The notes: generated by a model not told the origin, from the letters alone. A DNA stretch of 64,000 nt from Haladaptatus paucihalophilus DX253 (GCF_000376445.1 NZ_AQXI01000001.1:1520962-1584961); one strand, 5' to 3'; numbered from the stretch's first letter, positions 1-64,000 are shown. Made by a program: numbers and translations.

Positions 1-144
1 CCAATCACAATTCGTAGCGGGCGGGGGCTTTCGAGGCATCAGCCATCCAACTATCGTCGTCCGAGTCGAAACCAAAACGAGTGAAACGTTCAGAGACGGA
101 TGGAACAGAATCCACCGATTTACATCGACGAAACCGATTCCTCG

Positions 145-1614
145 CTAGTCGGCGTGGAGGTCGAAGTAGAGGTCCGTCTCCTCGCTCGGAGCGGCCGCGG
201 TCACGGCGGAAACGGAGACGGTCAGCACCAGACCGAGGAGCATGCCGACGACGGACGCGAGCCACCCGCCGTAGGTGTCCGGCACGAACGGCAGGAACAC
301 GCTGGCGAGGTAGAATACTTGACTGCCGAGAAGTCCGACGAACATCCCAGTTCGCGTCACCCGCTTCCAGTAGAGGGCGACGATGACGGGGAGCGCGAGT
401 TGGGCGAATCCGCCGAAGGCCGTCGAACCGATGGTCATGATGGTGCCGGGGGTGTACAGGCTGGCGACGAACGCGGCGATTGCGAAGACGGCGACGCCGA
501 TGCGTCCGAGGGTGTCCTCCCAGCTATCGCTGGCGTTCGGATTGACGAACGGGCGGTAGAGGTCGCGGGTGAAGTACGAGGACCCGGAAAGGAGCATCGA
601 GTCCGACGAAGACATCATCGCGGCCATGGCACCCGCGATGACCAGCGCGGCGAACCACGCGGGGGCGTACTCGGAGAGCACGATGGGAAGGACGTTGCCG
701 TTCTCCGGCACGTCGATGGGCAGGCCGCGCGCCCACGCGCCGAGCATGAACGCGGGGACGAACAGCAGGACGACGAGGATGGGCCACAGCGAGAACGTGC
801 GCTTCAGGACTTTCTTCGACCGGGCGACGAAGAAGCGCTGGTTGACCTGCGGGAACATCGCCACGCCGAAGGCGATGCCGATGGCCTGCGAGAGCATCCA
901 CTGCGGGGAGTACGGCACGCCGCCGAGCGAGAGAAATTCGGGATTCGACTCGGCCATCCCCGCGGTTGCGGCGCTTATTCCGCCGAACTCGGTAAGCGCC
1001 CAGAGCGTGGCGGCCCAGACCATGACGAGCATGAACGCACCCTGTAATGTGTCGGTCCACGCGATGCCGCGCATGCCCGAGAGGACGACGTAGGCGATGA
1101 TGAACACCGTCACGAGACCCGCGCCGACGGCGTAAGAGATGTCGCCGCCGGTCAGCGCTTCGAGCGCGGTTCCGGCCCCGACCTGCTGAAGCATGACGTA
1201 GGGGAACAGCCAGAAGAGACTGATTGCGGCGACGAGGCCGCGGAGTGCGGGCGACCCGAACCGGTCGCCGAGCATCTCGCCGAGCGTGACGTAGCCGTGT
1301 TCGCGCCCGAGGAGCCACTGCTTGTAGCCGACGACGTACCAGAGGACGGCGAACAGCACGCCGTCCATCAATCCCATGACGAGAATCCACTCCGGGCCGG
1401 ACCCGTAGGCGACGTTCGGCCCGCCGAAGAACGTGAACGCCGACAGGAGCGTCGCAAAGGTCGTGAACAGCAGGACGACGGTCCCGAAGGTCCGACTGGC
1501 GAGGTAGTAATCCTCCGCGGTTCGGTCGGTCAGCCGATACGCGAGCAGGCCGATCAACAGCGAGAGGACGAGATAGCCGCCGATGATGCCCAACTGGAGC
1601 GTCGTGTCGCTCAT
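145..1614 (-). CDS. Sodium:solute symporter (SSS family)
   Basis: Cytoplasmic-membrane transporter of 489 residues, the usual SSS length. It is almost wholly hydrophobic, with about 13 predicted membrane helices, including an N-terminal YLVLSLLIGLLAY helix and the family-like stretch AGAMAAMMSSSDSMLLSGSS around residue 335. It should import an organic solute with sodium. The substrate is not readable, although SSS proteins paired with DUF3311 are often annotated as pantothenate/proline-type permeases. The reading frame stays open upstream to 1797, but the ATG at 1614 is chosen because it overlaps the stop of the DUF3311 gene as ATGA and starts right before the first helix. The two genes therefore form an operon with translational coupling. 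Confidence 0.9.
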   Translation of the reverse strand: MSDTTLQLGIIGGYLVLSLLIGLLAYRLTDRTAEDYYLASRTFGTVVLLFTTFATLLSAFTFFGGPNVAYGSGPEWILVMGLMDGVLFAVLWYVVGYKQWLLGREHGYVTLGEMLGDRFGSPALRGLVAAISLFWLFPYVMLQQVGAGTALEALTGGDISYAVGAGLVTVFIIAYVVLSGMRGIAWTDTLQGAFMLVMVWAATLWALTEFGGISAATAGMAESNPEFLSLGGVPYSPQWMLSQAIGIAFGVAMFPQVNQRFFVARSKKVLKRTFSLWPILVVLLFVPAFMLGAWARGLPIDVPENGNVLPIVLSEYAPAWFAALVIAGAMAAMMSSSDSMLLSGSSYFTRDLYRPFVNPNASDSWEDTLGRIGVAVFAIAAFVASLYTPGTIMTIGSTAFGGFAQLALPVIVALYWKRVTRTGMFVGLLGSQVFYLASVFLPFVPDTYGGWLASVVGMLLGLVLTVSVSAVTAAAPSEETDLYFDLHAD

Positions 1615-1823
1615 GCTCCCTCCTCGATGCCGGTGCCCCACGCGCGGTTCGCAAACAGCGTGAAGACGAGCGACACCACGATCATCCAACCGATGTGCCA
1701 CCAGAGCCACACCGGCAACCCGTACGCGACCCGCCCGTCGCCCCAGAGGAACCACGGGATGGTGAGCGCGATGAGCACCGCGAACACGACCGCCCAACCG
1801 ATTCGCCCGAGATTGCTAATCAT
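1611..1823 (-). CDS. DUF3311 small membrane protein, symporter partner
   Basis: A 70-residue protein with two hydrophobic helices (about residues 8-25 and 40-60). The tryptophan-rich linker PVWLWWHIG is typical of DUF3311. In bacteria and archaea this family is encoded immediately before SSS permeases and is thought to be an accessory subunit; that role is inference. The start is taken at the ATG at 1823, just before the first helix. The frame extends upstream, but that extension has no membrane character. Its stop overlaps the start of the symporter gene by four bases, so both should be made from one transcript. Confidence 0.8.
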   Translation of the reverse strand: MISNLGRIGWAVVFAVLIALTIPWFLWGDGRVAYGLPVWLWWHIGWMIVVSLVFTLFANRAWGTGIEEGA

Positions 1824-2017
1824 TATCCGAACGTATGAACCGACGGTGATAAGAGTTGCCAAAAATGTTCGGAGGTCGATTTCGAAGAGAATTCCTCTTC
1901 GAAACTCGGGTTCGTACCCGTCCCGTTGATGCGGTTTCGACGGAATGAAATCGAGACGGGGAACGAGCGTTGCAGGGAGAACAACCACTAAAGCCGTCGG
2001 GGTAGCACGTGGAACCC

Positions 2018-2743
2018 ATGACGCGAACCGCGATTCAACTGTACACGCTCCGTGAACTGAACGAACCGCTCCCCGACCTGCTCGCGCGGGTCGGCGAGGC
2101 TGGCTTCGACGGCGTGGAGTTTGCGGGGTTGGGCGATGCGGACCCGGCGGCCGTCACCGACGCGCTGGACGACGCGGGATTGGAAGCCGCCGCCGCCCAT
2201 GTCCCTATCGGCGAGTTGGAGGACGACCCCGGACGGGTCGCACGCGAATACCATCGACTCGGCTGCGAGTGGGTAGTCGTTCCCTACCTCGAGGCCGCAC
2301 ACTTCGAGAGCCGGGAGGCGGCGACTCGAACGGCCCGCCGATTGGACGAACTCGCGGCGCGGATGGAGGGACACAGCACCTCGCTCGGCTACCACAACCA
2401 CGACCACGAGTTCGCGTCGGTGGACGGCGAAACCGGCTTCGAGGTATTCCTCTCGGAGTCGGAGGTCGAAATCGAACTCGACATCGGATGGGCCGTCGCG
2501 GCGGGGGCGGACCCGCGTTCGCTCCTCCGGTCGCTGGGCGACCGCGTTCCGCTCGTCCACGTCAAGGACACGCACGACGGGGAGCCGGTCGAACTCGGGG
2601 ACGGCGACGTGGACCTGACCGCGTGTGTGGATACGGCGAAGGAAGTCGGAGCGGATTGGCTCGTCTACGAACACGATAACCCGGCCGACCCGCTCGCGTC
2701 ACTCGCCCACGGTGCGGAACGCCTTCGGGAATTGAACGGGTAA
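2018..2743 (+). CDS. Sugar phosphate isomerase/epimerase (xylose isomerase-like TIM barrel)
   Basis: A 241-residue single-domain protein of the AP-endonuclease-2/xylose isomerase-like TIM-barrel family. It starts with the family-like IQLYTLRE strand. It has the metal-binding-type motifs YHNHDHEF near residue 125, [13 protein letters not shown] near 155 and VHVKDTH near 185. Such enzymes bind a divalent metal and isomerise or epimerise sugars, or act as inosose dehydratase-like enzymes; the exact substrate cannot be called. The ATG at 2018 is preferred over an in-frame GTG at 2009 because it places the first beta strand at the usual distance. The gene stands alone, divergent from the transporter pair. 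Confidence 0.8.
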
Positions 2744-2927
2744 CGAACCTCCCATCGGTCAAATTCCAACCATCGATGAATTTAGTTGGAATAATGCGGT
2801 AAAATCACCGGACGGAACCCCCGTGACGACAGGTATTTGGGCGTCGGAGCGCCACAATGAGACGTATCCATGGCGACGCTCATGGACGCATCACAATCAC
2901 GCCCTCCCCGAGGGCAGTTCATCACTC

Positions 2928-4343
2928 ATGGACGATACAGCGAAATACCTCATTCACGCAGACATTACCGCCGACGGGGTGGTAGAACGCAGTGACGTCG
3001 TTGGGGCGATCTTCGGCCAGACCGAAGGTCTGCTCGGCGACGACCTCGATTTACGCGACCTCCAACAGTCATCCAAAGTCGGCCGTATCGACGTTCACAT
3101 CGAGAGCGAACATGGGCAGTCGTTCGGCACCATCACCATCGCCAGCAGCCTCGATAAAGTAGAGACGGCGATTCTGGCGGCCTCGCTCGAAACCATCGAG
3201 CGCGTCGGCCCGTGTCGGGCCAGCGTGAGCATCGCCAGCATCGAAGACGTCCGGGCCGCGAAACGCCGCGAAGTGGTCGACCGCGCCAAGGACCTGCTCT
3301 CCTCTTCGTTCGACGACAGCGTGATGACCAGCCAGGAGATTCTGGACGAAGTTCGCCAGAGCATCCGCGTCGAGGACATCACCGAATACGAAGGGTTTCC
3401 CGCGGGACCGAACGTCACCGACAGCGACGCCATCATCGTCGTGGAAGGCCGGGCCGACGTCCTGACGCTCCTCCGATACGGCATCAAGAACGCCATCGCG
3501 GTGGAGGGGACGAACGTCCCCGACACCGTCGCGGACCTCACGCAGGAGCGGACGACCACGGCGTTCCTCGACGCCGACCGAGGCGGAGACCTGATTCTGA
3601 AGGAACTCGACCAAGTGGGCGACATCGATTACGTCGCCGTCGCGCCCCGGGGGACGTCCGTCGAGGACCTTTCGCGCGACGAGGTGATGGCGTCCCTCCG
3701 ACAGAAACGACGGTTCGAGCGGTTCGACTCCGACGGGACCGTGATGGCCGCGACCGACGGCAGCACGCTCCCCGCACCCGAAACCGAGAGCGAAACGGTG
3801 CCCCACCCGATGAAACCGTCGGGCGAGGCGGACCGCGACGAACCCGAACGCGAGAGTGAAGACGGCGAGAGCGGACGCGTCGAGGAAGCCGACGCGCCGG
3901 AAGAACCCGACTCGGCCGACGAAATCGACGCTTCGACAGCCGACTCGGAATCGACGGCCGACGATTCGGAGTCGGACGCCGCGGAGCACGCTGACGAACG
4001 CGATGCGTCCGAAACCGTCGCCGAATCGCGCGCCGAACGCGAACCGATGACGCTTCGCGGGCACGCGAAAGCGGTCATCGACGGCAAAACGGACACCGTG
4101 CGCCTGCTGGACGACGATTTCGGCGTCCTCGCGGACGCACCGGTGGACGAAGCGTTTGCAACCATCGAAGACTCGGCGACCGTCCCGCACGCCGTCGTCA
4201 TCGACGGCAGTCTGAGCCAGCGAATCCTCGACGTGTCCGCCCAGCGCGGCGTCGAACAGATTATCGCCCGGGAGGAGGGCGAGTTCGTCAAAAAGCCGAC
4301 GACCGTCCGCATCATCACCGCGGACGACCTCCTGAACGAGTAA
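2928..4343 (+). CDS. dnaG: Archaeal DnaG-type primase / exosome-associated protein
   Basis: A 471-residue protein with the archaeal DnaG layout. The N-terminal DnaG-specific region runs to about residue 160. A Toprim domain follows, with the acidic motif EGRAD (E173) and the DADRGGD motif (D215, D217) that bind magnesium. A very acidic, low-complexity linker covers about residues 285-395, and a C-terminal domain ends the protein. Toprim DnaG can make RNA primers, and in archaea it is also a subunit of the RNA-degrading exosome, which may be its main role. The ATG at 2928 is chosen because homologues begin with the sequence that follows it; the 35 residues encoded upstream look non-conserved. 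The linker is unusually long and rich in Glu, Asp and Ser. Confidence 0.93.
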
Positions 4344-4346
4344 TCC

Positions 4347-4763
4347 TCACAACCGCTTTTCGAACAGCAATCCATCGCCGCCGTCGGCGTAGTAGTCCGG
4401 TTCCCGCCCGCGGCGTTCGAATCCCAGCGACTCGTAGAGCGACCGTGCGACGTCGTTTTCTTCGTGCACCGTCAGCGAAACGCGATCACAACCTCGGTCG
4501 CGGGCCATGTCCGCCGTCGCGCCGAGGAGTCGCGTCGCCCGCCCCTCCCCGCGGTGTGCGGGTTCCACGACGAGTTCGGCGACGTAGGCGTCGTCCGCGA
4601 CCATGGTGAGAACGTAGCCGACCGGCACGCCGTCGGCCGTCGAGACGAGGACCGACCCGACCCCGGAAATCGCCGTTTCGAGGAGTCCCGGCGTCGGTTC
4701 GGGAAGCCACGTCCGAATCCGTTGTAGCCGCGGACGGTCGTCCGGTGTGGCGGGTCGAATCAC
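4347..4763 (-). CDS. GNAT family N-acetyltransferase
   Basis: A 138-residue single GNAT domain. The acetyl-CoA-binding motif A reads VVEPAHRGEGRATRLL (about residues 68-83), preceded by the YVAELVVEP strand. The C-terminal part has the GNAT-typical NDVARSLYESLGFERRG. It should transfer an acetyl group from acetyl-CoA to an amine; the substrate is unknown, and the arrangement resembles RimI-like proteins. It starts with GTG, and the start overlaps the stop of the DUF92 gene by four bases, so it is co-translated with that membrane protein. It converges on dnaG with only three bases between the stops. Confidence 0.85.
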   Translation of the reverse strand: MIRPATPDDRPRLQRIRTWLPEPTPGLLETAISGVGSVLVSTADGVPVGYVLTMVADDAYVAELVVEPAHRGEGRATRLLGATADMARDRGCDRVSLTVHEENDVARSLYESLGFERRGREPDYYADGGDGLLFEKRL

Positions 4764-6076
4764 GCCGCCAGACCCACCAGCAACGCGAGTCCGGCACCGA
4801 GGAGCGCCCCCGAGAGGGTCGCGAGGAAGTTGACGCTCTGGTTGCCGACACCCTCACCTTCGACCGTCGCGCCGAGGAGGCTATCGACCGTCATGCCGCC
4901 GATACCGGCCAGCGCGATGACGGCACCGCCGAGCGGACCGATGGACCCGAACAGCGCGACGGCGATGAGCGCGACGATTGTCGCGCCGGACGCCCCGGCC
5001 ACCTCGCCTTGCCACGTCACGCCGCCGTCGGTTCCGGGTTCGACCGGTTGCCACGTCGTGATGAGTCGCGGATTGTCGAAGACGCCGCCGATTTCGCTCG
5101 ACAGAGTGTCGCTCATTGCGGCCGCGATGCTCCCCGCGAAGGCGAAGAGGAAGACGGCTTCCGAAACGGGAAGCCGGTCGCTGGCGGCGAACGCGAGGAC
5201 GGCGACCAGCGCAACGGCAGCGTTCCCGAGGACGTTGCCGCCGCCGCGCGCGCCCTCGTTGGCTTCCGCGACGCCGTTCTCTCGCTTCTGCTCGTACCTG
5301 AACTTCGTCGACAGTCCCCCCAGCGCGAAAAAGGAGATGAGGACGGCGAACCACGGGTAGCCGCCGAGGACGATGGTGAGCAACGCGAGGAGGATGCCGG
5401 TGAGCATGCCGGTCACGGACGCCGTATCGAGCGCCCACGAGACGTAGCCGAAGCCGACAGTGATGGCGATGGCGAGCACGATGTCGAGCTCCGTGACGGT
5501 CATCGTGAGGTCGGTAAAGAGCCACAGCAGGAGCGCGACGGAGAACATCACCAACGGGTCGTCGCGCTCGAAGAGGACCGACCGAAGTAGCCCGGCCAAC
5601 AGAGCGCCGCTCGCGGCGAGGAAGACGATTTCGGGGATCACCGGTTCGACGGGACTGCCTTGGACGCTTCGGACGAATACCTGTGCGACTGCGGCCGCGA
5701 AGAACCCGCCGACCGTGAACCCGGCCGTCGCGGTGATAGTCGCGTTGCTCCGGATTCTGACGAGCTGTTCCGTCAGATTTCCGTAGGCGAGCAGGCAGAC
5801 GGCGGCGGCGAAGACGCTCGTCGGTAAATCGACGAGCATGACGAGCATGGCGAGTCCGGCGGTCGCAAAGGAGAACGCGGCGAGTCCGCGCAATCGTCCT
5901 TCACTGCGGTCGCTCGGCCGTGCAAAGAGGTCGAACAACGGGCCGTCGTCGATGACGAGCGCGACCGCACCCACCGCGGCGAACAGCGCCGCCACACCCG
6001 CAACCAGCACCGATGCGGCGAGGGATAGCGTGGCGATAGCCGCGAACGCCGCCGCCCGCCGAATGCTCGAAGTCAC
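4760..6076 (-). CDS. DUF92 integral membrane protein (phytyl/polyprenyl-phosphate kinase-like)
   Basis: A 438-residue polytopic membrane protein with about 11 helices. The C-terminal half (about residues 215-430) matches the DUF92/TIGR00297 family, with motifs such as GGLSTKFRYEQKRENGVAEA and a DTLSSEIG stretch. Plant members (VTE6) phosphorylate phytyl phosphate with CTP, and the fold is related to dolichol and phytol kinases. A kinase acting on prenyl alcohols or phosphates is therefore possible but unproved. It starts with GTG at 6076, about 28 bases after a TATA-like box on the minus strand, so it is probably leaderless. It diverges from a cis-prenyltransferase-like gene and overlaps a GNAT gene downstream. 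Confidence 0.82.
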   Translation of the reverse strand: MTSSIRRAAAFAAIATLSLAASVLVAGVAALFAAVGAVALVIDDGPLFDLFARPSDRSEGRLRGLAAFSFATAGLAMLVMLVDLPTSVFAAAVCLLAYGNLTEQLVRIRSNATITATAGFTVGGFFAAAVAQVFVRSVQGSPVEPVIPEIVFLAASGALLAGLLRSVLFERDDPLVMFSVALLLWLFTDLTMTVTELDIVLAIAITVGFGYVSWALDTASVTGMLTGILLALLTIVLGGYPWFAVLISFFALGGLSTKFRYEQKRENGVAEANEGARGGGNVLGNAAVALVAVLAFAASDRLPVSEAVFLFAFAGSIAAAMSDTLSSEIGGVFDNPRLITTWQPVEPGTDGGVTWQGEVAGASGATIVALIAVALFGSIGPLGGAVIALAGIGGMTVDSLLGATVEGEGVGNQSVNFLATLSGALLGAGLALLVGLAA

Positions 6077-6100
6077 GAGTTTCGTTTTCGCGGACGGGCA

Positions 6101-6138
6101 CTTAATCTTCCCGAACGGCGCAGGGCGTGACGTTTAAG
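6101..6138. promoter_or_regulatory. Divergent leaderless promoters
   Basis: Two TATA-like boxes lie back to back. GATTAAG on the minus strand (around 6104) is about 28 bases before the GTG of the DUF92 gene. TTTAAG on the plus strand (6133-6138) is about 29 bases before the GTG of the cis-prenyltransferase-like gene. Both distances fit haloarchaeal leaderless transcripts that start at the first codon. This was judged from spacing and base composition only. Confidence 0.5.
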
Positions 6139-6163
6139 CGTCGATAGCGGCAACCTAACCGCA

Positions 6164-6772
6164 GTGGGACTTTACGACCAGTACCTCACGGCCCGCGTGC
6201 GACGACACGACGCCGACCCGCCGAGCCACGTCGCCGTCGTCATCACGGAACGCGACCTGCTGGAACAGGGCGCGTACGAGACGCTCGAATCGTTCTTCCA
6301 GTGGGCGTTCGACTACGGGGCAGAACGCATCACGGTCTACGTGAGCGTGCTGGATTCGGGCGCGGTGCCGACCCTCGAACGCGAACTGGAGAACGTCCGC
6401 GCGCCCCGATCCATCGCCGTTCGCGGACCCGACGACCTCACGCCTGCTGACGCGCCGATTCAGATAAGTATCGGACTCGGCGGCAAACACGAGTTCGCCG
6501 AGGCGGTCCGCGCAGTCGCAGAGGACGTGGAGGCCGGGACGGTTTCCGCCGCCGACATCGACGAGTCGGAAATCGAGTCCCGACTGGTCTTCCCGACCGA
6601 CCCCGACCTCGTTATCAAAACCGGTGCGGAGCGCCTCTCTGACTTCATGATCTGGCAGTCGGTGTACTCCGAACTGTACTTCACCGACGTGAACTGGCGC
6701 GATTTCCGCAAACGAGACTATCTGCGCGCGATTTTCGATTACAAGAATCGACAGCGGCGGTTCGGACGGTAG
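6164..6772 (+). CDS. Non-catalytic cis-prenyltransferase homologue (NgBR-like subunit)
   Basis: A 202-residue protein with the fold and C-terminus of undecaprenyl diphosphate synthase but without its active site. Where catalytic members have the DGN motif it reads HVAVVITERDLLEQG (residues 22-36), so the catalytic aspartate is gone. The FS-x-EN segment is also lost. The dimer-interface region near residues 158-180 is intact (LSDFMIWQSVYSELYF), and the protein ends with RRFG followed by Arg, an RxG motif (R199-G201). This split matches eukaryotic NgBR/Nus1, which activates a catalytic partner. The catalytic homologue at 9031-9954 lacks the RxG ending. The role as activating subunit is inference. 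GTG start, leaderless promoter. Confidence 0.82.
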   Translation: MGLYDQYLTARVRRHDADPPSHVAVVITERDLLEQGAYETLESFFQWAFDYGAERITVYVSVLDSGAVPTLERELENVRAPRSIAVRGPDDLTPADAPIQISIGLGGKHEFAEAVRAVAEDVEAGTVSAADIDESEIESRLVFPTDPDLVIKTGAERLSDFMIWQSVYSELYFTDVNWRDFRKRDYLRAIFDYKNRQRRFGR

Positions 6773-6823
6773 CGAACGAGAAAGCGGTCGAGTACCCTCT
6801 ATTTCGACGACTATCCGAACGTA

Positions 6824-6832
6824 TTTATAAAT
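6824..6832 (+). promoter_or_regulatory. TATA box of the small membrane protein gene
   Basis: The box TTTATAAAT is centred about 23 bases before the GTG at 6851. This spacing suits a leaderless transcript and supports the GTG start, which lacks a Shine-Dalgarno sequence. Confidence 0.55.
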
Positions 6833-6850
6833 CAATCCAACAGAACGCAT

Positions 6851-7423
6851 GTGGATAGAACACGACTCGGACGACTCCTCTCGGTGGTACTGGTTCCGCT
6901 CGGCGTCGCCCTCCTGGCCCTTAGCGCGATTACCGACGATATCGTCGGTGCCGTCCTCGGCGCGGGAACCGTCCTTCTCGGGGCCGCGTTCTTCGTGACC
7001 GTGGATCGGTTTTCGGACGTGGAGTTCGACCTGACCGAAACGCCCTCGGTCGTAGTGAACGTCGTGCAACTGGGTGGGGTGCTCATCGTCTTCGCCCTCC
7101 TCGCATACCTGCTGAGCGATGTGGAAAGCGTGACACGGGTGTTCGACGCCGGACCCCCGTCGCCGACGTACCCCGCATACGTGGGAATCGCGATGGGTGT
7201 GCTCCTCGGCGGCGTCGTTCCCTTCCTCACACAGCAGTTAGAAGATAGACGGACACGACTGAGCGATTCGGTCCGCGTCAGGACGGTCGGGTTTTCGTTC
7301 ACCTTCGGAACGTACGCGATTTTACTGCTCTATCAGCCGTCGTCGAGCGCGCTGTACGCGACCGCGTACCTTTGCAGTCGAATCTGTGTTCTCGTCGGCG
7401 TATACGCTTCTTCGCGGCTCTAA
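6851..7423 (+). CDS. Haloarchaeal membrane protein of unknown function
   Basis: A 190-residue protein with about six hydrophobic helices: residues 9-27, 31-50, 66-87, 110-130, 146-160 and 168-186. A short acidic loop between helices 2 and 3 contains DVEFDLTET. I recognise no family or catalytic motif. The GTG start is supported by a well-placed TATA box and by the first helix beginning nine residues later. It lies between the cis-prenyltransferase-like gene and a beta-helix lipoprotein and overlaps neither in a way that suggests coupling. Confidence 0.65.
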   Translation: MDRTRLGRLLSVVLVPLGVALLALSAITDDIVGAVLGAGTVLLGAAFFVTVDRFSDVEFDLTETPSVVVNVVQLGGVLIVFALLAYLLSDVESVTRVFDAGPPSPTYPAYVGIAMGVLLGGVVPFLTQQLEDRRTRLSDSVRVRTVGFSFTFGTYAILLLYQPSSSALYATAYLCSRICVLVGVYASSRL

Positions 7424-7647
7424 CGGCTATGTACGACGGGCGGGGGGAGCTCGTCCGACCGTTTCGACCGTCGGTGCGACTTCGAATCACGAGAATCGAC
7501 AACGGCGATTCGGGCGGTAGGGTCACTCAGGCCGACGGGGCACCTCAGATTTTGGCGTTGCAGGGTCCGCTTATATTCCCGACAGCTTCGTCCGCATCCG
7601 TTACGTCCCCAATTCTCAAATGGAATCCGACGGTCAAACCGACTGGG

Positions 7648-9021
7648 ATGGGGACTCCGAGCGACGGGACGAGGAGACGAGCGTATCTCCGAGCGGCCGG
7701 TGTCGCGCTCTCGACGGCGGTTGCGGGCTGTGGCGGACGGTCTCCCCCGAGCAAGGAGTCCGTCGTGGGTCCGTACCGCGACCGATTCGAGGCGGTCATC
7801 GACGTCGGTGAACTGGGCGCGGACGGGACTGGAACCGAGCCAGTCGATGACGTCCTGAACCGGTCGATGCGCGACGGCGCGCTGTTCTACTTTCCGCCCG
7901 GAACGTATCGACTCACGGAGCTCGACCTTTCCGGCCGCTCGAACTGTGGGTTCGTCGGCAACGACGCCACGCTGCTCGTTCCACCGGAAGAGCAGGGGAA
8001 CTGGATCTACGGCGAGCGGGTTCGGAACCTCCTGTTCGACGGGTTCACGTTCGACTACGCGGACCCCGCGGCGGCCCCAGTCGTCGCGTTCTCCGTCGCG
8101 GGGAAGCGAAACGTCCTCCGGGACCTCGCGTTCGAGGGGCACCACGGGACGACCCCGCGGAGCGGTCTCGAACTCGAAGTTCCGAAGCGCGCCGCGTCGC
8201 TGCTCGTCGAGCGCGTCCGCATGCGTGGCGGGTCGAAGAAGGGAAACGCCATCTTCACTCACAGCGGCGACGGGTCGCTTCAGTTCGTCGATTGTCGGGT
8301 CGAACACTGGGCGGAAGGGCTGTACGCGTCACCGCACTCCGGCCCGCTCCTCGTGCGGGGCGGAACGTACGCGAACAACGGCATCGACCAGATACGCATC
8401 GGCGGCGGGACGAGCGGCGCGCGGGTCGAAGGCGCAACCGTCCGTATCGACGGCCCGCGGAACCCGGAGGTGAAGCCGAACATGCGGGGAATCTGGTTGG
8501 AAGAAGGGACGAACGCGAGGGTGGACAACTGTACCGTCGAGATTACGGACCTGACGGGCACGTACAGCTCCGGGGGAATCGTCGTCGAAAAGCAGTTCGG
8601 GACCGCCCGAATCACGAACACCGCGATTCAGACTAACCACAGCGTTCCGGCCATTCACGTCCGGACGCCGACCACCGAATACGACCCGACCACGATGCCG
8701 AGCATGGACCACCTTCCGGCGAACCACGAAGTTACCTGTGAGAACGTCTCGATTTACGGTGCCGCCCCGAAGGGGACCGCCATCCTGCTCGCGGGACGGG
8801 ACGGATGCCGATTGTCGGACGTCACCGTTCAACACCATTTCGGCAGTCGAGACGGCATCACCATCGAGAGCGGCCGACGGACGGAGATTCACGACGCGCA
8901 CCTCCGGGTGAGCGGCACCCCAATCGTCGCGTCAGGGACGACGCCGCTAACGAAGAACGTCGAGACGGGTGGAATCGGTTCGCTGAGACGGTTGGGCGAC
9001 TCGTTGTTGGACTCGATGTAG
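7648..9021 (+). CDS. Tat-exported lipoprotein with right-handed beta-helix (pectate lyase-like) fold
   Basis: A 457-residue predicted surface lipoprotein. The N-terminus carries a twin-arginine signal (TRRRAYLRAAG) and a lipobox ending in AGC, so it should be exported folded and anchored by a lipid. The rest is a run of short beta-strand repeats typical of parallel beta helices: PPGTYRLTELDLSGRSNC near residue 85, then repeated NCTVEITD-, ENVSIYGA- and LSDVTVQHH-like coils. Such folds bind or cleave polysaccharides; no catalytic residues can be named here. The frame is open upstream to 7372, but the ATG at 7648 gives a normal 8-residue n-region before the arginines. The stop is 9 bases before the convergent uppS stop. 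Confidence 0.75.
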   Translation: MGTPSDGTRRRAYLRAAGVALSTAVAGCGGRSPPSKESVVGPYRDRFEAVIDVGELGADGTGTEPVDDVLNRSMRDGALFYFPPGTYRLTELDLSGRSNCGFVGNDATLLVPPEEQGNWIYGERVRNLLFDGFTFDYADPAAAPVVAFSVAGKRNVLRDLAFEGHHGTTPRSGLELEVPKRAASLLVERVRMRGGSKKGNAIFTHSGDGSLQFVDCRVEHWAEGLYASPHSGPLLVRGGTYANNGIDQIRIGGGTSGARVEGATVRIDGPRNPEVKPNMRGIWLEEGTNARVDNCTVEITDLTGTYSSGGIVVEKQFGTARITNTAIQTNHSVPAIHVRTPTTEYDPTTMPSMDHLPANHEVTCENVSIYGAAPKGTAILLAGRDGCRLSDVTVQHHFGSRDGITIESGRRTEIHDAHLRVSGTPIVASGTTPLTKNVETGGIGSLRRLGDSLLDSM

Positions 9022-9030
9022 AAAGCAGTC

Positions 9031-9954
9031 TTATTTGGTCGTTTGGCGTTCGTCGCCGCCCTCTATCTCCTCGACCGTCGCACTGTCGGGGACGTACTCG
9101 GCGAACTTGTGCAAGACGGAGCGTGCTTCGTCCAACTCCACGCCGCCGACGGCACGGACGAGCGCCAGCGCGCGCTGGACTTTCGCCTGCCTGAACGATT
9201 GTGCGCGCGACTCGTAGGTTCTGACCGCCCGGAGGAAGTCGATTTTGGAGAACTCGGGCCAGTAGGGCGTACAGAAGAACACGGCGGCCTCGTTGCCGTT
9301 CGCGTGCCACGGCAGGAAGTTACTGGTCCGCTCGTCGCCGCCGGTGCGGATGATGAGGTCCACGTCGCGGAGCGGTCGGGCGTAGAGGCGCGACTCGATG
9401 GTTTCGACGGAGATATCGGCCGGGTCGAGGTTGCCCGACTCGACTTCGCGGGCCACGTCGCGCGCCGCGCCGAGGAGTTCGTTTCTGCCGCCGTAAGCGA
9501 GCGCGATGTTGAGGACGAAGTTGTCGTAGTCGCCGGTTTGCCGCTCGGCGTAGTCGATTGCCTCCCTGACGCGGGGCGGAAGTTGTTGGACGTCGCCGAT
9601 AGCGCGGATGCAGACGCCGCTGTCGTGGACGCGCTCGGCGTCGGCGAACTCGTACAGTTTGTTTTCGAGCAGGTCGAACAGGGCCTCGCGTTCGTGGTCG
9701 GGGCGCTCGAAGTTCTCGGTGGAGAAGGTGTACAGCGTCAGTTCCTCGACGCCGATTTCGTCGCACCAGTCGAGGACGCGCTCGGTCGTCTTCGCCCCTT
9801 CGCGGTGCCCGTCGGACGCTTCCCCGCCCTGTTTGCTGGCGTAGCGTCGGTTGCCGTCCTGAATGACCGCGACGTGCGCGGGTGCGCCCGAGACGCTTCG
9901 CCGTAACTGCCGCTCGTAGGCCGTTTCCAGTTGTCGCCGAACCCACCTCAACAT
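9031..9954 (-). CDS. uppS: cis-prenyltransferase, catalytic (undecaprenyl diphosphate synthase family)
   Basis: A 307-residue enzyme that condenses isopentenyl diphosphate units in cis onto an allylic primer, making the long polyprenyl carrier used for S-layer glycosylation. The active-site motif HVAVIQDGNRRYASKQG (D33) and the LYTFSTENFERP segment (about residues 74-85) are present, as is an IRTGGDERTSNFLPW motif. However, the segment after it is unlike classical UppS: it reads HANGNEAAVFF where bacterial enzymes have a WQ-x-x-Y-x-E-L-Y-F pattern. There is also no RxG ending; the chain continues with an extra 60 residues. The ATG at 9954 is preferred to 9972. A motif-complementary paralogue lies 2.3 kb away. 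Confidence 0.9.
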   Translation of the reverse strand: MLRWVRRQLETAYERQLRRSVSGAPAHVAVIQDGNRRYASKQGGEASDGHREGAKTTERVLDWCDEIGVEELTLYTFSTENFERPDHEREALFDLLENKLYEFADAERVHDSGVCIRAIGDVQQLPPRVREAIDYAERQTGDYDNFVLNIALAYGGRNELLGAARDVAREVESGNLDPADISVETIESRLYARPLRDVDLIIRTGGDERTSNFLPWHANGNEAAVFFCTPYWPEFSKIDFLRAVRTYESRAQSFRQAKVQRALALVRAVGGVELDEARSVLHKFAEYVPDSATVEEIEGGDERQTTK

Positions 9955-10022
9955 CGTCTTGTTCCCTTCCACTCACCCGACGAGTATCAGCCTTGTCCTC
10001 CGAATATCGTGGTGTGTGCCCA

Positions 10023-10057
10023 CAATGAACATTGGGAGTTGCATAGCTTTTTAAGTA
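10023..10057 (+). promoter_or_regulatory. cspA promoter with upstream palindrome
   Basis: A TATA-like box TTTTTAAGTA (10048-10057) lies about 28 bases before the ATG at 10081, implying a leaderless transcript. Just upstream is a perfect inverted repeat CAATG-AA-CATTG (10023-10034), placed where a TFB contact or an activator/repressor could bind. Function of the palindrome is inferred from position only. Confidence 0.5.
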
Positions 10058-10080
10058 TGGGATTACTTTGGTAGAACGCA

Positions 10081-10275
10081 ATGGCGAAAGGTACGGTTGA
10101 CTTCTTCAACGACACCGGTGGCTACGGCTTTATCGACACTGAGGACTCTGACGAAGACGTGTTCTTCCACATGGAAGACGTCGGTGGCCCGGACCTCGAG
10201 GAAGGGCAGGAAGTCGAATTCGACATCGAACAGGCAGACAAAGGACCGCGGGCGACCAACGTCCAGCGCCTGTAA
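10081..10275 (+). CDS. cspA: Cold-shock protein (CSD, CspA family)
   Basis: A 64-residue single cold-shock domain. It begins MAKGTVDFFNDTGGYGFIDT, containing the RNP-1-like GYGFI, and has the RNP-2-like DVFFHMEDV near residue 26. It binds single-stranded RNA or DNA and acts as an RNA chaperone in the cytoplasm. The protein is acidic, as usual in haloarchaea, and full length for the family. It is monocistronic, with its own TATA box and a small hairpin just after the stop. Divergent from uppS. Confidence 0.95.
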   Translation: MAKGTVDFFNDTGGYGFIDTEDSDEDVFFHMEDVGGPDLEEGQEVEFDIEQADKGPRATNVQRL

Positions 10276-10279
10276 ACGT

Positions 10280-10295
10280 ATCAGTAGAAACTGAT
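10280..10295 (+). terminator. Hairpin after cspA
   Basis: A perfect six-base stem ATCAGT-AGAA-ACTGAT begins four bases after the cspA stop. No T-tract follows, so a transcript-end or stability role is only suggested by position. Confidence 0.3.
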
Positions 10296-10389
10296 TCTCG
10301 CGGGAGTTCACGCTGCCGCGCGAAAACAACGATTTTTGAGCCGCGGCGGTAACCGTAGGTCGTATAACGGCAGCCACGTATCCGTGAGT

Positions 10390-10791
10390 ATGGACAGCGT
10401 TATCGACGACGACCTCTACGAGCGCACGAAGCGACTGCTCGAACCCGGAGAGATAGAACTCAACGGAGCCATCGTCCACACCGACCTCGGGAGCGACGAG
10501 GACATCGAGATGCACCAAGCGTCGGTGGACGTCGGCGACATCATCGCGGAGCACGCGGGCCACGACCCGCGCGACACCTACGTCTACTCCGGAAGCGACG
10601 ACACGAACTTCGCGTCGAACCAACACCAAGGACTGACGCTCGACGACGAGGAGTTCGTCTGGGAGTGCCAGCAGTTGCTCCGCGACGGAACGTTCGACAT
10701 CGTGTTTTACTACGAAGCCAGCGCCGACCAGGACGCGATACTGGAGGACATCCGCGACCTCGGTTTCGAGGTAACGGGCGTCGAAGGGTAA
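10390..10791 (+). CDS. DUF5778-type haloarchaeal conserved protein
   Basis: A 133-residue acidic soluble protein found as a conserved hypothetical in haloarchaea (DUF5778, as I recall). It has no membrane segment and no nucleotide-binding motif. The C-terminal half, with DIVFYYEASADQDAILEDI and GFEVTGVEG, has an alternating pattern that suggests a small alpha/beta domain, and a GHDPRDTYVYSG stretch sits in the middle. The ATG at 10390 is used because the upstream in-frame extension is basic and unlike the rest. Function unknown. It lies between cspA and hemA, with no overlap. Confidence 0.7.
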   Translation: MDSVIDDDLYERTKRLLEPGEIELNGAIVHTDLGSDEDIEMHQASVDVGDIIAEHAGHDPRDTYVYSGSDDTNFASNQHQGLTLDDEEFVWECQQLLRDGTFDIVFYYEASADQDAILEDIRDLGFEVTGVEG

Positions 10792-10794
10792 AGG

Positions 10795-10828
10795 GCGGGA
10801 CGAGTGAGGAGTGAAGAGCGGGACGAGT
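10795..10828 (+). repeat. Purine-rich direct repeat after the DUF5778 gene
   Basis: Two copies of GCGGGACGAGT (10795-10805 and 10818-10828) are spaced 23 bases apart in a purine-rich stretch just after the stop codon. A related GGGGACGAGT recurs at 35208 and 35238. Confidence 0.45.
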
Positions 10829-10913
10829 TAGAAGGCTTTACGTACGCGCCTTCCTAACCACGTGATAAGAACGTCCGGAGTGTTTCGTATGAACTGTATG
10901 TTTTCTATTCACC

Positions 10914-10918
10914 GGAGG
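10914..10918 (+). promoter_or_regulatory. Shine-Dalgarno of hemA
   Basis: GGAGG lies eight bases before the GTG at 10927. It decides the hemA start, because leadered genes with Shine-Dalgarno sites are the minority in this window. Confidence 0.6.
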
Positions 10919-10926
10919 CAAAACCT

Positions 10927-12225
10927 GTGACGCCGAGCACTGGTGTTATTTCGGGCATCCGCGTCTCCCACGACCGGGCCAGTTTGGACGACGTGGCGGC
11001 GGCTTGTCACACCGACCAGCAGGACACCGTTGCGCGACTCGCCGAGGAGCCGGAGGTCTCGGAGGCGTTCGTCCTACAGACGTGCAACCGCTTCGAAGCC
11101 TACGTCGTCACGGACGCACCGGCAACGGGACGAACGGTGCTCGCCGATTTCGTCACCGACGTGACCGGCTCGGCGGTCATCGAGATGAGCCACGAGGAGA
11201 GCCTTCGGCACCTCCTCCGCGTCGCCGCGGGACTGGAATCGCTCGTCCTCGGCGAGGACCAGATAATCGGCCAGGTACGCGACGCCTACTCGTCGGCGCG
11301 CGCAATCGGTGCGGTCGGCCCGATGTTGGAGGAGGCGCTGACGAAGGCCATCCACGTCGGCGAGCGCGCACGAACCGAGACGGCCATCAACGAGGGCGTC
11401 GTCTCGGTGGGCAGCGCCGCCGTGACGCTCGTGAGCGACCACTCGGAGTTGGCGGGCGCGACCGCGCTCGTCATCGGTGCCGGGGAGATGGGCACCATCG
11501 CGGCCCACGCGTTCGCCGAGGCCGGGGTCGAGACGCTCATCGTCGCCAACCGCTCCATCGAGCGCGCGGAGGAGGTCGCGGATGCAGTGTACCTGCCCGA
11601 CACCCGCGCCGTCGGATTGGACGCGCTCCCGGCCTGTCTGCCGCGCGCGGATGTCGTCATCACCGCGACCGGACGCGACGGACACGTCCTCGATGCGGAC
11701 CTGCTCGACGACTGCGGCGAGACGCTGGTCGTGGACATCGCCCAACCGCGCGACGTGTCCCCCGCCGTCTCAGCGCTCGACGACATCATCGTCCACGACA
11801 TGCAGGCGCTCGAATCGGTGACGGACGAAACCCGCGAGCGACGACGCGCCGCCGCACAAGCGGTCGAGGCGATGGTGGACCGCGAATTCGAGAACTTGCT
11901 CGAACAGTACAAGCGAAAGCGGGCCGACGAAGTGATCGCCGAGATGTACGCGGGAGCGGAACAGGTCAAGGAGCGCGAACTGCAGACCGCGCTCTCGCGC
12001 CTCGAATCGGAGGACTTCGACGAGGAGCAGCGGGCCATCGTCGAGTCGCTGGCCGACGCGCTGGTCTCGCAACTCCTCGCGCCGCCGACCAAGAGCCTCC
12101 GCGACGCCGCCGCGAACGACGACTGGACGACCATCAACACCGCGCTCCAATTGTTCGACCCCGAGTTCCGCGACGACCCGCCCGCGTTCGTGGCCGAACA
12201 CCTCGAATCGACCGCAGACGATTGA
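10927..12225 (+). CDS. hemA: Glutamyl-tRNA reductase
   Basis: Reduces glutamyl-tRNA(Glu) with NADPH to glutamate-1-semialdehyde, the first committed step of tetrapyrrole (haem, cobalamin, sirohaem) synthesis. The 432 residues show the three GluTR parts. The catalytic domain has LQTCNRFE with nucleophile C53, and the GEDQIIGQVRDAY motif lies near residue 97. An NADPH-binding Rossmann domain follows (ALVIGAGEMG near 178). A C-terminal helical dimerisation domain ends the protein. GTG start with a good Shine-Dalgarno. A sirohaem-synthase-type gene, often found beside hemA in haloarchaea, is not adjacent here. The gene is followed by a long non-coding stretch with repeats. Confidence 0.96.
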   Translation: MTPSTGVISGIRVSHDRASLDDVAAACHTDQQDTVARLAEEPEVSEAFVLQTCNRFEAYVVTDAPATGRTVLADFVTDVTGSAVIEMSHEESLRHLLRVAAGLESLVLGEDQIIGQVRDAYSSARAIGAVGPMLEEALTKAIHVGERARTETAINEGVVSVGSAAVTLVSDHSELAGATALVIGAGEMGTIAAHAFAEAGVETLIVANRSIERAEEVADAVYLPDTRAVGLDALPACLPRADVVITATGRDGHVLDADLLDDCGETLVVDIAQPRDVSPAVSALDDIIVHDMQALESVTDETRERRRAAAQAVEAMVDREFENLLEQYKRKRADEVIAEMYAGAEQVKERELQTALSRLESEDFDEEQRAIVESLADALVSQLLAPPTKSLRDAAANDDWTTINTALQLFDPEFRDDPPAFVAEHLESTADD

Positions 12226-12244
12226 CGATTGCGACGCGCATTTT

Positions 12245-12520
12245 CACGACCGCTTAGCGCTCGACAGAGGATTTTCTCCGGGACGGCAGGCGACACAACC
12301 GCTAAGAGCGGCCAGTGACACAACCGTCAGTCGCTAGTAACCCAACCGGAAAATCTCCGATTTTCCGGGCCAAGGAATCCCCGACGGAGCGACTGAAAGG
12401 AGCGACGGAAGCGGGATGACGCCGTGCTTTTGGTCCAGCTTTTGCCAGGGAGGTAGGCCGAAATCCGCGCCGTTTGGCGCGGATTTCGGCTCCCGACCGC
12501 AGCAAAAGGTGGGTGCTGGC
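12245..12520 (+). repeat. Composite non-coding repeat, copy 1 (phased motif array plus nested hairpin)
   Basis: The 332 bases between hemA and the pterin dehydratase gene hold structured DNA and no gene. CACAACCG-type motifs start at 12245 (CACGACCG), 12294 and 12319, roughly 25 bases or a multiple apart, with a weaker CCCAACCG at 12341. A perfect 10-bp hairpin CCGGAAAATC/GATTTTCCGG follows (12346-12368). Next comes a nested hairpin: an outer stem CCAGCTTTTGC (12435-12445) with GCAAAAGGTGG (12502-12512), and inside it a perfect 15-bp stem (12457-12471 with 12476-12490, loop GTTT). The same outer sequences occur at 20337-20403 around a different inner stem. Confidence 0.7.
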
Positions 12521-12525
12521 GAATG

Positions 12526-12536
12526 CCTTTATTTGC
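12526..12536 (+). promoter_or_regulatory. TATA-like box of the pterin dehydratase gene
   Basis: The A/T-rich stretch CCTTTATTTGC sits about 27 bases before the ATG at 12558, in the usual place for a leaderless haloarchaeal promoter, and directly after the hairpin element. Confidence 0.45.
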
Positions 12537-12557
12537 ATCCCCGCCGTCCGGGAGCCT

Positions 12558-12833
12558 ATGGCGAGTTTGCTCTCGGACGAGGAGATAGAACAGCAGAAAC
12601 CGGACGACTGGGAGCGCGACGGCGACGAAATCGTTCGAACCTACGAGTTCGACGACTACCTGAAGGGGGTCGCGTTCGCCTCCGAAGTCGGCGAAGTCGC
12701 CGAGGAGGAGTTCCACCACCCTGAAATCATCATCGGATACAAGGAAGTCGAAGTTCGGTTGACGAGTCACGAGGAGGGCGGCATCACGGATACCGACGTG
12801 GAGATGGCCGAGCGCTTCGACGACGTGCGCTGA
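12558..12833 (+). CDS. 4a-hydroxytetrahydrobiopterin dehydratase (pterin-4a-carbinolamine dehydratase)
   Basis: A 91-residue PCD/DCoH-family protein, full length. It has the family signature EEFHHPEIIIGYKEVEVRL (residues 51-69), with the two active-site histidines, and GGITDTD after it. It dehydrates pterin-4a-carbinolamine formed by aromatic amino-acid hydroxylases. In organisms without such hydroxylases, members are linked to molybdopterin metabolism instead. The ATG at 12558 is chosen over 12474 because the upstream extension lies inside the hairpin repeat. The stop overlaps the ATG of the next gene (TGATG), so the two are coupled. Confidence 0.88.
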   Translation: MASLLSDEEIEQQKPDDWERDGDEIVRTYEFDDYLKGVAFASEVGEVAEEEFHHPEIIIGYKEVEVRLTSHEEGGITDTDVEMAERFDDVR

Positions 12834-13204
12834 TGGACGCCCGCTACGTCTTCGCGGTTCGATTCCGGCTCGACCCCGACGCGTCGGGTGTGACGCTCGA
12901 ACCGCGGGAGTTCGAGACGCGCCTCTACCGGCGCGCCGACCCGCCCGGGGAAGAAGGCTGGCAGTTCTTCCGGGACAACCTCTGGCGCGGCGATATCGGC
13001 GACGAGCGCTACTTCCGGAAGTTGACGAGCGAGGCGCTCGGGGTTCCCGTGACGAGCGTCGAGTACCGCGCGTTCGAGACGGACGAGGAGTACTACGACG
13101 CGCTGAAGGCCGAAATCGGCGATGATTTGGCGGCGTTCAAGGCGGATTCGGTGTCGGAAGTCGTCTCGAAATACCTCGGGAGTTCGGTCGAGGTCCAACG
13201 GTAA
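12833..13204 (+). CDS. LWR-salt type conserved haloarchaeal protein
   Basis: A 123-residue soluble protein of a haloarchaea-restricted family, named LWR-salt protein as I recall, after the conserved segment FFRDNLWRGDIGDERYF (about residues 45-61). It starts with a beta strand, DARYVFAVRFRLDP, and ends in a helix. No known catalytic motif. Its ATG overlaps the stop of the pterin dehydratase gene, so both are translated from one message. That coupling is the only functional hint. Confidence 0.75.
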   Translation: MDARYVFAVRFRLDPDASGVTLEPREFETRLYRRADPPGEEGWQFFRDNLWRGDIGDERYFRKLTSEALGVPVTSVEYRAFETDEEYYDALKAEIGDDLAAFKADSVSEVVSKYLGSSVEVQR

Positions 13205-13242
13205 TCGACAGACCCTTTCGCGCGACGAACCGACCACCGAAC

Positions 13243-13716
13243 ATGAGCACGATTCGGGTCGTCTGGGGAACCGCGAGCGGGCCGACGAAGATGTCGTCCT
13301 ACGACGCCGCGCTGGCGGACGCGAACGTCCACAACTACAACCTCGTCTCCGTCTCGTCGGTCATCCCCGCCGACACGCCGGTCGAGACGGTCGGCACCGC
13401 GCCCGACCTCGGTCCCGCCGGAAATCGCCTAACCGTGGTGGAAGCGCGGGCGACGCGCGCCGGACCGGGACACGTCTCCGCCGGACTCGGATGGAGCGAG
13501 AGCGACGGCGCGGGACTGTTCTACGAGGCGTCGGGCGAAACCGACGCGGCGGAAATCGAGGAACGGGTTCGGGCCGGATTGGAAGCAGGCCGGGAGCTAC
13601 GCGACTGGGACTTCTCCGGCGAGGAGACGAAGATCGTCACCGCGGACGCCGAATCCGGGACGTACGTCACCGCCCTCGTCCTCGCGGTGTACGGCGAGAG
13701 CGAGCCGATTTGTTAG
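13243..13716 (+). CDS. pdaD: Pyruvoyl-dependent arginine decarboxylase
   Basis: Decarboxylates arginine to agmatine, the first step in archaeal polyamine and agmatidine supply. The proenzyme of 157 residues cuts itself between the serines in NLVSVSSVIP (S38-S39). The second serine becomes the pyruvoyl group at the start of the alpha chain. The KMSSYDAALADANVHNYN stretch before the cut and the GPGHVSAGLGW loop after it fit the family. It is full length for archaeal PdaD. It is 38 bases after the LWR-salt gene and may be in the same transcription unit, though no overlap proves it. Confidence 0.93.
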   Translation: MSTIRVVWGTASGPTKMSSYDAALADANVHNYNLVSVSSVIPADTPVETVGTAPDLGPAGNRLTVVEARATRAGPGHVSAGLGWSESDGAGLFYEASGETDAAEIEERVRAGLEAGRELRDWDFSGEETKIVTADAESGTYVTALVLAVYGESEPIC

Positions 13717-13773
13717 TTTCCGGGGACGACGGGTTTATACCTCGCTCGCCCTTATCGAAGGGTAGCAGACCGC

Positions 13774-14169
13774 ATGAATGGAAATACTCCCTACGCTGGC
13801 ATTCCCGACGTGACGCAGGCCGGACAGCGCGCGTCCGTCGATGTCGACGAACTTACCCCCGAGCAGCGGCGCCATCTCCGGGATAGCGTCGCCGATATTG
13901 CGACGTTGACTCGCAAATACCTCCCCGAGGAGTACGTCATCGGTTCGCAGGTGACGAACAGTCTCACCGGTCCGCAGGCGTCCGTCTCGGTGCAACCCCC
14001 CGTCGGCCACATCGTCAGCGCCGGGTTCGAACCGGAGAAACACGAACTCGACGACGACGAACTCATCGACGCCGAGGAGCGCGACGAGGTAGCCCGCGGC
14101 CTCGCCGCCAGTGCTGCTCTCCAAGTCAAACAGGCGGTCGAGAACAAAATCACGCCGACCGCCCGTTAG
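13774..14169 (+). CDS. DUF5811-type conserved haloarchaeal protein
   Basis: A 131-residue acidic soluble protein. Helical N-terminal residues LTPEQRRHLRDSVADI precede a strand-rich centre (EEYVIGSQVTNSLTGPQASV, then VQPPVGHIVSAG) and a helical C-terminus. It is conserved among haloarchaea (DUF5811, as I recall) with no known function or catalytic motif. The ATG at 13774 is followed directly by the conserved part. The gene follows pdaD by 57 bases and converges on a small membrane protein gene, sharing 20 bases at the 3' ends. Confidence 0.72.
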   Translation: MNGNTPYAGIPDVTQAGQRASVDVDELTPEQRRHLRDSVADIATLTRKYLPEEYVIGSQVTNSLTGPQASVSVQPPVGHIVSAGFEPEKHELDDDELIDAEERDEVARGLAASAALQVKQAVENKITPTAR

Positions 14170-14386
14170 GTGGGCGATTGGACGGCGGTCGAACGAACAT
14201 CGCGTCGGCGAGGACGACCACCGACACGATGCCGGAGACGGTGATGCCGACGTGAAGCGGAATCGGAAGAGTTGCCGCCGCGACCAACCCCGCGAGTAAC
14301 ACGAGCGGAACGGCGAACAGAACGAAGTCGTAGTACGAAACCGGGACGCGAGCGATACGGCTACCGAATCGGTTTCTCACACGCAC
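14150..14386 (-). CDS. Small two-helix membrane protein, unknown function
   Basis: A 78-residue protein with two hydrophobic segments (about residues 19-40 and 45-65) and a basic N-terminus, implying cytoplasmic N- and C-termini. No family is recognised. It starts with GTG at 14386; a second GTG two codons later is equally possible. The last 20 bases overlap the convergent DUF5811 gene. Similar small membrane proteins are common in haloarchaea, and the hydrophobic pattern in this frame is too regular to be a shadow. Confidence 0.55.
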   Translation of the reverse strand: MRVRNRFGSRIARVPVSYYDFVLFAVPLVLLAGLVAAATLPIPLHVGITVSGIVSVVVLADAMFVRPPSNRPPNGRSA

Positions 14387-14463
14387 GATTGATACCTCCG
14401 ACGGATACTATTACCGCGAAAAACTAAAACGTAACTCCCTCGCCTCGTGGTGACTGTGCGGAA

Positions 14464-16269
14464 TTACTTGCCCCAGAACGGGTCGCGTTTGCGCTGTTTG
14501 TCGAGATACATCCGGAGCGCTTCGAGTTCGTCGCCGGGGATGTCCTCGGAAAGCTCCTGTTCCAGAATCTTGGCGTGTTTCTCGGGGAGTTCGATCCACA
14601 ACTCGTCGCCCTCGTCGATCTGCCTGCCGACCGTCGGCCCGTCGATGGCGACGCTGACGCGGCTTCCCGCGCGGGCTTCGTCCACGTCGTCGCCCTGTTC
14701 TTGAATCCCCTTGAGGGTGCCGACGCGTTTCGGTTCGTTCGCCTCGAACTTGGCGACGAAGGAGTTGTTCCGTACCGTTCCTGACATTATCTCGACGCCG
14801 ACGACGGCGGGGTCGTTCTGTCGGAACACGTGGTCTTCGAGGATGCGAAAGCGGGCCGGACGGGTGATATTGTCGAGGACGGTCTGCTGTTGGGCGCGCT
14901 CCATCTCGTCCACGTACTCCTCGTACTCCTCGATGAGCTGGTAGATGACGTCGCTGTCGAACAGTCGGATGTCGCGCTGTTCCGCTTCGTCCGCGGCGTC
15001 GGCGAGCACGTCCACGTTGAACGCCAGAATGGTCCGGTGTTTCGGCTCCTCCGCGGTCGTCGCAAAGCGGATGTCGCGCGGGGCGACGTCGCCGACCTCC
15101 GCGCGCATGACCGGTATTTCCTCCTCTTCGAGCGTGCTCACGATGGCTTCGAGGCTTCCGAGGGTGTCGGCTTTCACGACGATGCCCTCCTCCTGCGTGC
15201 TGACCTCGACTTCCGCGAGTTCGGCTTGGACCTCCTCGATGACGTCTTCGATTTCGCGGTCACGGACGACGCGGACGGGCGCACCCGCCATCGCCTCGTC
15301 CAAATTCGGTGCCGCGATTTTCACCCCGGCCGCCGCCGCGATGGAATCGACCTTCTCGAACCGGTCTTCGGTTCGGATTTCGGCGAGCGGTCGCGGTTTC
15401 AGCAGGGCGCGAACGTCCGTCACGATGGGCTCGTTCATCCCGCCGACGACGATGGTTTCGTCCGCACGGACGGTGCCGTCGTACAGCACCACGTCGAGGG
15501 TCGTCCCGAAGCCCTTCTCCTCTTTGACTTCGAGGACGGTTCCGGCACCCGGCCCGGCCACGTCGATTTCCATGTCCTCGCGCATGTAGCGCTGGGCCAG
15601 ACCCATCAACACGGTCAGCACGTCGGGGACGCCCTCGCCCGTCTCGGCGCTGACGGGGACGACGCCGATGTTGTTCTGGAAGTTCTGGACGCGCCAGTAG
15701 AGGTCCGCCGAGAAGCCCGCGTCGCTGAGTTCGCCGATGAGTTCGTACAGACTGCTGTCGAGCGTCGAGCGCGCGCGGTCGCTCTGGGCCTCGTACGTCT
15801 GCTGGACCGGGGCGTCCATCTCGGGGTTCCACCCCGGCGTCGTGTCTATCTTGTTCGCGGCGACGATGAACGGCGTCTGTGACTGTTTGAGGATGTTGAT
15901 GGCCTCCACCGTCTGTGGCTGGAAGCCGTCGTTGACGTCCACCACGAGGATGGCGATGTCCGCCAGCGCGCCACCACGCGACCGAAGGGTCGTAAACGAA
16001 TGGTGACCCGGGGTGTCGATGAAGAGCAGCCCCGGCAGGTCGAAGTCGTCCGGGTTGACCAGTTTCCCGGCGACCTTCGACACCACGTCGAGCGGCACGG
16101 CCGTCGCGCCGATATGTTGTGTAATCGCTCCCGCCTCGCCCTCGATGACCGTCGAGCCTCGGATCTTGTCGAGCAGGCTGGTCTTGCCGTGGTCGACGTG
16201 ACCGAGGACTGCGACGATGGGAGTCCTGAGGGATCGAGTTTCCGTTTCGTGTGTATCTGTGTCCGACAT
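14464..16269 (-). CDS. infB: Translation initiation factor IF-2 (aIF5B)
   Basis: A GTPase that joins ribosomal subunits and positions initiator tRNA. The 601 residues begin almost directly with the G domain: G1 GHVDHGKTS (residues 23-31), then IGATAVPLD, G3 DTPGHHSF and G4 NKID. The beta-barrel domain II, the domain III core and the C-terminal barrel follow. Archaeal and eukaryotic aIF5B has this arrangement; bacterial IF-2 has a long N-terminal extension instead. The ATG at 16269 is chosen because the upstream frame to 16425 is non-conserved. It diverges from the PRC-barrel/nob1 pair, a common haloarchaeal neighbourhood. Confidence 0.96.
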   Translation of the reverse strand: MSDTDTHETETRSLRTPIVAVLGHVDHGKTSLLDKIRGSTVIEGEAGAITQHIGATAVPLDVVSKVAGKLVNPDDFDLPGLLFIDTPGHHSFTTLRSRGGALADIAILVVDVNDGFQPQTVEAINILKQSQTPFIVAANKIDTTPGWNPEMDAPVQQTYEAQSDRARSTLDSSLYELIGELSDAGFSADLYWRVQNFQNNIGVVPVSAETGEGVPDVLTVLMGLAQRYMREDMEIDVAGPGAGTVLEVKEEKGFGTTLDVVLYDGTVRADETIVVGGMNEPIVTDVRALLKPRPLAEIRTEDRFEKVDSIAAAAGVKIAAPNLDEAMAGAPVRVVRDREIEDVIEEVQAELAEVEVSTQEEGIVVKADTLGSLEAIVSTLEEEEIPVMRAEVGDVAPRDIRFATTAEEPKHRTILAFNVDVLADAADEAEQRDIRLFDSDVIYQLIEEYEEYVDEMERAQQQTVLDNITRPARFRILEDHVFRQNDPAVVGVEIMSGTVRNNSFVAKFEANEPKRVGTLKGIQEQGDDVDEARAGSRVSVAIDGPTVGRQIDEGDELWIELPEKHAKILEQELSEDIPGDELEALRMYLDKQRKRDPFWGK

Positions 16270-16430
16270 ACCTACCACCCGGGAGAAGTTCTTATCACAG
16301 AACAGCCCCGCACGGCATTTAACTCCATCGCCACGCTCGTCCGGCCGTCCACCGATTCGCCTCGAATTCATTCGAAGCGGGCGGCTACTCCCCGTGGAGT
16401 TTATGTAGTAGCGGTCGGTAATCACCTCGT

Positions 16431-16676
16431 ATGCCGAGCATACTCGCGGAAAATCTCTCGGGAAAGGCCGTCATGGGTTCGGACGGTACGGAACTGGGAA
16501 TGCTCTACAACATCACCATGAACCTGAAGACGGGGGGGCTGTCCAGCCTCGTCGTCGAACCCGACGAACAGCTCGATACCGACACCGTCGACCTCGAAAC
16601 GAATGAGGACGGTCATTTCGAACTACCCGTAAACCGAGTGCAAGCGGTTAAAGACTACATCGTCGTTCAGCGGTAA
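16431..16676 (+). CDS. PRC-barrel domain protein
   Basis: An 81-residue single PRC-barrel. It opens with the family-like sequence ILAENLSGKAVMGSDGTELG and contains GGLSSLVVEPDEQ. PRC-barrels occur in ribosome maturation factor RimM and in small archaeal proteins that bind RNA or partner proteins. Its stop is followed with no gap by the ATG of nob1, so it is almost certainly co-translated with that rRNA-processing nuclease. A role in 16S rRNA maturation is plausible but inferred from neighbour and domain type. Confidence 0.85.
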   Translation: MPSILAENLSGKAVMGSDGTELGMLYNITMNLKTGGLSSLVVEPDEQLDTDTVDLETNEDGHFELPVNRVQAVKDYIVVQR

Positions 16677-17135
16677 ATGTACGTTTTAGACTCCTCAGCC
16701 TTCATCAACGAGTATCACACCACCCAACAGACAGCGTCGATTCCGATGGTTCAGGAGGAACTCGAAGGCGAACACGCCTTCCGGTTCGACGCCATGGAGG
16801 GTTCGGGAATGCACATTCACATCCCCCGCGACGATGCCGTCGAGAAGGTACGCCGAGCGGCGGACCACACGGGCGACTTGGACGTGCTTTCGGACACCGA
16901 CATCCGACTCGTCGCGTCCGCGTTCGAACTGGATGGGACCCTCGTCACCGACGACTACGCGATGCAGAACGTCGCCGACCGACTGGACGTTTCCGTCGAA
17001 GTCATCGCGCAGGACGGTATCGAGGAACAGCGCGACTGGTCGTTCCAGTGCTCGGGATGCGGTCGGGAGTTCGACGAGAAGAAAGACCGGTGCCCGATTT
17101 GTGGCAGCCCGCTCTCACGGAAGAATCCCAACTGA
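16677..17135 (+). CDS. nob1: rRNA maturation endonuclease NOB1
   Basis: Cuts the 3' end of 16S rRNA precursor during small-subunit maturation. The 152 residues hold a PIN nuclease domain followed by a zinc ribbon (CSGCGREF and CPICGSP) in the last 35 residues, which is the NOB1 arrangement. The PIN acidic residues are visible in YVLDSSAFINEY (D5), SDTDIRLVASAFE and TLVTDDYAMQ. The ATG abuts the stop of the PRC-barrel gene. It converges on a CPBP protease gene 27 bases away. Confidence 0.93.
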   Translation: MYVLDSSAFINEYHTTQQTASIPMVQEELEGEHAFRFDAMEGSGMHIHIPRDDAVEKVRRAADHTGDLDVLSDTDIRLVASAFELDGTLVTDDYAMQNVADRLDVSVEVIAQDGIEEQRDWSFQCSGCGREFDEKKDRCPICGSPLSRKNPN

Positions 17136-17162
17136 CCGAGCGGAGACCACGAGTAACCGGAT

Positions 17163-17927
17163 TTATCCTGCAAACTGGAGATACATCACGCCGAACACGA
17201 TGGCGTCGAACGTCCCGTGGACGAGCGCCGACGCCGTGAGGTTGTCCGTTTTCAGATACACCGTTCCGAGGACGAGCGAGAGGAAGAAGATGACGACGAG
17301 CGTCCCCGCCAGTTCGAGCGGCGTCGAACCCGTCGCGTAGGCGAGCACGTGCGCCAGCGCGAACACGACGCTCGCAACCACGACCGCTCCGTAGTCCGAG
17401 AACGAATCGTACAGCGACTTTTGGATGATGTTTCGATACAGCAGTTCCTCGCACGGCCCGATGACGAGCCACGAGAGGGGAACGAAGAGCAACAGGATGT
17501 CCGGGTTGCCGCTTTTCGCCTGTTGCTCGACGCTGTGACTGGCCGTCCGAATGCCGAGTTCGGTCAGCAGGAACGAGAGGATGAACATCAGGACGAAGAT
17601 GGAGAGTATCCCCACGACGATGTAGCCGACGTCGCGCCGGGTCGGAAGTTTGAAATCGAGATACGAGCGACCGATTCCCCGTACGCGGAGGAATACGAGC
17701 GCGACGGTGCCGGTTCCGAGGCCGAGCGAAACGATGCTGAGCGCGGAGCGTACCATCACGCCGACGCTCTCACCGCCCGCCAGCGAGACGAGTATCGACG
17801 CCCAGATGGAGATGGCGAGCAATCCGGAGAATCCGAGCGCGCCGCTTTGGAGCACTGCACGCACCATCCCCTCGAAGGAGCGCGGGGGAGACGACTCGCC
17901 GACCCCCGCCGCGGTACCGTCTTCCAT
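17163..17927 (-). CDS. CPBP family intramembrane glutamic endopeptidase
   Basis: A 254-residue membrane protease of the Abi/CAAX (Rce1-like) family with about seven or eight helices. The catalytic motifs are in order: CEELLYRNII (the EE-x-x-x-R motif, about residues 160-169), FALAHVLAY and ASALVHGTFDA. The glutamates and histidines within the membrane form the active site. Substrates of haloarchaeal members are unknown. It starts at the ATG at 17927 with a short polar N-terminus. It stands between nob1 and a surface protein gene, with no operon evidence. Confidence 0.88.
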   Translation of the reverse strand: MEDGTAAGVGESSPPRSFEGMVRAVLQSGALGFSGLLAISIWASILVSLAGGESVGVMVRSALSIVSLGLGTGTVALVFLRVRGIGRSYLDFKLPTRRDVGYIVVGILSIFVLMFILSFLLTELGIRTASHSVEQQAKSGNPDILLLFVPLSWLVIGPCEELLYRNIIQKSLYDSFSDYGAVVVASVVFALAHVLAYATGSTPLELAGTLVVIFFLSLVLGTVYLKTDNLTASALVHGTFDAIVFGVMYLQFAG

Positions 17928-17969
17928 ACCGAAAAAATGTATCCCCGGCGGTAAATGTGCTCCGACCGG

Positions 17970-18665
17970 TCAGTCGATTCGGCGGGCGAAACCGAGTCCG
18001 ACGAGGCCCACGAGGGCGACGACGGCGACGAAGACGCCGAATCCGGGTTGTCCTTCACTCTCGGTCGGTGCCTCGGCCGCCATCTCGGTTTCGGTGCTCG
18101 TCGTCCGAGTTGTGCTGGCGGCCGCGTCAGATCCGTCCGTCGCGGCGGTCGTCGAGGTCATCGTCGCGGCTTCGGTCGTCGTCGCCGTGGTCGTCGAACG
18201 CTGTACCGACTCGTTCGTCCGGTTTCGGAGGACGCCATCGACGACGGTCAGCGCGTCGACGTCCGTCGAGTTGTTTTGCGGACGGCCGACGATGACGCCG
18301 AACTTCGTGCCGGGTTCGTACTCGGAGAAGTTGAACGTCGCGGCGAAGGTGCCGTTGGACGCCACGGTCACCAATCGGGACATGAAGAACCGATTCGTGG
18401 CGTGAATCTGCATTTCGAGCTCCGTGCCGGGGTCGAGCGTCGTGTTTCCACGGATAGACTGATTGCCTGCAGCATTGAGAACGAGAGGAACATCCTCGTG
18501 ATAAATCGAAACCGAACTGTTATTCGCGGTCGTTTGGTCGTGGCTAAGCGGGGTTTTTCCCGTCGCGTCGAGAGCGGTACCGCCGCGTGCGCTCGTCACG
18601 CCCGAGACGGTCGAGAGAGCGACGATTGCCACAATCACCATCCGAATTAAATGTCGCCTGTTCAT
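17970..18665 (-). CDS. Surface protein with BGTF-like domain and PGF-CTERM anchor
   Basis: A 231-residue secreted protein. Residues 1-26 form a Sec-type signal peptide. One beta-sandwich-like domain (about residues 45-150) resembles the domain found in haloarchaeal S-layer-type proteins, with GTELEMQIHATN and GTFAATFNFSEYEPG. A Thr/Ser-rich stalk follows (about 155-200). The C-terminus QPGFGVFVAVVALVGLVGL plus a basic tail is a PGF-CTERM signal, recognised by archaeosortase A and exchanged for a membrane lipid. Several N-x-T/S sites could be glycosylated. Function beyond cell-surface display is unknown. Confidence 0.85.
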   Translation of the reverse strand: MNRRHLIRMVIVAIVALSTVSGVTSARGGTALDATGKTPLSHDQTTANNSSVSIYHEDVPLVLNAAGNQSIRGNTTLDPGTELEMQIHATNRFFMSRLVTVASNGTFAATFNFSEYEPGTKFGVIVGRPQNNSTDVDALTVVDGVLRNRTNESVQRSTTTATTTEAATMTSTTAATDGSDAAASTTRTTSTETEMAAEAPTESEGQPGFGVFVAVVALVGLVGLGFARRID

Positions 18666-18746
18666 ACTGAAAATGCGCCGTTCAGGGTTCGACGCAAGGG
18701 ATATAGAATGAAAGTTTGCGGGTCGGTAAATGCTTTGTGAACGCCG

Positions 18747-20039
18747 CTATTCCACGGTAAGGGTCGATTTTTCTGCAACTTCGTCCGCTTCCTCGAAGTT
18801 GCCGCCACCGAGAAGGCCGCGAGCGGCGCGCTTACCCCACTCGACCGCCGGTTGGACGAACGTCTCGACGCTGTAGAGTTCCCCCGCGAGGACGCACGCC
18901 GCTTCCAGACAGTAACAGAGTTCGCCGAGTCCGTACTCGTCTACGCGGTCGATTTCGAGGCGGACGTTCGGTTGTCCCGACGCCGCGAGGCTCGCTTCGG
19001 TCGCCTCGAACTCGGCCGAGAGGAGCGAACCCAAACTGCCGCCGCCGAGATATTCGAGGCCGGGCAGGTCGGTTTCCGGAATCGACCGGTCGGCGCGCTC
19101 CGTCGGTCGGACGAACGTCACCATCTTGTCGCTGGGTCCGGCGCGGTACAGTTGGAGTTGCGAGTGCTGGTCGGTCGCACCGAGCGCCCGCACCGGCGTC
19201 TGGCCCAGTCCGTCCTTCCCGAGGCTCTCGGCCCACAACTGCGCGAACCACTCCGCGAACGTTTCGAGCGATTCCGCGTAGGGCATCATCGCGTTGATGC
19301 CCGCACCGCGTTCGTCGAGCGCGTAGGTGGCCGCACCGTAGGCGTAGGCTGGCGACTCGAACAGCGACCCCGCAAGCCGGTCCGCCTCGGCGTGCGCCCC
19401 GTCGAGAACGGCGTCGATGTCGTGACCTTGAATGGCGGCACACGCCAAGCCGACCGTCGAGAGCATCGAAAAGCGACCCGGAACGCCGTCGGGAACGTCG
19501 AGCGCGGGCAGGTCGTGTCGGTCGGCGAGATTCCTGAGGTTCCCTTCCTCGCCCGTCGTGACGAAGGTGCGGTCCGTCCAGTCCACGTTCGCGGACTCCA
19601 TCGCGTCGCGGACGACGAGGAAGTTGGCCAACGTCTCGGCCGTCGTGCCCGAGCGCGAGACGACGTTGACGGCCGTGTCCGAAAGCGAGAGTCGGTCGAG
19701 GAGGGCCGAGACGTGTTCCGGGTCGACGTTATCGAGGAAGTAGGCGTCCACGTCGGAGTCGAGACCGTTGGCCAGCGTCGCCGCACCGAGCGCGCTGCCG
19801 CCGATACCGACCGTCAAAACCGTCTCGGCGTCGGCGAACGGTTCGACCGCGGAACGGATTTCGTCGGTATCCGTCGTTTCCGGGAGGTTCAGCGCCGCGT
19901 AGCCGTGTTCGTCGTCCGCTCGTCCGGTTTCGATTCGCTCGTGGGCGTCGGCGACGCGCTCGTCCAAACGGGAGAGTGCATCGCGCGAGACGCCGGGCGA
20001 GGCAACGGAGTCGAGGGCGTTGCCGAGGTCTACTCGCAT
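18747..20039 (-). CDS. pgi: Glucose-6-phosphate isomerase
   Basis: Interconverts glucose-6-phosphate and fructose-6-phosphate in sugar metabolism and gluconeogenesis. The 430 residues are the bacterial-type PGI fold, not the cupin-type enzyme of other archaea. The signatures are the sugar-phosphate-binding VGIGGSALGAATLANGL, SRSGTTAETLANF (phosphate loop), a GRFSMLSTVG segment and KWGKRAARGL-like C-terminal residues (EWGKRAARGLLGG). The frame is open to 20471, but the ATG at 20039 opens the conserved protein; the upstream part lies inside the repeat region. Lies downstream of pan on the same strand but separated by a 367-base non-coding repeat region. Confidence 0.94.
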   Translation of the reverse strand: MRVDLGNALDSVASPGVSRDALSRLDERVADAHERIETGRADDEHGYAALNLPETTDTDEIRSAVEPFADAETVLTVGIGGSALGAATLANGLDSDVDAYFLDNVDPEHVSALLDRLSLSDTAVNVVSRSGTTAETLANFLVVRDAMESANVDWTDRTFVTTGEEGNLRNLADRHDLPALDVPDGVPGRFSMLSTVGLACAAIQGHDIDAVLDGAHAEADRLAGSLFESPAYAYGAATYALDERGAGINAMMPYAESLETFAEWFAQLWAESLGKDGLGQTPVRALGATDQHSQLQLYRAGPSDKMVTFVRPTERADRSIPETDLPGLEYLGGGSLGSLLSAEFEATEASLAASGQPNVRLEIDRVDEYGLGELCYCLEAACVLAGELYSVETFVQPAVEWGKRAARGLLGGGNFEEADEVAEKSTLTVE

Positions 20040-20165
20040 ACGAAACTCCGCACCGTCAGACGTGAAAAAGACACCTCCTTCGACGCGGGAAAATAGTTCT
20101 CGGATGGCAGGTCGATTTTCCGTCGAGAAGGAATCGTCGACCAACGTCGTCGTTTCTCGAATTTT

Positions 20166-20406
20166 CACAACCGCCAGAGTCAGCCACCGACACGACCGCC
20201 AGAAACCCGTATTTTCACAACCGTCAGAAATAGGCCGACGACACAACCGCGGGTTCTTCGTTGTTCCCCGTGAGTGAAGCGAACGGACTCGGTGCGGACC
20301 GGAGAGGCACGAAGTGCCTCGAAGGGAGCACCGAGGTTTTGGTCCAGATTTTGCCAGCGAGAAATCGCGACGGTGCCGCGACTTCTCGTGCAGCAAAAGG
20401 TGGGTG
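20166..20406 (+). repeat. Composite non-coding repeat, copy 2 (phased motif array plus nested hairpin)
   Basis: The 367 bases between pgi and pan hold no gene. Four CACAACCG-type motifs start at 20166, 20191 (CACGACCG), 20216 and 20242, spaced 25, 25 and 26 bases; the first and third are preceded by ATTTT, the second and fourth by CGA. A small hairpin GAGGCAC-GAA-GTGCCTC follows (around 20304-20320). A nested hairpin ends the element: an outer stem CCAGATTTTGC/GCAAAAGGTGG and an inner 12-bp stem (20358-20369 with 20377-20388, one mismatch). It ends right at the pan stop codon and shares motifs, order and outer stem with 12245-12520. Confidence 0.7.
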
Positions 20407-21630
20407 TTAGTACGCGTACCGCAGGTTCGGGACCGACGACTTGTCACCCGCTTCCATCTTTTCGAGCGCACCCTCGAAGTCCGCCATGGTCACCTCGGAC
20501 CGGTCGTCGCGGATGGCGAACATGCCGGATTCGGTCGTCAGACTCTCGATTTCCGCACCGCTGAAGCCCTCCGTCTCGTCGGCGAGGCGGTCGAAGTCCA
20601 CGTCGTCGGCGAGATTCATGTCGCCGGTGTGGATTTCGAGGATGCGGTGGCGACCCTCCACGGTCGGGTTCGGGACTTCGATGAGGCGGTCGAAGCGGCC
20701 CGGGCGGAGGATGGCGCTGTCGAGCATGTCGAAGCGGTTGGTCGCCGCGATGATGCGGATGTTGCCGCGGTCCTCGAAGCCGTCCATCTCCGAGAGCAAC
20801 TGCATCATCGTGCGTTGGACCTCCGCGTCACCGGACGTCTTCGAGTCGGTTCGCCGGGACGCCACGGCGTCGATTTCGTCGATGAAGATGACCGCGGGTT
20901 CGCGTTCCGCCGCGAGGGAGAAGAGGTCGCGGACGAGTTTCGCGCCCTCACCGATGAACTTCTGGACGAGTTCGGACCCGGCCATCTTGATGAACGTGGC
21001 GTCGGTCCGGTTGGCGACCGCTTTCGCCAGCATCGTCTTCCCGGTTCCCGGCGGGCCGTGGAGCAGAACGCCGCTCGGCGGCTCGATACCCGCCGCTTCG
21101 AACTGCTCGGGGTTGACGAGGGGTTCCTCGACGGCTTCGCGGACCTCCCGAATCTGCTCGTCGATGCCGCCGATGTCCTCGTACGAGACGGTCGGCGATG
21201 CGTCCACTTCCATCGCCTGCGCTCGTGCGTCCTTTTCCGTGTCCAACAACCGTTGAATGGTGAACGAATCGTTGACGGCGACGCGGTCACCAGCCTCGAT
21301 GTCCTCCCGAAGTTGCACCGCCACGTCTGTCAGCACCTCCTGATTGTTGCCGTGTTGCTTGATGATAACCCCGTCCTCGGTCACGTCCTCGACGGTCGCG
21401 ACGTACAGGGAGGTCGTCTTCAGCATCTCGTTTTCACGCTGGAGTTGGTCGACCTCGTTTGCGAGATCGTCTCGTCGCTCGGCCGCGGCATCGACGCGCT
21501 CACGCAGTTTCTGGTTGACCTTCGTGATGTCCGTGAAATGTTCCTTGAGCGCGGACAGGCGCTCCTCGTCGGACATCTCGGGGTCCAGTTCGAGCGTTGG
21601 TCGGTCCGGGACGGATGGGCTGCGTGACAT
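20407..21630 (-). CDS. pan: Proteasome-activating nucleotidase (PAN, AAA+ ATPase)
   Basis: A hexameric ATPase that unfolds proteins for the 20S proteasome. The 407 residues show, in order, an N-terminal coiled coil (about residues 15-70), an OB domain, and the AAA domain with Walker A GPPGTGKT, Walker B VIFIDEID, the second region of homology around ATNRFDMLDSAILRPGRFD, and a C-terminal helical part ending NLRYAY. PAN usually ends with HbYX (hydrophobic, Tyr, any residue) to open the proteasome gate. Here the penultimate residue is Ala, so the ending is non-canonical. The ATG at 21630 is preferred over 21657. Haloarchaea often carry two PAN paralogues; only one is seen here. Confidence 0.93.
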   Translation of the reverse strand: MSRSPSVPDRPTLELDPEMSDEERLSALKEHFTDITKVNQKLRERVDAAAERRDDLANEVDQLQRENEMLKTTSLYVATVEDVTEDGVIIKQHGNNQEVLTDVAVQLREDIEAGDRVAVNDSFTIQRLLDTEKDARAQAMEVDASPTVSYEDIGGIDEQIREVREAVEEPLVNPEQFEAAGIEPPSGVLLHGPPGTGKTMLAKAVANRTDATFIKMAGSELVQKFIGEGAKLVRDLFSLAAEREPAVIFIDEIDAVASRRTDSKTSGDAEVQRTMMQLLSEMDGFEDRGNIRIIAATNRFDMLDSAILRPGRFDRLIEVPNPTVEGRHRILEIHTGDMNLADDVDFDRLADETEGFSGAEIESLTTESGMFAIRDDRSEVTMADFEGALEKMEAGDKSSVPNLRYAY

Positions 21631-21781
21631 TTCTTGTTCAAGCGTATGGGACCACATTAAAAGTGCCTTTGGGTCGCGGGCGATACAGAAGATTGGTATC
21701 GGTTGGGAAATCGGCGTGCCTCGCCGAGAGACGTACGCGTGACGAGAAGCCGAGCGATGAAAAACCGAGATTCCGCGGCGG

Positions 21782-23572
21782 TTAGATGAGTTCTTCCATC
21801 TCGTCGAGCCGTTTTCCGTACACGTCGAGCGCGCGCTGAATCGGCTCCGGCGAACTCATATCGACGCCCGCGCCTTGGAGCAGGGTGAGCGGATACTCGC
21901 GCGACCCGTTGCTGAGGAAGTCGAGGTACCGTTCGGCGGCGGGTTCGCCCTCCTCCAGAATCTTGTCCGCCAGCGCGACGGCGGCGCTGATGCCCGTACT
22001 GTACTGGTAGACGTAGTACGCGCGGTAGAAGTGCGGAATCCGCATCCATTCGCGCTCGATTCGGTCGTCGACGACGGCGGGGTCGTAGAACTCGCGTTTC
22101 AGGTCGCCGTAGATACCGTCCAACCGGTCGGGGGTGAGCGCCTCGTTGTCCTCCGCGAGTTGGTGGGCCCGATACTCGAAGTCGGCGAACAGCGTCTGCC
22201 GGTACAGGGTCGAGCGGAACCGTTCGAGGTACTCGTTCAGGACGTGTCGTCGGAAGTCGGGGTCCTCGACCGTTTCGAGGAGATGGTGGGTCAACAGCGC
22301 CTCGTTGACCGTACTGGCGACTTCGGCGACGAATATCTCGTAACTGCTGTACGTGTACGGTTGGGACTCGCTCGTCAACTGCGAGTGAAGCGAGTGGCCG
22401 AGTTCGTGGGCCAGCGTGTACATCGAGGAGATGTCGTCCTGATAATTCATCAGGATGAACGGCTGGGTGTCGTACGTCCCACCGCTGTAGGCACCGCTCC
22501 GCTTGTCTTGGGTTTCGTACACGTCTATCCAGCGGGACTCGATACCCTCCGCGACGCGCGACTGGTAATCGTCGCCGAGCGCACCCACCGCGTCCACGAC
22601 GTACTCGACCGCTTGGTCGTAGTCGAGGTCGGGACTCTCGGTGTCGGTCATCGGCATGTACACGTCCCACATCCGGAGTTCGTCCACGCCGAGGCTCCGA
22701 CGCTTGAGTTCCGCGTGTCGGTGGAGCTTGTCGAGGTTGTCCCGAACGGTGTCGAGGAGGTTATCGTATACGTCGACGGGGACGTTCGGCCCGTCGAGCG
22801 CCGCCTCTCGTGCGGTGTCGTAGTTCCGAGCGCGGGCGTATTTCACGTCCGCTTTGACGCTGTTTTTGTACGCCGCGCCGACCGCGTTGCGGACGTCGCT
22901 CCACTCGTCGAAGTAGTTCTCGTAGACCGTCTGGCGGAACTCTCGGTCGGGGTTTTTGAGGAGGTTGACGAAGTTGCTCTGGGTGATTTCGACTGACTCC
23001 CCGTCGGGGTCCTCGACCGTCGGGAACGTCATGTCGGCGTTCGAGAGCATGCTGTAGATGTCGTTCGGCGCGCCCGTGACCTCGCCGAACTCCGCGAGCA
23101 AATTCTCTATTTCGGCCGAACGGGTGTGTTCTTTCATCCGAATCACGTCGTCCAAGGCGTGTTCGTACGTCTCCAACCCGTCCGTCTCCGCTATCATCTG
23201 GTCGAGTTCCTCGCGGTCCAACGACTGGATTTCGGGTTCGATGAAACTCGTCGCGCTCCCGGCGCGCGAAGCGAGCGACTGGGCGCGCGAGGCGAGCGCC
23301 TGATACTCCTGATCGGACGTGTCCTCGTCGCTCCGCATCCGAGCGTAGGAGGCGACCATGGAGACTTCGCGTCCGAGTTCGTCGGAGAGTTGAAGCACGG
23401 TGAGCAACGTCTCGCCGTCGTCCGTCACCTGTCCCTCGTACGCCTCCAACTCGCTCAGTCGCTCTTCGACGTCCTCGTACGCCTCCTCCCACTCCTCGTC
23501 GGTCGCGTAGATACTTTCCAAATCCCACTTGTATTGGGCATCAATAGCACTCCGTTCGGGAACAGAACTCAT
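21782..23572 (-). CDS. pepF: Oligoendopeptidase F (M3 family)
   Basis: A 596-residue cytoplasmic zinc metallopeptidase that degrades short peptides. The M3 signature HELGHSLHSQ (HExxH at about residues 389-393) is followed by the second metal-ligand region VAEVASTVNEALL. The N-terminal helical oligopeptidase_F domain covers about residues 110-190. The length matches the family. It has its own upstream region and shows no sign of an operon. It may work downstream of the PAN/proteasome encoded next to it by clearing peptides; this is inference from function and neighbourhood. Confidence 0.94.
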   Translation of the reverse strand: MSSVPERSAIDAQYKWDLESIYATDEEWEEAYEDVEERLSELEAYEGQVTDDGETLLTVLQLSDELGREVSMVASYARMRSDEDTSDQEYQALASRAQSLASRAGSATSFIEPEIQSLDREELDQMIAETDGLETYEHALDDVIRMKEHTRSAEIENLLAEFGEVTGAPNDIYSMLSNADMTFPTVEDPDGESVEITQSNFVNLLKNPDREFRQTVYENYFDEWSDVRNAVGAAYKNSVKADVKYARARNYDTAREAALDGPNVPVDVYDNLLDTVRDNLDKLHRHAELKRRSLGVDELRMWDVYMPMTDTESPDLDYDQAVEYVVDAVGALGDDYQSRVAEGIESRWIDVYETQDKRSGAYSGGTYDTQPFILMNYQDDISSMYTLAHELGHSLHSQLTSESQPYTYSSYEIFVAEVASTVNEALLTHHLLETVEDPDFRRHVLNEYLERFRSTLYRQTLFADFEYRAHQLAEDNEALTPDRLDGIYGDLKREFYDPAVVDDRIEREWMRIPHFYRAYYVYQYSTGISAAVALADKILEEGEPAAERYLDFLSNGSREYPLTLLQGAGVDMSSPEPIQRALDVYGKRLDEMEELI

Positions 23573-23865
23573 AGTCCGATGTACGGAAACCGAGACTGTA
23601 AGGCTTTGTTATTCGGAATTCGATTCCGGGACGGGACCGGAAAACGAGGTTTTCTCGGTTACGGTTCGGAAACGTCGTCGCTTTCGGAACCCACTCGTCG
23701 CGCTGGTCGAGTGGTGTGAAGTCAGAACAGTGAACTTCGACTTTTAATGTCTGTATGTAGTTATTATACCAATATCTCTTTCTAAAGCACATATTTGTTC
23801 GAAAGGAGGAGCTAAAACAACCCAATAACAAAACATTCAAACGTGATTATTTCCTCTACGGGACA

Positions 23866-24552
23866 GTGACTGTTGGACTCGATGTGAGGGTGGGAATCAA
23901 ACCGACGGGCCATTGTCCGATAGTGGATATCTCGGAGGAAGGGCTCGTGGCCGACTTCGTTCCCGGGAGCGGCGGGGGGATACCCGCGCAAATCTCGGTC
24001 GAAGCGGAACGAGCGGGCGAGGTAGACGACTGGCCGCATCTCAGCCAGACGTTACAAACGACATCGCACACCTACTATCGATTGAGCGGCTTCGGACAAG
24101 CTATCGACGACGGCGGTGTCAGCTGTTCGTCGTGTCGGAACTGTACCGTCACGACCTGCCTCCTCAACCGGTTTCCGTCGCTCCCGGCGGACCCGTACGA
24201 AGTGTCCTGGCGGGAAAGACGGCTCTGTCTCTCGTTCGCGCTTCGAGACCGACGCGAACTGTCGGCCCTGGTCGAGTCGTTTCGGACCGGCGGATACAGC
24301 ATCGAACTCCAACACCTCCTGCACGGCGATAGCGAACCCGGAGCCGAGTCGAACGTCGTTCTCGACCTTCGAACCCTGACCGGTCGCCAACGGGACGCAC
24401 TCGACCTCGCTATCTCCGGGGACTACTTCGGTCCGGAAGGGTCCGACGCACTCGAACTCGCGGACGAACTCGGCATCTCGCCGTCAACGTTTTCGACGCA
24501 CGTGCGGCTTGCAGTTCGGAAACTGCTGTGTCAACTTTCCGAGGACGGCTGA
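23866..24552 (+). CDS. Bacterioopsin-activator-type HTH_10 regulator with a cysteine cluster
   Basis: A 228-residue transcription regulator. The C-terminal HTH_10 domain of the Bat family spans about residues 168-225: LTGRQRDALDLAISGDYFG, then the recognition region LADELGISPSTFSTHVRLA. The central part has a ferredoxin-like cluster C87-x2-C90-x2-C93-x4-C98, which could bind iron-sulphur or zinc, and an extra HC at residues 16-17. The N-terminal sensor part is not recognised. GTG start. Standing alone, its target is unknown; the cysteines suggest redox, oxygen or metal sensing, which is inference. Confidence 0.8.
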   Translation: MTVGLDVRVGIKPTGHCPIVDISEEGLVADFVPGSGGGIPAQISVEAERAGEVDDWPHLSQTLQTTSHTYYRLSGFGQAIDDGGVSCSSCRNCTVTTCLLNRFPSLPADPYEVSWRERRLCLSFALRDRRELSALVESFRTGGYSIELQHLLHGDSEPGAESNVVLDLRTLTGRQRDALDLAISGDYFGPEGSDALELADELGISPSTFSTHVRLAVRKLLCQLSEDG

Positions 24553-24658
24553 TTTCGACGACGCCGTTTAAACCCCCGAACAATTCGACACTGCGTTAAT
24601 CTAGACCTGTCCGAAATCGGTACATGGATTCCAACGGACTCCGGAGCACCGATGAGTG

Positions 24659-25240
24659 ATGACTAGAGATGACTCCGAACGAACTACCGTGTTGATCGTG
24701 GACGATGAACCGGACCTCGCGGCGACGTTCGCGGCGTGGCTCGACCACGAGTACGATGTACAGGAGGCGAACGACGTCGATTCGGCGCGTGCGTATCTCG
24801 ATACCGCCGACGTGATACTGCTCGACCGCAAGATGCCGGGTACCTCCGGCGACGAACTACTGGACGAGATAGACGAACGCGGTATCGACGTTCAGGTCGG
24901 TATGCTGACCGCGGTGGACCCGGACGTGAGCGTTATCGACATGCCGTTCGACGACTACGCCACCAAACCGATCGGTCGGGAGGGACTTCGCTCGCTGGTC
25001 GGATCACTCGAACGACGATTGGCGTACGGAGAGCAGTTACAGGAGCTGTACGCGGTCGCCACGAAACGAGCCACGTTACTCGATACGCTCGACGAGGCGG
25101 AACTCTCGAAGTCTTCGAAGTTCGCCGAGCTCACGGCTCGGTTCGAGAAACTCCGCGAGCAGACGGACGAGTCGCTGCAATCGTTCCGGAGCGACTACGA
25201 AGCAGCACTGAAGGCAGCCACCGGAGAGCAGCATGACTGA
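24659..25240 (+). CDS. Response regulator with HalX domain
   Basis: A 193-residue two-component regulator. The receiver domain (residues 8-120) has the acidic pocket DDEP (D15, D16), the phosphorylated aspartate D56 in VILLDRKMP and a conserved lysine in DDYATKPI. The C-terminal HalX domain (about 125-190, ATKRATLLDTLDEAELSKS) is helical and found in haloarchaeal regulators; it has no DNA-binding motif I can see. The ATG at 24659 is used; a GTG one codon earlier is possible. Its 3' end overlaps the start of a histidine kinase gene by eight bases, so the two form a pair. Confidence 0.88.
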   Translation: MTRDDSERTTVLIVDDEPDLAATFAAWLDHEYDVQEANDVDSARAYLDTADVILLDRKMPGTSGDELLDEIDERGIDVQVGMLTAVDPDVSVIDMPFDDYATKPIGREGLRSLVGSLERRLAYGEQLQELYAVATKRATLLDTLDEAELSKSSKFAELTARFEKLREQTDESLQSFRSDYEAALKAATGEQHD

Positions 25241-26615
25241 CGACGGTCACTGTTCCACTCCAACGGACGTTTCGAGCGACGGTATCGAACCGGACAGGCT
25301 TACGGTGTTGATGGTTGCGACGAACGCGGAGACGAAGCGGGTCGCATCCGCCTTGGAGGACGAGCATCGACTTTCGACGCGAACCGTGCCCTCGGCGAAC
25401 GACGCACTCGGCCGTCTCGACGAGGAGCGCTCCATCGACTGCCTCGTCATCGCCCGAGCGGAGTTTCCGGACGACGTGGAGTCGTTTCTCGCCGACGTTC
25501 GAGCGCTCCGACCCGGACTGCCGGTCGTCCTCTCCGACTGGGGACGCCCGGAACTCCTTTCCAGGCGGATTCGCCGCGAGGTCGAACTCTGCCGTGGATT
25601 GCGCGACCTCGCAGGGTTTCGAGAGGCGGTCGAACACGCCGGGCACGCCATCATGATAACCGACCGGAGCGGGACGATAGAGTACGTCAACTCGGCGTTC
25701 GAGCGAACGACGGGATACGACGAAAGCGAGGCCGTTGGCCGCCGTCCCAGCATCCTCAAATCGGGCGAGCACGACCGGGAGTTTTACACTGACCTCTGGA
25801 TGACGATCCTCAACGGCGAAGTGTGGGAAGGACGCCTGGAGAATCGTCACCGGTCGGGGTATCACTACCCCATCGAACAGACCATCGCTCCCATCACCAA
25901 CGAGGTCGGCGACGTGACGAGGTTCGTCGCGGTCAACCGGGATATTTCGCGGCAGAAGGCCTACGAAGACCAACTTCGAGAACAGAACCAGCGCCTCGAA
26001 TCGTTCGCACGGACGGTCGCACACGACCTTCGCAATCCCCTGAACGTGGTTCAGGGGCAGGTGGAACTCGCACGCGAGCGGGGCGACGAACGGTTCTTCG
26101 ACGCCGCGCTTCGCGCCGCCTCCCGAATGGACCGACTGATCGACGAACTCCTGAAACTCGCGGAACAGGGGAAGGCGGTGCTCGACCCCGAACCGGTGGC
26201 GCTTACCGACGCGGCGACGAACGCGTGGGAATTGACCGACACGCTCGATGCAACGCTATCGGTCGATAGCGACCGACGAATCGTCGCCGACGAAACGCGG
26301 TTGTGCCAACTGTTGGAGAACCTCTTTTCGAACGCGGTGGTCCACGCCGGTTCGGACGTGTCCGTCACCGTCGGAACGACCGACGAGGGGATTTACGTGG
26401 CCGACGACGGACCGGGCATCCCCGAAACGGAGCGCGCGACGGTCTTCGAATCCGGGTACACGACCGCATCCGAGGGGACCGGATTCGGCCTCGCTATCGT
26501 GAAACAGATCGCCGATGCCCACGGATGGCAAATAGCCGTCGGCGAGAGCGAAGACGGCGGCGCACGGTTCGAGGTGTCCGGGGTCGAATTGAAAGCGAAC
26601 GGGGACGAGACGTGA
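25233..26615 (+). CDS. PAS-domain sensor histidine kinase with degenerate receiver
   Basis: A 460-residue soluble kinase. Residues 20-115 look like a receiver fold (LTVLMVATNAET, then CLVIARAEFP), but the phosphoacceptor aspartate position holds Ala/Arg, so it is probably not phosphorylated. A PAS/PAC domain follows (about 128-242, with GYDESEAVGRRPSILKSGEH). The HisKA H-box is VAHDLRNPL (H264), and the HATPase has N and G boxes LLENLFSNAVVHAG, VADDGPGIPE and GTGFGLAIVK. All catalytic motifs are intact. No membrane segment, so it senses a cytoplasmic signal. It overlaps the HalX response regulator, its likely partner. Confidence 0.9.
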   Translation: MTDDGHCSTPTDVSSDGIEPDRLTVLMVATNAETKRVASALEDEHRLSTRTVPSANDALGRLDEERSIDCLVIARAEFPDDVESFLADVRALRPGLPVVLSDWGRPELLSRRIRREVELCRGLRDLAGFREAVEHAGHAIMITDRSGTIEYVNSAFERTTGYDESEAVGRRPSILKSGEHDREFYTDLWMTILNGEVWEGRLENRHRSGYHYPIEQTIAPITNEVGDVTRFVAVNRDISRQKAYEDQLREQNQRLESFARTVAHDLRNPLNVVQGQVELARERGDERFFDAALRAASRMDRLIDELLKLAEQGKAVLDPEPVALTDAATNAWELTDTLDATLSVDSDRRIVADETRLCQLLENLFSNAVVHAGSDVSVTVGTTDEGIYVADDGPGIPETERATVFESGYTTASEGTGFGLAIVKQIADAHGWQIAVGESEDGGARFEVSGVELKANGDET

Positions 26616-26658
26616 GCGGTAGCGTACCTTTTTGACCCGTGGCAACACGTCTCGTCGT

Positions 26659-27990
26659 ATGAGCGATGTCGAACGTGCGCTTGGCGATGCGTGGACCGAT
26701 GACTACCCGTGGGAATTCCTGACGAAACTGACCGAACTCGAAAACAGGATGGGCGGTCATCCCGGCGAGCGACGAGCGGCGGAGTTGGTCGTCGAGGGGT
26801 TCGAGCGGGCCGGGGCGCGCAACCCACACATCGAACCGTTCGACATGAACTGCTGGACTCGCGGGTCTGCGGAACTCGCCCTGACCGAACCGGTCGAACG
26901 GTCCTTCGAAACCATCGCGCTTCCGTACTCGCTCGCGGGAGACGTGCGGGGAGAACTGGTGGACGTTGGTCACGGCATGCCCGAGGAGATAGACGAAAAG
27001 GACGTCGCCGGGAAGATAGCGGTCGCCAGCACGACGACGCCGAAAGGCAGTCGGTTCATCCATCGGATGGAGAAGTTCGGCCACGCCGCCGCCGCGGGTG
27101 CGGAGGGGTTCGTCTTCCACAATCACGTGCCGGGACAGCTACCGCCGACCGGTTCGCTCACCTTCGGCGACGAGGCCGCGGTTCCGTCAGTCGGCGTCAG
27201 CAAGGAGTCGGGCGCGTGGTTGACCGAGTACGCGGAAAAAGGTGCGACGGCGCGACTGGTCGTGGACGCGAACACCGAACCGGGAACGAGCCACAACGCG
27301 GTCGCCGAACTCGGTCCCGAGACGGACGAGGAGGTCGTGGTCGTCGCCCACTTGGACGCACACGACATCGCGGAAGGGGCGCTCGACAACGGGTGTGGCA
27401 TCACCGTCGTCGTCGCCATGGCACACCTGCTCTCGAAACTGGACCTCGACACGCGCGTCCGAGTCGCGGGCGTCGGCTGTGAGGAAACCGGCCTGCTGGG
27501 AAGCGAGGCGTTGGTCGAGTCGCTCGATACCGGACGAGTCCGAGCGGTCGTCAACGTCGATGGCGCGGGACGGTTCCGCGACATGCGCGCCTACCTCCAC
27601 GGCTCCGAGACGATGCGGTCGGTCGTCGAGACCGTCTCCGAGGAGGCGAATCAGCCGATACTGCTCCAGGAAGGGGTCCACCCCTTCAGCGACCACTGGC
27701 CGTTCCTGAAGGCGGGCGTTCCGGCGCTGCAACTGCACAGCGAACCGGACGGCAGTGCACCCGGTGAACGCGGCCGTGGCTGGGGTCACACCCACGCCGA
27801 CACCCGGGACAAGGTGGACGACCGCAACCTCCGCGAACACGCCATGCTGGCGGCGCTGCTGGTCCAAGAGGTGGCCGCACGCGAGGAGATTCCGAGACCG
27901 ACACCCGAGGACATCGTTGCGAACCTCAGAGAACAGGAGTACGAGGAGGGGATGCGGGCGGCGGGAATCTGGCCGGAGGGCTGGAACTAA
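26659..27990 (+). CDS. M28 family zinc aminopeptidase
   Basis: A 443-residue peptidase. Metal-binding motifs of M28 are visible: VVVVAHLDAHDIAEGALDNG (residues ~230-249, His and Asp ligands), then GCEETGLLGSEAL, VNVDGAG and, near the end, WGHTHADTRDKVD. A PA-type insertion (about 95-190, with DVAGKIAVASTTTP and GAEGFVFHN) precedes the catalytic part. No signal peptide is seen, so it probably acts in the cytoplasm on peptides. The ATG at 26659 is chosen over 26632. It converges on a small membrane protein gene, sharing three bases at the stops. Confidence 0.9.
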   Translation: MSDVERALGDAWTDDYPWEFLTKLTELENRMGGHPGERRAAELVVEGFERAGARNPHIEPFDMNCWTRGSAELALTEPVERSFETIALPYSLAGDVRGELVDVGHGMPEEIDEKDVAGKIAVASTTTPKGSRFIHRMEKFGHAAAAGAEGFVFHNHVPGQLPPTGSLTFGDEAAVPSVGVSKESGAWLTEYAEKGATARLVVDANTEPGTSHNAVAELGPETDEEVVVVAHLDAHDIAEGALDNGCGITVVVAMAHLLSKLDLDTRVRVAGVGCEETGLLGSEALVESLDTGRVRAVVNVDGAGRFRDMRAYLHGSETMRSVVETVSEEANQPILLQEGVHPFSDHWPFLKAGVPALQLHSEPDGSAPGERGRGWGHTHADTRDKVDDRNLREHAMLAALLVQEVAAREEIPRPTPEDIVANLREQEYEEGMRAAGIWPEGWN

Positions 27991-28223
27991 GCGCAGAACC
28001 TGACTTCGCGCCGGACGATTTCCTCGACGAGCTTTCCGAGTCCGCGGACGACGAGATAGACGCCGACGATGAGCGAACCGAGGGCGAACAGCGCGTAGAG
28101 AAGGATACCGAGGAATCCGAACACGCTCGCCGCGATGCCGCCGAGTGTCTGTCCGAGAAGGACGGCCACTATCCCGAGCACGATATCCGTCGTTACCTCC
28201 CACAGCAGCTCATCGTTAACCAT
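27987..28223 (-). CDS. Small membrane protein of unknown function
   Basis: A 78-residue protein with two long hydrophobic helices (about residues 10-33 and 36-62) rich in Gly and Leu, then a basic C-terminus (LVEEIVRREVRFCA). No family is recognised. The ATG at 28223 is used, and a purine run lies just upstream (GAAAGGAGG in the opposite strand does not apply). The stop overlaps the stop of the M28 peptidase gene. The regular hydrophobic pattern supports a real gene. Confidence 0.6.
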   Translation of the reverse strand: MVNDELLWEVTTDIVLGIVAVLLGQTLGGIAASVFGFLGILLYALFALGSLIVGVYLVVRGLGKLVEEIVRREVRFCA

Positions 28224-28254
28224 GGAGATAGAAAAGACGAAAGGAGGTATAAAA

Positions 28255-29046
28255 TTATTCCACGCCGCGACAAATATCACGCGTTACACGACTCCGCGTC
28301 CGCCGCTCGACGCGGAGGTCGCCGAACACGTCGCGGACGCTTTTTACCGCCGCGCCGTCGACCGAGAACTCGCAGTCGTACCCCACGTCGGCTAGATAGA
28401 GGGGGTGTGCCGACGCACACGGGACGCCCGCTCTCCCGTCGAGCGGTTCCGGTGCGAGAACGGTGTCGATTTTCGCCATCTCGGCGTCGCCGGTCGCAAT
28501 CGAGTGAATCAAGGAGACGACCCGTCGAACGAGGTTTCTGGCGAAACCGCCCGCCTGGAACGTGAAGACGAGGTACTCGCCGTCCTGTACCACGTCGATG
28601 CCGAGGTCCCGGACCGTCCCCTCGGTGTCCGACGTCAGGTTGTGAAAGTCGTGTTCCCCCGAGAGGCGGTCGGACGCCTCCTTCGCCAATCCGAGGTTCG
28701 CACGAGGTGCATAGCAGTGATAGACGTACTCCCGATAGTAGGCGTCGTGAGTTGCGTGGAACGCGGGAACGACGTCGGCGCTGGCCCAGACGCGAATCTC
28801 GGCTGGAAGTTCGCTGTTGAACGCCGACGGCGTGAGCCACTCGGGACACTCGAACGCGACCGTCTGTGCGAGGGCGGACACCCCCGAATCCGTCCGTCCG
28901 GCGGCGGCGTAGCCGTCCGGCACCCTGTCCGCGACGCCGAGGGCGCGAAGCGACTCGAACAGCGAATCCTCGACCGTCGGGACGTCCGGCTGGCGCTGAA
29001 ATCCGTAGAACGGGCGGCCGTCATAGGCGACTCGAAAGGCACGCAT
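28255..29046 (-). CDS. truA: tRNA pseudouridine(38-40) synthase TruA
   Basis: Isomerises uridines 38-40 in the anticodon arm of tRNAs. The 263 residues match archaeal TruA. The catalytic motif AAAGRTDSGVSALAQ contains the nucleophile D53. YREYVYHCY and GEHDFHNLT lie in the middle, and RNLVRRVVSLIHSIATGDA near residue 178. The ATG at 29046 starts just before the AFRVAYDGRPFYGFQ strand; a further in-frame ATG at 29061 lies 15 bases upstream. The gene is single and diverges from nothing, with a PP-loop gene downstream of its start region. Confidence 0.95.
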   Translation of the reverse strand: MRAFRVAYDGRPFYGFQRQPDVPTVEDSLFESLRALGVADRVPDGYAAAGRTDSGVSALAQTVAFECPEWLTPSAFNSELPAEIRVWASADVVPAFHATHDAYYREYVYHCYAPRANLGLAKEASDRLSGEHDFHNLTSDTEGTVRDLGIDVVQDGEYLVFTFQAGGFARNLVRRVVSLIHSIATGDAEMAKIDTVLAPEPLDGRAGVPCASAHPLYLADVGYDCEFSVDGAAVKSVRDVFGDLRVERRTRSRVTRDICRGVE

Positions 29047-29181
29047 CGCCAATCCATACACAATCCGAGGGTATAGTTCGTCGGATGTTACCGCGCGTTC
29101 ACGAACTCGTTGAGAACGCGTACCGAAACACAGGACCGACGTTCGAGCGGCGTATCGACAAAATATAGTCAGAAACCCGAG

Positions 29182-29781
29182 TTAACGCCGCTCGGTAAAT
29201 CCCGTAACGTACGTCTGTTCGTGGGCAGGGAACACCTCGTCGATGGTTTCCGCGCCGTGTTCGCGTGCCAGGAGCGTCCGGAGTTCGGCCTCGTAGTCGG
29301 CCTTTCGAATCTCGTCGCTCGGCCCGGATTCGACGTCGAGCGTCGCCGCGACGAGGCGGTCGACCGCCCCGCGACCGAAGCCGGAGAGTGGAACGATGTA
29401 GTCGATGTCGTGTCGGTCTTCGAGACTTTGGGCTTGCGCGCGCGAGACGGTCGGAACCCGGTCGTCGCGGCGGGTACCGTCCGCTATCGCGTCGAAGCCC
29501 ATCGCGGCGACGGTTTCCAGCGCGTGGAGGTGAACGTGTTGGATGCCGTTCCGCGGGTAGCCGTCCTCGACCATCCGTTCGACCGCCGTCACCGCGGCGT
29601 CGTGGTCGAGTTCGACCGCTTCGAAGTCGAATCCGGTCGCTTCGGCGGTGTCACGGGCGTTTTTCCAGTCGTCAGTGATGCCGAAGTGGGCGGTGACGAG
29701 GGTGACGTCGTAGAAGTCGGCGAGCAAGAGGGCGGCGAGCGTCGAATCCTTGCCGCCGCTGTAGAGGAGTCCGAGGTCCAT
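29182..29781 (-). CDS. PP-loop adenine nucleotide alpha hydrolase
   Basis: A 199-residue protein with the PP-loop LLYSGGKDSTLAALLL (residues 5-20), which binds ATP and adenylates a substrate. The rest of the sequence, including DGTRRDDRVPTVSRAQAQSLED, resembles a haloarchaeal family related to ATP-dependent tRNA- or diphthine-modifying enzymes. The exact reaction is unknown. It ends two bases from the PDCD5 gene upstream on the same strand, so the order S19e, PDCD5, PP-loop suggests a translation-related cluster. A role in tRNA or translation-factor modification is therefore a guess. Confidence 0.82.
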   Translation of the reverse strand: MDLGLLYSGGKDSTLAALLLADFYDVTLVTAHFGITDDWKNARDTAEATGFDFEAVELDHDAAVTAVERMVEDGYPRNGIQHVHLHALETVAAMGFDAIADGTRRDDRVPTVSRAQAQSLEDRHDIDYIVPLSGFGRGAVDRLVAATLDVESGPSDEIRKADYEAELRTLLAREHGAETIDEVFPAHEQTYVTGFTERR

Positions 29782-29782
29782 C

Positions 29783-30124
29783 TCAGCGGCGCTTGATGTT
29801 GAAGCTCTTCTTGTCGGGCTTCAGCTCTCGGAGCAACTCCTTCATCTTCTGGTCGTCGATTTTGCCGTTGATACGGCCGCTCTGTGCGATGGCGAGTATC
29901 TGCTGTTCGACTTGATCCGCGAACTGCGGTTTGCTCATCCGAACCGAGTTCAGTCGCTTTCGCGCACCGTCGGTGAGGTACTGGCGGAGAAGCGCCTGTT
30001 TCTGTGCGTCGGCCTGCTGTTGGGCCTGTTGTTGGGCCTCCTCCTGCTGTTTTTGGTCCTGTAGCTCCTCCATCTTCTGTTTTCGAAGCTCTTCGAGTCG
30101 GTCATCGTCGGGACTTCCACTCAT
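29783..30124 (-). CDS. DNA-binding protein of the PDCD5 family
   Basis: A 113-residue protein of the archaeal/eukaryotic PDCD5 (TFAR19) family. It has a Gln-rich, charged N-terminal helix (about residues 5-48) and a conserved three-helix core with [21 protein letters not shown] and [15 protein letters not shown]. It is a small nucleic-acid-binding protein, and in archaea it sits beside ribosomal protein S19e, as here. Its role is unsettled. The next gene on the strand starts two bases after its stop, so they are likely co-transcribed. Confidence 0.93.
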
Positions 30125-30267
30125 GCCTTATCGGTTGTTTACCGCGCACGACCAAAAACAATTACGGAGGCGTCCGTCCCGCGGAGGACCGAGAGCGGAC
30201 GCACGACTCGTCGGAAAACGAGTGGTTGGCCGGGGAGAAACGGCAACCGAAAAAGACGGTACTCAGT

Positions 30268-30723
30268 TTATGCGTAGCGTTCGAGTTCCGGTCGGTCGAG
30301 GTCCGAGAGGACTTCGCCAGCCGTGTCGTCGAGGAGGCTTCGGCCGTCCGCCGTAATTTCGCGGCCGCGGTGCTCGTTGGACTGGATGAGGTCTTCCTCT
30401 TCGAGCTGCTGGAGGATGGTGCGGATGACCTTCTTGCTGCCGTCCGAGCGGTGGTTCGGTGCGACGGCGTAGCGGTTCGAACCGCCCTTGCTGCCGCCGT
30501 ATTCGGTCGAGAGGCGCTCGACGCCGATCGGGCCGTTCATGGCGACCTTACGGAGGAGGCTCCCCGCACGGATGTGCCAGAAGTTCTCCTGTTCGGGGGG
30601 AAGCTCGCGCTGGGAACCGGTTTTGGTGAATTCGGCCCAGTCCGGTCGGTCGAATCGATCCTCAAGTTCGTCGGCGAGCGCCTCGATAAGCGCATCCGCC
30701 GGAACGTCGTAGAGCGTCGTCAT
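30268..30723 (-). CDS. rps19e: 30S ribosomal protein S19e
   Basis: A 151-residue small-subunit protein found only in archaea and eukaryotes, needed for late small-subunit assembly. It starts MTTLYDVPADALIEALADEL and has the conserved segments QENFWHIRAGSLLRKVAMNGPIGV (shown here in parts: FWHIRAGSLLRKVA then NGPIGVERL), STEYGGSKGG and VIRTILQQLEEEDL. It is full length. The PDCD5 gene lies 143 bases downstream on the same strand, the usual archaeal order. Confidence 0.95.
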   Translation of the reverse strand: MTTLYDVPADALIEALADELEDRFDRPDWAEFTKTGSQRELPPEQENFWHIRAGSLLRKVAMNGPIGVERLSTEYGGSKGGSNRYAVAPNHRSDGSKKVIRTILQQLEEEDLIQSNEHRGREITADGRSLLDDTAGEVLSDLDRPELERYA

Positions 30724-30794
30724 ACGACTGATTTCCGTGCGGCGGCGTTTAAAGCCATCGTTACGGAGTTCAAACGGGAGCGGGCGTCTCCCCG

Positions 30795-31844
30795 TCAATC
30801 GCTCCTGACGCTGCCGGTACTCGCGTTGTCGGCTTCCAGCATCGCGGTGGTAGAGCCGCCGATGAGGATGGGGAGCAGGTAGGTCGCGCCGCGGTGGATG
30901 ACCGCCGCCGCGCTCGCCGTCGCCACCGAAACTCCGGCGATGGGGACGAGCAAGAGGACTAACGCGGCGTCGAGCGCACCGAGACCGCCCGGAAGCGGTG
31001 CGACACCCGCGATGCTCCCGATGGGGACGACGAACAACACGGCGGCGAACGGGACGGTGTAGCCGAGCGCGTAGAACGACAGCCACAGCGAGACCGAGGA
31101 CAGGAGCCACCCGAGCGCGGAGAAGAAGACCGAGAGCGCGAGTTTACGGCGGTCTCCGGCGACCCGTTCGATGGCGTCGAAGAACCCGCGGAGTCGGTGG
31201 ACCACCGCGGGTTTCGTCGTCGGGGAAACCGGCGGCACGAACCGAGCGAAAAAGCCGACGACCCGAACGACGCCCGTTGCGATGGTCAACTCGACGGTGT
31301 CCCGCTTTCGCCACCCGATGACCGCGACCGTCGGAACCGCGACGGCGAGTGCGACGATGGACAGCGCGATCATCACCGCCGTATCGCCGAGCGTGAGCAC
31401 CGTCGCGTAGTAGGCCACGCCGACCAGCGCGAACGAGATGGACGGAACGAAGTTGATGGAGTCCACGCTGGCGATGGCACCGAGGCTCGACTCGTAATCG
31501 GCGTTCGTCGTCCGCGAGATGAGGAGCGCGGCGAACGGTTCGCCGCCCGCTTGCCCGAACGGCGTGACGTTGTTAGCGAACGTCGCCCCCGCGTAGAGGA
31601 AAAACGATCGGAGGACGGTGATACGAATGCCGAGGACGCCGAGAACGGTCCGAAGCGACATCGACCACGCGAAGAGCCACCCGAGGGCGACGACGGCGAC
31701 GAGCACGATAACGCGACCGTCGGCCATCGAGAGCGTGGTCATCACCTCGTCGATACCGGCGAGGAAGAAGATGACGAGCAGGACGGCAAGCGCGGCTACG
31801 AAGCCGACGAGAATCGTCTGCACGTCACCCAGGTCGAGACGCAT
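30795..31844 (-). CDS. Lysylphosphatidylglycerol synthetase/flippase-like membrane protein (UPF0104)
   Basis: A 349-residue polytopic membrane protein with eight or more helices. The family signature of LPG synthase transmembrane regions is visible: TFANNVTPFGQAGGEPFAALLI near residue 95 (shown in family form NNVTPFGQAGGEP), and VPIGSIAGVAPLPGGLGALDA near 285. Such proteins move or modify lipids, and in archaea neighbours often point to glycolipid or polyprenol handling; the substrate is not known. The ATG at 31844 is preferred to 31880, which would shorten the promoter space to the divergent thiL. No soluble transferase domain is present. Confidence 0.85.
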   Translation of the reverse strand: MRLDLGDVQTILVGFVAALAVLLVIFFLAGIDEVMTTLSMADGRVIVLVAVVALGWLFAWSMSLRTVLGVLGIRITVLRSFFLYAGATFANNVTPFGQAGGEPFAALLISRTTNADYESSLGAIASVDSINFVPSISFALVGVAYYATVLTLGDTAVMIALSIVALAVAVPTVAVIGWRKRDTVELTIATGVVRVVGFFARFVPPVSPTTKPAVVHRLRGFFDAIERVAGDRRKLALSVFFSALGWLLSSVSLWLSFYALGYTVPFAAVLFVVPIGSIAGVAPLPGGLGALDAALVLLLVPIAGVSVATASAAAVIHRGATYLLPILIGGSTTAMLEADNASTGSVRSD

Positions 31845-31924
31845 CAACTTTCCAATAACGCGCGGGTGGCTTGAAGCCAACGAAGACCGTTCGTCTTTTT
31901 CCCCACCGTGAGAAAACGTCGGGT

Positions 31925-32800
31925 ATGGACGAACGGGCCGCGCTCCGTCTGCTCGAAGGAACCCTCTCCGACGCGGGGGACGACGCAGCAGTCATCGATG
32001 GACACGTGCTGACGACGGACATGCTCCACGAGACGACGGATTTCCCCGACGGGACGACGCGGTACACCGCTGGCTGGCGGTCGGTCGGTGCCTCGCTCTC
32101 CGACGTTGCCGCGATGGGTGCGAACGCAGTCGCGAGCGTCGCCGTCTACGCCGCACCGGAGTTCGACCCCGACGACCTCGAGTCGTTCGTCGCGGGTGCG
32201 AGCGACGTGTGCGAGTCGGTCGGCGCGCGGTACGTCGGCGGCGACCTCGACACCTTCGAGGAGTTCACGGCGTCGACGACGGTGCTCGGGGAAACCGACG
32301 ACCCGGTGTTACGCTCGGGTGCGAAACCGGGAGACGCGCTGTGCGTAACCGGCACGCTCGGACGGAGCGGGGCGGCGCTCCGACTGTTCGAAGCGGGAGA
32401 AATCGAGCGGGCGAACGAACTGTTCCGGTTCGAACCGCGGGTGGCCGCCGGACGAGCGCTCGCACCGTTCGCAACCGCGATGATGGATTCGAGCGACGGT
32501 CTCGCTCGCTCGGTTCACCAACTCGCGGAGGCGAGCGAGTGCGGGTTCGAGCTCGACGGCGAATCGATTCCCGTCGCGGAGAGCGTCCGGGAAGTCGCAA
32601 CTGACGCCGACGACGAGCGCGACTTGAGCCTCTTTTTCGGCGAGGATTTCGAACTGGTGTTCACCGTGCCGAAGGCGACCGTAGAGGACGCGCGGGAGGC
32701 ATCGCCGACGCCGATTTCCGTCGTCGGGTCGGTGACGGAGGACGGGATTCAACTGGACGACGAGGCGCTTCCCGACCGCGGCTACACGCACGGGGAGTGA
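31925..32800 (+). CDS. thiL: Thiamine-monophosphate kinase
   Basis: Phosphorylates thiamine monophosphate to the active cofactor thiamine diphosphate. The 291 residues are of the AIR-synthase/ThiL fold. An N-terminal GDDAAVIDG loop binds metal and ATP, GWRSVGASLSDVAAMGANAV and YVGGDLD lie in the middle, and MMDSSDGLARSVHQLAEAS near residue 180 carries aspartates of the ATP-binding site. FFGEDFELVFT precedes the C-terminus. The ATG at 31925 opens the conserved sequence. It diverges from a flippase-like gene and converges on an M50 protease gene, with a tandem repeat between the stops. Confidence 0.94.
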   Translation: MDERAALRLLEGTLSDAGDDAAVIDGHVLTTDMLHETTDFPDGTTRYTAGWRSVGASLSDVAAMGANAVASVAVYAAPEFDPDDLESFVAGASDVCESVGARYVGGDLDTFEEFTASTTVLGETDDPVLRSGAKPGDALCVTGTLGRSGAALRLFEAGEIERANELFRFEPRVAAGRALAPFATAMMDSSDGLARSVHQLAEASECGFELDGESIPVAESVREVATDADDERDLSLFFGEDFELVFTVPKATVEDAREASPTPISVVGSVTEDGIQLDDEALPDRGYTHGE

Positions 32801-32824
32801 ACGATTCAGTCATCGGGTAATTCG

Positions 32825-32943
32825 GTCTACGGACCGATTATCTGCTTCAGTCTACGGACCGATTATCTGCTTCAGTCTACGGACCGATTATCTGCTTCAG
32901 TCTACGGACCGATTATCTGCTTCAGTCTACGGACCGATTATCT
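32825..32943. repeat. 25-bp tandem repeat derived from the 3' end of the M50 protease gene
   Basis: Four perfect 25-bp units (32825-32849, 32850-32874, 32875-32899, 32900-32924) and a fifth, 19-base partial unit (32925-32943). On the minus strand each unit holds the last codons of the protease gene, ATA-ATC-GGT-CCG-TAG, plus a ten-base spacer. The fifth copy is the true 3' end of the gene, and the four others extend past its stop. This looks like slippage or unequal exchange, and the copies are identical, so it is recent or under homogenisation. Confidence 0.9.
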
Positions 32944-34054
32944 CGATGGGAACCGGCGTGAAACAGAGGACTCCGACGATGAAGGTCAGGATTCCGATCG
33001 CCATCCGTTTTGCATCGAGGCCGTCCTCGTTGACGGGGTTCGCCGGGCCGACGTACGCGAAGAACATCGACAGGAAGCCCCAGATGACCCACAGCACGGT
33101 CGCGTTGCTCACGTCGAGGACGTAGAAGACGTAGGCGGCGAGGCCGAACAGCATCGCGGGGACGAGGGCCGCGATACTTTCCTGGCGCTCGCCGATCATC
33201 GCGCGAACGATGTGGCCACCGTCGAGTTGGCCGACCGGGATGAGGTTGAGGAAGGTGACGAACATGCCGACCCACCCGCCGATGACGACCGGATTGACCG
33301 ACCGCGACGGGTCGGCGAAGGTGAGCGGTTGCCCCATCACGGCGGCGATGCCCTTGAGCAGGGGCGGGTAGCCGAACTGCACTTCCATGGTGTTCGCGCT
33401 GTTGATGACCGACTGCGGGACGGTCACGGGGTCGAGCGTCAAACCGACCGCGGTGACGACGACGGTCGCAACGAGGCCCGCGATGGGGCCGGCGACGCCG
33501 ATGTCGAAGAGCGCCTTTCGGTTGGGCATCTGGCCCTTCATCCGGATGACGGCACCCATCGTTCCGATGATAGAAAGCGGAACGGGGATGAAATACGGGA
33601 GACTCGCTTCCACGCCGTGGTAGCGACTCATGACGTAGTGACCCAGTTCGTGAGTCCCGAGCACGCCCATGACGGCGAACGTGAACGGCCACGCGGTCAT
33701 CACGGCCCCGACCGGGTTCGAGACGGGATTGACGTGGTACCACAGCGTCCCCGCCCACAGCGTCGAGAGAACGGTGGCGAGAAACAGGACGACGTTCTTC
33801 CACGGAACTCCGTTCGGGCCGAGGTGCACGGGTTCGGCGACGAGGACGTACTCACCCATCCGCGTCGAAAGCGAGACCTCGTATCCCTGTTCACGAAAGA
33901 GCGGCCAGACGGTCTGCATAAGCCGCTCTTGGGTGACGAGGGGTTCCCCGTAATAAACCAACTGCTCGCCATCAGCTCGAACGTCGTACACCCGAAACAC
34001 CGAGCGTAACCGTTCTAGCGAGGGGCCTGCCTCGGGCGGCTCCGTTGAAGCCAT
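32927..34054 (-). CDS. Site-2 type intramembrane metalloprotease (M50)
   Basis: A 375-residue membrane protease. An N-terminal soluble region (about residues 1-85) precedes six or more helices. The zinc site is HELGH (H135, E136, H139), and the third ligand lies in NLIPVGQLDGGHIV. It cuts substrates inside the membrane, commonly anti-sigma-like or membrane regulatory proteins; archaeal substrates are unknown. It starts at the ATG at 34054 and ends in EIIGP. The last codons are part of a 25-bp tandem repeat that runs downstream of the stop. Confidence 0.92.
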   Translation of the reverse strand: MASTEPPEAGPSLERLRSVFRVYDVRADGEQLVYYGEPLVTQERLMQTVWPLFREQGYEVSLSTRMGEYVLVAEPVHLGPNGVPWKNVVLFLATVLSTLWAGTLWYHVNPVSNPVGAVMTAWPFTFAVMGVLGTHELGHYVMSRYHGVEASLPYFIPVPLSIIGTMGAVIRMKGQMPNRKALFDIGVAGPIAGLVATVVVTAVGLTLDPVTVPQSVINSANTMEVQFGYPPLLKGIAAVMGQPLTFADPSRSVNPVVIGGWVGMFVTFLNLIPVGQLDGGHIVRAMIGERQESIAALVPAMLFGLAAYVFYVLDVSNATVLWVIWGFLSMFFAYVGPANPVNEDGLDAKRMAIGILTFIVGVLCFTPVPIEIIGP

Positions 34055-34088
34055 TCGGTCCTACTACGGAACGAATGGGTATAAACCC

Positions 34089-35042
34089 CTAGACGACGGT
34101 GCCGGACTGCAGGACGGCGATGAGGAGCGTCAGGACCGGGACGCTCGCGAGCGTGCTCACGAAGATGGCGGTGCTTACGTACTCCGGGCCGGAAAGCCCC
34201 CCGCTCGACCCGTGGTCGTATTCGATGCAGAGAATGAGCGGCGTCACGGCGGCGGGCATCGCACATTCGAGGACGAACACGCGTGCGACGGTGACGTCCG
34301 AAAACCCGAGCAGGTAGACCACGCCGACGGCAAAGACCGGGGCCACGACGAGCTTCAAGACGTTCGAAACGCCGACGCGTGCCACGGCCGCCCCCGAATC
34401 GGTGTTCGCCAGTTGAATCCCGAGCATGAGCAACATGATGGGAATCGCGGCGTCGCCGGTCAGTTTCAGCGTGCTCATCATCGCCGAGTCGGCGGGCGGG
34501 ACGACGCCGAGGAACCGGACGACCCCGGCCGCGAGGACGGCGTAGACGAGCGGAAGTTTGAACACCTCCCGAACGGCGGCGAGGTTCGAGGTTTCGTCGC
34601 CGCGCGAAGCGATGTAGACGCCGAGGGTGTAGGTCAAGACCGACTGGGCGGCGATGTAGAGAATCGCGGTACTCCGCCCGACGCCATCGAAGGCGAACTG
34701 CGAGAGCGGAATCCCGTAGTTACCCGCGTTGGGGAACGTGCTCGACAGGACGAGTGCGCCGAGAACGGGTTCCGTCTCGCCGAGCGCACGGCCGACCAGT
34801 TCCGCGACGACGGCCATGCCGACCGTGAAGACCAACACACCCGCGGCGAGCGTGAGCACCGTTTCCCCGCCGAGCGAGGAGGTCGTGAGGCTGTGGAACA
34901 CCAGCGCGGGCGTCAAAACGTAAATCGTGACCGTTCCGAGGGCGCTCACCTCGATGTCGCGCACGGTTCCGAGGAGAAATCCGACGGCGGCAACGGCGAG
35001 AACTGGCAAAATCGCGGACGTCAACGCGGAGAGGAGTGACAC
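34089..35042 (-). CDS. AEC family transporter (auxin efflux carrier type)
   Basis: A 317-residue membrane protein with ten helices in two groups of five, as in the AEC/bile-acid transporter fold. Segments such as TFPNAGNYGIPLSQFAFD (about residues 103-120) fit the family's N-P-x-x-x-x-P-like crossover region. The substrate is unknown; bacterial relatives move malate, malonate or auxin-like acids. It starts with GTG at 35042. The stop is 34 bases upstream of the M50 gene start on the same strand, so the two may be co-transcribed. Confidence 0.85.
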   Translation of the reverse strand: MSLLSALTSAILPVLAVAAVGFLLGTVRDIEVSALGTVTIYVLTPALVFHSLTTSSLGGETVLTLAAGVLVFTVGMAVVAELVGRALGETEPVLGALVLSSTFPNAGNYGIPLSQFAFDGVGRSTAILYIAAQSVLTYTLGVYIASRGDETSNLAAVREVFKLPLVYAVLAAGVVRFLGVVPPADSAMMSTLKLTGDAAIPIMLLMLGIQLANTDSGAAVARVGVSNVLKLVVAPVFAVGVVYLLGFSDVTVARVFVLECAMPAAVTPLILCIEYDHGSSGGLSGPEYVSTAIFVSTLASVPVLTLLIAVLQSGTVV

Positions 35043-35569
35043 TGGTCGAACGAAAACAGCGAGCGACTACAAAAGCGTCGAAGGCGGAAAAGCGGGAGGC
35101 GGCAAGAGGTGGAACATCGAGGGGCGGCAGGGGGAAGATAACGAGGAGAGATGACGAGAACGGAACGGGCGGGAGGGAATGCAGGGAACGGAGGAGAGCG
35201 GGGTGAAGGGGACGAGTGAGAAGGAGAGCGGGGTGAAGGGGACGAGTAAGAGGGAGGGCGTGCGTGGCAGACTCGGGACAGCGGACGGGGACCGTTTCAG
35301 GTCGTGAACCGAGGGGCAATCGGTTCGGGGGACGGTGGGGGAGGTTGCGAGTTCGGGGAGCGATTCGGCGGGTGTGGAGTGTTTCGGGGGTGCGGGGTTT
35401 TTGAGCAGGTTGCGATGTGGGGTGACGGAGCGTCGTTGTGACGGGTGTTCTGGGGTGGAGGGTGTGGCTGTGGTGGAGTTCGGGGTTGATTCAGGTCGGG
35501 GGTCGTGGGTGTGAGATTCGGAGGGCGGTCAGAGATTGCGGGGCGCACGCGGGGAGCGGCGAGCCGAAG
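35043..35569. other. Gene-free purine-rich stretch
   Basis: A 527-base region between the AEC transporter and the winged-helix-like gene. The plus strand is mostly purine and G-rich. Inside it, a 30-bp unit is repeated twice with a few differences (35193-35222 and 35223-35252), containing GGAGAGCGGGGTGAAGGGG. The open frame on the minus strand is a proline-rich low-complexity product of the base bias and is rejected. I see no RNA gene. Confidence 0.6.
35193..35252 (+). repeat. Imperfect 30-bp tandem duplication
   Basis: Two adjacent G-rich copies share GGAGAGCGGGGTGAAGGGG and GGGGACGAGT. The first part, GAGAGCGGGGTG, also occurs at 58951-58962, and a relative of the second part at 10795-10828. 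Confidence 0.6.
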
Positions 35570-35821
35570 TTACGCGGGAGCGATGCGCCACGTGGTCGCG
35601 CTCGTGTACGACCACTTCTCGACTTCGAGTTCGGCACAGTCGGTCAGTTTGACCATCAGCGCGCCGATCTCCTTGGAGGAGAGGCCGACTTCGTCCGCGA
35701 TGAACTTGCTCTTGAAGTAGAGCTCGCCATCGCTCGCTTTCTCGCAGAGGTACTGCTTGAGGCGGGCTTCCTTGGATTCCGGTTCAGGGCTTTCGGTGGC
35801 GGCTTGGGTGGTAGCGCTCAT
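35570..35821 (-). CDS. DUF7123-type small winged-helix-like protein
   Basis: An 83-residue haloarchaeal protein. After a Ser/Glu-rich tail of about 18 residues there is a compact domain with the pattern of a winged helix: ARLKQYLCEKA, FIADEVGLSSKEIGALMVKL and a beta wing WSYTSATTWRIAPA. Such small proteins are probably DNA-binding regulators. I recall the family as DUF7123 but do not know its targets. The ATG at 35821 opens the only reasonable frame. Isolated gene. Confidence 0.7.
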   Translation of the reverse strand: MSATTQAATESPEPESKEARLKQYLCEKASDGELYFKSKFIADEVGLSSKEIGALMVKLTDCAELEVEKWSYTSATTWRIAPA

Positions 35822-36064
35822 GTGCTGACTCCGGTTTCACCATGGAGCGGGGATATGTTATAAAGGGAGGAAGCTTAGGGTAGTTTCGGGAATCTTTAGG
35901 AGAATTGAACGCAAAGTAGCGTGAACGCGGGTAAAAACGACGTTTTACGGACGCCTCTAATCGCTTCTAAATGTTTAAAATCGCTTCTCGCGTTTTATTT
36001 CCGAGAAGAGAGATCGCTACCCGAAAGGGAGGAAAGTGGACAGAATAGGGACAATTTTCCGCCG

Positions 36065-36862
36065 TTATCGCTCGTGAACCCAGAACTGCTCGTCGAGCGT
36101 CACCTCTTTTTTGAAAATCGGTACCTCGGCTTTCAACCGATTGATGCCGTCCTCGACGGTCCGAAACGCCTCGTCGCGGTGCCCGGCCAGCACGACGACG
36201 AACACGATGTCTTCACCATAGTCGATACGACCGGTTCGGTGGTGCATGAGAACCCGAAAAACGCCGTTTCGCGCTTCGAGGTCGGAGCGAATCGCGTCCA
36301 ACTTGGCGTCCGCGACGCCCTCGTACATCTCGAAGTCGAGGAATTCGGTCGGCGTGTCGTCGTCCGAGTCCTTCGCCCGAACGCGTCCGGTGAACGTGGC
36401 GATGGCACCCGAGCGCTCCGCCTTCGGGTCGCGTTTCGCCCGCGCGACCAGCGATTCGAGCGTCTCGTAGGGTTCGGTCGCTTCGAGTTCGTCCACGACC
36501 GCTTCGACGTCGAGTTCCGCGGAACCGTCCGCGCGGACGAGGGTCGTTCCCGCGTGGTCCGCATCGCCGAGGACGACGGTCGGCAGGTCGGCGTTCGGAA
36601 ATCCGGTGACGACGGCGTAATCGTGTGTCGGTGCGAGCGTATCGAGAACGTCGGTCACGGATTTGTCTTCCCCGCGTGCTCGCCAGCCGTCGGCATCGAG
36701 TTCGAACGCGGTCTCGGCGCTCGAAGCGTCCGATGGCTCGGGAACCTCCGAGTCGTGCGATTCGTGCTGGACGGCTCCCACTCTTCCTCGGTCCGCGAAT
36801 CGGTCGGCAAGTCGGTCGGCGACGGCATCCGCCTCGTCGCCGACGACACCCACTACCTTCAT
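36065..36862 (-). CDS. moaE: Molybdopterin synthase catalytic subunit MoaE with MobB-like N-terminal domain
   Basis: A 265-residue fusion. The C-terminal half (about residues 118-265) is MoaE, which inserts dithiolene sulphur into precursor Z. It has GAIATFTGRVRAKDSDDDTP, YEGVADAKLDAIRSDLE, the HHRTGRIDYGED segment and the catalytic lysine area VPIFKKEVTLDEQFW. The N-terminal part (about 1-115) is MobB-like in order, with VVGVVGDEADAVADRL, HDYAVVTGFPNADLPTVVLG and so on. But the P-loop Gly-Lys-Ser is missing (VGDEADAV), so GTP binding is doubtful. It starts at the ATG at 36862, divergent from pyrH. Confidence 0.88.
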   Translation of the reverse strand: MKVVGVVGDEADAVADRLADRFADRGRVGAVQHESHDSEVPEPSDASSAETAFELDADGWRARGEDKSVTDVLDTLAPTHDYAVVTGFPNADLPTVVLGDADHAGTTLVRADGSAELDVEAVVDELEATEPYETLESLVARAKRDPKAERSGAIATFTGRVRAKDSDDDTPTEFLDFEMYEGVADAKLDAIRSDLEARNGVFRVLMHHRTGRIDYGEDIVFVVVLAGHRDEAFRTVEDGINRLKAEVPIFKKEVTLDEQFWVHER

Positions 36863-36949
36863 GAACGTACAGGCGGGAGCGAGTCGCTTTTAGCCTTCGG
36901 TCGGAAGTTGAGAACGCTTAAGGCCGCGTCCGGGTAAGACGGCGATAGC

Positions 36950-37669
36950 ATGAAGGTGGTCGTTTCTATCGGCGGTAGTGTGCTCGCGCCGGACCTGGAG
37001 TCCCAACGAGTGCGCGGACACGCCGAAGTCATCGAATCGCTCGCAACGGAGGGGTGTACTATCGGCGCGGTCGTCGGGGGCGGCGGCGTCGCCCGAGAGT
37101 ACATCGGAACCGCGCGGAACCTCGGCGCGAACGAGATAGAACTGGACGATATCGGAATCGACGTGACGCGACTCAACGCTCGCTTGCTCATCGCGGCGCT
37201 CGGCGAGCAAGCCGCGCCGAGTCCGGCCGAGACGTACGAAGAGGCGGGGACCGCGATGCATCGCGGCGACATCGCCGTCATGGGCGGAGTGATGCCCGGT
37301 CAAACGACGGACGCCGTGAGCGCCGCGCTGGCCGAGTACACCAACGCCGACCTGCTCGTCTACGCGACGAGCGTGAACGGCGTGTACAGCGACGACCCGA
37401 ACGAGGTTGCGGACGCGACGAAGTACGACGAACTCTCCGCGAGCGAACTCGTGGACGTCATCGCCGACCTCGAGATGACCGCGGGCAGTTCCGCACCCGT
37501 GGACCTGCTGGCCGCGAAACTCATCGGGCGCTCCGGCGTTCGAACCATCGTCCTCGACGGAACTGAACCGGAGCGAATCGCCGATGCCGTCCTCAACGGG
37601 GACCACACCGGTACGGACATCATCCCCGAGGGAGCGGAAGACGAGATGACCTACTGGGTACAAGAATGA
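36950..37669 (+). CDS. pyrH: UMP kinase (archaeal type)
   Basis: Phosphorylates UMP to UDP in pyrimidine nucleotide synthesis. The 239 residues belong to the amino-acid-kinase superfamily. The N-terminal GGSVL and VVGGGGVAREYIG (residues ~41-53) bind ATP and UMP, DAVSAALAEYTNADLLVYAT and VNGVYSDDP follow, and ELSASELVDV lies near the end. This is the shorter archaeal PyrH. The ATG of lysS overlaps its stop (ATGA), so the two are translated together, an arrangement common in haloarchaea. Confidence 0.93.
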   Translation: MKVVVSIGGSVLAPDLESQRVRGHAEVIESLATEGCTIGAVVGGGGVAREYIGTARNLGANEIELDDIGIDVTRLNARLLIAALGEQAAPSPAETYEEAGTAMHRGDIAVMGGVMPGQTTDAVSAALAEYTNADLLVYATSVNGVYSDDPNEVADATKYDELSASELVDVIADLEMTAGSSAPVDLLAAKLIGRSGVRTIVLDGTEPERIADAVLNGDHTGTDIIPEGAEDEMTYWVQE

Positions 37670-39321
37670 GCGCCGGGACGGCACCGACCGACGACCGCGA
37701 CGAGGTGGACGAGGAAAACCACCACGTCTTCTGGGCCGACGAGGTGGCCGACCGAATCGAGGCGCGGGACCCCGAGGACCCCATCACGATCAAGGGAGGT
37801 ATCTCTCCGTCCGGCGTTCCCCATCTGGGCAACGTCAACGAGATTATGCGCGGCTACTTCGTCGCCGAAGTGCTCCGCGACAGGGGACACGAAGTTCGAC
37901 AGGTGTTCACCGCCGACGACCGCGACCCGCTCCGAAAGCTCCCGCGGAAACTCGCCGACTTGGACGGCAACATCGTCGAGTTGGGCGACGTGAACGCCGG
38001 AGCGCTCGGGCGCAATCTCGGAAAACCGTACACGGACATCCCCGACCCGTTCGACTGCTGTGACTCCTACGGGAAGCACTTCTCGAACCTCATCCAGCAG
38101 AGCGCGGACCTACTGGGCGTCCCCATCGACGTGATGTCGAACACCGAGATGTACACGTCCGGGGAGTTGGAGGACGTGACGCGCGACCTCCTCGACAACG
38201 CCGAGGCCGCGCGCGAGGTGCTCGCGGAGTATCAGGACAAAGTGGACGAGGAGTACATCCCGTTCAACCCCATCTGTGAGGAGTGTGGCAAGGTGACGGA
38301 GACGGTGACGGCGTTCGACGTGGACGCGGGCACCGTCGAGTACGTCTGCACCGACCTGAAGGCGGGCGACAACGTTATCGACGGCTGCGGACACGAAGGG
38401 ACGGCGACCCTCCGCGACGGGAAACTCCCGTGGCGCTTCGAGTGGCCAGCCCAGTGGAAGACGCTCGGCGTGGACTTCGAACCGTTCGGAAAGGACCACG
38501 CTGAAGGCTCGTGGCCGAGCGGCGAGGACATCGCCCGCAACGTGATGGACTTCGAACCGCCGGTGCCGATGACCTACGAGTGGTTCACGCTGAACGGGAA
38601 GCCGTTTTCCTCCTCCGAAGGGAACATCGTGCTCGTCTCGGAAGTGCTGGAACTGCTCGAACCCGAGGTGTTGCGTTACTTCTTCACCAAGGACCCGAGC
38701 AAGGCGCGCGACTTCGACATCGGCCGCCTCGACCTGCTGGTGGACGAGTTCGACCGCTTCGAGCGCATTTACTTCGGCGAAGAGGACGCCGACGAGCGCG
38801 AGCAGGCGCTCGCCGAGCGGGTGTACCCGATGGTCGTGGCGGACCCGCGGGAAGAGCGGATTCGCATCCCGTACACATTCGCCGCCATCTTGGGTATGAC
38901 GGACGACCCCGAACTCCGCGAGGAAATCGCGCGGCGCGAAGGCCACATCCCGGACGACGCGCCGGAGTGGGCCGTCGAGGCCGCCCTCGCACGCGTCGAA
39001 CAGGCGGAGGCGTGGGCGAAGCGAACGGGCAACGAGTACGACTACGACCTGAAGCGAACCGAGATGCCGAACGTGGACCTCGATACCGAGACCGACGCCG
39101 CGCTGTCGGAACTGGCGGATTTCATCGAAGCGGGCCACGACGGCGAGGAGATTCAGGGCGAAATCTACGAGACCGCAAAGCGCCACGACATCGACATCGG
39201 CGACTTCTTCGGCGTGGGATATCAGCTCTTTTTCGGCGAGGAACAGGGTCCGAAACTCGGTCCGTTCCTCTCGAATCTGGACGAGGAGTTCGTCTTAGGG
39301 CGTCTGCGACGCGAACGCTAG
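37666..39321 (+). CDS. lysS: Lysyl-tRNA synthetase, class I
   Basis: Charges tRNA(Lys). At 551 residues it is the class I enzyme typical of archaea, unrelated to class II LysRS. The ATP-binding signature is PSGVPHLGNVNEI (HIGH-like HLGN, residues ~44-58). The KMSKS-like loop is KPFSSSEGNIV near residue 310. Zinc-binding cysteines are present in NPICEECGKV and YVCTDLKAGDNVIDGCGHEG. A helical anticodon-binding part ends the protein. Its ATG overlaps the pyrH stop. A weak hairpin follows the stop. Confidence 0.95.
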   Translation: MSAGTAPTDDRDEVDEENHHVFWADEVADRIEARDPEDPITIKGGISPSGVPHLGNVNEIMRGYFVAEVLRDRGHEVRQVFTADDRDPLRKLPRKLADLDGNIVELGDVNAGALGRNLGKPYTDIPDPFDCCDSYGKHFSNLIQQSADLLGVPIDVMSNTEMYTSGELEDVTRDLLDNAEAAREVLAEYQDKVDEEYIPFNPICEECGKVTETVTAFDVDAGTVEYVCTDLKAGDNVIDGCGHEGTATLRDGKLPWRFEWPAQWKTLGVDFEPFGKDHAEGSWPSGEDIARNVMDFEPPVPMTYEWFTLNGKPFSSSEGNIVLVSEVLELLEPEVLRYFFTKDPSKARDFDIGRLDLLVDEFDRFERIYFGEEDADEREQALAERVYPMVVADPREERIRIPYTFAAILGMTDDPELREEIARREGHIPDDAPEWAVEAALARVEQAEAWAKRTGNEYDYDLKRTEMPNVDLDTETDAALSELADFIEAGHDGEEIQGEIYETAKRHDIDIGDFFGVGYQLFFGEEQGPKLGPFLSNLDEEFVLGRLRRER

Positions 39322-39349
39322 CTGCCAACAGAGTTAAGTTGATTGGCAG
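39322..39349 (+). terminator. Weak inverted repeat after lysS
   Basis: Arms CTGCCAA (39322-39328) and TTGGCAG (39343-39349) are separated by 14 bases and begin one base after the lysS stop. No T-tract follows, so the role is uncertain. Confidence 0.25.
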
Positions 39350-39466
39350 GTAGTAACCTATTACGTCCGACTAACAAGGACATAACAAAGTACCTCCCAG
39401 TCGTACGAAACAATGTAGAGTCGGATTGACGACCAATCACGTCAACGACTAAACCGATATAATATC

Positions 39467-39763
39467 ATGGCCCTGATAGAACTCAATCTAGAGAAGCCAG
39501 CGTTGAAGCGAACCGAACTCGTCGAAGAATCCGAGGTCGAGACGGCCGAGGAACCAGAAACGGAAACCGAAACAACGGAAGCGGAAGAGACGGACGTCGA
39601 GGAGACGAAGGGCGGCAGCAAAGTCCACACCTTCGCCCGCCGCGCGGCCGTCCTCGGTGGCACCGCCGCCGGACTCGCCGCGGCCCGAAAGCTCCAGCAG
39701 AAACGGAGCGGTACGGACGAAGAGCAGCAGGAACTCGAAGAAGACTGGCAGACTGCGGAATAA
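39467..39763 (+). CDS. Acidic haloarchaeal protein with one membrane helix
   Basis: A 98-residue protein. The first half is very acidic with Glu/Thr repeats (about residues 18-47, TAEEPETETETTEAEE), and a short hydrophobic helix of about 18 residues follows (RRAAVLGGTAAGLAAARK, 59-76). The end is again acidic. This looks like a tail- or membrane-anchored acidic protein. I recognise no family. The ATG at 39467 opens it. It lies between lysS and an M50 protease gene and is unlinked to either by overlap. Confidence 0.65.
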   Translation: MALIELNLEKPALKRTELVEESEVETAEEPETETETTEAEETDVEETKGGSKVHTFARRAAVLGGTAAGLAAARKLQQKRSGTDEEQQELEEDWQTAE

Positions 39764-39835
39764 CGGAGTACCGTCCGGAATTTTTTCACGTTCGTTCCCA
39801 AACGCCTTTGAGCGACGGCCCCCTTCGTTTCACCA

Positions 39836-41647
39836 ATGGATACGCTCCTCTGGGTCCTCCTCGGACTCGCCGCCTACTGGTTCATCCTGCTTGGACTACG
39901 GGCGAACGATATGCTGCCCTCCTATATCGGCATGCAGGGACCGGTGCTGACCCTTCACACGCAACGAGGAAAGAAACTCATCGACCGCCTCGCACGGCCG
40001 AAACGGTTCTGGCGGGCGTGGGGGAACTTCGGTCTCGGAATCGCGCTCGTCGTGATGGTCGGGACCTTCCTCCTGCTCGTCGTGCAGGCCATCGTCGTGG
40101 TGCAAAATCCACCCGCACCGTCGGCGGTTACTCAGCCCCGGAACGTGCTCGTCATCCCGGGCGTCAACGAGTTCCTGCCGCTGTCGGTCGCCCCCGAAAT
40201 CCTGCTCGGCCTCCTCATCGGACTCGTGGTCCACGAGGGGGGCCACGGCATCTTCTGCCGCGTCGAGGACATCGAAATCCGGTCGATGGGACTGGCGCTC
40301 CTCGCGTTCCTCCCGGTGGGCGCGTTCGTCGAACCGGACGAGGAGAGCAGAAAGGACGCCGACAGGGGAAGTCAAAGCCGCATGTTCGCGGCGGGCGTGA
40401 CGAACAACTTCGCGATAACCATCGTCGCCTTCCTGCTCCTGTTCGGCCCGGTAATGGCCTCGATTTCCGTCGCCTCGGGCGCGGCGGTCGGCGGGGTGTT
40501 CCCGGGGTCCGCGGCGGACACCGCGAACGTCCAGCGCGGCGACCGAATCGTCGCCGTCAACGGGACGGCCGTGGAGAGCAACGGCGACCTCAACGACAAA
40601 CTCGCCGACATCCAGAGTCGGTCCGTGTCGGTGACGCTGAACCGCGACGGCGAGGAACGCGAGACCACGATTCAGCGCAGCCTGCTCATCACCGGCGTCG
40701 CACAGGGCTCTCCGTTCGCGGCGGGTGCGGAGAAGGGAGAAAACATCACGGCGGCCAACGGACAGTCCGTATACACCGAACGCGCGCTGCGTCGGCAACT
40801 CGCGGACGAAAACATCGCCACCCTGACCGTGGACGGACAGCAGGTGAGCGGTCCGGTCGGGGCGCTCTCGACCGTGCAGATGGACGGTCCCATCGCCAGT
40901 CAGACGAACTTGCAGTCCGGGGACGCCATCGTCATCACGTCGATAAACGACAACCGAATCGGCAACAGCAGCGAGTTGAGCGACACCCTCGACGGGTACG
41001 AGGCGGGCCAGACCGTGAGCGTCGAAGCCTACGTCAACCAGAGCGGGACCTACGTTCGACACGATTACGACGTGACGCTCAAGGACAACGACAACGGGAA
41101 GGCCATCGTCGGCATCCTCGTCTCGCCCGGCGTCTCGGGAATCTCGGTGAGCAGTTTCGGAACCCGACTCTACCCGGCGGGAACGTTCCACGACCTCGTG
41201 TCGGGGCAGTTCATCTCCGTGTTCGGCGGCGGCGGTGGCGGCGGACCGGTGACGACGTTCCTGCTCGGTATCGCGGGCACGCTGTTGCTCCCGTTTGCCA
41301 GCCTCTCGATGCCGGTCGGCTACAACTTCGCTGGCTTCGTCGGTTGGAACAGCAATTTCTTCGTCGTACAGGGACCGCTGTCGGCCCTCGGCGGCGGCAC
41401 CTTCCTGCTGGCGAACGTGCTGTTCTGGACGGGGTGGATAAACCTCAACCTCGGCTTCTTCAACTGCATCCCGGCGTTCCCGCTCGACGGCGGGCACATC
41501 CTCCGCATGGGTGCCGAAGCCATCGTCTCGCGCCTCCCGACGAAACAGGGACGGCAGGTGACCACGATGATAACGACGACGGTCGGACTGGTCATGCTCG
41601 CCAGCCTCATCCTCATGGTGTTCGGGCCGCGCCTGCTGTCGGGCTAA
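39836..41647 (+). CDS. Site-2 type metalloprotease (M50) with PDZ-like repeats
   Basis: A 603-residue membrane protease. The zinc motif is HEGGH (H133, E134, H137), and the third ligand lies in NCIPAFPLDGGHILR (about residues 540-554). Between these, residues ~205-440 form a long extracytoplasmic part with PDZ-like units, shown by GVFPGSAADTANVQRGDRIV (domain-entry loop) and later LQSGDAIVITSIN. The PDZ units probably read cleaved or misfolded substrates, as in RseP. An N-terminal helix begins at residue 3. It is the second M50 protease of the window and belongs to a different subgroup from 32927-34054. Confidence 0.9.
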   Translation: MDTLLWVLLGLAAYWFILLGLRANDMLPSYIGMQGPVLTLHTQRGKKLIDRLARPKRFWRAWGNFGLGIALVVMVGTFLLLVVQAIVVVQNPPAPSAVTQPRNVLVIPGVNEFLPLSVAPEILLGLLIGLVVHEGGHGIFCRVEDIEIRSMGLALLAFLPVGAFVEPDEESRKDADRGSQSRMFAAGVTNNFAITIVAFLLLFGPVMASISVASGAAVGGVFPGSAADTANVQRGDRIVAVNGTAVESNGDLNDKLADIQSRSVSVTLNRDGEERETTIQRSLLITGVAQGSPFAAGAEKGENITAANGQSVYTERALRRQLADENIATLTVDGQQVSGPVGALSTVQMDGPIASQTNLQSGDAIVITSINDNRIGNSSELSDTLDGYEAGQTVSVEAYVNQSGTYVRHDYDVTLKDNDNGKAIVGILVSPGVSGISVSSFGTRLYPAGTFHDLVSGQFISVFGGGGGGGPVTTFLLGIAGTLLLPFASLSMPVGYNFAGFVGWNSNFFVVQGPLSALGGGTFLLANVLFWTGWINLNLGFFNCIPAFPLDGGHILRMGAEAIVSRLPTKQGRQVTTMITTTVGLVMLASLILMVFGPRLLSG

Positions 41648-41798
41648 TCGCACATTCGCCGACGAGTCAGGTTCTTTTGTCCGCCGTTTTCCGTCTGTTC
41701 TCGTCCCTGTTTCCGTCGGGTCAATTTTCCGTCGTTCGATCGTTCTCACCCGCGCGACAATCGTCGGATTTACCGTTCCCGTCGCGCTTGAGGATGAC

Positions 41799-41960
41799 AT
41801 GTCGCTACTGGAACTGCTCGGATTCGTGTTCGGGGGCTGGTTCATCCTCGTCACGTCCGTCTACTTCGGCGTGAAAGGTGCACTGCAGTCGTACTTCGGG
41901 GAGACGCCGCCGACAATCGACGGCGGCGAAAAATCGACGGACGGCAGTCACGCGGACTGA
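41799..41960 (+). CDS. Small single-helix membrane protein
   Basis: A 53-residue open frame, MSLLELLGFVFGG onwards, with one hydrophobic helix (about residues 5-26) and a polar tail ending in GSHAD. It lies between the M50 protease and the PadR gene and has a start that fits a leaderless gene. The helix, Gly-Lys turn and acidic tail look like a real haloarchaeal microprotein. No function known. Confidence 0.5.
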   Translation: MSLLELLGFVFGGWFILVTSVYFGVKGALQSYFGETPPTIDGGEKSTDGSHAD

Positions 41961-42047
41961 AGGGCGGTCGGTGACAAGAAGCGACGAGATCGGCGAAAAA
42001 CACGAACGGGAAGAAACGAGAGCGGCGAACGTCGAATCGCCGACCGG

Positions 42048-42563
42048 TCAGTCTTCGAGGCCCATCCGCTCGTAGAAGTCCTCGGGCGTGTCGGGGATGC
42101 GCTCGAAGTCGCCGAAGTCGCGCTCGTGGTGGCGGATTATCTGCTCGACAATCCACGAACTGAAGGTCTCGTCGAACTGCCATTCCCCCTCGGGACTTTC
42201 GACTTCGAACCGGTCGTCGGTCGCAAAGGAGACGTAGACGTGATAGAAGCCGAGAATGACGTCGGCGAACTCGCGGGCTTTCGTTCCGCTTTCCTTGCGC
42301 TTCTCGTCGAGTTCGTCGCGTCCCTCGTCGGTCAGCTTGAAATATTTCCGGTCCGATTCGTCCTCACGCTCGATTCGTTCGGTCCATCCCTTGTCTTCGA
42401 ACTTGTAGAGAATGGGATACACCGACCCGTAGGACGGTTCCCAGTGGCCGCCGCTTATCTCGCGTATTTCTTTCAGTATCTCGTACCCGTACCGTGGTTT
42501 TTCGTCTAGAAGTTCGAGCACGAGGTACGATATCAGGCCTTTCGGCGGGCCACTTTTCCGCAT
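42048..42563 (-). CDS. PadR family transcriptional regulator
   Basis: A 171-residue DNA-binding regulator. The N-terminal PadR winged helix (about residues 8-80) has LISYLVLELLDEKPRYGYEI (in parts LVLELLDEKPRYGYEI), then EPSYGSVYPILYKFEDKGW and DRKYFKLTDEGRDEL. The C-terminal part (about 95-170) is helical and aromatic, as in the ligand-binding half of PadR. It diverges from the PitA/HemQ-like fusion gene with 133 bases between starts, so it may control that gene or itself. The regulated signal is not known. Confidence 0.9.
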   Translation of the reverse strand: MRKSGPPKGLISYLVLELLDEKPRYGYEILKEIREISGGHWEPSYGSVYPILYKFEDKGWTERIEREDESDRKYFKLTDEGRDELDEKRKESGTKAREFADVILGFYHVYVSFATDDRFEVESPEGEWQFDETFSSWIVEQIIRHHERDFGDFERIPDTPEDFYERMGLED

Positions 42564-42696
42564 CGGGTGGGGATTTAAGTCGTGATTTTGAAAGGCTTTC
42601 GGTCGGGGCGACCGCTACCGGAGTACTATCAACGGTCGGAACTGTGGACGGCCCAAACTCAAAAGTTCCTTGTCCGGTGGCTCCCAACCTCCACGT

Positions 42697-44217
42697 ATGC
42701 CGAAACAGGTACCACCGACCCGCGAAGGATGGTATGCGCTTCACGACTTCCGAACCATCGACTGGGACGCGTGGCGAGACGCACCGGAACGAACCCGGGA
42801 AGCCGCACTCGCGGATGGCGTCGAGTTTCTCCAAGCGCGCGAAAGCGTCACCGACGCGGAGGACGGTTCCTCGGCCGTGTTCAGCATCATGGGCCACGAG
42901 GCGGACCTGCTGATACTCCACTTCCGTCCGACCGTCGCGGCCCTCGACACGGCGGAACGGGCCTTCGAGCGGACCGAGTTCGCGGACTTCACCGAGCGGA
43001 CCGACTCCTACACCTCCGTCACCGAGGTCGGGAGCTACACTTCCGACGAGATGGTGAAAGCGCCCGAGGACATCGAAGACACCGGCATGGCCCGCTACGT
43101 GGCGAGCAAACTCTATCCCGATATCCCGGACGCGGAGTTCGTCTGTTTCTACCCGATGAGCAAGCGCCGCCTGCCGGAGGCGAACTGGTACGACACGCCG
43201 TACGACGAGCGCGCGGAGATGATGGCGAGTCACGGCGAAATCGGGAAAACCTACGCCGGAAAGGTCACCCAGATCATCACCGGAAGCATCGGGATGGAGG
43301 AGTACGAGTGGGGCGTGGACCTGTTCAGCAACGACCCGACGCACATCAAGGACATCCTGTACGAGATGCGCTTCGACGAGGCGAGTTCCCGCTTCGCGGA
43401 GTTCGGGTCGTTCTCCTTCGGACGGCGCTTCCCGCCGGAGGACCTCCCCGCGTTCATGGCGGGCGAAGAAATCCCGACGCCCGAGGACGCACACCCCCAC
43501 GGTGGCGCACACGGGGCCGCCGGACACGAGCACGGTCACGGGGACACCGAACATGAACACGGACACGCCGAACACGGCGAAAGCCACGGACACGGTGACG
43601 ACGGGGCGGACAGCCCACACGGAACGGATGAGGAGGAGGCCGAAGGCATCCGCGGCGAACTCCAAGACCTCGACATCTACGCCGGACAGCCGCACGGCGA
43701 GGACGTGTACTCCATCGTGCTGTACTCCGAGGCCGACGCGGACGAACTGTTCGAGGAGGTCGACGGCCTCCGGAAGAACTTCGACCACTACGACACGCAC
43801 GTCAAAACGGCGGTGTACGAGGGCGATTCGCGCGCCGCCGTCGTGAGTATCTGGGACACCCAGAGCGCGGCCGAAACGGCGGGCGGCTTCCTCGCCGACC
43901 TCCCCGGAGTCGTCGCTCGCGCTGGTGAAGAGAGCGGCTTCGGCACGATGGGGATGTTCTACACCGTCAAGCCCGAACACCGCGAGGATTTCGTCGAGAA
44001 GTTCGGAACCGTCGGCGAAGTGCTCGCCGAGATGGACGGCCATTTCGACTCCGAACTGCTGTCGAACTACGAGGACGAAAACGACATGTTCATCGCCAGC
44101 CAGTGGCGCTCGAAGGACGACGCGATGGACTTCTTCCGAAGCGACGACTTCAGGAACACGGTTAGCTGGGGTCGTGACGTTCTGGCCGACCGACCGCGAC
44201 ACGTCTTCCTGGCGTAA
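42697..44217 (+). CDS. Chlorite dismutase/HemQ-like haem protein fused to an ABM-like domain (PitA type)
   Basis: A 506-residue fusion. Residues 1-250 are of the chlorite dismutase/HemQ family. The haem-proximal histidine is H179 in MMASHGEIGKTY, and YPMSKRR lies near 152-158. Residues 266-308 form a histidine-rich linker with 13 His. The C-terminal half (about 320-500) is antibiotic-biosynthesis-monooxygenase-like, with VYSIVLYSEADADELFEEV and GMFYTVKPEHREDFVE. HemQ members decarboxylate coproporphyrin haem in the last step of haem synthesis; haloarchaeal PitA is the known fused form. The ATG at 42697 opens the conserved protein. The PadR gene is divergent. Confidence 0.9.
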   Translation: MPKQVPPTREGWYALHDFRTIDWDAWRDAPERTREAALADGVEFLQARESVTDAEDGSSAVFSIMGHEADLLILHFRPTVAALDTAERAFERTEFADFTERTDSYTSVTEVGSYTSDEMVKAPEDIEDTGMARYVASKLYPDIPDAEFVCFYPMSKRRLPEANWYDTPYDERAEMMASHGEIGKTYAGKVTQIITGSIGMEEYEWGVDLFSNDPTHIKDILYEMRFDEASSRFAEFGSFSFGRRFPPEDLPAFMAGEEIPTPEDAHPHGGAHGAAGHEHGHGDTEHEHGHAEHGESHGHGDDGADSPHGTDEEEAEGIRGELQDLDIYAGQPHGEDVYSIVLYSEADADELFEEVDGLRKNFDHYDTHVKTAVYEGDSRAAVVSIWDTQSAAETAGGFLADLPGVVARAGEESGFGTMGMFYTVKPEHREDFVEKFGTVGEVLAEMDGHFDSELLSNYEDENDMFIASQWRSKDDAMDFFRSDDFRNTVSWGRDVLADRPRHVFLA

Positions 44218-44240
44218 GCGGGCGAACCGCCGGTTTCGTT

Positions 44241-44399
44241 TTACACCGACTCGACGTCGATGCCCGGCGACTGACGTTCGTCCCGCCAGTTCAGCCGAAA
44301 GGTGGCGGTCAACGGCTCGTCGGTCGAGGTGTGAAGGTTGGGCGAGAACGAATGGGTCCACGTTCCGAGCGACAGAGATGGGCCACAAAGAACTCGATA
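44241..44399 (-). pseudogene. Possible gene remnant between pitA-like and acyltransferase genes
   Basis: The 305 bases between the two genes hold a minus-strand frame without a start codon. It reads GTWTHSFSPN, then LTATFRLNWRDERQSPGIDVESV before a TAA stop at 44241. The beta-strand-like pattern and codon use look coding, but a stop lies just upstream in frame and no start fits. It may be the 3' end of a decayed gene. This is a weak call. Confidence 0.25.
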
Positions 44400-44522
44400 C
44401 CGTCCTTCGAATCACGGTTCGTATCGAAAATTCGAAGAGCGGGCACTCGCCGCCGCAACCAAAACCCCCTTCCCCACGGGTGGGTTATTAAGCGATAAGA
44501 AAATCGAGAGTGAAATAAGCCT

Positions 44523-45422
44523 ATGACAAAGCGACACGTCACGCTCCCGGAGTCCGCTGAGGCGGGCGTACGCGGGTTCATCGACGAAGTGGACGAACGG
44601 CTCGCAAGTGACGAGGACACGTGCAGGGTGGTAAAGGAGGTGCTCATCGACCTGCACGGCGACCGGGACGCCTACGAATCGTGGCAGAACGGCGAACCGG
44701 TGTCGAACGCCGAACGCGTGCGCCTCCAGAGCTACGACCCCTGTAACTCGACGCTGGAGAGCGAATACTACGCCGAGAAGGACGAGGAGAAGTTCCGCAC
44801 GTCCAAACACCTCCAGTGGCTCTGGCGGCAGTTCGACGCGACGCCGATGGCCGATAACGTCGAGTTCGCCCTCCGATTCCGCGAGATGCTCGCCAACCAC
44901 CTCTTCGAGGAGGCGGGCGACAACCTCCGAATCTTCAAGGGCGTCACGATGACCTACGGCCACAACATCTCCGTCGGCGACAACACGGTCATCCACGACG
45001 ACGTGCACCTCGACGACCGCGGGAAGTTGACCATCGGGAACCGCTGTTCTATCAGCGACAACGTGCACATCTACAGCCACGACCACGACATCGTGGACCA
45101 GACGGACGTGACGAACTTCCACACGATAATCGAAGACGACGCGCGTGTGACCTACGACGCGATGGTGCGCGCCGGTATGAAGGTCGGCGAAGATGCCGTC
45201 GTCGGGGCGCGGTCCGTCGTCCAGAGCGATATTCCCGCCCATCACATCGCCGTCGGCACCCCCGCAAAGAGCATCAAAATCAAGCCGGGATGGGAGGACG
45301 AGGCCGCTCCGTTGGACGACGTTCCGCCGACGGAAAAGGAGTCGCGGCGCATCGACTACGAACTCCCGGAGGACTTCGAACCGTTCGACGAGTTCCAGCG
45401 ACCCCTCGATTCGTCGGAGTAA
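44523..45422 (+). CDS. Left-handed beta-helix acyltransferase (hexapeptide family)
   Basis: A 299-residue enzyme. Residues ~145-245 show hexapeptide repeats (ISVGDNTVIHDDVHLDDR, LTIGNRCSISDNVHIYSHDHD and VGEDAVVGARSVV), the coils of a left-handed parallel beta helix, and end in the acetyltransferase-type AVGTPAKSIKIKPGW. The N-terminal ~140 residues are helical with no recognised family. Members transfer acetyl or other acyl groups, often to sugars or serine; the substrate here is unknown. ATG start at 44523. Confidence 0.85.
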   Translation: MTKRHVTLPESAEAGVRGFIDEVDERLASDEDTCRVVKEVLIDLHGDRDAYESWQNGEPVSNAERVRLQSYDPCNSTLESEYYAEKDEEKFRTSKHLQWLWRQFDATPMADNVEFALRFREMLANHLFEEAGDNLRIFKGVTMTYGHNISVGDNTVIHDDVHLDDRGKLTIGNRCSISDNVHIYSHDHDIVDQTDVTNFHTIIEDDARVTYDAMVRAGMKVGEDAVVGARSVVQSDIPAHHIAVGTPAKSIKIKPGWEDEAAPLDDVPPTEKESRRIDYELPEDFEPFDEFQRPLDSSE

Positions 45423-45461
45423 CCCGTATCGCTTTTCTCCTGTCAATCCGTCATGTGAGGT

Positions 45462-46541
45462 ATGCGACGCCGCACGTACCTCCAATCGATGGCACTCGGT
45501 ATCACGGGACTCGCCGGGTGTATTGACTCCCCTGGCCGGTCCACGGGAGCGACGACCACGAACGGGGAACGGGGGGTGCGTGTGAAGACGGTCGCCATGA
45601 ACCTCGAAGTGCCGTGGGGTGCCGCGTTCTCGTCGAACGGCGACCTCTATTTCACCGAGCGGCCGGGACGGATTCGTCGGATTCGAGATAACGACCACAA
45701 GATAATCGCCGACATGACGAACCGAATCGCGCACGCAGGCGAAGGTGGATTGCTCGGCCTCGCGTTCCACCCGAAAAACGAGAATCTGGCGTACACCTAC
45801 CAGACCTACGAGTCCGGAGGAACGCTCCAAAACCGGGTCGTCCGCCACCGCGTCAGCGACGGGTTCGAACGGGAGACGGTCGTTCTCGATGGAATTCCGG
45901 CGGCGTCCAACCACGACGGTGGACGACTGTTGATTCACGACGACGCGCTGTTCGTCACCACCGGAGACGCGTCGGACCGCCAACGGGCACAGGACGTGGA
46001 CTCGTTGGCCGGGAAGGTCCTCAGGCTGACGTTGGACGGACGGCCGCACCCGGAGAATCCGTTCGACAACGAGGTGTTCACCTACGGTCATCGAAATCCG
46101 CAAGGGTTGGCGTTCGACGAGGGGACCCTCTACAGCACGGAACACGGTCGCGACGTGAACGACGAAATCAACGTCCTCGAAGCGGGGAACAACTACGGGT
46201 GGCCCGACGTGACCGGGAAGAGCGACGAGTACGCGAACCCGATTGCGACCTACACGCCGACCATCGCGCCCGGCGGAGCGACGTTTTACGACGGTCCGAT
46301 ATCACAGTGGAAGGGCGACTTCTTCTTCGGGTCGCTCGTCGATACGCACCTTCACCGGGTACGAATCGACGGGCGGAACGTGGTCGAACAGGAGCGACTC
46401 CTCGACGGGGAGTACGGCCGCCTCCGGACCACCTTCACCGGACCGAACGGGGACTTGTACGTCATGACGAGCAACCAAGACGGGCGCGCGTCGAACCCGG
46501 CACCGCAGGACGACCGCATTCTCAAACTTCAGCCGGCGTAA
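45462..46541 (+). CDS. PQQ-type soluble aldose sugar dehydrogenase-like lipoprotein
   Basis: A 359-residue exported lipoprotein. The N-terminus MRRRTYLQSMALGITGLAGC is a Tat signal with a lipobox. The rest matches the glucose/sorbosone dehydrogenase beta-propeller: VPWGAAFSSNGDLYFTERPG, IAHAGEGGLLGLAFHP, ASNHDGGRLLIHDDALFVTTG, GHRNPQGLAF, EHGRDVNDEINVL and PGGATFYDG. It should oxidise sugars on the cell surface with PQQ or a related cofactor. Whether haloarchaea make PQQ is unclear, so the cofactor is uncertain. The ATG at 45462 opens the signal peptide. Preceded by the acyltransferase gene with a 39-base gap. Confidence 0.88.
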   Translation: MRRRTYLQSMALGITGLAGCIDSPGRSTGATTTNGERGVRVKTVAMNLEVPWGAAFSSNGDLYFTERPGRIRRIRDNDHKIIADMTNRIAHAGEGGLLGLAFHPKNENLAYTYQTYESGGTLQNRVVRHRVSDGFERETVVLDGIPAASNHDGGRLLIHDDALFVTTGDASDRQRAQDVDSLAGKVLRLTLDGRPHPENPFDNEVFTYGHRNPQGLAFDEGTLYSTEHGRDVNDEINVLEAGNNYGWPDVTGKSDEYANPIATYTPTIAPGGATFYDGPISQWKGDFFFGSLVDTHLHRVRIDGRNVVEQERLLDGEYGRLRTTFTGPNGDLYVMTSNQDGRASNPAPQDDRILKLQPA

Positions 46542-46629
46542 CCGCCGCAGTTCGTTCAGTTCGAAAACACTTCTGAATCCTGTCGTGCGAAGCTACCAAG
46601 TAGCATGGCGACGTATGTCATGGTATCCC

Positions 46630-46908
46630 ATGAACGTCTGGGGGTGGATAATCCTGTACGTCGTCCTGTTCGTAGGCCTACAGCTCCTCATCTACCGGTA
46701 TCTCCGGAGTGAGGACGATTCACCGCTGTTCGCGTCCACACCATCCGGACCGGACGGGCGGGTTCCCGACGACATCCATCGGGAGAGCATCCTCGAGGAG
46801 TTCAACGAAAGTGACTCGGACAGACGCGTCTGTCCACACTGCGGTACGGAAAACGGTACCGAGTACACGTTCTGCCGGGAGTGTATCGGCCCGCTCGGCG
46901 TGTGGTAG
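46630..46908 (+). CDS. Membrane protein with C-terminal zinc ribbon
   Basis: A 92-residue protein. One N-terminal helix (WGWIILYVVLFVGLQLLIY) is followed by a short linker and a C-terminal zinc ribbon, CPHCGTENGTEYTFCREC (two CxxC pairs). The pattern is common in haloarchaea (a DUF7577-like family, as I recall). The ATG at 46630 is used; one at 46615 would add MSWYP. Function unknown. Confidence 0.7.
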   Translation: MNVWGWIILYVVLFVGLQLLIYRYLRSEDDSPLFASTPSGPDGRVPDDIHRESILEEFNESDSDRRVCPHCGTENGTEYTFCRECIGPLGVW

Positions 46909-46943
46909 TCACGCTTTTCCCGGCCGCGCACCCACCGTGAGCT

Positions 46944-47663
46944 ATGCCTCGCGCCGTCGCCATCAACGTCGCCGCTAACACGAACCAACCCGGCGTCCGC
47001 GGCCCGATATTCCCGGACGGGCGGTTCGAGTACCTCCCGATACCGGAATCGGAGCCGACCGCTCGCTCCGTTCCGACGTACGCCGACCTCGACACCACCG
47101 TCGAACTGCCGAGCGGAGCGGGGGAACTCCCCGTTCACCTCGACCCGGAGTTCGCGGAGTACCCCTGCTGTGAACGCTACACCTACGGGGACCCCTTCGG
47201 CGTGAAGGCCCGACCGCTGCTGTCGCTGACCGCGGGCGATTACGTCTTCTTCTACGCGACGCTCTCGACGGCCGGGGAACCAAAGCGCGAGTGGATCGCA
47301 CCGGAGTGGGGGACGTACATCATCGGCCAGTTTCGGCTGGCGCGGGACCCGATTTCCGGCGCGGAGTTCGCGGAACTTCCGGCGGAGACGCGGGCGACGT
47401 TCGAGAACAACGCCCACCTGAAGCGCGAGGAGTTCGACGCGAAGGTGTTGGTGGCGGGGCGCGAAGACGGGTCGGAACTCTACGAGACGGCGGTTCCGTT
47501 GAGCAGCCCCGAAGCGGGAGTGACGGCGAACCGAATCGTAACCGAACTGTCGAGCGATTCGGGAAAGGGTCCGTGGTGGCGACGACCCATGAAATTCGGG
47601 GACGACGAGACGGAGGAACTGCTCGCCGTTCGACACGACGACGCCTTCGAACGCTGTTTTTGA
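46944..47663 (+). CDS. Nmad3-like protein (putative nucleotide-modification-associated)
   Basis: A 239-residue protein. Its start resembles the Nmad3 family as I recall it: AVAINVAANTNQPGVRGPIF (in parts), then PDGRFEYLPIPE (residues ~26-37). A cysteine pair CCERYTYGDPFGVKARPLL and DYVFFYATLS, TYIIGQF follow. Nmad proteins were predicted to act with DNA-base-modifying systems in phages and bacteria. Here it is orphaned, with no modification gene nearby, so its role is open. The ATG at 46944 opens the conserved segment. Confidence 0.65.
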   Translation: MPRAVAINVAANTNQPGVRGPIFPDGRFEYLPIPESEPTARSVPTYADLDTTVELPSGAGELPVHLDPEFAEYPCCERYTYGDPFGVKARPLLSLTAGDYVFFYATLSTAGEPKREWIAPEWGTYIIGQFRLARDPISGAEFAELPAETRATFENNAHLKREEFDAKVLVAGREDGSELYETAVPLSSPEAGVTANRIVTELSSDSGKGPWWRRPMKFGDDETEELLAVRHDDAFERCF

Positions 47664-47868
47664 CGGCTCAGAAGAGCGGTACGGGTCGAAGCGAGTGCTT
47701 TTATGACGGTTGAATGTAAACGACCGAACAGAGAATTCAACAATCATATTTAAATTGTGATACTGGGAACGAGGTCATAACGGAGACCGGACCGATTCAT
47801 CGACCGGCACCGAGTCCGTCGGTCCGCACGATGGTCGCAAGCGACCGACCAGACGGAGACACCGGAAC

Positions 47869-49026
47869 ATGGACAAGGACAAGCGAACCGAGCACGCGGG
47901 ACTCGAAGCGGATTCGAAGCGGGACGACCCCGTTCTGACCGACATCTACCGCGTCATCACGGACACGGGACGATCGTTCGAACGGAAGGTCGAAGCGCTG
48001 TTGGAAATCGGCCGCGACGTCCTCGGAACGGAGTTCTGTGCCCTCTCCGCCGTCGATGGGGAGGAGTACGTCTTCGAATTCGTCCACGACCCGACGGACG
48101 AGACGGAAGCGGGAGACGTCGTTCCCGTGGCGGAGACGAACTGTCAGCGTACCATCGACACCGGGCAAACGGTCGCCCTCGCCGACATCGCCGCCGAAGC
48201 CCCGGAAATGACGTCCCGCGCCGGGTTCACCGACATGGGCGTCCGCTGCTACATCGGAACGCCGGTCGTTATCGACGACGACGTGTACGGCACCGTCTGC
48301 TTTTACGACAATCAGAACCGCATCGAGGAGTTCACCCAGTGGGAAATCACGCTCGTCGAGCTCATCGGGAAGTGGATCGGCGACGAACTGGAACGCGACC
48401 GCCGCGAGGCGGAACTCACCCGACGGAGAAACCGCCTTGCGGAGTTCGAAACCACCGTCACCCACGACCTCCGGACCCCGATACACGTCGCGCAAGCGTA
48501 CGTCGAGTTCGCCCGCAAGGAACACGACACCGAGCACCTCGACGGCATCGAGGACGCGCTCGACCGAATCGAGGCACTCATCGACGACGCGCGTTCGCTC
48601 ACCGACGCCGAAGCGAACGACATCGACGCCACCGCGGTGGACCTCGAACACGTCGTCGTGGACGCGTGGGTGACCACCGCGAACGACACCATAACGTTGG
48701 AGGTCGAGGACGGACTCGAACCCGTCGTGGGGAGCCACAGCCACCTCCAACGGGCCTTCGAAAACCTGATTCGAAACACGGTCGAACACGCCGACACCGG
48801 CGCGACGATTCGCGTCGGCACGCTCCCCGACCGCCCCGGCTTCTACTTCGAGGACGACGGCCACAGACTCTCCACCGACGAACACGGGCAGGTGTTCCAC
48901 CCCAACGGAACAGACGACGACACGGGCCTCGGCACCGTCCGAGAGATTATCGACGCCCACGGCTGGTCGATTGCGGTAACGGACGGGACGAACGACGGCG
49001 TGCGATTCGAAATCGACGACGTGTAG
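47869..49026 (+). CDS. GAF-domain histidine kinase with degenerate ATP-binding loop
   Basis: A 385-residue soluble sensor kinase. A GAF domain (about residues 40-175) with CALSAVDGEEYVFEFVHD and CYIGTPVVIDDDVYGTVCFYD senses a small molecule. The HisKA H-box VTHDLRTPIHV (H199) is intact. The HATPase N-box is LQRAFENLIRNTVEHA, but the G1 box reads YFEDDGHRLS (DDGHR instead of D-x-G-x-G) and G2 reads DTGLGTVREI. ATP binding may therefore be weakened or the protein may be a non-classical kinase. No partner regulator is adjacent. ATG start at 47869. Confidence 0.85.
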   Translation: MDKDKRTEHAGLEADSKRDDPVLTDIYRVITDTGRSFERKVEALLEIGRDVLGTEFCALSAVDGEEYVFEFVHDPTDETEAGDVVPVAETNCQRTIDTGQTVALADIAAEAPEMTSRAGFTDMGVRCYIGTPVVIDDDVYGTVCFYDNQNRIEEFTQWEITLVELIGKWIGDELERDRREAELTRRRNRLAEFETTVTHDLRTPIHVAQAYVEFARKEHDTEHLDGIEDALDRIEALIDDARSLTDAEANDIDATAVDLEHVVVDAWVTTANDTITLEVEDGLEPVVGSHSHLQRAFENLIRNTVEHADTGATIRVGTLPDRPGFYFEDDGHRLSTDEHGQVFHPNGTDDDTGLGTVREIIDAHGWSIAVTDGTNDGVRFEIDDV

Positions 49027-49033
49027 AAGAGTG

Positions 49034-49057
49034 GAATGCACCGACCGGGAGTTGAAC
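49034..49057. repeat. Duplicated 3' end of tRNA-Gly
   Basis: A 24-bp stretch is identical to 49144-49167, which is the 3' end of tRNA-Gly(CCC) plus three flanking bases. It lies 110 bases from the intact copy, in the same orientation. It could be a leftover att site or a piece of a former tandem tRNA. The 5' end of the tRNA (CCACCGGTGC) also recurs at 49263-49272. Confidence 0.75.
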
Positions 49058-49146
49058 TGGGCGAGACGACCTCGCTTCGCTCGGCTGCGACTCGCGTGCA
49101 CAACGCCCGTGAGCGCATCCGCTCGTCACGTTCGTTCCTCGCAGAA

Positions 49147-49217
49147 TGCACCGACCGGGAGTTGAACCCGGGCTATAAGCTTGGGAAGCTTATGTCCTGC
49201 CACTAGACCACCGGTGC
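49147..49217 (-). tRNA. tRNA-Gly(CCC)
   Basis: On the minus strand the sequence folds as a tRNA. The acceptor GCACCGG pairs with TCGGTGC, followed by discriminator A. A D-arm follows, then the anticodon stem TAAGC/GCTTA around loop TTCCCAA, giving anticodon CCC for glycine. The T-arm is CCGGG-TTCAACT-CCCGG. CCA is not encoded. No intron. Flanked by partial copies of itself, and by a hairpin GCAAATCC-GTC-GGATTTGC (49241-49259) on its 5' side. Confidence 0.95.
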
Positions 49218-49427
49218 TCATTGCATTCGCACCGTGATTCGCAAATCCGTCGGATTTGCTCACCACCGGTGCACTTGGACCCATGTTTGAATCCATTCGA
49301 ACGAGAGCGAGCGGTTGCTTCGTTTTCCCCTTCATTCCGCGCTCACTTCAACGTAGCGTTTCGGACGTTCGTCCAGAAATACGACACGGAGGAGAGGTTT
49401 TAGTCGCCCGCGTTCCTACGGCCATAC

Positions 49428-50222
49428 ATGATAGACCTCGAACTGTCGGACGAGGAACTCGACGCACGCCGCGACCACATCGTATCGTTCATCCGCGAGA
49501 CGGTGGCGGACGCGGGAACCGAGACGGCGGTCCTCGGCCTGTCGGGCGGTATCGACAGCACGTTGACGGCCTACCTCGCGGCGGAGGCGCTGGGAACGGA
49601 GAACCTCCACGGACTCGTCATGCCCGGCGCGGTGAGTCGGGAGGACAACATGAGCGACGCCGAATGGGTCGCGTCGGAACTCGGAATCACCTACGACGTG
49701 TTCGAGATCAACCCCATCGTGGACTCGTTCCTCGACGCCTACTCGGAAGCCGAGGGCGACCACATGGCGGTCGGCAACGCCCGCGCCCGAACCCGCGCGG
49801 TGATGAACTACCTCGTCGCCAACCACGAGGGGTCGGTCGTCCTCGGAACCGGCAACCGAACCGAGGCGCTGGTGGGCTACTTCACGAAGTACGGCGACGG
49901 CGCGGTTGACTGTCACCCCATCGGCAACCTCTACAAGCAACAGGTGCGCCAACTCGCCAAGCACGTCGGCGCGCCGGACGAACTCGCCGAAAAGGAAGCG
50001 ACAGCGGGGCTGTGGGCGGGACAGACCGACGAGGAGGAACTGGGCATCGACTACGACACGCTCGACGCGATTCTGGCGCTGCACGTTGACGGACCGCTGT
50101 CGGTTTCGGCGACCGCGCGACAGGTCGAGGGCGCGACGGCGGACGACGTTCGACGCATCGGCGAAATGTACGACCGAAGCGAGCACAAACGCGGCGTCCC
50201 GCCAGCGCCTGATCCGCTGTAG
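49428..50222 (+). CDS. nadE: NAD+ synthase
   Basis: Amidates nicotinic acid adenine dinucleotide to NAD with ammonia and ATP. The 264 residues are the short, ammonia-dependent form without a glutaminase domain. The PP-loop LSGGIDSTLTAYLAAEAL (residues ~38-55) binds ATP. GNARARTRAVMNYLVAN, GTGNRTEALVGYFTKYGDGA and LWAGQTDEEELGIDYDTLD follow and are typical of NadE. ATG start at 49428. It lies between tRNA-Gly and a convergent enoyl-CoA hydratase gene. Confidence 0.94.
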   Translation: MIDLELSDEELDARRDHIVSFIRETVADAGTETAVLGLSGGIDSTLTAYLAAEALGTENLHGLVMPGAVSREDNMSDAEWVASELGITYDVFEINPIVDSFLDAYSEAEGDHMAVGNARARTRAVMNYLVANHEGSVVLGTGNRTEALVGYFTKYGDGAVDCHPIGNLYKQQVRQLAKHVGAPDELAEKEATAGLWAGQTDEEELGIDYDTLDAILALHVDGPLSVSATARQVEGATADDVRRIGEMYDRSEHKRGVPPAPDPL

Positions 50223-50246
50223 ACTCTGTGTAGACCCGCTCTTCCG

Positions 50247-50945
50247 CTACTCGCGCCGCGCCGCGATATCGTCCGCGTTCGCCGCGACGAGCTCGCCGAA
50301 CGACTCGGCTTCGCGGGCGAGTTGAACGTCCGTGGACGACCGGTCGCGGACGCGACCTTTGACGACGCGGAGCGCGTCCGGATCGTTCGCGGCGAGACGG
50401 TCGGCCACCTTCCGCGGTTGCGCTACGACGCGGGAGACGAGGCCCATCCGATGGGCGTCCTCGGCGGTCACGACGCGGCCGGTGAGTGCGAGGTCGAGCG
50501 CGTCGCCCATTCCAACGATTTCCGGGAGGCGGGTCGTACCGCCCCACGCGCCGAAGATGCCGAGGCGAACGCCCGGTTCGGCGAACGTCGCGTCGGGGGT
50601 AGCGACCCGCACGTCACAGGCCAACGCGAGTTCGACGCCGCCGCCGCGTGCCGCGCCGTCGATACCGGCGACGACGACGCTTTCTGCGTCTTCGATGTCG
50701 TTCGCCACGCGTTGTCCACTGGTAGCGAGTTCCGTCGCCGATTCGTCGTCCAATCCGGCCACCACGTCGAGGTCGGCGCCCGCGCAGAAGGCCGTACCCG
50801 CGCCACGGAGGTAGACGACCGGTTGCGCCGCTTCCCGGACCGCCTCGGAGAGAGCATCCAACCCGTCGAGGGTGAGCGCGTTCCGCCGTTCCGGGCGGTC
50901 GATGGTAACGATTCTAATTTTCGGGTCGTCCGTGACGCGAATCAT
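50247..50945 (-). CDS. Enoyl-CoA hydratase/isomerase family protein
   Basis: A 232-residue crotonase-family protein. ITIDRPERRNALTLDGLDAL (in parts IDRPERRNALTLDG), the oxyanion-hole segment GTAFCAGADLDVV and the second site ARGGGVELALACDVRVATPDATFAEPGVRLGIFG (seen as GGGVELALACDVRVA and FAEPGVRLGI) are present. It acts on acyl-CoA, either hydrating or isomerising; fatty-acid or amino-acid breakdown is likely. The ATG at 50945 is preferred to 51005. Converges on nadE, and diverges from the gene at 51005. Confidence 0.88.
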   Translation of the reverse strand: MIRVTDDPKIRIVTIDRPERRNALTLDGLDALSEAVREAAQPVVYLRGAGTAFCAGADLDVVAGLDDESATELATSGQRVANDIEDAESVVVAGIDGAARGGGVELALACDVRVATPDATFAEPGVRLGIFGAWGGTTRLPEIVGMGDALDLALTGRVVTAEDAHRMGLVSRVVAQPRKVADRLAANDPDALRVVKGRVRDRSSTDVQLAREAESFGELVAANADDIAARRE

Positions 50946-51004
50946 ACCATCACGTTGGAGACGCTTTCCAAAGGTCTTTGGCGATTCCGTCGTAAGACCC
51001 GACA

Positions 51005-51646
51005 ATGGAAGAGGCCGTCCGGGCGCGCGGAGCTGCGCGCGAGGCTATCGGAGACATCACGCCAGCGCATCTCCGCGACCACATCGACGGACTACTGGAG
51101 TCATCGACGGTCGTCCCGGGGGTGTTGACGCTACTGAGCGCGCGAGCAGTCGAGAGCGGTGCCAGCACCGGCGAGGTCGAAAGTCGTGCCGCCGGAGTAC
51201 AACTCATCTACGAAGGATTGGGACTCACGCGGACGCTCGCACGCGACGAGCCGTGGGACGGCGAACAGCCATACACGGAGAGCAACGTCGCCATCTTGGC
51301 CGCGGACGTGATGGTTTCTCGCGGATTTTCGCTGCTGGCCCGGACGGAGGCGGCCGACACGGCGGTTCGAACCGTCAAATCGTTCGGCCGGGACCAGACC
51401 GAACGCCGTGACGACCACGCACTCGAAACCGACGTGTTCGAACTCGCAATCGTCGCCGGAACGACGGCGACCGGCGGCGAAGTCCCGACGGGTATCCGCC
51501 GGTACGCGGAGCGACTCGCCACCTCGGTCGCGTACCGCGACTCGACGGAGATGCTCTTCGACGAGGCAGTGGACATACTGACGAAACTGTCGGGACGACG
51601 GCCGAACTGGCGCGACGAAACCACCTCGTCGGCCACCGACCCCTGA
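51005..51646 (+). CDS. Haloarchaeal helical protein, unknown function (DUF7114-like)
   Basis: A 213-residue, mostly helical soluble protein. Segments GVQLIYEGLGLTRTLARD and NVAILAADVMVSRGFSLLART resemble the helix pattern of polyprenyl-synthase-like folds, but the Asp-rich catalytic motifs of such enzymes are not present. I recall a haloarchaeal family, DUF7114, with this appearance. Function unknown. ATG start at 51005, divergent from the enoyl-CoA hydratase gene. It is the last gene before tRNA-Thr and the integrated element. Confidence 0.68.
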   Translation: MEEAVRARGAAREAIGDITPAHLRDHIDGLLESSTVVPGVLTLLSARAVESGASTGEVESRAAGVQLIYEGLGLTRTLARDEPWDGEQPYTESNVAILAADVMVSRGFSLLARTEAADTAVRTVKSFGRDQTERRDDHALETDVFELAIVAGTTATGGEVPTGIRRYAERLATSVAYRDSTEMLFDEAVDILTKLSGRRPNWRDETTSSATDP

Positions 51647-51697
51647 CGCGAATCGAAACGCCTAAACCCGGTTCGGCGTGTAGAAATTAATACCCGC

Positions 51698-51769
51698 GCC
51701 TGGGTAGCTTAGCGGTAAAGCGCGTCCTTGGTAAGGACGAGAGCCCGGGTTCAAATCCCGGCCTAGGCT
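51698..51769 (+). tRNA. tRNA-Thr(GGT), target of the integrated element
   Basis: Folds as a tRNA on the plus strand: acceptor GCCTGGG with CCTAGGC, D-arm with AGCGGTAA, anticodon stem CGTCC/GGACG around TTGGTAA, giving anticodon GGT for threonine, and T-arm CCGGG-TTCAAAT-CCCGG. CCA is not encoded. Its 3' 17 bases (51754-51770) are repeated with one mismatch at 57713-57729, marking it as attB/attL of the element that follows. The tRNA remains intact. Confidence 0.95.
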
Positions 51770-51770
51770 T
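51754..51770 (+). repeat. attL, left attachment repeat
   Basis: The 17 bases of the 3' end of tRNA-Thr (T-arm, acceptor and discriminator) shared with 57713-57729. Integration here leaves the tRNA gene complete. Confidence 0.85.
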
Positions 51771-51794
51771 GCTGTAACATGGTTAAATCCTGCG

Positions 51795-51836
51795 TATATA
51801 AACCCCCTCAGTGACCACCACGGTCATCTGGAGGTG
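51795..51836 (+). promoter_or_regulatory. Promoter and Shine-Dalgarno of the zinc-finger microprotein gene
   Basis: A near-ideal TATA box TATATAAA (51795-51802) lies about 44 bases before the ATG at 51842, placing the transcript start near 51825. A strong Shine-Dalgarno GGAGGTG (51830-51836) is five bases before the ATG. Unlike most genes here, this one has a short leader. Confidence 0.6.
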
Positions 51837-51841
51837 GTTCT

Positions 51842-52039
51842 ATGAGCCGCGACAGTTCACCGAGTCGTGGCTGTTCGATGCCCCGCTGCCCGCAAGACGC
51901 GGTCCACTCCGTTGGTCCCGGAGCACTCTGTGACTACCATTTCAGGCAGCTACATCTGGATACTGAAGGCAACGGAACGTCTGAGAATTCGTCGTCTCAA
52001 ACCCCCGCAATCCTGCATCGGTCCTTTCGACGTGTCTGA
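51842..52039 (+). CDS. Zinc-finger microprotein at the left end of the element
   Basis: A 65-residue protein. The N-terminal half holds CSMPRCPQDAVHSVGPGALC followed by DYH, a probable zinc knuckle with three cysteines and one or two histidines. The C-terminal half is polar with no known motif. It is backed by a strong TATA box and Shine-Dalgarno. Such small zinc proteins often act as regulators in haloarchaeal mobile elements; that function is inferred. It begins 72 bases after the tRNA. Confidence 0.65.
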   Translation: MSRDSSPSRGCSMPRCPQDAVHSVGPGALCDYHFRQLHLDTEGNGTSENSSSQTPAILHRSFRRV

Positions 52040-52083
52040 AGCTGTATGACCGAAACATCAGCCAGTTTCGATGCCTCTGTTCC

Positions 52084-52449
52084 GTGTACAATCCCGTTCT
52101 CTTCCACGCATATCGTGGGTTGCTCGAACTCGGTATCGAGTCAGAGGCAATCCTTGATCGGCCGACAGCGCTGAAAGCGGCTAGCAACACAGGTACCCGA
52201 TACGCTGTCCAGAGTGAACGATACAGTCACTACCACCCTTTCGTGCTGGAGGAGTCTCAGACACTCGGAATCGGAATCTATGACGATCGGAAAGTCGCTG
52301 TTGCAGCGTACAACGAGGCTGGCAGTGGAAAGCACATTGCGATGATCGTGAGTTCGAATAAGAGGCTGGTCAAATGGGGAACGAATTTGTACGAATCCTA
52401 TCGTGCAGACGCGTGTCCTGCTACCGAAGTTGATCTAAATAGGAGATAG
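52084..52449 (+). pseudogene. Truncated FilR1-type regulator fragment without its HTH
   Basis: A 121-residue frame with the C-terminal effector domain of the FilR1/DUF1724 regulator family: LGIGIYDDRKVAVAAY (about residues 80-95), then MIVSSNKRLVKWGTNLYESYR (in parts). Full members carry an N-terminal helix-turn-helix. Here the frame is closed by a stop at 51982-51984 and no HTH is encoded, so it is a fragment. It may still be translated from the GTG at 52084. It implies a lost regulator, possibly cut when the element was rearranged. Confidence 0.5.
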
Positions 52450-52511
52450 GCATCCTAACACGCTCATATCACGGTTTGGACCTTGTTAGAACTCTCGACA
52501 GGCGACAGGAT

Positions 52512-52715
52512 TCAATGGTCGTGCTGAATACAGGGCGCGTATGTAGCAAAACGTCTTTGCTCGTTCGCAACGGGATGCCGAATACCCAAGGGAGAAAAGT
52601 ACGTTCTCAAGCCCTCGACGAAGGCTAAGTGAGTTCGTACAGTGATGTCCCGATAGTGATGAACATCCGATCCTCGACGAGCACCAGTCCACCCAAACGT
52701 AATATGTTGATTCAC
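52512..52715 (-). pseudogene. Possible degenerate transposase 3' remnant
   Basis: The 310 bases between the FilR1 fragment and the propeller lipoprotein hold frames that look coding in parts and broken overall. One minus-strand frame reads VNQHITFGWTGARRGSDVHH at its start and RRFATYAPCIQHDH at its end, while a neighbouring frame reads SASRCERAKTF over the same end. Together these suggest a frameshifted end of an insertion-sequence transposase. The family cannot be named. Confidence 0.25.
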
Positions 52716-52759
52716 TAAAACCCATAAAACATATACAGTTACAAGATATTATAAGAATT

Positions 52760-53959
52760 ATGAAAACTGGAATCGGAACAAACAAGCTTGGGAGGCGTGC
52801 CATACTAACCGCTACAGCTGTCGGACTCAGTGGTTGCACCTCCTCTGTGATTAGGGGAACAAGTTCAGACAACTCGCAAAAACCCGCCTCCGCGAGTTGG
52901 GCAATGGCCGGTGAGAACGCACACAACACATCCCGACTCGACGCCATAATAGGTTCCAAAATCGACGACGTCTCCTGGAGCGAATCCATCGACTCGCAGT
53001 TCGCCAGCCCCATCGTCACAACCCCAAACCATGCCCTCGTGAGCACCCAGTCGAAACTCATCGGATTCGACAAAGCCGATGATAAGATTGCGTTTTCACA
53101 CCCACTCCCCGGCGGCATGGCCGCCGCCCCAGCAGTAACCAACACCCACATCCTCGTCCCAAGAGACACGTTTGGAGAAGGCTTCGACTCGGAGATCGAC
53201 CTGCAAAGACCAACACTGTACGCTCTCGACCGCAAAACCAAGCAGCCGGCGTGGGAACACGCACTTGACGGAAACTACCTCGCTTCGGTCGCTGTCGCTG
53301 ATGACATCTACGTCCAATCAGACCGCGAATCGTACCGCCTCACAGCAGATGGAACCATCGTGTGGCGCCAGACCTTCGACCAATCATTTGACTGGCGGAA
53401 AACCCTCTCGTACCTCCGCCCAGTAATCGGCCCAGACGGAGTCTACATCGGGCACCGCGACGCACTCGTCAAAATTGACCGTGCCTCGGGCGATGTACGC
53501 TGGACGCGCTCGATGGAGAAGACGGTGTTCCCCCCTGTGATTGCTAGTGATACCACGGTCGTCGCCTCAACGAGCGATGCGACCGTCGGCGTTAGCCCCG
53601 GCGATGGCCAGGTTCGATGGCGAGTCAGCAAGCCACCTGTGTGGGCACCTGCAATCAGCGAGACCATCGCTGTCGTATCGACCAACAAGGAACTGCTCGG
53701 AATCAATCCCGCAACCGGTGAACAACAGTGGCGCGCAGACCAGTCACTGAGTACGTGCCCGCCGGTCATCGCGGGCGATACGGTGTTCACAGCCCCAGGT
53801 GGGACGACACTGACCGCTATCAACGCTGAGACCGGAAGACACATCGACTCGCGCGGAACTGACAGGCAAGTCACTTGGATCACGCCGGATTCCAGTGGCT
53901 TGCTCACACGGCAGTCAGCAACTGACGGGGCTCTTCTGGAACAGTATTCACTACGGTGA
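52760..53959 (+). CDS. Tat lipoprotein with PQQ-like beta-propeller repeats
   Basis: A 399-residue exported lipoprotein. The N-terminus KLGRRAILTATAVGLSGC is a twin-arginine signal with a lipobox. The rest shows repeated seven-bladed-propeller units like those of PQQ or BamB proteins: TLYALDRKTKQPAWEHAL, ALVKIDRASGDVRWTRS, ATVGVSPGDGQVRWRVS, LLGINPATGEQQWRAD and TLTAINAETGRHIDS. These often bind proteins or sugars on the surface; no enzymatic residue is visible. It is cargo of the element and has lower GC than its flanks, pointing to transfer. Confidence 0.8.
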   Translation: MKTGIGTNKLGRRAILTATAVGLSGCTSSVIRGTSSDNSQKPASASWAMAGENAHNTSRLDAIIGSKIDDVSWSESIDSQFASPIVTTPNHALVSTQSKLIGFDKADDKIAFSHPLPGGMAAAPAVTNTHILVPRDTFGEGFDSEIDLQRPTLYALDRKTKQPAWEHALDGNYLASVAVADDIYVQSDRESYRLTADGTIVWRQTFDQSFDWRKTLSYLRPVIGPDGVYIGHRDALVKIDRASGDVRWTRSMEKTVFPPVIASDTTVVASTSDATVGVSPGDGQVRWRVSKPPVWAPAISETIAVVSTNKELLGINPATGEQQWRADQSLSTCPPVIAGDTVFTAPGGTTLTAINAETGRHIDSRGTDRQVTWITPDSSGLLTRQSATDGALLEQYSLR

Positions 53960-54145
53960 TACCCACTTTGTCGCTCTATTGACAATTCACAATCGAGGGG
54001 GTGGGAGTCCCTGCTTCCACGACGTGCGTTGCAGACACACTGGTGTCTGCACTGAGTACATAGCGCGCGTCGCCCGCCGGGTGAAGAATATTTCACACCG
54101 TCTCGACGAGAGAAAAGGTAGCGGCAATGTTGACCCGGTCGGTTC

Positions 54146-55045
54146 TCAGGGGCCGGTTTCTACTTCGTCGCCGGTGACCGCGATCTCGTCACCGTTCCGG
54201 TCGCGGATAACCGAGCGTTGTTTGATATTCTCGTTCGCGCCCGTGAGCGAAACGCTAGCGCCTGCGGGAATCGAGAGACTCGCACCAACGGTTGGCGACC
54301 CGGCATCGTAGGTGTGAACATACCCGCCTTTCACGATACGTTCGCTTGGGTCGTAGTCACCGATCGCTGTCAGGAAGAGCGATGCTTGGCCTGCATATAC
54401 TCGTGTCGAGTCTGTCTCGCAGTAGACATCGAGTGCGTCGATGTCGATCCAGTCGGCACTGGCTTGGTAGTCGTTGATTCGGAACCCGATTTTCCCAGTG
54501 TCATAGCCGAGCTGGCCGGTTTGGAACGGATCAGAGGTTTCGACGTACTCGGTGCCATTGCTTGCTTCGAATCGGTCGTAGCTGATGGCTTCGTAATGGT
54601 TGGTGTTCCAGGTCATCGCGGCAGCGTCCTTGGGGTTATCGCCGTAGCTAACCTTTTCGGTGCCACAGCCGTAGGGAGCCGTCCAGCTGTCGAGCTTGAG
54701 GTCGTAGTAGAACTCCATAAAGGCAGAGACATACGGATTATAATATGATTGATATAGACCCATGTCGATAATGATAGAGCCATCCTCAATTTTTTCCATC
54801 CCGATATTTTCTGCCTTCGGGCCGAGAGAAATCGGGAGCTTGTATTTCTCGAAGTGGGCATCCACCGGCTGGTTCTCTAGCCATCGCATCATGGCGTCCT
54901 TGCCTGCAGTGGCCCGGATTTTGGATGACTTTTCAACAATCCGTTTGAATTTCTCGAGGTCGTCTGGTTCAGCATTACTGACGGCTGGGATTGCCGACAG
55001 TGCGCCCGATGCACCTACAAGTTTCAGGAACTTTCTCCTTTGCAT
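54146..55045 (-). CDS. Tat-exported protein of unknown function
   Basis: A 299-residue secreted protein. The N-terminus MQRRKFLKLVGASGALSAIP is a Tat signal with cleavage probably after NAE or near SNA, no lipobox. The mature part is rich in Tyr, Asp and Ser (SYYNPYVSAFMEFYYDLKLD, then VYAGQASLFLTAIGDYDP) and looks like a beta-rich cell-surface protein. No family is recognised. The codon use and GC are lower than in neighbouring chromosomal genes. Cargo of the tRNA-Thr element, oriented opposite to the propeller lipoprotein gene. Confidence 0.75.
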   Translation of the reverse strand: MQRRKFLKLVGASGALSAIPAVSNAEPDDLEKFKRIVEKSSKIRATAGKDAMMRWLENQPVDAHFEKYKLPISLGPKAENIGMEKIEDGSIIIDMGLYQSYYNPYVSAFMEFYYDLKLDSWTAPYGCGTEKVSYGDNPKDAAAMTWNTNHYEAISYDRFEASNGTEYVETSDPFQTGQLGYDTGKIGFRINDYQASADWIDIDALDVYCETDSTRVYAGQASLFLTAIGDYDPSERIVKGGYVHTYDAGSPTVGASLSIPAGASVSLTGANENIKQRSVIRDRNGDEIAVTGDEVETGP

Positions 55046-55266
55046 TACAATTATAATATCTGAGTATTAATAGTTAAATGTTTCGAAAATAAATAATTGA
55101 CGATATTCTAGTAGTGTAGATATTATATAGCACGGCTGAGCTTATGGTTCGGACTGCTACAGTACCCCACCGTCAATCTGTACTCTCTACCGACATACGC
55201 TAATACGTCTGCCAACTAACAAGTAGTAGAAGCCGTTTAAGAAACCCGTAATACTATTTCCAGATC

Positions 55267-55425
55267 ATGTCTGAACATCGTCTAATGATATTCGATGACG
55301 TGCTCGACAGCATTCTAATCCAGAATTTCACAGATGTGGCCTTCATTGAACGTTACATGGAACAGTCGCGCGCCTCACTAGCAATGGCCTTGTTGAAGTC
55401 CTCAATCGGAGATAGATTTCAGTAA
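55267..55425 (+). CDS. Small open reading frame in the element
   Basis: A 52-residue frame starting MSEHRLMIFDDVLDSILIQN. A TATA-like GTTTAAGA lies about 30 bases before the ATG, as for leaderless genes. The product is amphipathic-helical with no known motif. An 11-bp sequence GCTGAATACAG right after it also occurs at 52523-52533. This may be a real small gene or a fragment. Confidence 0.35.
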   Translation: MSEHRLMIFDDVLDSILIQNFTDVAFIERYMEQSRASLAMALLKSSIGDRFQ

Positions 55426-56146
55426 CGCTGCTGAATACAGAGAGTTCATCCAGCACCCCGCACCCTTCAGAATCAAGTCACTCGCCGCTACTGTGCGAAA
55501 CTGCAGGAGATTCTCTCGAAGTTGTGAACGAAATACCCGCTGGCGAGTTAACGCGATTACTCTAATAGGCAAAGAAGAATCAACAAGACTGATTATTCCA
55601 ATTCCTCGTACGCCCCCAGCACTTGTATGCAGAACTTCCAGTGTTTCACACGCTTTTACGGTGTAAACGCCGGTGCAAATAATATACCGTAGTGGGTAAC
55701 CATAGCTGTCAGAGATCGCGTCTCGGCGACCATCAACCGGTTGAACCGTCGGTTTGACGGCTTCGAGAATTGAAAACGTGCGGCTCCGGACGGAAAGCCA
55801 ACGGTGCGCGAATCACGCGAACGCTAGTGGGCTCTAATCACTCGTTCGCGGGCGCACCGAGCATCTCTGGCACCTGCATCATGACCAAATTACAAGTCCA
55901 TGACCATGTCCCAGAGCAAGCACATCTTGGCGACCACGTTTTGTAAAGCTATCCCGTTACCGAAGAAACGCGTAACCCAGACCCATCGAGGGCTTGAAAT
56001 CTCTATCAGAGGCATCAGTGGCCGACGATTCCCCGAGACTCAGGCGTATTTTCTTATACCAAACCAGGGGCAGACTACGGCGTCCTCCCAATCTGGCGTC
56101 GAACTAAGCACGACCCACCGCCCTATCGCTACCCGCCGAGCGGCAC
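55426..56146. other. Gene-poor stretch of the element with palindromes
   Basis: About 720 bases with no convincing gene. It contains a 10-bp palindrome CAACCGGTTG (55734-55743), a hairpin CCGTC-GGTTT-GACGG (55746-55760) and a larger two-part dyad (55802-55859). An open frame at 55900-56166 is basic and featureless and is rejected. The cluster of dyads resembles a control region, for example an origin or a structured RNA, but no replication gene is present. Confidence 0.5.
55802..55859. other. Two-part inverted repeat (candidate structured RNA or origin)
   Basis: The outer arms CGGTGCGC (55802-55809) and GCGCACCG (55852-55859) pair perfectly. Inside, CGCGAACG (55816-55823) pairs with CGTTCGCG (55843-55850), and after a two-base bulge AGTG (55826-55829) pairs with CACT (55839-55842) around a nine-base loop. 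That is 20 paired positions in 58 bases. Its role is unknown. Confidence 0.6.
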
Positions 56147-56153
56147 AGGAGGT
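56147..56153 (+). promoter_or_regulatory. Shine-Dalgarno of the small element gene
   Basis: AGGAGGT nine bases before the ATG at 56163, near full complementarity to the 16S 3' end. It identifies the small gene as real and translated. Confidence 0.65.
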
Positions 56154-56162
56154 ACCCCGGCC

Positions 56163-56357
56163 ATGACTTACGACGTTGACCCCACCGAATACATCGAAGA
56201 GAACCGTACGAAAATCCTCGCCGTCATCCGCGGAAGCTACGACCCGTTTGCCCGAGCGTGCGCGTGGGCGTTGCTCGACCGCTACACGCCAGACAACGAC
56301 TTTGAAACGCTCTCCGAAGAACTCGAATTGGTGGCCAAATGGAGGGCTGATCCCTGA
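56163..56357 (+). CDS. Small element protein with strong Shine-Dalgarno
   Basis: A 64-residue acidic helical protein, MTYDVDPTEYIEENRTKILA onwards, with a CAWALLDRYTPDNDFETLS segment. No known motif. The strong Shine-Dalgarno supports translation. It converges on the recombinase gene with two bases between the stops. Small acidic genes next to integrases are common in haloarchaeal elements; a regulatory or excision role is possible but unproved. Confidence 0.6.
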   Translation: MTYDVDPTEYIEENRTKILAVIRGSYDPFARACAWALLDRYTPDNDFETLSEELELVAKWRADP

Positions 56358-56359
56358 TG

Positions 56360-57666
56360 CTACTCAATAGCCGCCGGAACATCGACATCGAGATCGTCTG
56401 CGATATCGACTGCCTGTTCGAAGAAATCGTCATCCTCGAGGAGCATCTTGGTGACCGCCTTCCGCGTGAGAACGTCTTCGAGGAATTCCTCGTCCTGTTG
56501 GAAAAGATGGAGGGCCATGTCTGTGACCGTCGATTCGGTCTCTGCGAGGTCTTCGTAGGTATCGTGGTCGAGCGCTTGATTACACCACATGCAGATGTCC
56601 TTGTCCCGGGGCGTCTGCTGCCGGCATCGGGGGCACGTCATGGGCGTGTAGTCCTGCGGATTCTCAGTTTCGACGTCCTGTCCGTGCATCGCGGCGTATT
56701 CGCGGGCGCGGTCTTCGCCGTACATCGCGACGTAATGCGAGATGGCGTCACTGCCGCGTTTGCGGCCCTGGCGATCCTCGATGAACGACTCGTTCTTGCC
56801 GAGTTTGGCGAGCCACGTCGCGTTCGATTTGCGGAAGTTCTTCGGCGTAACGGGTTTATCGAGGCCGATACGCTTGGCAGCGCGCTTGAAATAGCGCTGG
56901 AAAGTGACGTAGCTCATCCGCTCGCCGTTGGACTTCACCCAGAGGTAGGCGTCTTTGTCGCCAGAACAGGGATGATGGTCACCCAGCCAGCGGTTCAGAT
57001 ACGGCAAGGCGAGGATCATCGTCACGGAGCGCTCACCGGTCTTTCCGTCCACTTCGATTTCGACACCGTAGTCGGTATCTTTGACATCGCCGACCCGCAT
57101 TTCGTAGAGTTCGCAGTGCGGTCGGAACCCGCCCTCGAACTGGACGGCGAACAGTGCCTTGTTCCGTGCGGGGTCGGTTCCCTCGTTGATGAGCGGGAGG
57201 ACGCCGTCCTGCCAGTCGAGCATATCGGCTCCCGACGGTTGCGGGTCGTAGTTCCGGGGCGTGTTCGAGGACATCCAGGCGATGGACTCCGGTGGTTCGC
57301 CGTGCGTACCGCGTCGAAGGCGTGCTTACCCATGGCGCGGATAGCGAGTCGGTAGTCACACTTCGTGCGAGGATTATCGTATTCCAGATTGATCCAACGG
57401 ACAAGGGCCTCGGCAGCTTCGCGGTCGTCGAGGGCGTCGGTCAGTCCGCCGACCTTCTCGGCAACGCGGACGAGGTGGCGCAGGAGCTTCTCGTGGCGGT
57501 TGTCGCTGTAGTCGTGAAGGTCGAACTGGTCGGAGACGGTGAGCAGCGTGGCGGCGTCATCGTCGCTGATGGTGTCATCTGCGTATCGCGGGTTGTCATA
57601 GTAATTGGCAGCACCCCCATCCCGGATGCGTTCTTTCAGTACCCGGATTCGTTCGCGCTTGGCCAT
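56360..57666 (-). pseudogene. Tyrosine recombinase/integrase of the element, split by a frameshift
   Basis: Two frames make one integrase. The N-terminal part starts MAKRERIRVLKERIRDGG at 57666 and runs to about 57300. The C-terminal part continues in another frame to 56360. Adding one C to the plus-strand CC run at 57300-57301 joins them as VRTGEPPESIAWMSS, giving about 435 residues. Catalytic residues in the C-terminal frame are GGFRPHCELYEMR (first Arg), NFRKSNATWLAKLG (second Arg) and SDAISHYVAMYG (Tyr). A zinc ribbon CPRCRQQTP and CMWCNQAL ends the core. Either the gene is dead or this is a sequencing error. It starts about 50 bases from attR. Confidence 0.85.
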
Positions 57667-57712
57667 ACGGTATTAAGCACCACGGACGAGCAGGATTTAA
57701 CCACGTGGCTAG

Positions 57713-57729
57713 AATCCCGGCCTAGACTT
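57713..57729 (+). repeat. attR, right attachment repeat
   Basis: The 17-base copy of the tRNA-Thr 3' end, AATCCCGGCCTAGACTT, with one mismatch to 51754-51770. It marks the right boundary of the integrated element, beside the recombinase start. Confidence 0.85.
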
Positions 57730-57831
57730 TCTTCGAATTCAGTTCGTTAGCAGTTGCTTTCACTCCGAGAGAACTCCTCTATTCACATCTCTGACACCAA
57801 CGTTTTTGCCCCTGCCGTGCCATTCATTCCC

Positions 57832-58491
57832 ATGCGATTTATTATCGTCGGGTCCGGTCGCGTGGGACTCCGAACCGCCCGGGTTCTGACCGAAGAAGGG
57901 CACGAAGTCGTTATCGTCGACGACGACCCGGACAGGGTGGAACGGGCGCGTGACAAGGGATTCACCGTCACGGAGGGAGACGGGGTGAAAGAAGACGCTC
58001 TGGTGGACGCGGGTCTCGATACCGCGGACGCCATCGCGGGGTTGACGGGAGACCTGAACGTCAACTTCGCGGCCTGCATGGTCGGCAAACACCACGGCTG
58101 TCGGACCGTCATGCGCATCGACGAGGACTACCGGGAGGACATCTATCACAAGTACGCGGACGACGTGGACGAAGTGATATACCCCGAGCGACTGGGAGCG
58201 GCGGGTGCGAAAACGGCGCTGCTCGGCGGCGACTTCGACGTCATCGCCGACCTGACCGAGAACCTACAGTTGACGACGATGACGATTCCGAGCGAATCGC
58301 CGCTCGTCGGAACGCGGGTGCACGCCGTGGAGTTGCCGACCGACGCACGGATTTACGCCCATGGCCGTGACCGAGAGCGGATGACGATTCCGCTACCGGG
58401 AACCAAAATCGAAGGCGGTGACCGCGTGGCGCTCATCGCCGCCCGGGACGCGCTCCCGGACGTGCGCGAACGGCTGCAGGCGACCGCTTGA
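57832..58491 (+). CDS. TrkA/KtrA-type potassium uptake regulator (RCK domains)
   Basis: A 219-residue cytoplasmic protein that gates a potassium channel-transporter. The RCK_N Rossmann domain starts FIIVGSGRVGLRTARVL (NAD-binding G-x-G-x-x-G) with VDDDPDRVERA and GDGVKEDAL. The C-terminal RCK_C domain (about residues 135-215) has TMTIPSESPLVGTRVHAVEL. No membrane partner (TrkH) is encoded adjacent. In haloarchaea this system sets internal potassium for osmotic balance. The ATG at 57832 is preferred to the upstream 57754 because the conserved sequence begins there. First chromosomal gene past the element. Confidence 0.88.
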   Translation: MRFIIVGSGRVGLRTARVLTEEGHEVVIVDDDPDRVERARDKGFTVTEGDGVKEDALVDAGLDTADAIAGLTGDLNVNFAACMVGKHHGCRTVMRIDEDYREDIYHKYADDVDEVIYPERLGAAGAKTALLGGDFDVIADLTENLQLTTMTIPSESPLVGTRVHAVELPTDARIYAHGRDRERMTIPLPGTKIEGGDRVALIAARDALPDVRERLQATA

Positions 58492-59135
58492 GGGACGTTC
58501 GACGTATCCGTTTTCGAGCAGCGTGACTGTCCGAGGAGCGGACCTATCCGAGCGGAAGAGACGCGACCATCGGTGACCCGCCATCCACGGCGACACCGCT
58601 CGACGGGAGATTATCAACGAAGCGAAAAACGATTGGGCAGCGCGGGGTTCTAGGGTCGTCCGGGACGAGAACTTTCGTGGGGGGGTTGGTGACACTGTAA
58701 CGGGAAGCCAACCCGTCGCCAGAGCCCCCGGCCCCGCCGGGAGACCCACCGCGAGACTGCGACACGCTTCGCGCCCGAGCCGTCGGGCGCAACTGTACGA
58801 ATGGCCGGACACCTCTTTGTTATGTGCCGTTTGTCCGGGGGACAGGAACCATTTGCCCCAATCAGGACGCGGCTACGACGGCGAAGGTACTGCCTACGAC
58901 GGGAAACATCGCGTCAGACGAAAGGGGGGAGTGCCGAGCGGAGGGTGTGGGAGAGCGGGGTGCAGGGTGGGTGTGGGTGGTGTGTGCCGGGCGCGCGGAG
59001 TGGGAGGATGGGAGAGAGGGTGTTGTGCGCGCCCGTTCGCGGATGGGTTCGGTGATAACTTAAAACCGCGTCAGACGGCCGTATGCCTCTACCGCGACCC
59101 TCGAATTCATACGGTCGCCGCGAGAGGTGATAGCC
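58492..59135. other. Gene-free GC-rich stretch
   Basis: A 644-base region between trkA-like and dapA-like genes. Minus-strand frames of 82 and 139 codons (58544-58792 and 58393-58812) run across it but lack coding character, and the second overlaps the trkA gene end. The right half is strongly G-rich on the plus strand, with GAGAGCGGGGTG (58951-58962) also seen at 35195. I looked for SRP and RNase P RNA signatures and found none convincing. Confidence 0.5.
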
Positions 59136-60002
59136 ATGCACGGAACTGGTGTGCCACTGTTGACGCCGTTCGACGGGGAGGGTGCCCTGCAAGAGGACGA
59201 CCTCCGGGAACTCGTCGCGTGGGTCGAAGAACGGGGCGTCGATTTCATCGTCCCCTGCGGGTCGAACAGCGAGGCCGAACTGATGAGCGTCGAGGAACGC
59301 GCTCGCGTGGTCGAAATCGTCGCGGAAGAGGCCGACGTGCCGGTTCTCGCCGGAACCGGCCACCCCGGATTCCGCGAAACGCTCCGCCAGACGACCCTCG
59401 CGGCGGAAGCGGGTGCCGACGCCGCGCTCGTCGTCACGCCGTTTTACTACGGCCACGACGAGGACACGATGGTCGAGTACTATCGCTCGGTGGCCAACGA
59501 GAGTCCGCTCCCCGTATACCTCTACAGCGTTCCGGCGTACACCAACGTCTTCCTGTCGCCCGAATCAGTCGGCGAACTCGCCGGACACGAGAACGTCGCC
59601 GGGATGAAGGATTCGAGCGGGAACCTGACGCGACTCCAGCGGGAACGCGCTCGCACGGAGGACGACGATTTCGACCTCCTCGTCGGGAGCGGGAGCGTCT
59701 ACGCCGCCGGACTCGACGCCGGTGCCGACGGCGGCGTCCTCGCATTGGCGAGCGTCGCACCCGAGCGTGCCAGCGAAATCTACCGGCTTCACCGAGGCGG
59801 TCACGACGGACAGGCGCGGCGGTTGAACGCCAGTCTCGTCGAGTTGAATCGGGCGGTCACGAGCGAACACGGCGTCCCCGGAGCCAAGGCGGCGATGCGC
59901 GAACGCGGAGCACCCGCCGGGGAGCCGCGACGCCCGCATCGCCCCGCCTCTGAGGAGGTTCGGGCGGAAGTCGTCGAACTCGTCCGCGCCGCCGAGCGCT
60001 GA
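59136..60002 (+). CDS. Dihydrodipicolinate synthase/N-acetylneuraminate lyase family aldolase
   Basis: A 288-residue class I aldolase. The Schiff-base lysine is K158 in VAGMKDSSGNL, and the Tyr that shuttles protons is in PVYLYSVPAYT. The phosphate or carboxylate loop reads PCGSNSEAELMSVEER instead of the DapA-type GTTGE, so it may not be DapA itself. Substrates could be a keto-sugar acid (KDG/KDPG-like) or dipicolinate precursors. The ATG at 59136 is used; a GTG is at 59127. The final ~30 residues are rich in Arg/Pro and unlike the family. No linked lysine-pathway genes are nearby. Confidence 0.82.
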   Translation: MHGTGVPLLTPFDGEGALQEDDLRELVAWVEERGVDFIVPCGSNSEAELMSVEERARVVEIVAEEADVPVLAGTGHPGFRETLRQTTLAAEAGADAALVVTPFYYGHDEDTMVEYYRSVANESPLPVYLYSVPAYTNVFLSPESVGELAGHENVAGMKDSSGNLTRLQRERARTEDDDFDLLVGSGSVYAAGLDAGADGGVLALASVAPERASEIYRLHRGGHDGQARRLNASLVELNRAVTSEHGVPGAKAAMRERGAPAGEPRRPHRPASEEVRAEVVELVRAAER

Positions 60003-60215
60003 CCGCGAAGCGAGGTTTCACGCCGGGCGATTCGGTACGTGTGACGACAGTTTCCGGAGGGAGAGTCAGAGAACAAACAGACAGATAAATGAGTGGATAA
60101 GGACAACAGTTTCGCCTCCTGTGGATAGTTACAGGTAAACTTACTTGGTGGTGGGTGCGAATTGACCCCATAATGAACTGTATATCAAAAGATACATCAC
60201 AGGAAGCGAACGACG

Positions 60216-62042
60216 ATGGCGGTTCGTAGCCTCATCGGAAAACTGGTCGTGGCCGTGTTGACCCTCTTCGTCGTGACGGCGGGCGGGGTCGGCGTCGCGC
60301 TCACGTCCGGAATCGTGACGGTCGGCCAACCGACCGTCGAGAACGTCCAGACCGACTGGGGCGCCGTCACCGCCAAAACGACGGAAATTCGAACGGACAT
60401 CGCGGTGAACAACCCCAGTTCGGTCGGCGTACCGAAGGTGGCGGACCTCGATTACGAAGTCGGGATGAACGAGGTGACGGTCGCCACGGGAACGGTCGAG
60501 AACCTCGGCCTGCCATCCGGACAATCGACGGTGTCGATGACGACCCGCATGGACAATCGAAAGATACCGGCGTGGTGGGCGACCCACATCAACAACGGCG
60601 AGAAGACGACGGTCAGCATCCGACCGTCCATCAGCGTCCCCATGTTCTCGAAGGACCTGCCCGCGGAGAAGCGAGCCTTCGAAACCGACCTGCTGAGCGC
60701 GTTCGACAGTAGCAAAGCGCGGACGATGACCGCCGGAAATCGGGAAATCCTTCGGGTCACGAAGACGGAAGCGTCGTGGGGGCACGCGACGACGGAGACG
60801 ACGCCCCTGAACGTCAACGCGACCGTCGAGAATCCGACCAGCGGCGAGGTCGTCTTCTCGGAACTCGGCTACACCATCACGATGAACAACGTGACCGTCG
60901 CCGACGGAACGACCGACGGCGAAGTGCACGTCGAACCCGGCCGGACGACCTCGTTCGGCATCGATTCGACGTTCGACAACGGCAAGCTACCGGAGTGGTG
61001 GCAGAGCCACATCGAGCACGGCGAGAAGACGACGATGGACGTGCAGTTCTACGCGGTCGTCCACGAGAACGGGACGACTCGGAAGGTCGGACTCCCGTTC
61101 ATGAGCAAGCGCATCGTGTTCACGACCGACGTGCTCGGCGGCGGCAAGACGACGACGAAGGTCGTGCCACGGAACGAAGCGCAGTCGTTCGCCCCGCCGG
61201 AACTCCAGTCGGTTCAAAGCGAGTGGGTCGTCCCCGACGAGGGGAACACCGGCGTTCGAACCCACGCGACCGTGACCAACCCGAACGAACCGGGGTCGGT
61301 GTTCGCCGAACACCTTTCGGTCGATGCGAAATACCGCGTGCTGATGAACGACGTGCCGCTGGTCGACGGTAAGACGACCCGGGATATCGGACCGGGGAAG
61401 ACCGAGATCAATCTCACCGGAGAGATCACAGACGAGAAGATACAACGGTGGTGGGCCACCCACGTCAATAACGGCGAGAAGACCGACCGCGTGGTCGAGC
61501 GCGATGTGACGGTCGATGCCGGATTCGCCCGCCTCCCCGTCGGCGGGAAGGCCGACCGCGGAACCATCCGAACTGACATGCTCGGGCCGGTTGACTCGGA
61601 GTCGAGTCAGACGTTCTCGGTCGCGGGACGACCGATCGGACGCATCGAGGACATACGGGCGGACTGGGGCCACGCGACGATGGACGAAACGCCCATCGAG
61701 GCGTCGGCGACGGTGAAAAACGACCGGAGCGAGTCCGTTCGCGTCGTCGAAATCGGCTCCCGGATAACGATGAACGGCATCGTCCTCTCGGACGAATCGA
61801 CGGCGAAGAACGTCGAAATCAGTCCGCACAGCGAGACGACGATTCAGGACACGGTGGCGCTCGACAACGCGAAACTCGGCCCGTGGTGGAAAACCCACCT
61901 CCGCCGCGGCGAGGAGAGTACGCTCGAAGTCAGCTACTACGTCGTCGTCGAATATCGCGGCCACACGCAGCGAATCGCTCTCGACTCGCTCAACTACCGG
62001 AAGACGGTGCGAACGAACGTCCTCGGCAACGCGTCGGCCTGA
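60216..62042 (+). CDS. LEA14/WHy repeat protein with four domains
   Basis: A 608-residue protein. An N-terminal membrane helix (residues ~8-32) anchors it, and four similar LEA type 2 (WHy) domains follow. Each starts with a Trp and a TDW, ASW, SEW or ADW strand and ends with the block WW-x-x-H-x-x-x-G-E-K-T-T: WWATHINNGEKTT, WWQSHIEHGEKTT, WWATHVNNGEKTD and WWKTHLRRGEEST. WHy domains protect proteins or membranes against desiccation and stress in plants and archaea. Four copies are unusual, as most archaeal members have one or two. ATG start at 60216. Stress-related function is inferred from the family. Confidence 0.88.
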   Translation: MAVRSLIGKLVVAVLTLFVVTAGGVGVALTSGIVTVGQPTVENVQTDWGAVTAKTTEIRTDIAVNNPSSVGVPKVADLDYEVGMNEVTVATGTVENLGLPSGQSTVSMTTRMDNRKIPAWWATHINNGEKTTVSIRPSISVPMFSKDLPAEKRAFETDLLSAFDSSKARTMTAGNREILRVTKTEASWGHATTETTPLNVNATVENPTSGEVVFSELGYTITMNNVTVADGTTDGEVHVEPGRTTSFGIDSTFDNGKLPEWWQSHIEHGEKTTMDVQFYAVVHENGTTRKVGLPFMSKRIVFTTDVLGGGKTTTKVVPRNEAQSFAPPELQSVQSEWVVPDEGNTGVRTHATVTNPNEPGSVFAEHLSVDAKYRVLMNDVPLVDGKTTRDIGPGKTEINLTGEITDEKIQRWWATHVNNGEKTDRVVERDVTVDAGFARLPVGGKADRGTIRTDMLGPVDSESSQTFSVAGRPIGRIEDIRADWGHATMDETPIEASATVKNDRSESVRVVEIGSRITMNGIVLSDESTAKNVEISPHSETTIQDTVALDNAKLGPWWKTHLRRGEESTLEVSYYVVVEYRGHTQRIALDSLNYRKTVRTNVLGNASA

Positions 62043-62135
62043 GGATACCCGATTTTATTTCGTGCGTTCGGTTGTGCCCGAACCCATGGTACAATCTGAC
62101 ATAATTTATTAGTTGTCGACGGTCGAGGTATTCGT

Positions 62136-62636
62136 ATGCTTTCGAGGCGAGACGTGTTAACAACCATCTCGGCGTGCGCCGCCGGTGGGGCTCTCGCTGG
62201 CTGTTCCGCGCTCGCCGCCGTCGGCGGCTACGTCGAGAAGAAGCAAATAACGGGAACGCGGCGGCAGAACGGGGGATTACGCGACGAGACGGTCGTCAGC
62301 GTGGAGTTGAGCGAGTTGGCCGACGACCCCGTCGTCAGCGTCGCCGAACGGTGGGTCCAGCGGTTCCCCGATCCGAAGCGATTGCGGATTTCGGAGACGT
62401 TCGACGACCGCTTGCGCGACGAGTACGAGAGCCTCGGCTACGTCGTGGGCGTGTGTAGCCCGGACTGGTCGAGTGGTTCGGATTCGGTCGGGTGCTACAC
62501 CGCGCCGACGGGACGCGACGATTTCAATCGGGCGCAAGTCGGTGACCGCGTGCGAGCCAGCTACTCGAACTCGAAGATACGAATCCGTAGCAACGAGGGA
62601 ACGTGGGACGCAAGCAGCCGGAAAAAGCGGACGTAG
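62136..62636 (+). CDS. Small Tat lipoprotein of unknown function
   Basis: A 166-residue exported protein. MLSRRDVLTTISACAAGGAL and the lipobox ending AGC form a Tat signal with a lipid anchor. The mature part is charged and has no recognised domain; VGYVVGVCSPDW-like (GYVVGVCSPDW) and VGCYTAPTG hold two cysteines that could form a disulphide. ATG start at 62136. The gene stands alone between the LEA protein and a convergent PGF-CTERM protein gene. Confidence 0.7.
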   Translation: MLSRRDVLTTISACAAGGALAGCSALAAVGGYVEKKQITGTRRQNGGLRDETVVSVELSELADDPVVSVAERWVQRFPDPKRLRISETFDDRLRDEYESLGYVVGVCSPDWSSGSDSVGCYTAPTGRDDFNRAQVGDRVRASYSNSKIRIRSNEGTWDASSRKKRT

Positions 62637-62658
62637 TTTCGTTCAGTCGGGAGTCGAA

Positions 62659-63999
62659 TCAGTCGCGGCGCGCGAGCAGCGCCACACCGGCGAGGGCGAC
62701 GACTGCAATTCCGACGCCGAAACCGGGCTGACCGGATTCGCTCGCGGACTTCGTTTCCTTTCCGTTCGCCTGCTGCACGCCGAGATACGTCGCGGCGTCT
62801 TCGGTGTCCATCGAGGGGAACTCGCGGTCCCACTCGCCGGGCATGTGAATCTCGGTGTCGGCGTTGGCGACGGCGAGCGCGCGAACGTCTTCCTTCGTGG
62901 CGTTCTCATCGACGAGACCCGTCACGCGGACGTAGGTCGTCGTCGTGTCGTTGTTCGTCCGACCGACGATGCTGGCGACCTCCGTGTCGCCGTAGGAGTC
63001 GCCGAGCACGTCCGCGAAGGCGGTCATGTTGTCGAACTTCGCGCCACCTTCGAGGGTGACGGTCCCGGACTCGACGTCCACGTCCATGCGAGCGGACTGG
63101 AAGTCGCTACTTCGGAACGCCTTCACCAGTTCCGTCCCGCCGGAGGTCGCTTTCGAGGACCCGAACGAGGAGAGCATCGAGTCGGTCACCTTCGAGAGCA
63201 TCTCCTTCTGTTTCATCTCGACGGAGCCGCGCGCGGTCACCTCGTCGCCGTTCGACTCGGCGTGGAGCGTCACCGACGAGCGTCCCAGTTCGATGTCACG
63301 GTCCTTCAGCTCCTGAACGTACTCCTTCCAGTTCTTGCTGTCGTAGTGGACCTCGGCCGTCACGGTGGTCGTTTCCGAGGAGGGGTGGGTCGCTTCGGCG
63401 GACCACTCGACCGTCTGTTCGAGGTTCGCCGCCTGCTGTGCTTCGAGCGTCTTTTTCATTCGGTCGATGTTCTGGCCGTTCATCGACGACGCGTTCGTGT
63501 TCCCCGCCACTTCGAGCGCGGCGAGGGCGGCGGAATCGTAGTTATCTACCTCGACGTCCCAGCTGAGCTTCATCGTACCGTCGTGCTGGTTCAGTCCGAA
63601 CGTCACGTGGTCGATCCGCATCTTCTTGATGTCCTCGGAGAGGGAGTCTATCTCCTCGTCGGAGAGCGAAACCTGCTGTGAGGACTTCAGGCTCTGTGCG
63701 ATTGACTGTGCGATGGCGTCCTTGAGGCCGGTGAACTCGACGTGGTACTGGATGTCGAGCGTCGGCTTGACGCCCGATTCGTCGTACTCGTAGCTGTCGA
63801 TGGTCACCGTCGCGGAGCCGCCGTTTTGCGTCGCAACGGAGGCGTACTGGGATTTCAAGTGTTCCTTCGCGTTCTCACGGCTGTCCCACGAACTGGACAT
63901 GTACGGCGAAATCGCACCGCTTTGGGTGCCCTTCAGGACGAAGCCGTTCTCCGTCTCGCGGAGGTCGTATTTCAGTTTTTTGTCGGCACCCGCCGCCAT
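62659..63999 (-). CDS. PGF-CTERM surface protein, 5' end outside the window
   Basis: A 446-residue portion of a surface protein. The C-terminus QPGFGVGIAVVALAGVALLA plus RRD is a PGF-CTERM signal for archaeosortase A. The visible part contains Ala/Ser/Thr/Asp-rich repeats and two conserved-looking strands, VTIDSYEYDESGVKPTLDI and TVTAEVHYDSKNW. No signal peptide is visible, and the frame reaches the last window base, so the true start and Sec signal lie beyond the right edge. It is the second PGF-CTERM protein in the window. Function is unknown. Confidence 0.78.
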   Translation of the reverse strand: MAAGADKKLKYDLRETENGFVLKGTQSGAISPYMSSSWDSRENAKEHLKSQYASVATQNGGSATVTIDSYEYDESGVKPTLDIQYHVEFTGLKDAIAQSIAQSLKSSQQVSLSDEEIDSLSEDIKKMRIDHVTFGLNQHDGTMKLSWDVEVDNYDSAALAALEVAGNTNASSMNGQNIDRMKKTLEAQQAANLEQTVEWSAEATHPSSETTTVTAEVHYDSKNWKEYVQELKDRDIELGRSSVTLHAESNGDEVTARGSVEMKQKEMLSKVTDSMLSSFGSSKATSGGTELVKAFRSSDFQSARMDVDVESGTVTLEGGAKFDNMTAFADVLGDSYGDTEVASIVGRTNNDTTTTYVRVTGLVDENATKEDVRALAVANADTEIHMPGEWDREFPSMDTEDAATYLGVQQANGKETKSASESGQPGFGVGIAVVALAGVALLARRD

Positions 64000-64000
64000 G

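Follow-up and report, generated by a model that had tools for sequence, protein, structure and literature searches.

Two genes encoding proteins with homology to cis-prenyltransferases (PF01255), here called A and B, were identified in a 64,000-nucleotide stretch of the genome of Haladaptatus paucihalophilus DX253 (the window, meaning the whole stretch of DNA that was analysed). A whole-genome search found no PF01255 genes other than these two. In the window they are separated by about 2.3 kb, and a gene encoding a DUF92 membrane protein lies on the other side of A. The features are listed in Table 1.

Table 1. Genes and sequence motifs at the cis-prenyltransferase locus (positions counted from the first nucleotide of the window)
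Feature	Coordinates	Strand	Basis
Gene of a DUF92 (PF01940) membrane protein, next to A in divergent orientation	4760..6076	-	PF01940, E=3.1e-56
Protein A, 202 aa, GTG start; putative non-catalytic NgBR-like cis-prenyltransferase subunit	6164..6772	+	PF01255
T28-E29-R30 of protein A, at the catalytic DGN site	6245..6253	+	alignment to E. coli UppS
WQSVYSELYF block of protein A, W164-Q-S-V-Y-S-E170-L-Y-F173	6653..6682	+	E170 = E. coli E213 equivalent
RxG motif of protein A, R199-F200-G201	6758..6766	+	RR[FY]G in 69/69 A-type sequences
Protein B, 307 aa, ATG start; putative catalytic DHDDS-like cis-prenyltransferase subunit	9031..9954	-	PF01255
C-terminal extension of protein B past the site of the lost RxG	9034..9192	-	about 50 residues
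Remodelled block WHANGNEAAVFF of protein B, W216-H-A-N-G-N-E-A-A-V-F-F227, with a 2-residue insertion	9274..9309	-	sequence
FSTEN of protein B, F77-S-T-E-N81	9712..9726	-	sequence
Catalytic DGN of protein B, D33-G34-N35	9850..9858	-	sequence; DGN in 85/85 B-type sequences with the column

The PF01255 match of protein A covers the second half of the profile only (positions 117-219, E=6.7e-28, above the cut-off). The place of D26-G27-N28 of E. coli UppS is taken in A by T28-E29-R30, the FSxEN segment is absent and the protein ends in NRQRRFGR. Protein B matches profile positions 1-218 (E=3.8e-69, above the cut-off), the match ending at its residue 254. In addition to the DGN and FSTEN motifs it holds the further catalytic residues R203, R209 and S211, and it has no RxG motif. 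A reading of the sequence alone had described the two proteins in these terms, A having lost DGN and FSxEN and retained the WQ block and RRFG, B having kept DGN and STEN without RxG, and had proposed that they divide the motifs of one enzyme reciprocally.

This proposal is borne out by an alignment in which E. coli UppS, human DHDDS and human NgBR served as references for 69 sequences of type A, 86 of type B and 27 archaeal single-copy enzymes. PDB 6w2l_B was used to check the NgBR reference; those of E. coli UppS and human DHDDS match the published stretches compared. RR[FY]G is present in all 69 A-type sequences and DGN in none of them. The B-type sequences have DGN wherever that column is present (85/85) and FSxEN throughout (86/86), and the equivalents of S71, E73, N74 and R77 are likewise found in 86/86. 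RRFG is missing from 85 of the 86; the exception, L068 (genome G215), is the sole B-type sequence with an RRFGG end, and its genome has a second PF01255 gene. In the single-copy archaeal enzymes DGN, FSxEN and an RRFG-like end stand together on one chain (27/27). The motif split between A and B is thus real and not a matter of chance.

The column of E. coli E213 is divided in the same manner. Glu occupies it in 27/27 single-copy enzymes and 69/69 A-type sequences, whereas nearly all B-type sequences have Ala, Val, Ile or Leu; of the human proteins, NgBR has Glu and DHDDS has Cys. Therefore both the Glu and the RxG go with the non-catalytic subunit in the archaeal and in the eukaryotic lineage. 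W164, Q165, Y168, E170 and F173 of A are invariant across the phylum Halobacteriota. The WQxxYxELYF block that contains them had been taken for the dimer interface, which has to be corrected: it is a conserved family block around this Glu, and the interface of the human complex lies elsewhere, between alpha5, alpha6 and the betaE-betaF linker of DHDDS and alpha4, alpha5 and the betaD-betaE linker of NgBR (PMC7573591). In the literature searched we found no statement on a structural role of E213 or of the Glu in trans.

The same block had been regarded as lost from B. It is indeed altered, but haloarchaeal B retains a Glu inside a version that is two residues longer, so that the block is better described as remodelled than as simply missing. 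In B of some other Halobacteriota (e.g. WQTANSVAYF) the Glu is wholly absent from the block. A single-sequence structure prediction of protein B was too poor for use (pLDDT 44.9, pTM 0.35).

The homodimeric UppS of bacteria and other archaea belongs to PF01255, has the same catalytic residues as B and the same RxG and ELYF block as A, and differs in that a single chain carries every motif. DGN, FSxEN and RxG are found together in neither A nor B. What is found instead is the composition expected of a heteromeric enzyme, with two homologous PF01255 subunits, one with DGN and one without, and with the RxG on the non-catalytic subunit (69/69 A) and missing from the catalytic one (85/86 B).

The eukaryotic enzyme formed by NgBR (NUS1) and DHDDS (Rer2) is built in this way. 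In the PDB, human DHDDS is the top hit of the B profile (E=5.8e-61). The A profile can be aligned with human NUS1 through positions 12-205 of the profile, nearly its whole length (hhalign probability 96.7, E=3.6e-10 against NgBR). Like B, DHDDS has DGN and a C-terminal extension and lacks RxG; like A, NgBR has RxG and a diverged first half. Nevertheless NgBR has a long N-terminal membrane part, for which A with its 202 residues is too short, and the products expected of the haloarchaeal pair are shorter than those of the eukaryotic complex. In the human cis-prenyltransferase the RxG-bearing C-terminus of NgBR crosses the interface into the active site of DHDDS, and a DHDDS homodimer could not form the full network, since its C-terminal helices are not compatible with it (PMC7573591).

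A closer case is that of Methanosarcina mazei, for which a heteromeric cis-prenyltransferase composed of MM_0618 and MM_1083 and yielding C45-50 products has been reported (Emi 2019, as cited in PMC8131916); this is the methanogen heteromer that the sequence-only reading had mentioned, and, on the account given there, it exists. A Methanosarcina genome (G256) contains three PF01255 genes, of which L269 falls in the A clade and L271 in the B clade, while L270 resembles MM_0014 as described, with DIPKFK at its start and TLGG at its end. This leaves L269 and L271 as the probable orthologues of MM_0618 and MM_1083, an assignment by exclusion that depends on L270. The M. mazei system thus has in common with the haloarchaeal pair the phylum, the two homologous subunits and the two clades into which Methanosarcina A and B fall, and differs in the third, MM_0014-like paralogue, which the genome of the window does not have.

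We consider it very likely that A and B combine, as its two subunits, into one heteromeric cis-prenyltransferase, in which the RxG tail of A would complete the active site of B. B would bind the allylic primer and isopentenyl diphosphate, with catalysis by its DGN, FSTEN and R/R/S residues. A would have lost the catalytic half while retaining the dimer fold together with the RxG tail at its C-terminus; this tail would cross the dimer interface to reach the active site of B. The Glu of A probably also completes this site, a role in trans suggested by the distribution of the Glu. No other cis-prenyltransferase is encoded in the genome, and the polyprenyl diphosphate from which the dolichol-phosphate glycan carrier is formed should therefore be the product of this pair. 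Haloarchaeal dolichols are C55-60, somewhat longer than the C45-50 products reported for the M. mazei pair. The motif split and its conservation, the co-occurrence and pairing of the genes and the clade membership were observed directly, and from them we infer that the haloarchaeal proteins bind each other, are active together and make this product.

Protein B retains every catalytic residue tested, and this would also suit a self-sufficient homodimer with a C-terminal extension in place of the RxG tail, A being then a pseudoenzyme with a regulatory function only. MM_0014 of M. mazei does function as a homodimer without RxG (PMC8131916), and the A and B genes are convergent, hence separately transcribed. 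In addition, human DHDDS alone has some activity, approximately 400-fold below that of the complex (PMC7573591), so that B alone might be active too. We nevertheless regard a homodimeric B as very unlikely. The RxG and E170 are invariant in A throughout the phylum, which fits a part of an active site and not a loose regulator. Moreover the extension, although present in haloarchaeal and Methanosarcina B, is short in some other Halobacteriota, with only a few residues beyond the point where RxG is lost, which leaves no replacement tail, and MM_0618 and MM_1083 are described, in the report cited in PMC8131916, as a heteromer.

The arrangement of the two genes is conserved. In 90 of the 116 haloarchaeal genomes A and B are at most 8.2 kb apart on one contig, and in all 90 they lie tail to tail. 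Among the 49 loci with both genes from haloarchaea and other classes, which were chosen because A and B fall within one short stretch, the pair is convergent in 49/49 and the stop codons are less than 50 bp apart in 25. Being convergent, A and B are not co-transcribed from one promoter.

In the window the space between A and B (6851-9021, plus strand) is occupied by two genes, one for a membrane protein of 190 aa without a Pfam match and one for a right-handed beta-helix protein. No relatives of these two proteins were found beside A in the 65 other A loci examined, which suggests that a lineage-specific insertion has separated a convergent pair that is otherwise conserved.

The DUF92 gene adjoins A divergently in 30/30 haloarchaeal A loci sampled and is also next to A in some other Halobacteriota. 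A link between uppS and DUF92 has been reported, with DUF92 predicted to act in a step of the isoprenoid pathway that needs kinase activity (PMC5898192), and the DUF92 protein is a probable isoprenoid-pathway kinase. This context could indicate that A works chiefly with the neighbouring membrane kinase, acting on polyprenol or prenyl phosphate, rather than with B. However, in several Halobacteriota that have B (e.g. L337-L344) no DUF92 relative was found beside A, and the retained RxG and E213 equivalent make sense only beside a cis-prenyltransferase active site. A primary partnership with DUF92 is therefore highly improbable; it is, in any case, not mutually exclusive with an A-B heteromer.

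Copy numbers were compared across archaeal phyla. Among 116 haloarchaeal genomes, each at least 95% complete, A was found in 116 and B in 115, the genome without B (G072) being assembled in about 120 contigs. In the Halobacteriota as a whole, PF01255 genes are present in 145/147 genomes and at least two of them in each of these 145. A search with the A profile gave both an A-type and a B-type match in 60/60 Halobacteriota genomes, the A-type match of G132 being short and doubtful. The two genomes with no PF01255 gene, G122 and G130, belong to the same genus (g53) and are about 91% complete, and this may be an assembly gap or a true loss. One haloarchaeon has a third, diverged cis-prenyltransferase (L285, G002:C1:478925-479599; profile 1-216, E=2e-29), in which DGH replaces DGN.

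The sequence-only reading had held that the two genes should co-occur in related genomes, and they do. Inside the Halobacteriota, where almost every genome has each of the two genes, such co-occurrence is by itself of little weight, and the informative part of the distribution is the contrast between phyla. Other phyla have mostly one full-length gene (named panel of 40 genomes), and their few second copies are mostly near full length or broken. The phylum of Methanocaldococcus has a single gene in 27/27; PF01255 matches were obtained in 61/61 Thermoproteota, 59/61 Thermoplasmatota and 56/59 Asgard genomes, the Asgard match being nearly always a single full-length enzyme with RxG. No half-type gene of the A kind was found in the 56 Asgard genomes with a match, nor was any half-type gene found in the other archaeal phyla sampled. 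Since archaea of the other phyla mostly have a single enzyme that carries all motifs, the split is a trait of the Halobacteriota. No relatives were found in a search of viral contigs.

Degenerate copies of other kinds were observed outside this phylum. In three Asgard genomes of the Lokiarchaeota type (L272, L326 and L327 of G238, G321 and G307) DGN is lost (LLNVNRRW or TVNRRW) whereas LSLEN and the RRxGK end are retained, and in G321 the copy without DGN stands alongside a normal one, L325. These cis-prenyltransferases are possibly another independent pseudo-subunit. The paralogues L274 and L275 of Woesearchaeota have a degenerate DGN site and no RxG, and G264 also has a normal copy.

Trees were built from 115 alignment columns that cover the second half of the protein. 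With the long human branches left out, A forms one clade (100/99) and B another (100/93), and a single duplication giving an A+B clade is not rejected (p-AU 0.53). When the human sequences were included, NgBR came to lie within A, with an end branch of length 9.28, and DHDDS next to a single thaumarchaeal sequence. We took these placements as a long-branch artefact, the branches being long and the positions unstable, and because of those branches NgBR and DHDDS cannot be placed in the tree.

The analogy with NgBR and DHDDS drawn in the sequence-only reading stands for the motifs and the mechanism (PMC7573591), and common descent is not supported: Asgard archaea have nearly always the single RxG enzyme, so the split in archaea and that in eukaryotes probably arose independently. 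A descent of both pairs from one ancient heteromer, which concerns the origin and not the function of the archaeal enzyme, would explain that A aligns end to end with NgBR and that the two share an ITE string at the DGN position and a Lys at that of R194. We consider it unlikely, since no half-type gene was found in the 56 Asgard genomes with a match or in the other archaeal phyla sampled, A scores better against homodimeric UppS than against NgBR, and the human sequences are long-branched and unstable in the tree. In our opinion the heteromer probably arose once, in the stem of the Halobacteriota and independently of eukaryotes, by duplication and reciprocal loss, of DGN in one copy and of RxG in the other. 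It would then have been kept throughout the phylum, haloarchaea included, usually as an abutting convergent pair, and would make carriers of about C45-60, so that heteromery would not be tied to very long products.

We found no paper on a haloarchaeal heteromeric cis-prenyltransferase, nor any biochemistry of the pair from haloarchaea, in the literature searched, which covered few subscription papers; those beyond it, Emi 2019 among them, may discuss one. The M. mazei heteromer had already been reported, and what is added here is the spread of the split through the phylum, the conservation of the convergent gene pair and a likely origin independent of the eukaryotic case.

If our interpretation is correct, two genes together would encode the enzyme that supplies haloarchaeal N-glycosylation with its dolichol carrier, and a gene without catalytic residues, easily named a synthase by homology, would become a needed partner. 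The Halobacteriota would represent a second, apparently independent division of labour of the NgBR/DHDDS type, in a phylum that offers short subunits and genetic systems (Haloferax, Methanosarcina) for asking why a homodimer becomes a heteromer. Moreover the rule that heteromeric enzymes make chains longer than C70 would be weakened.
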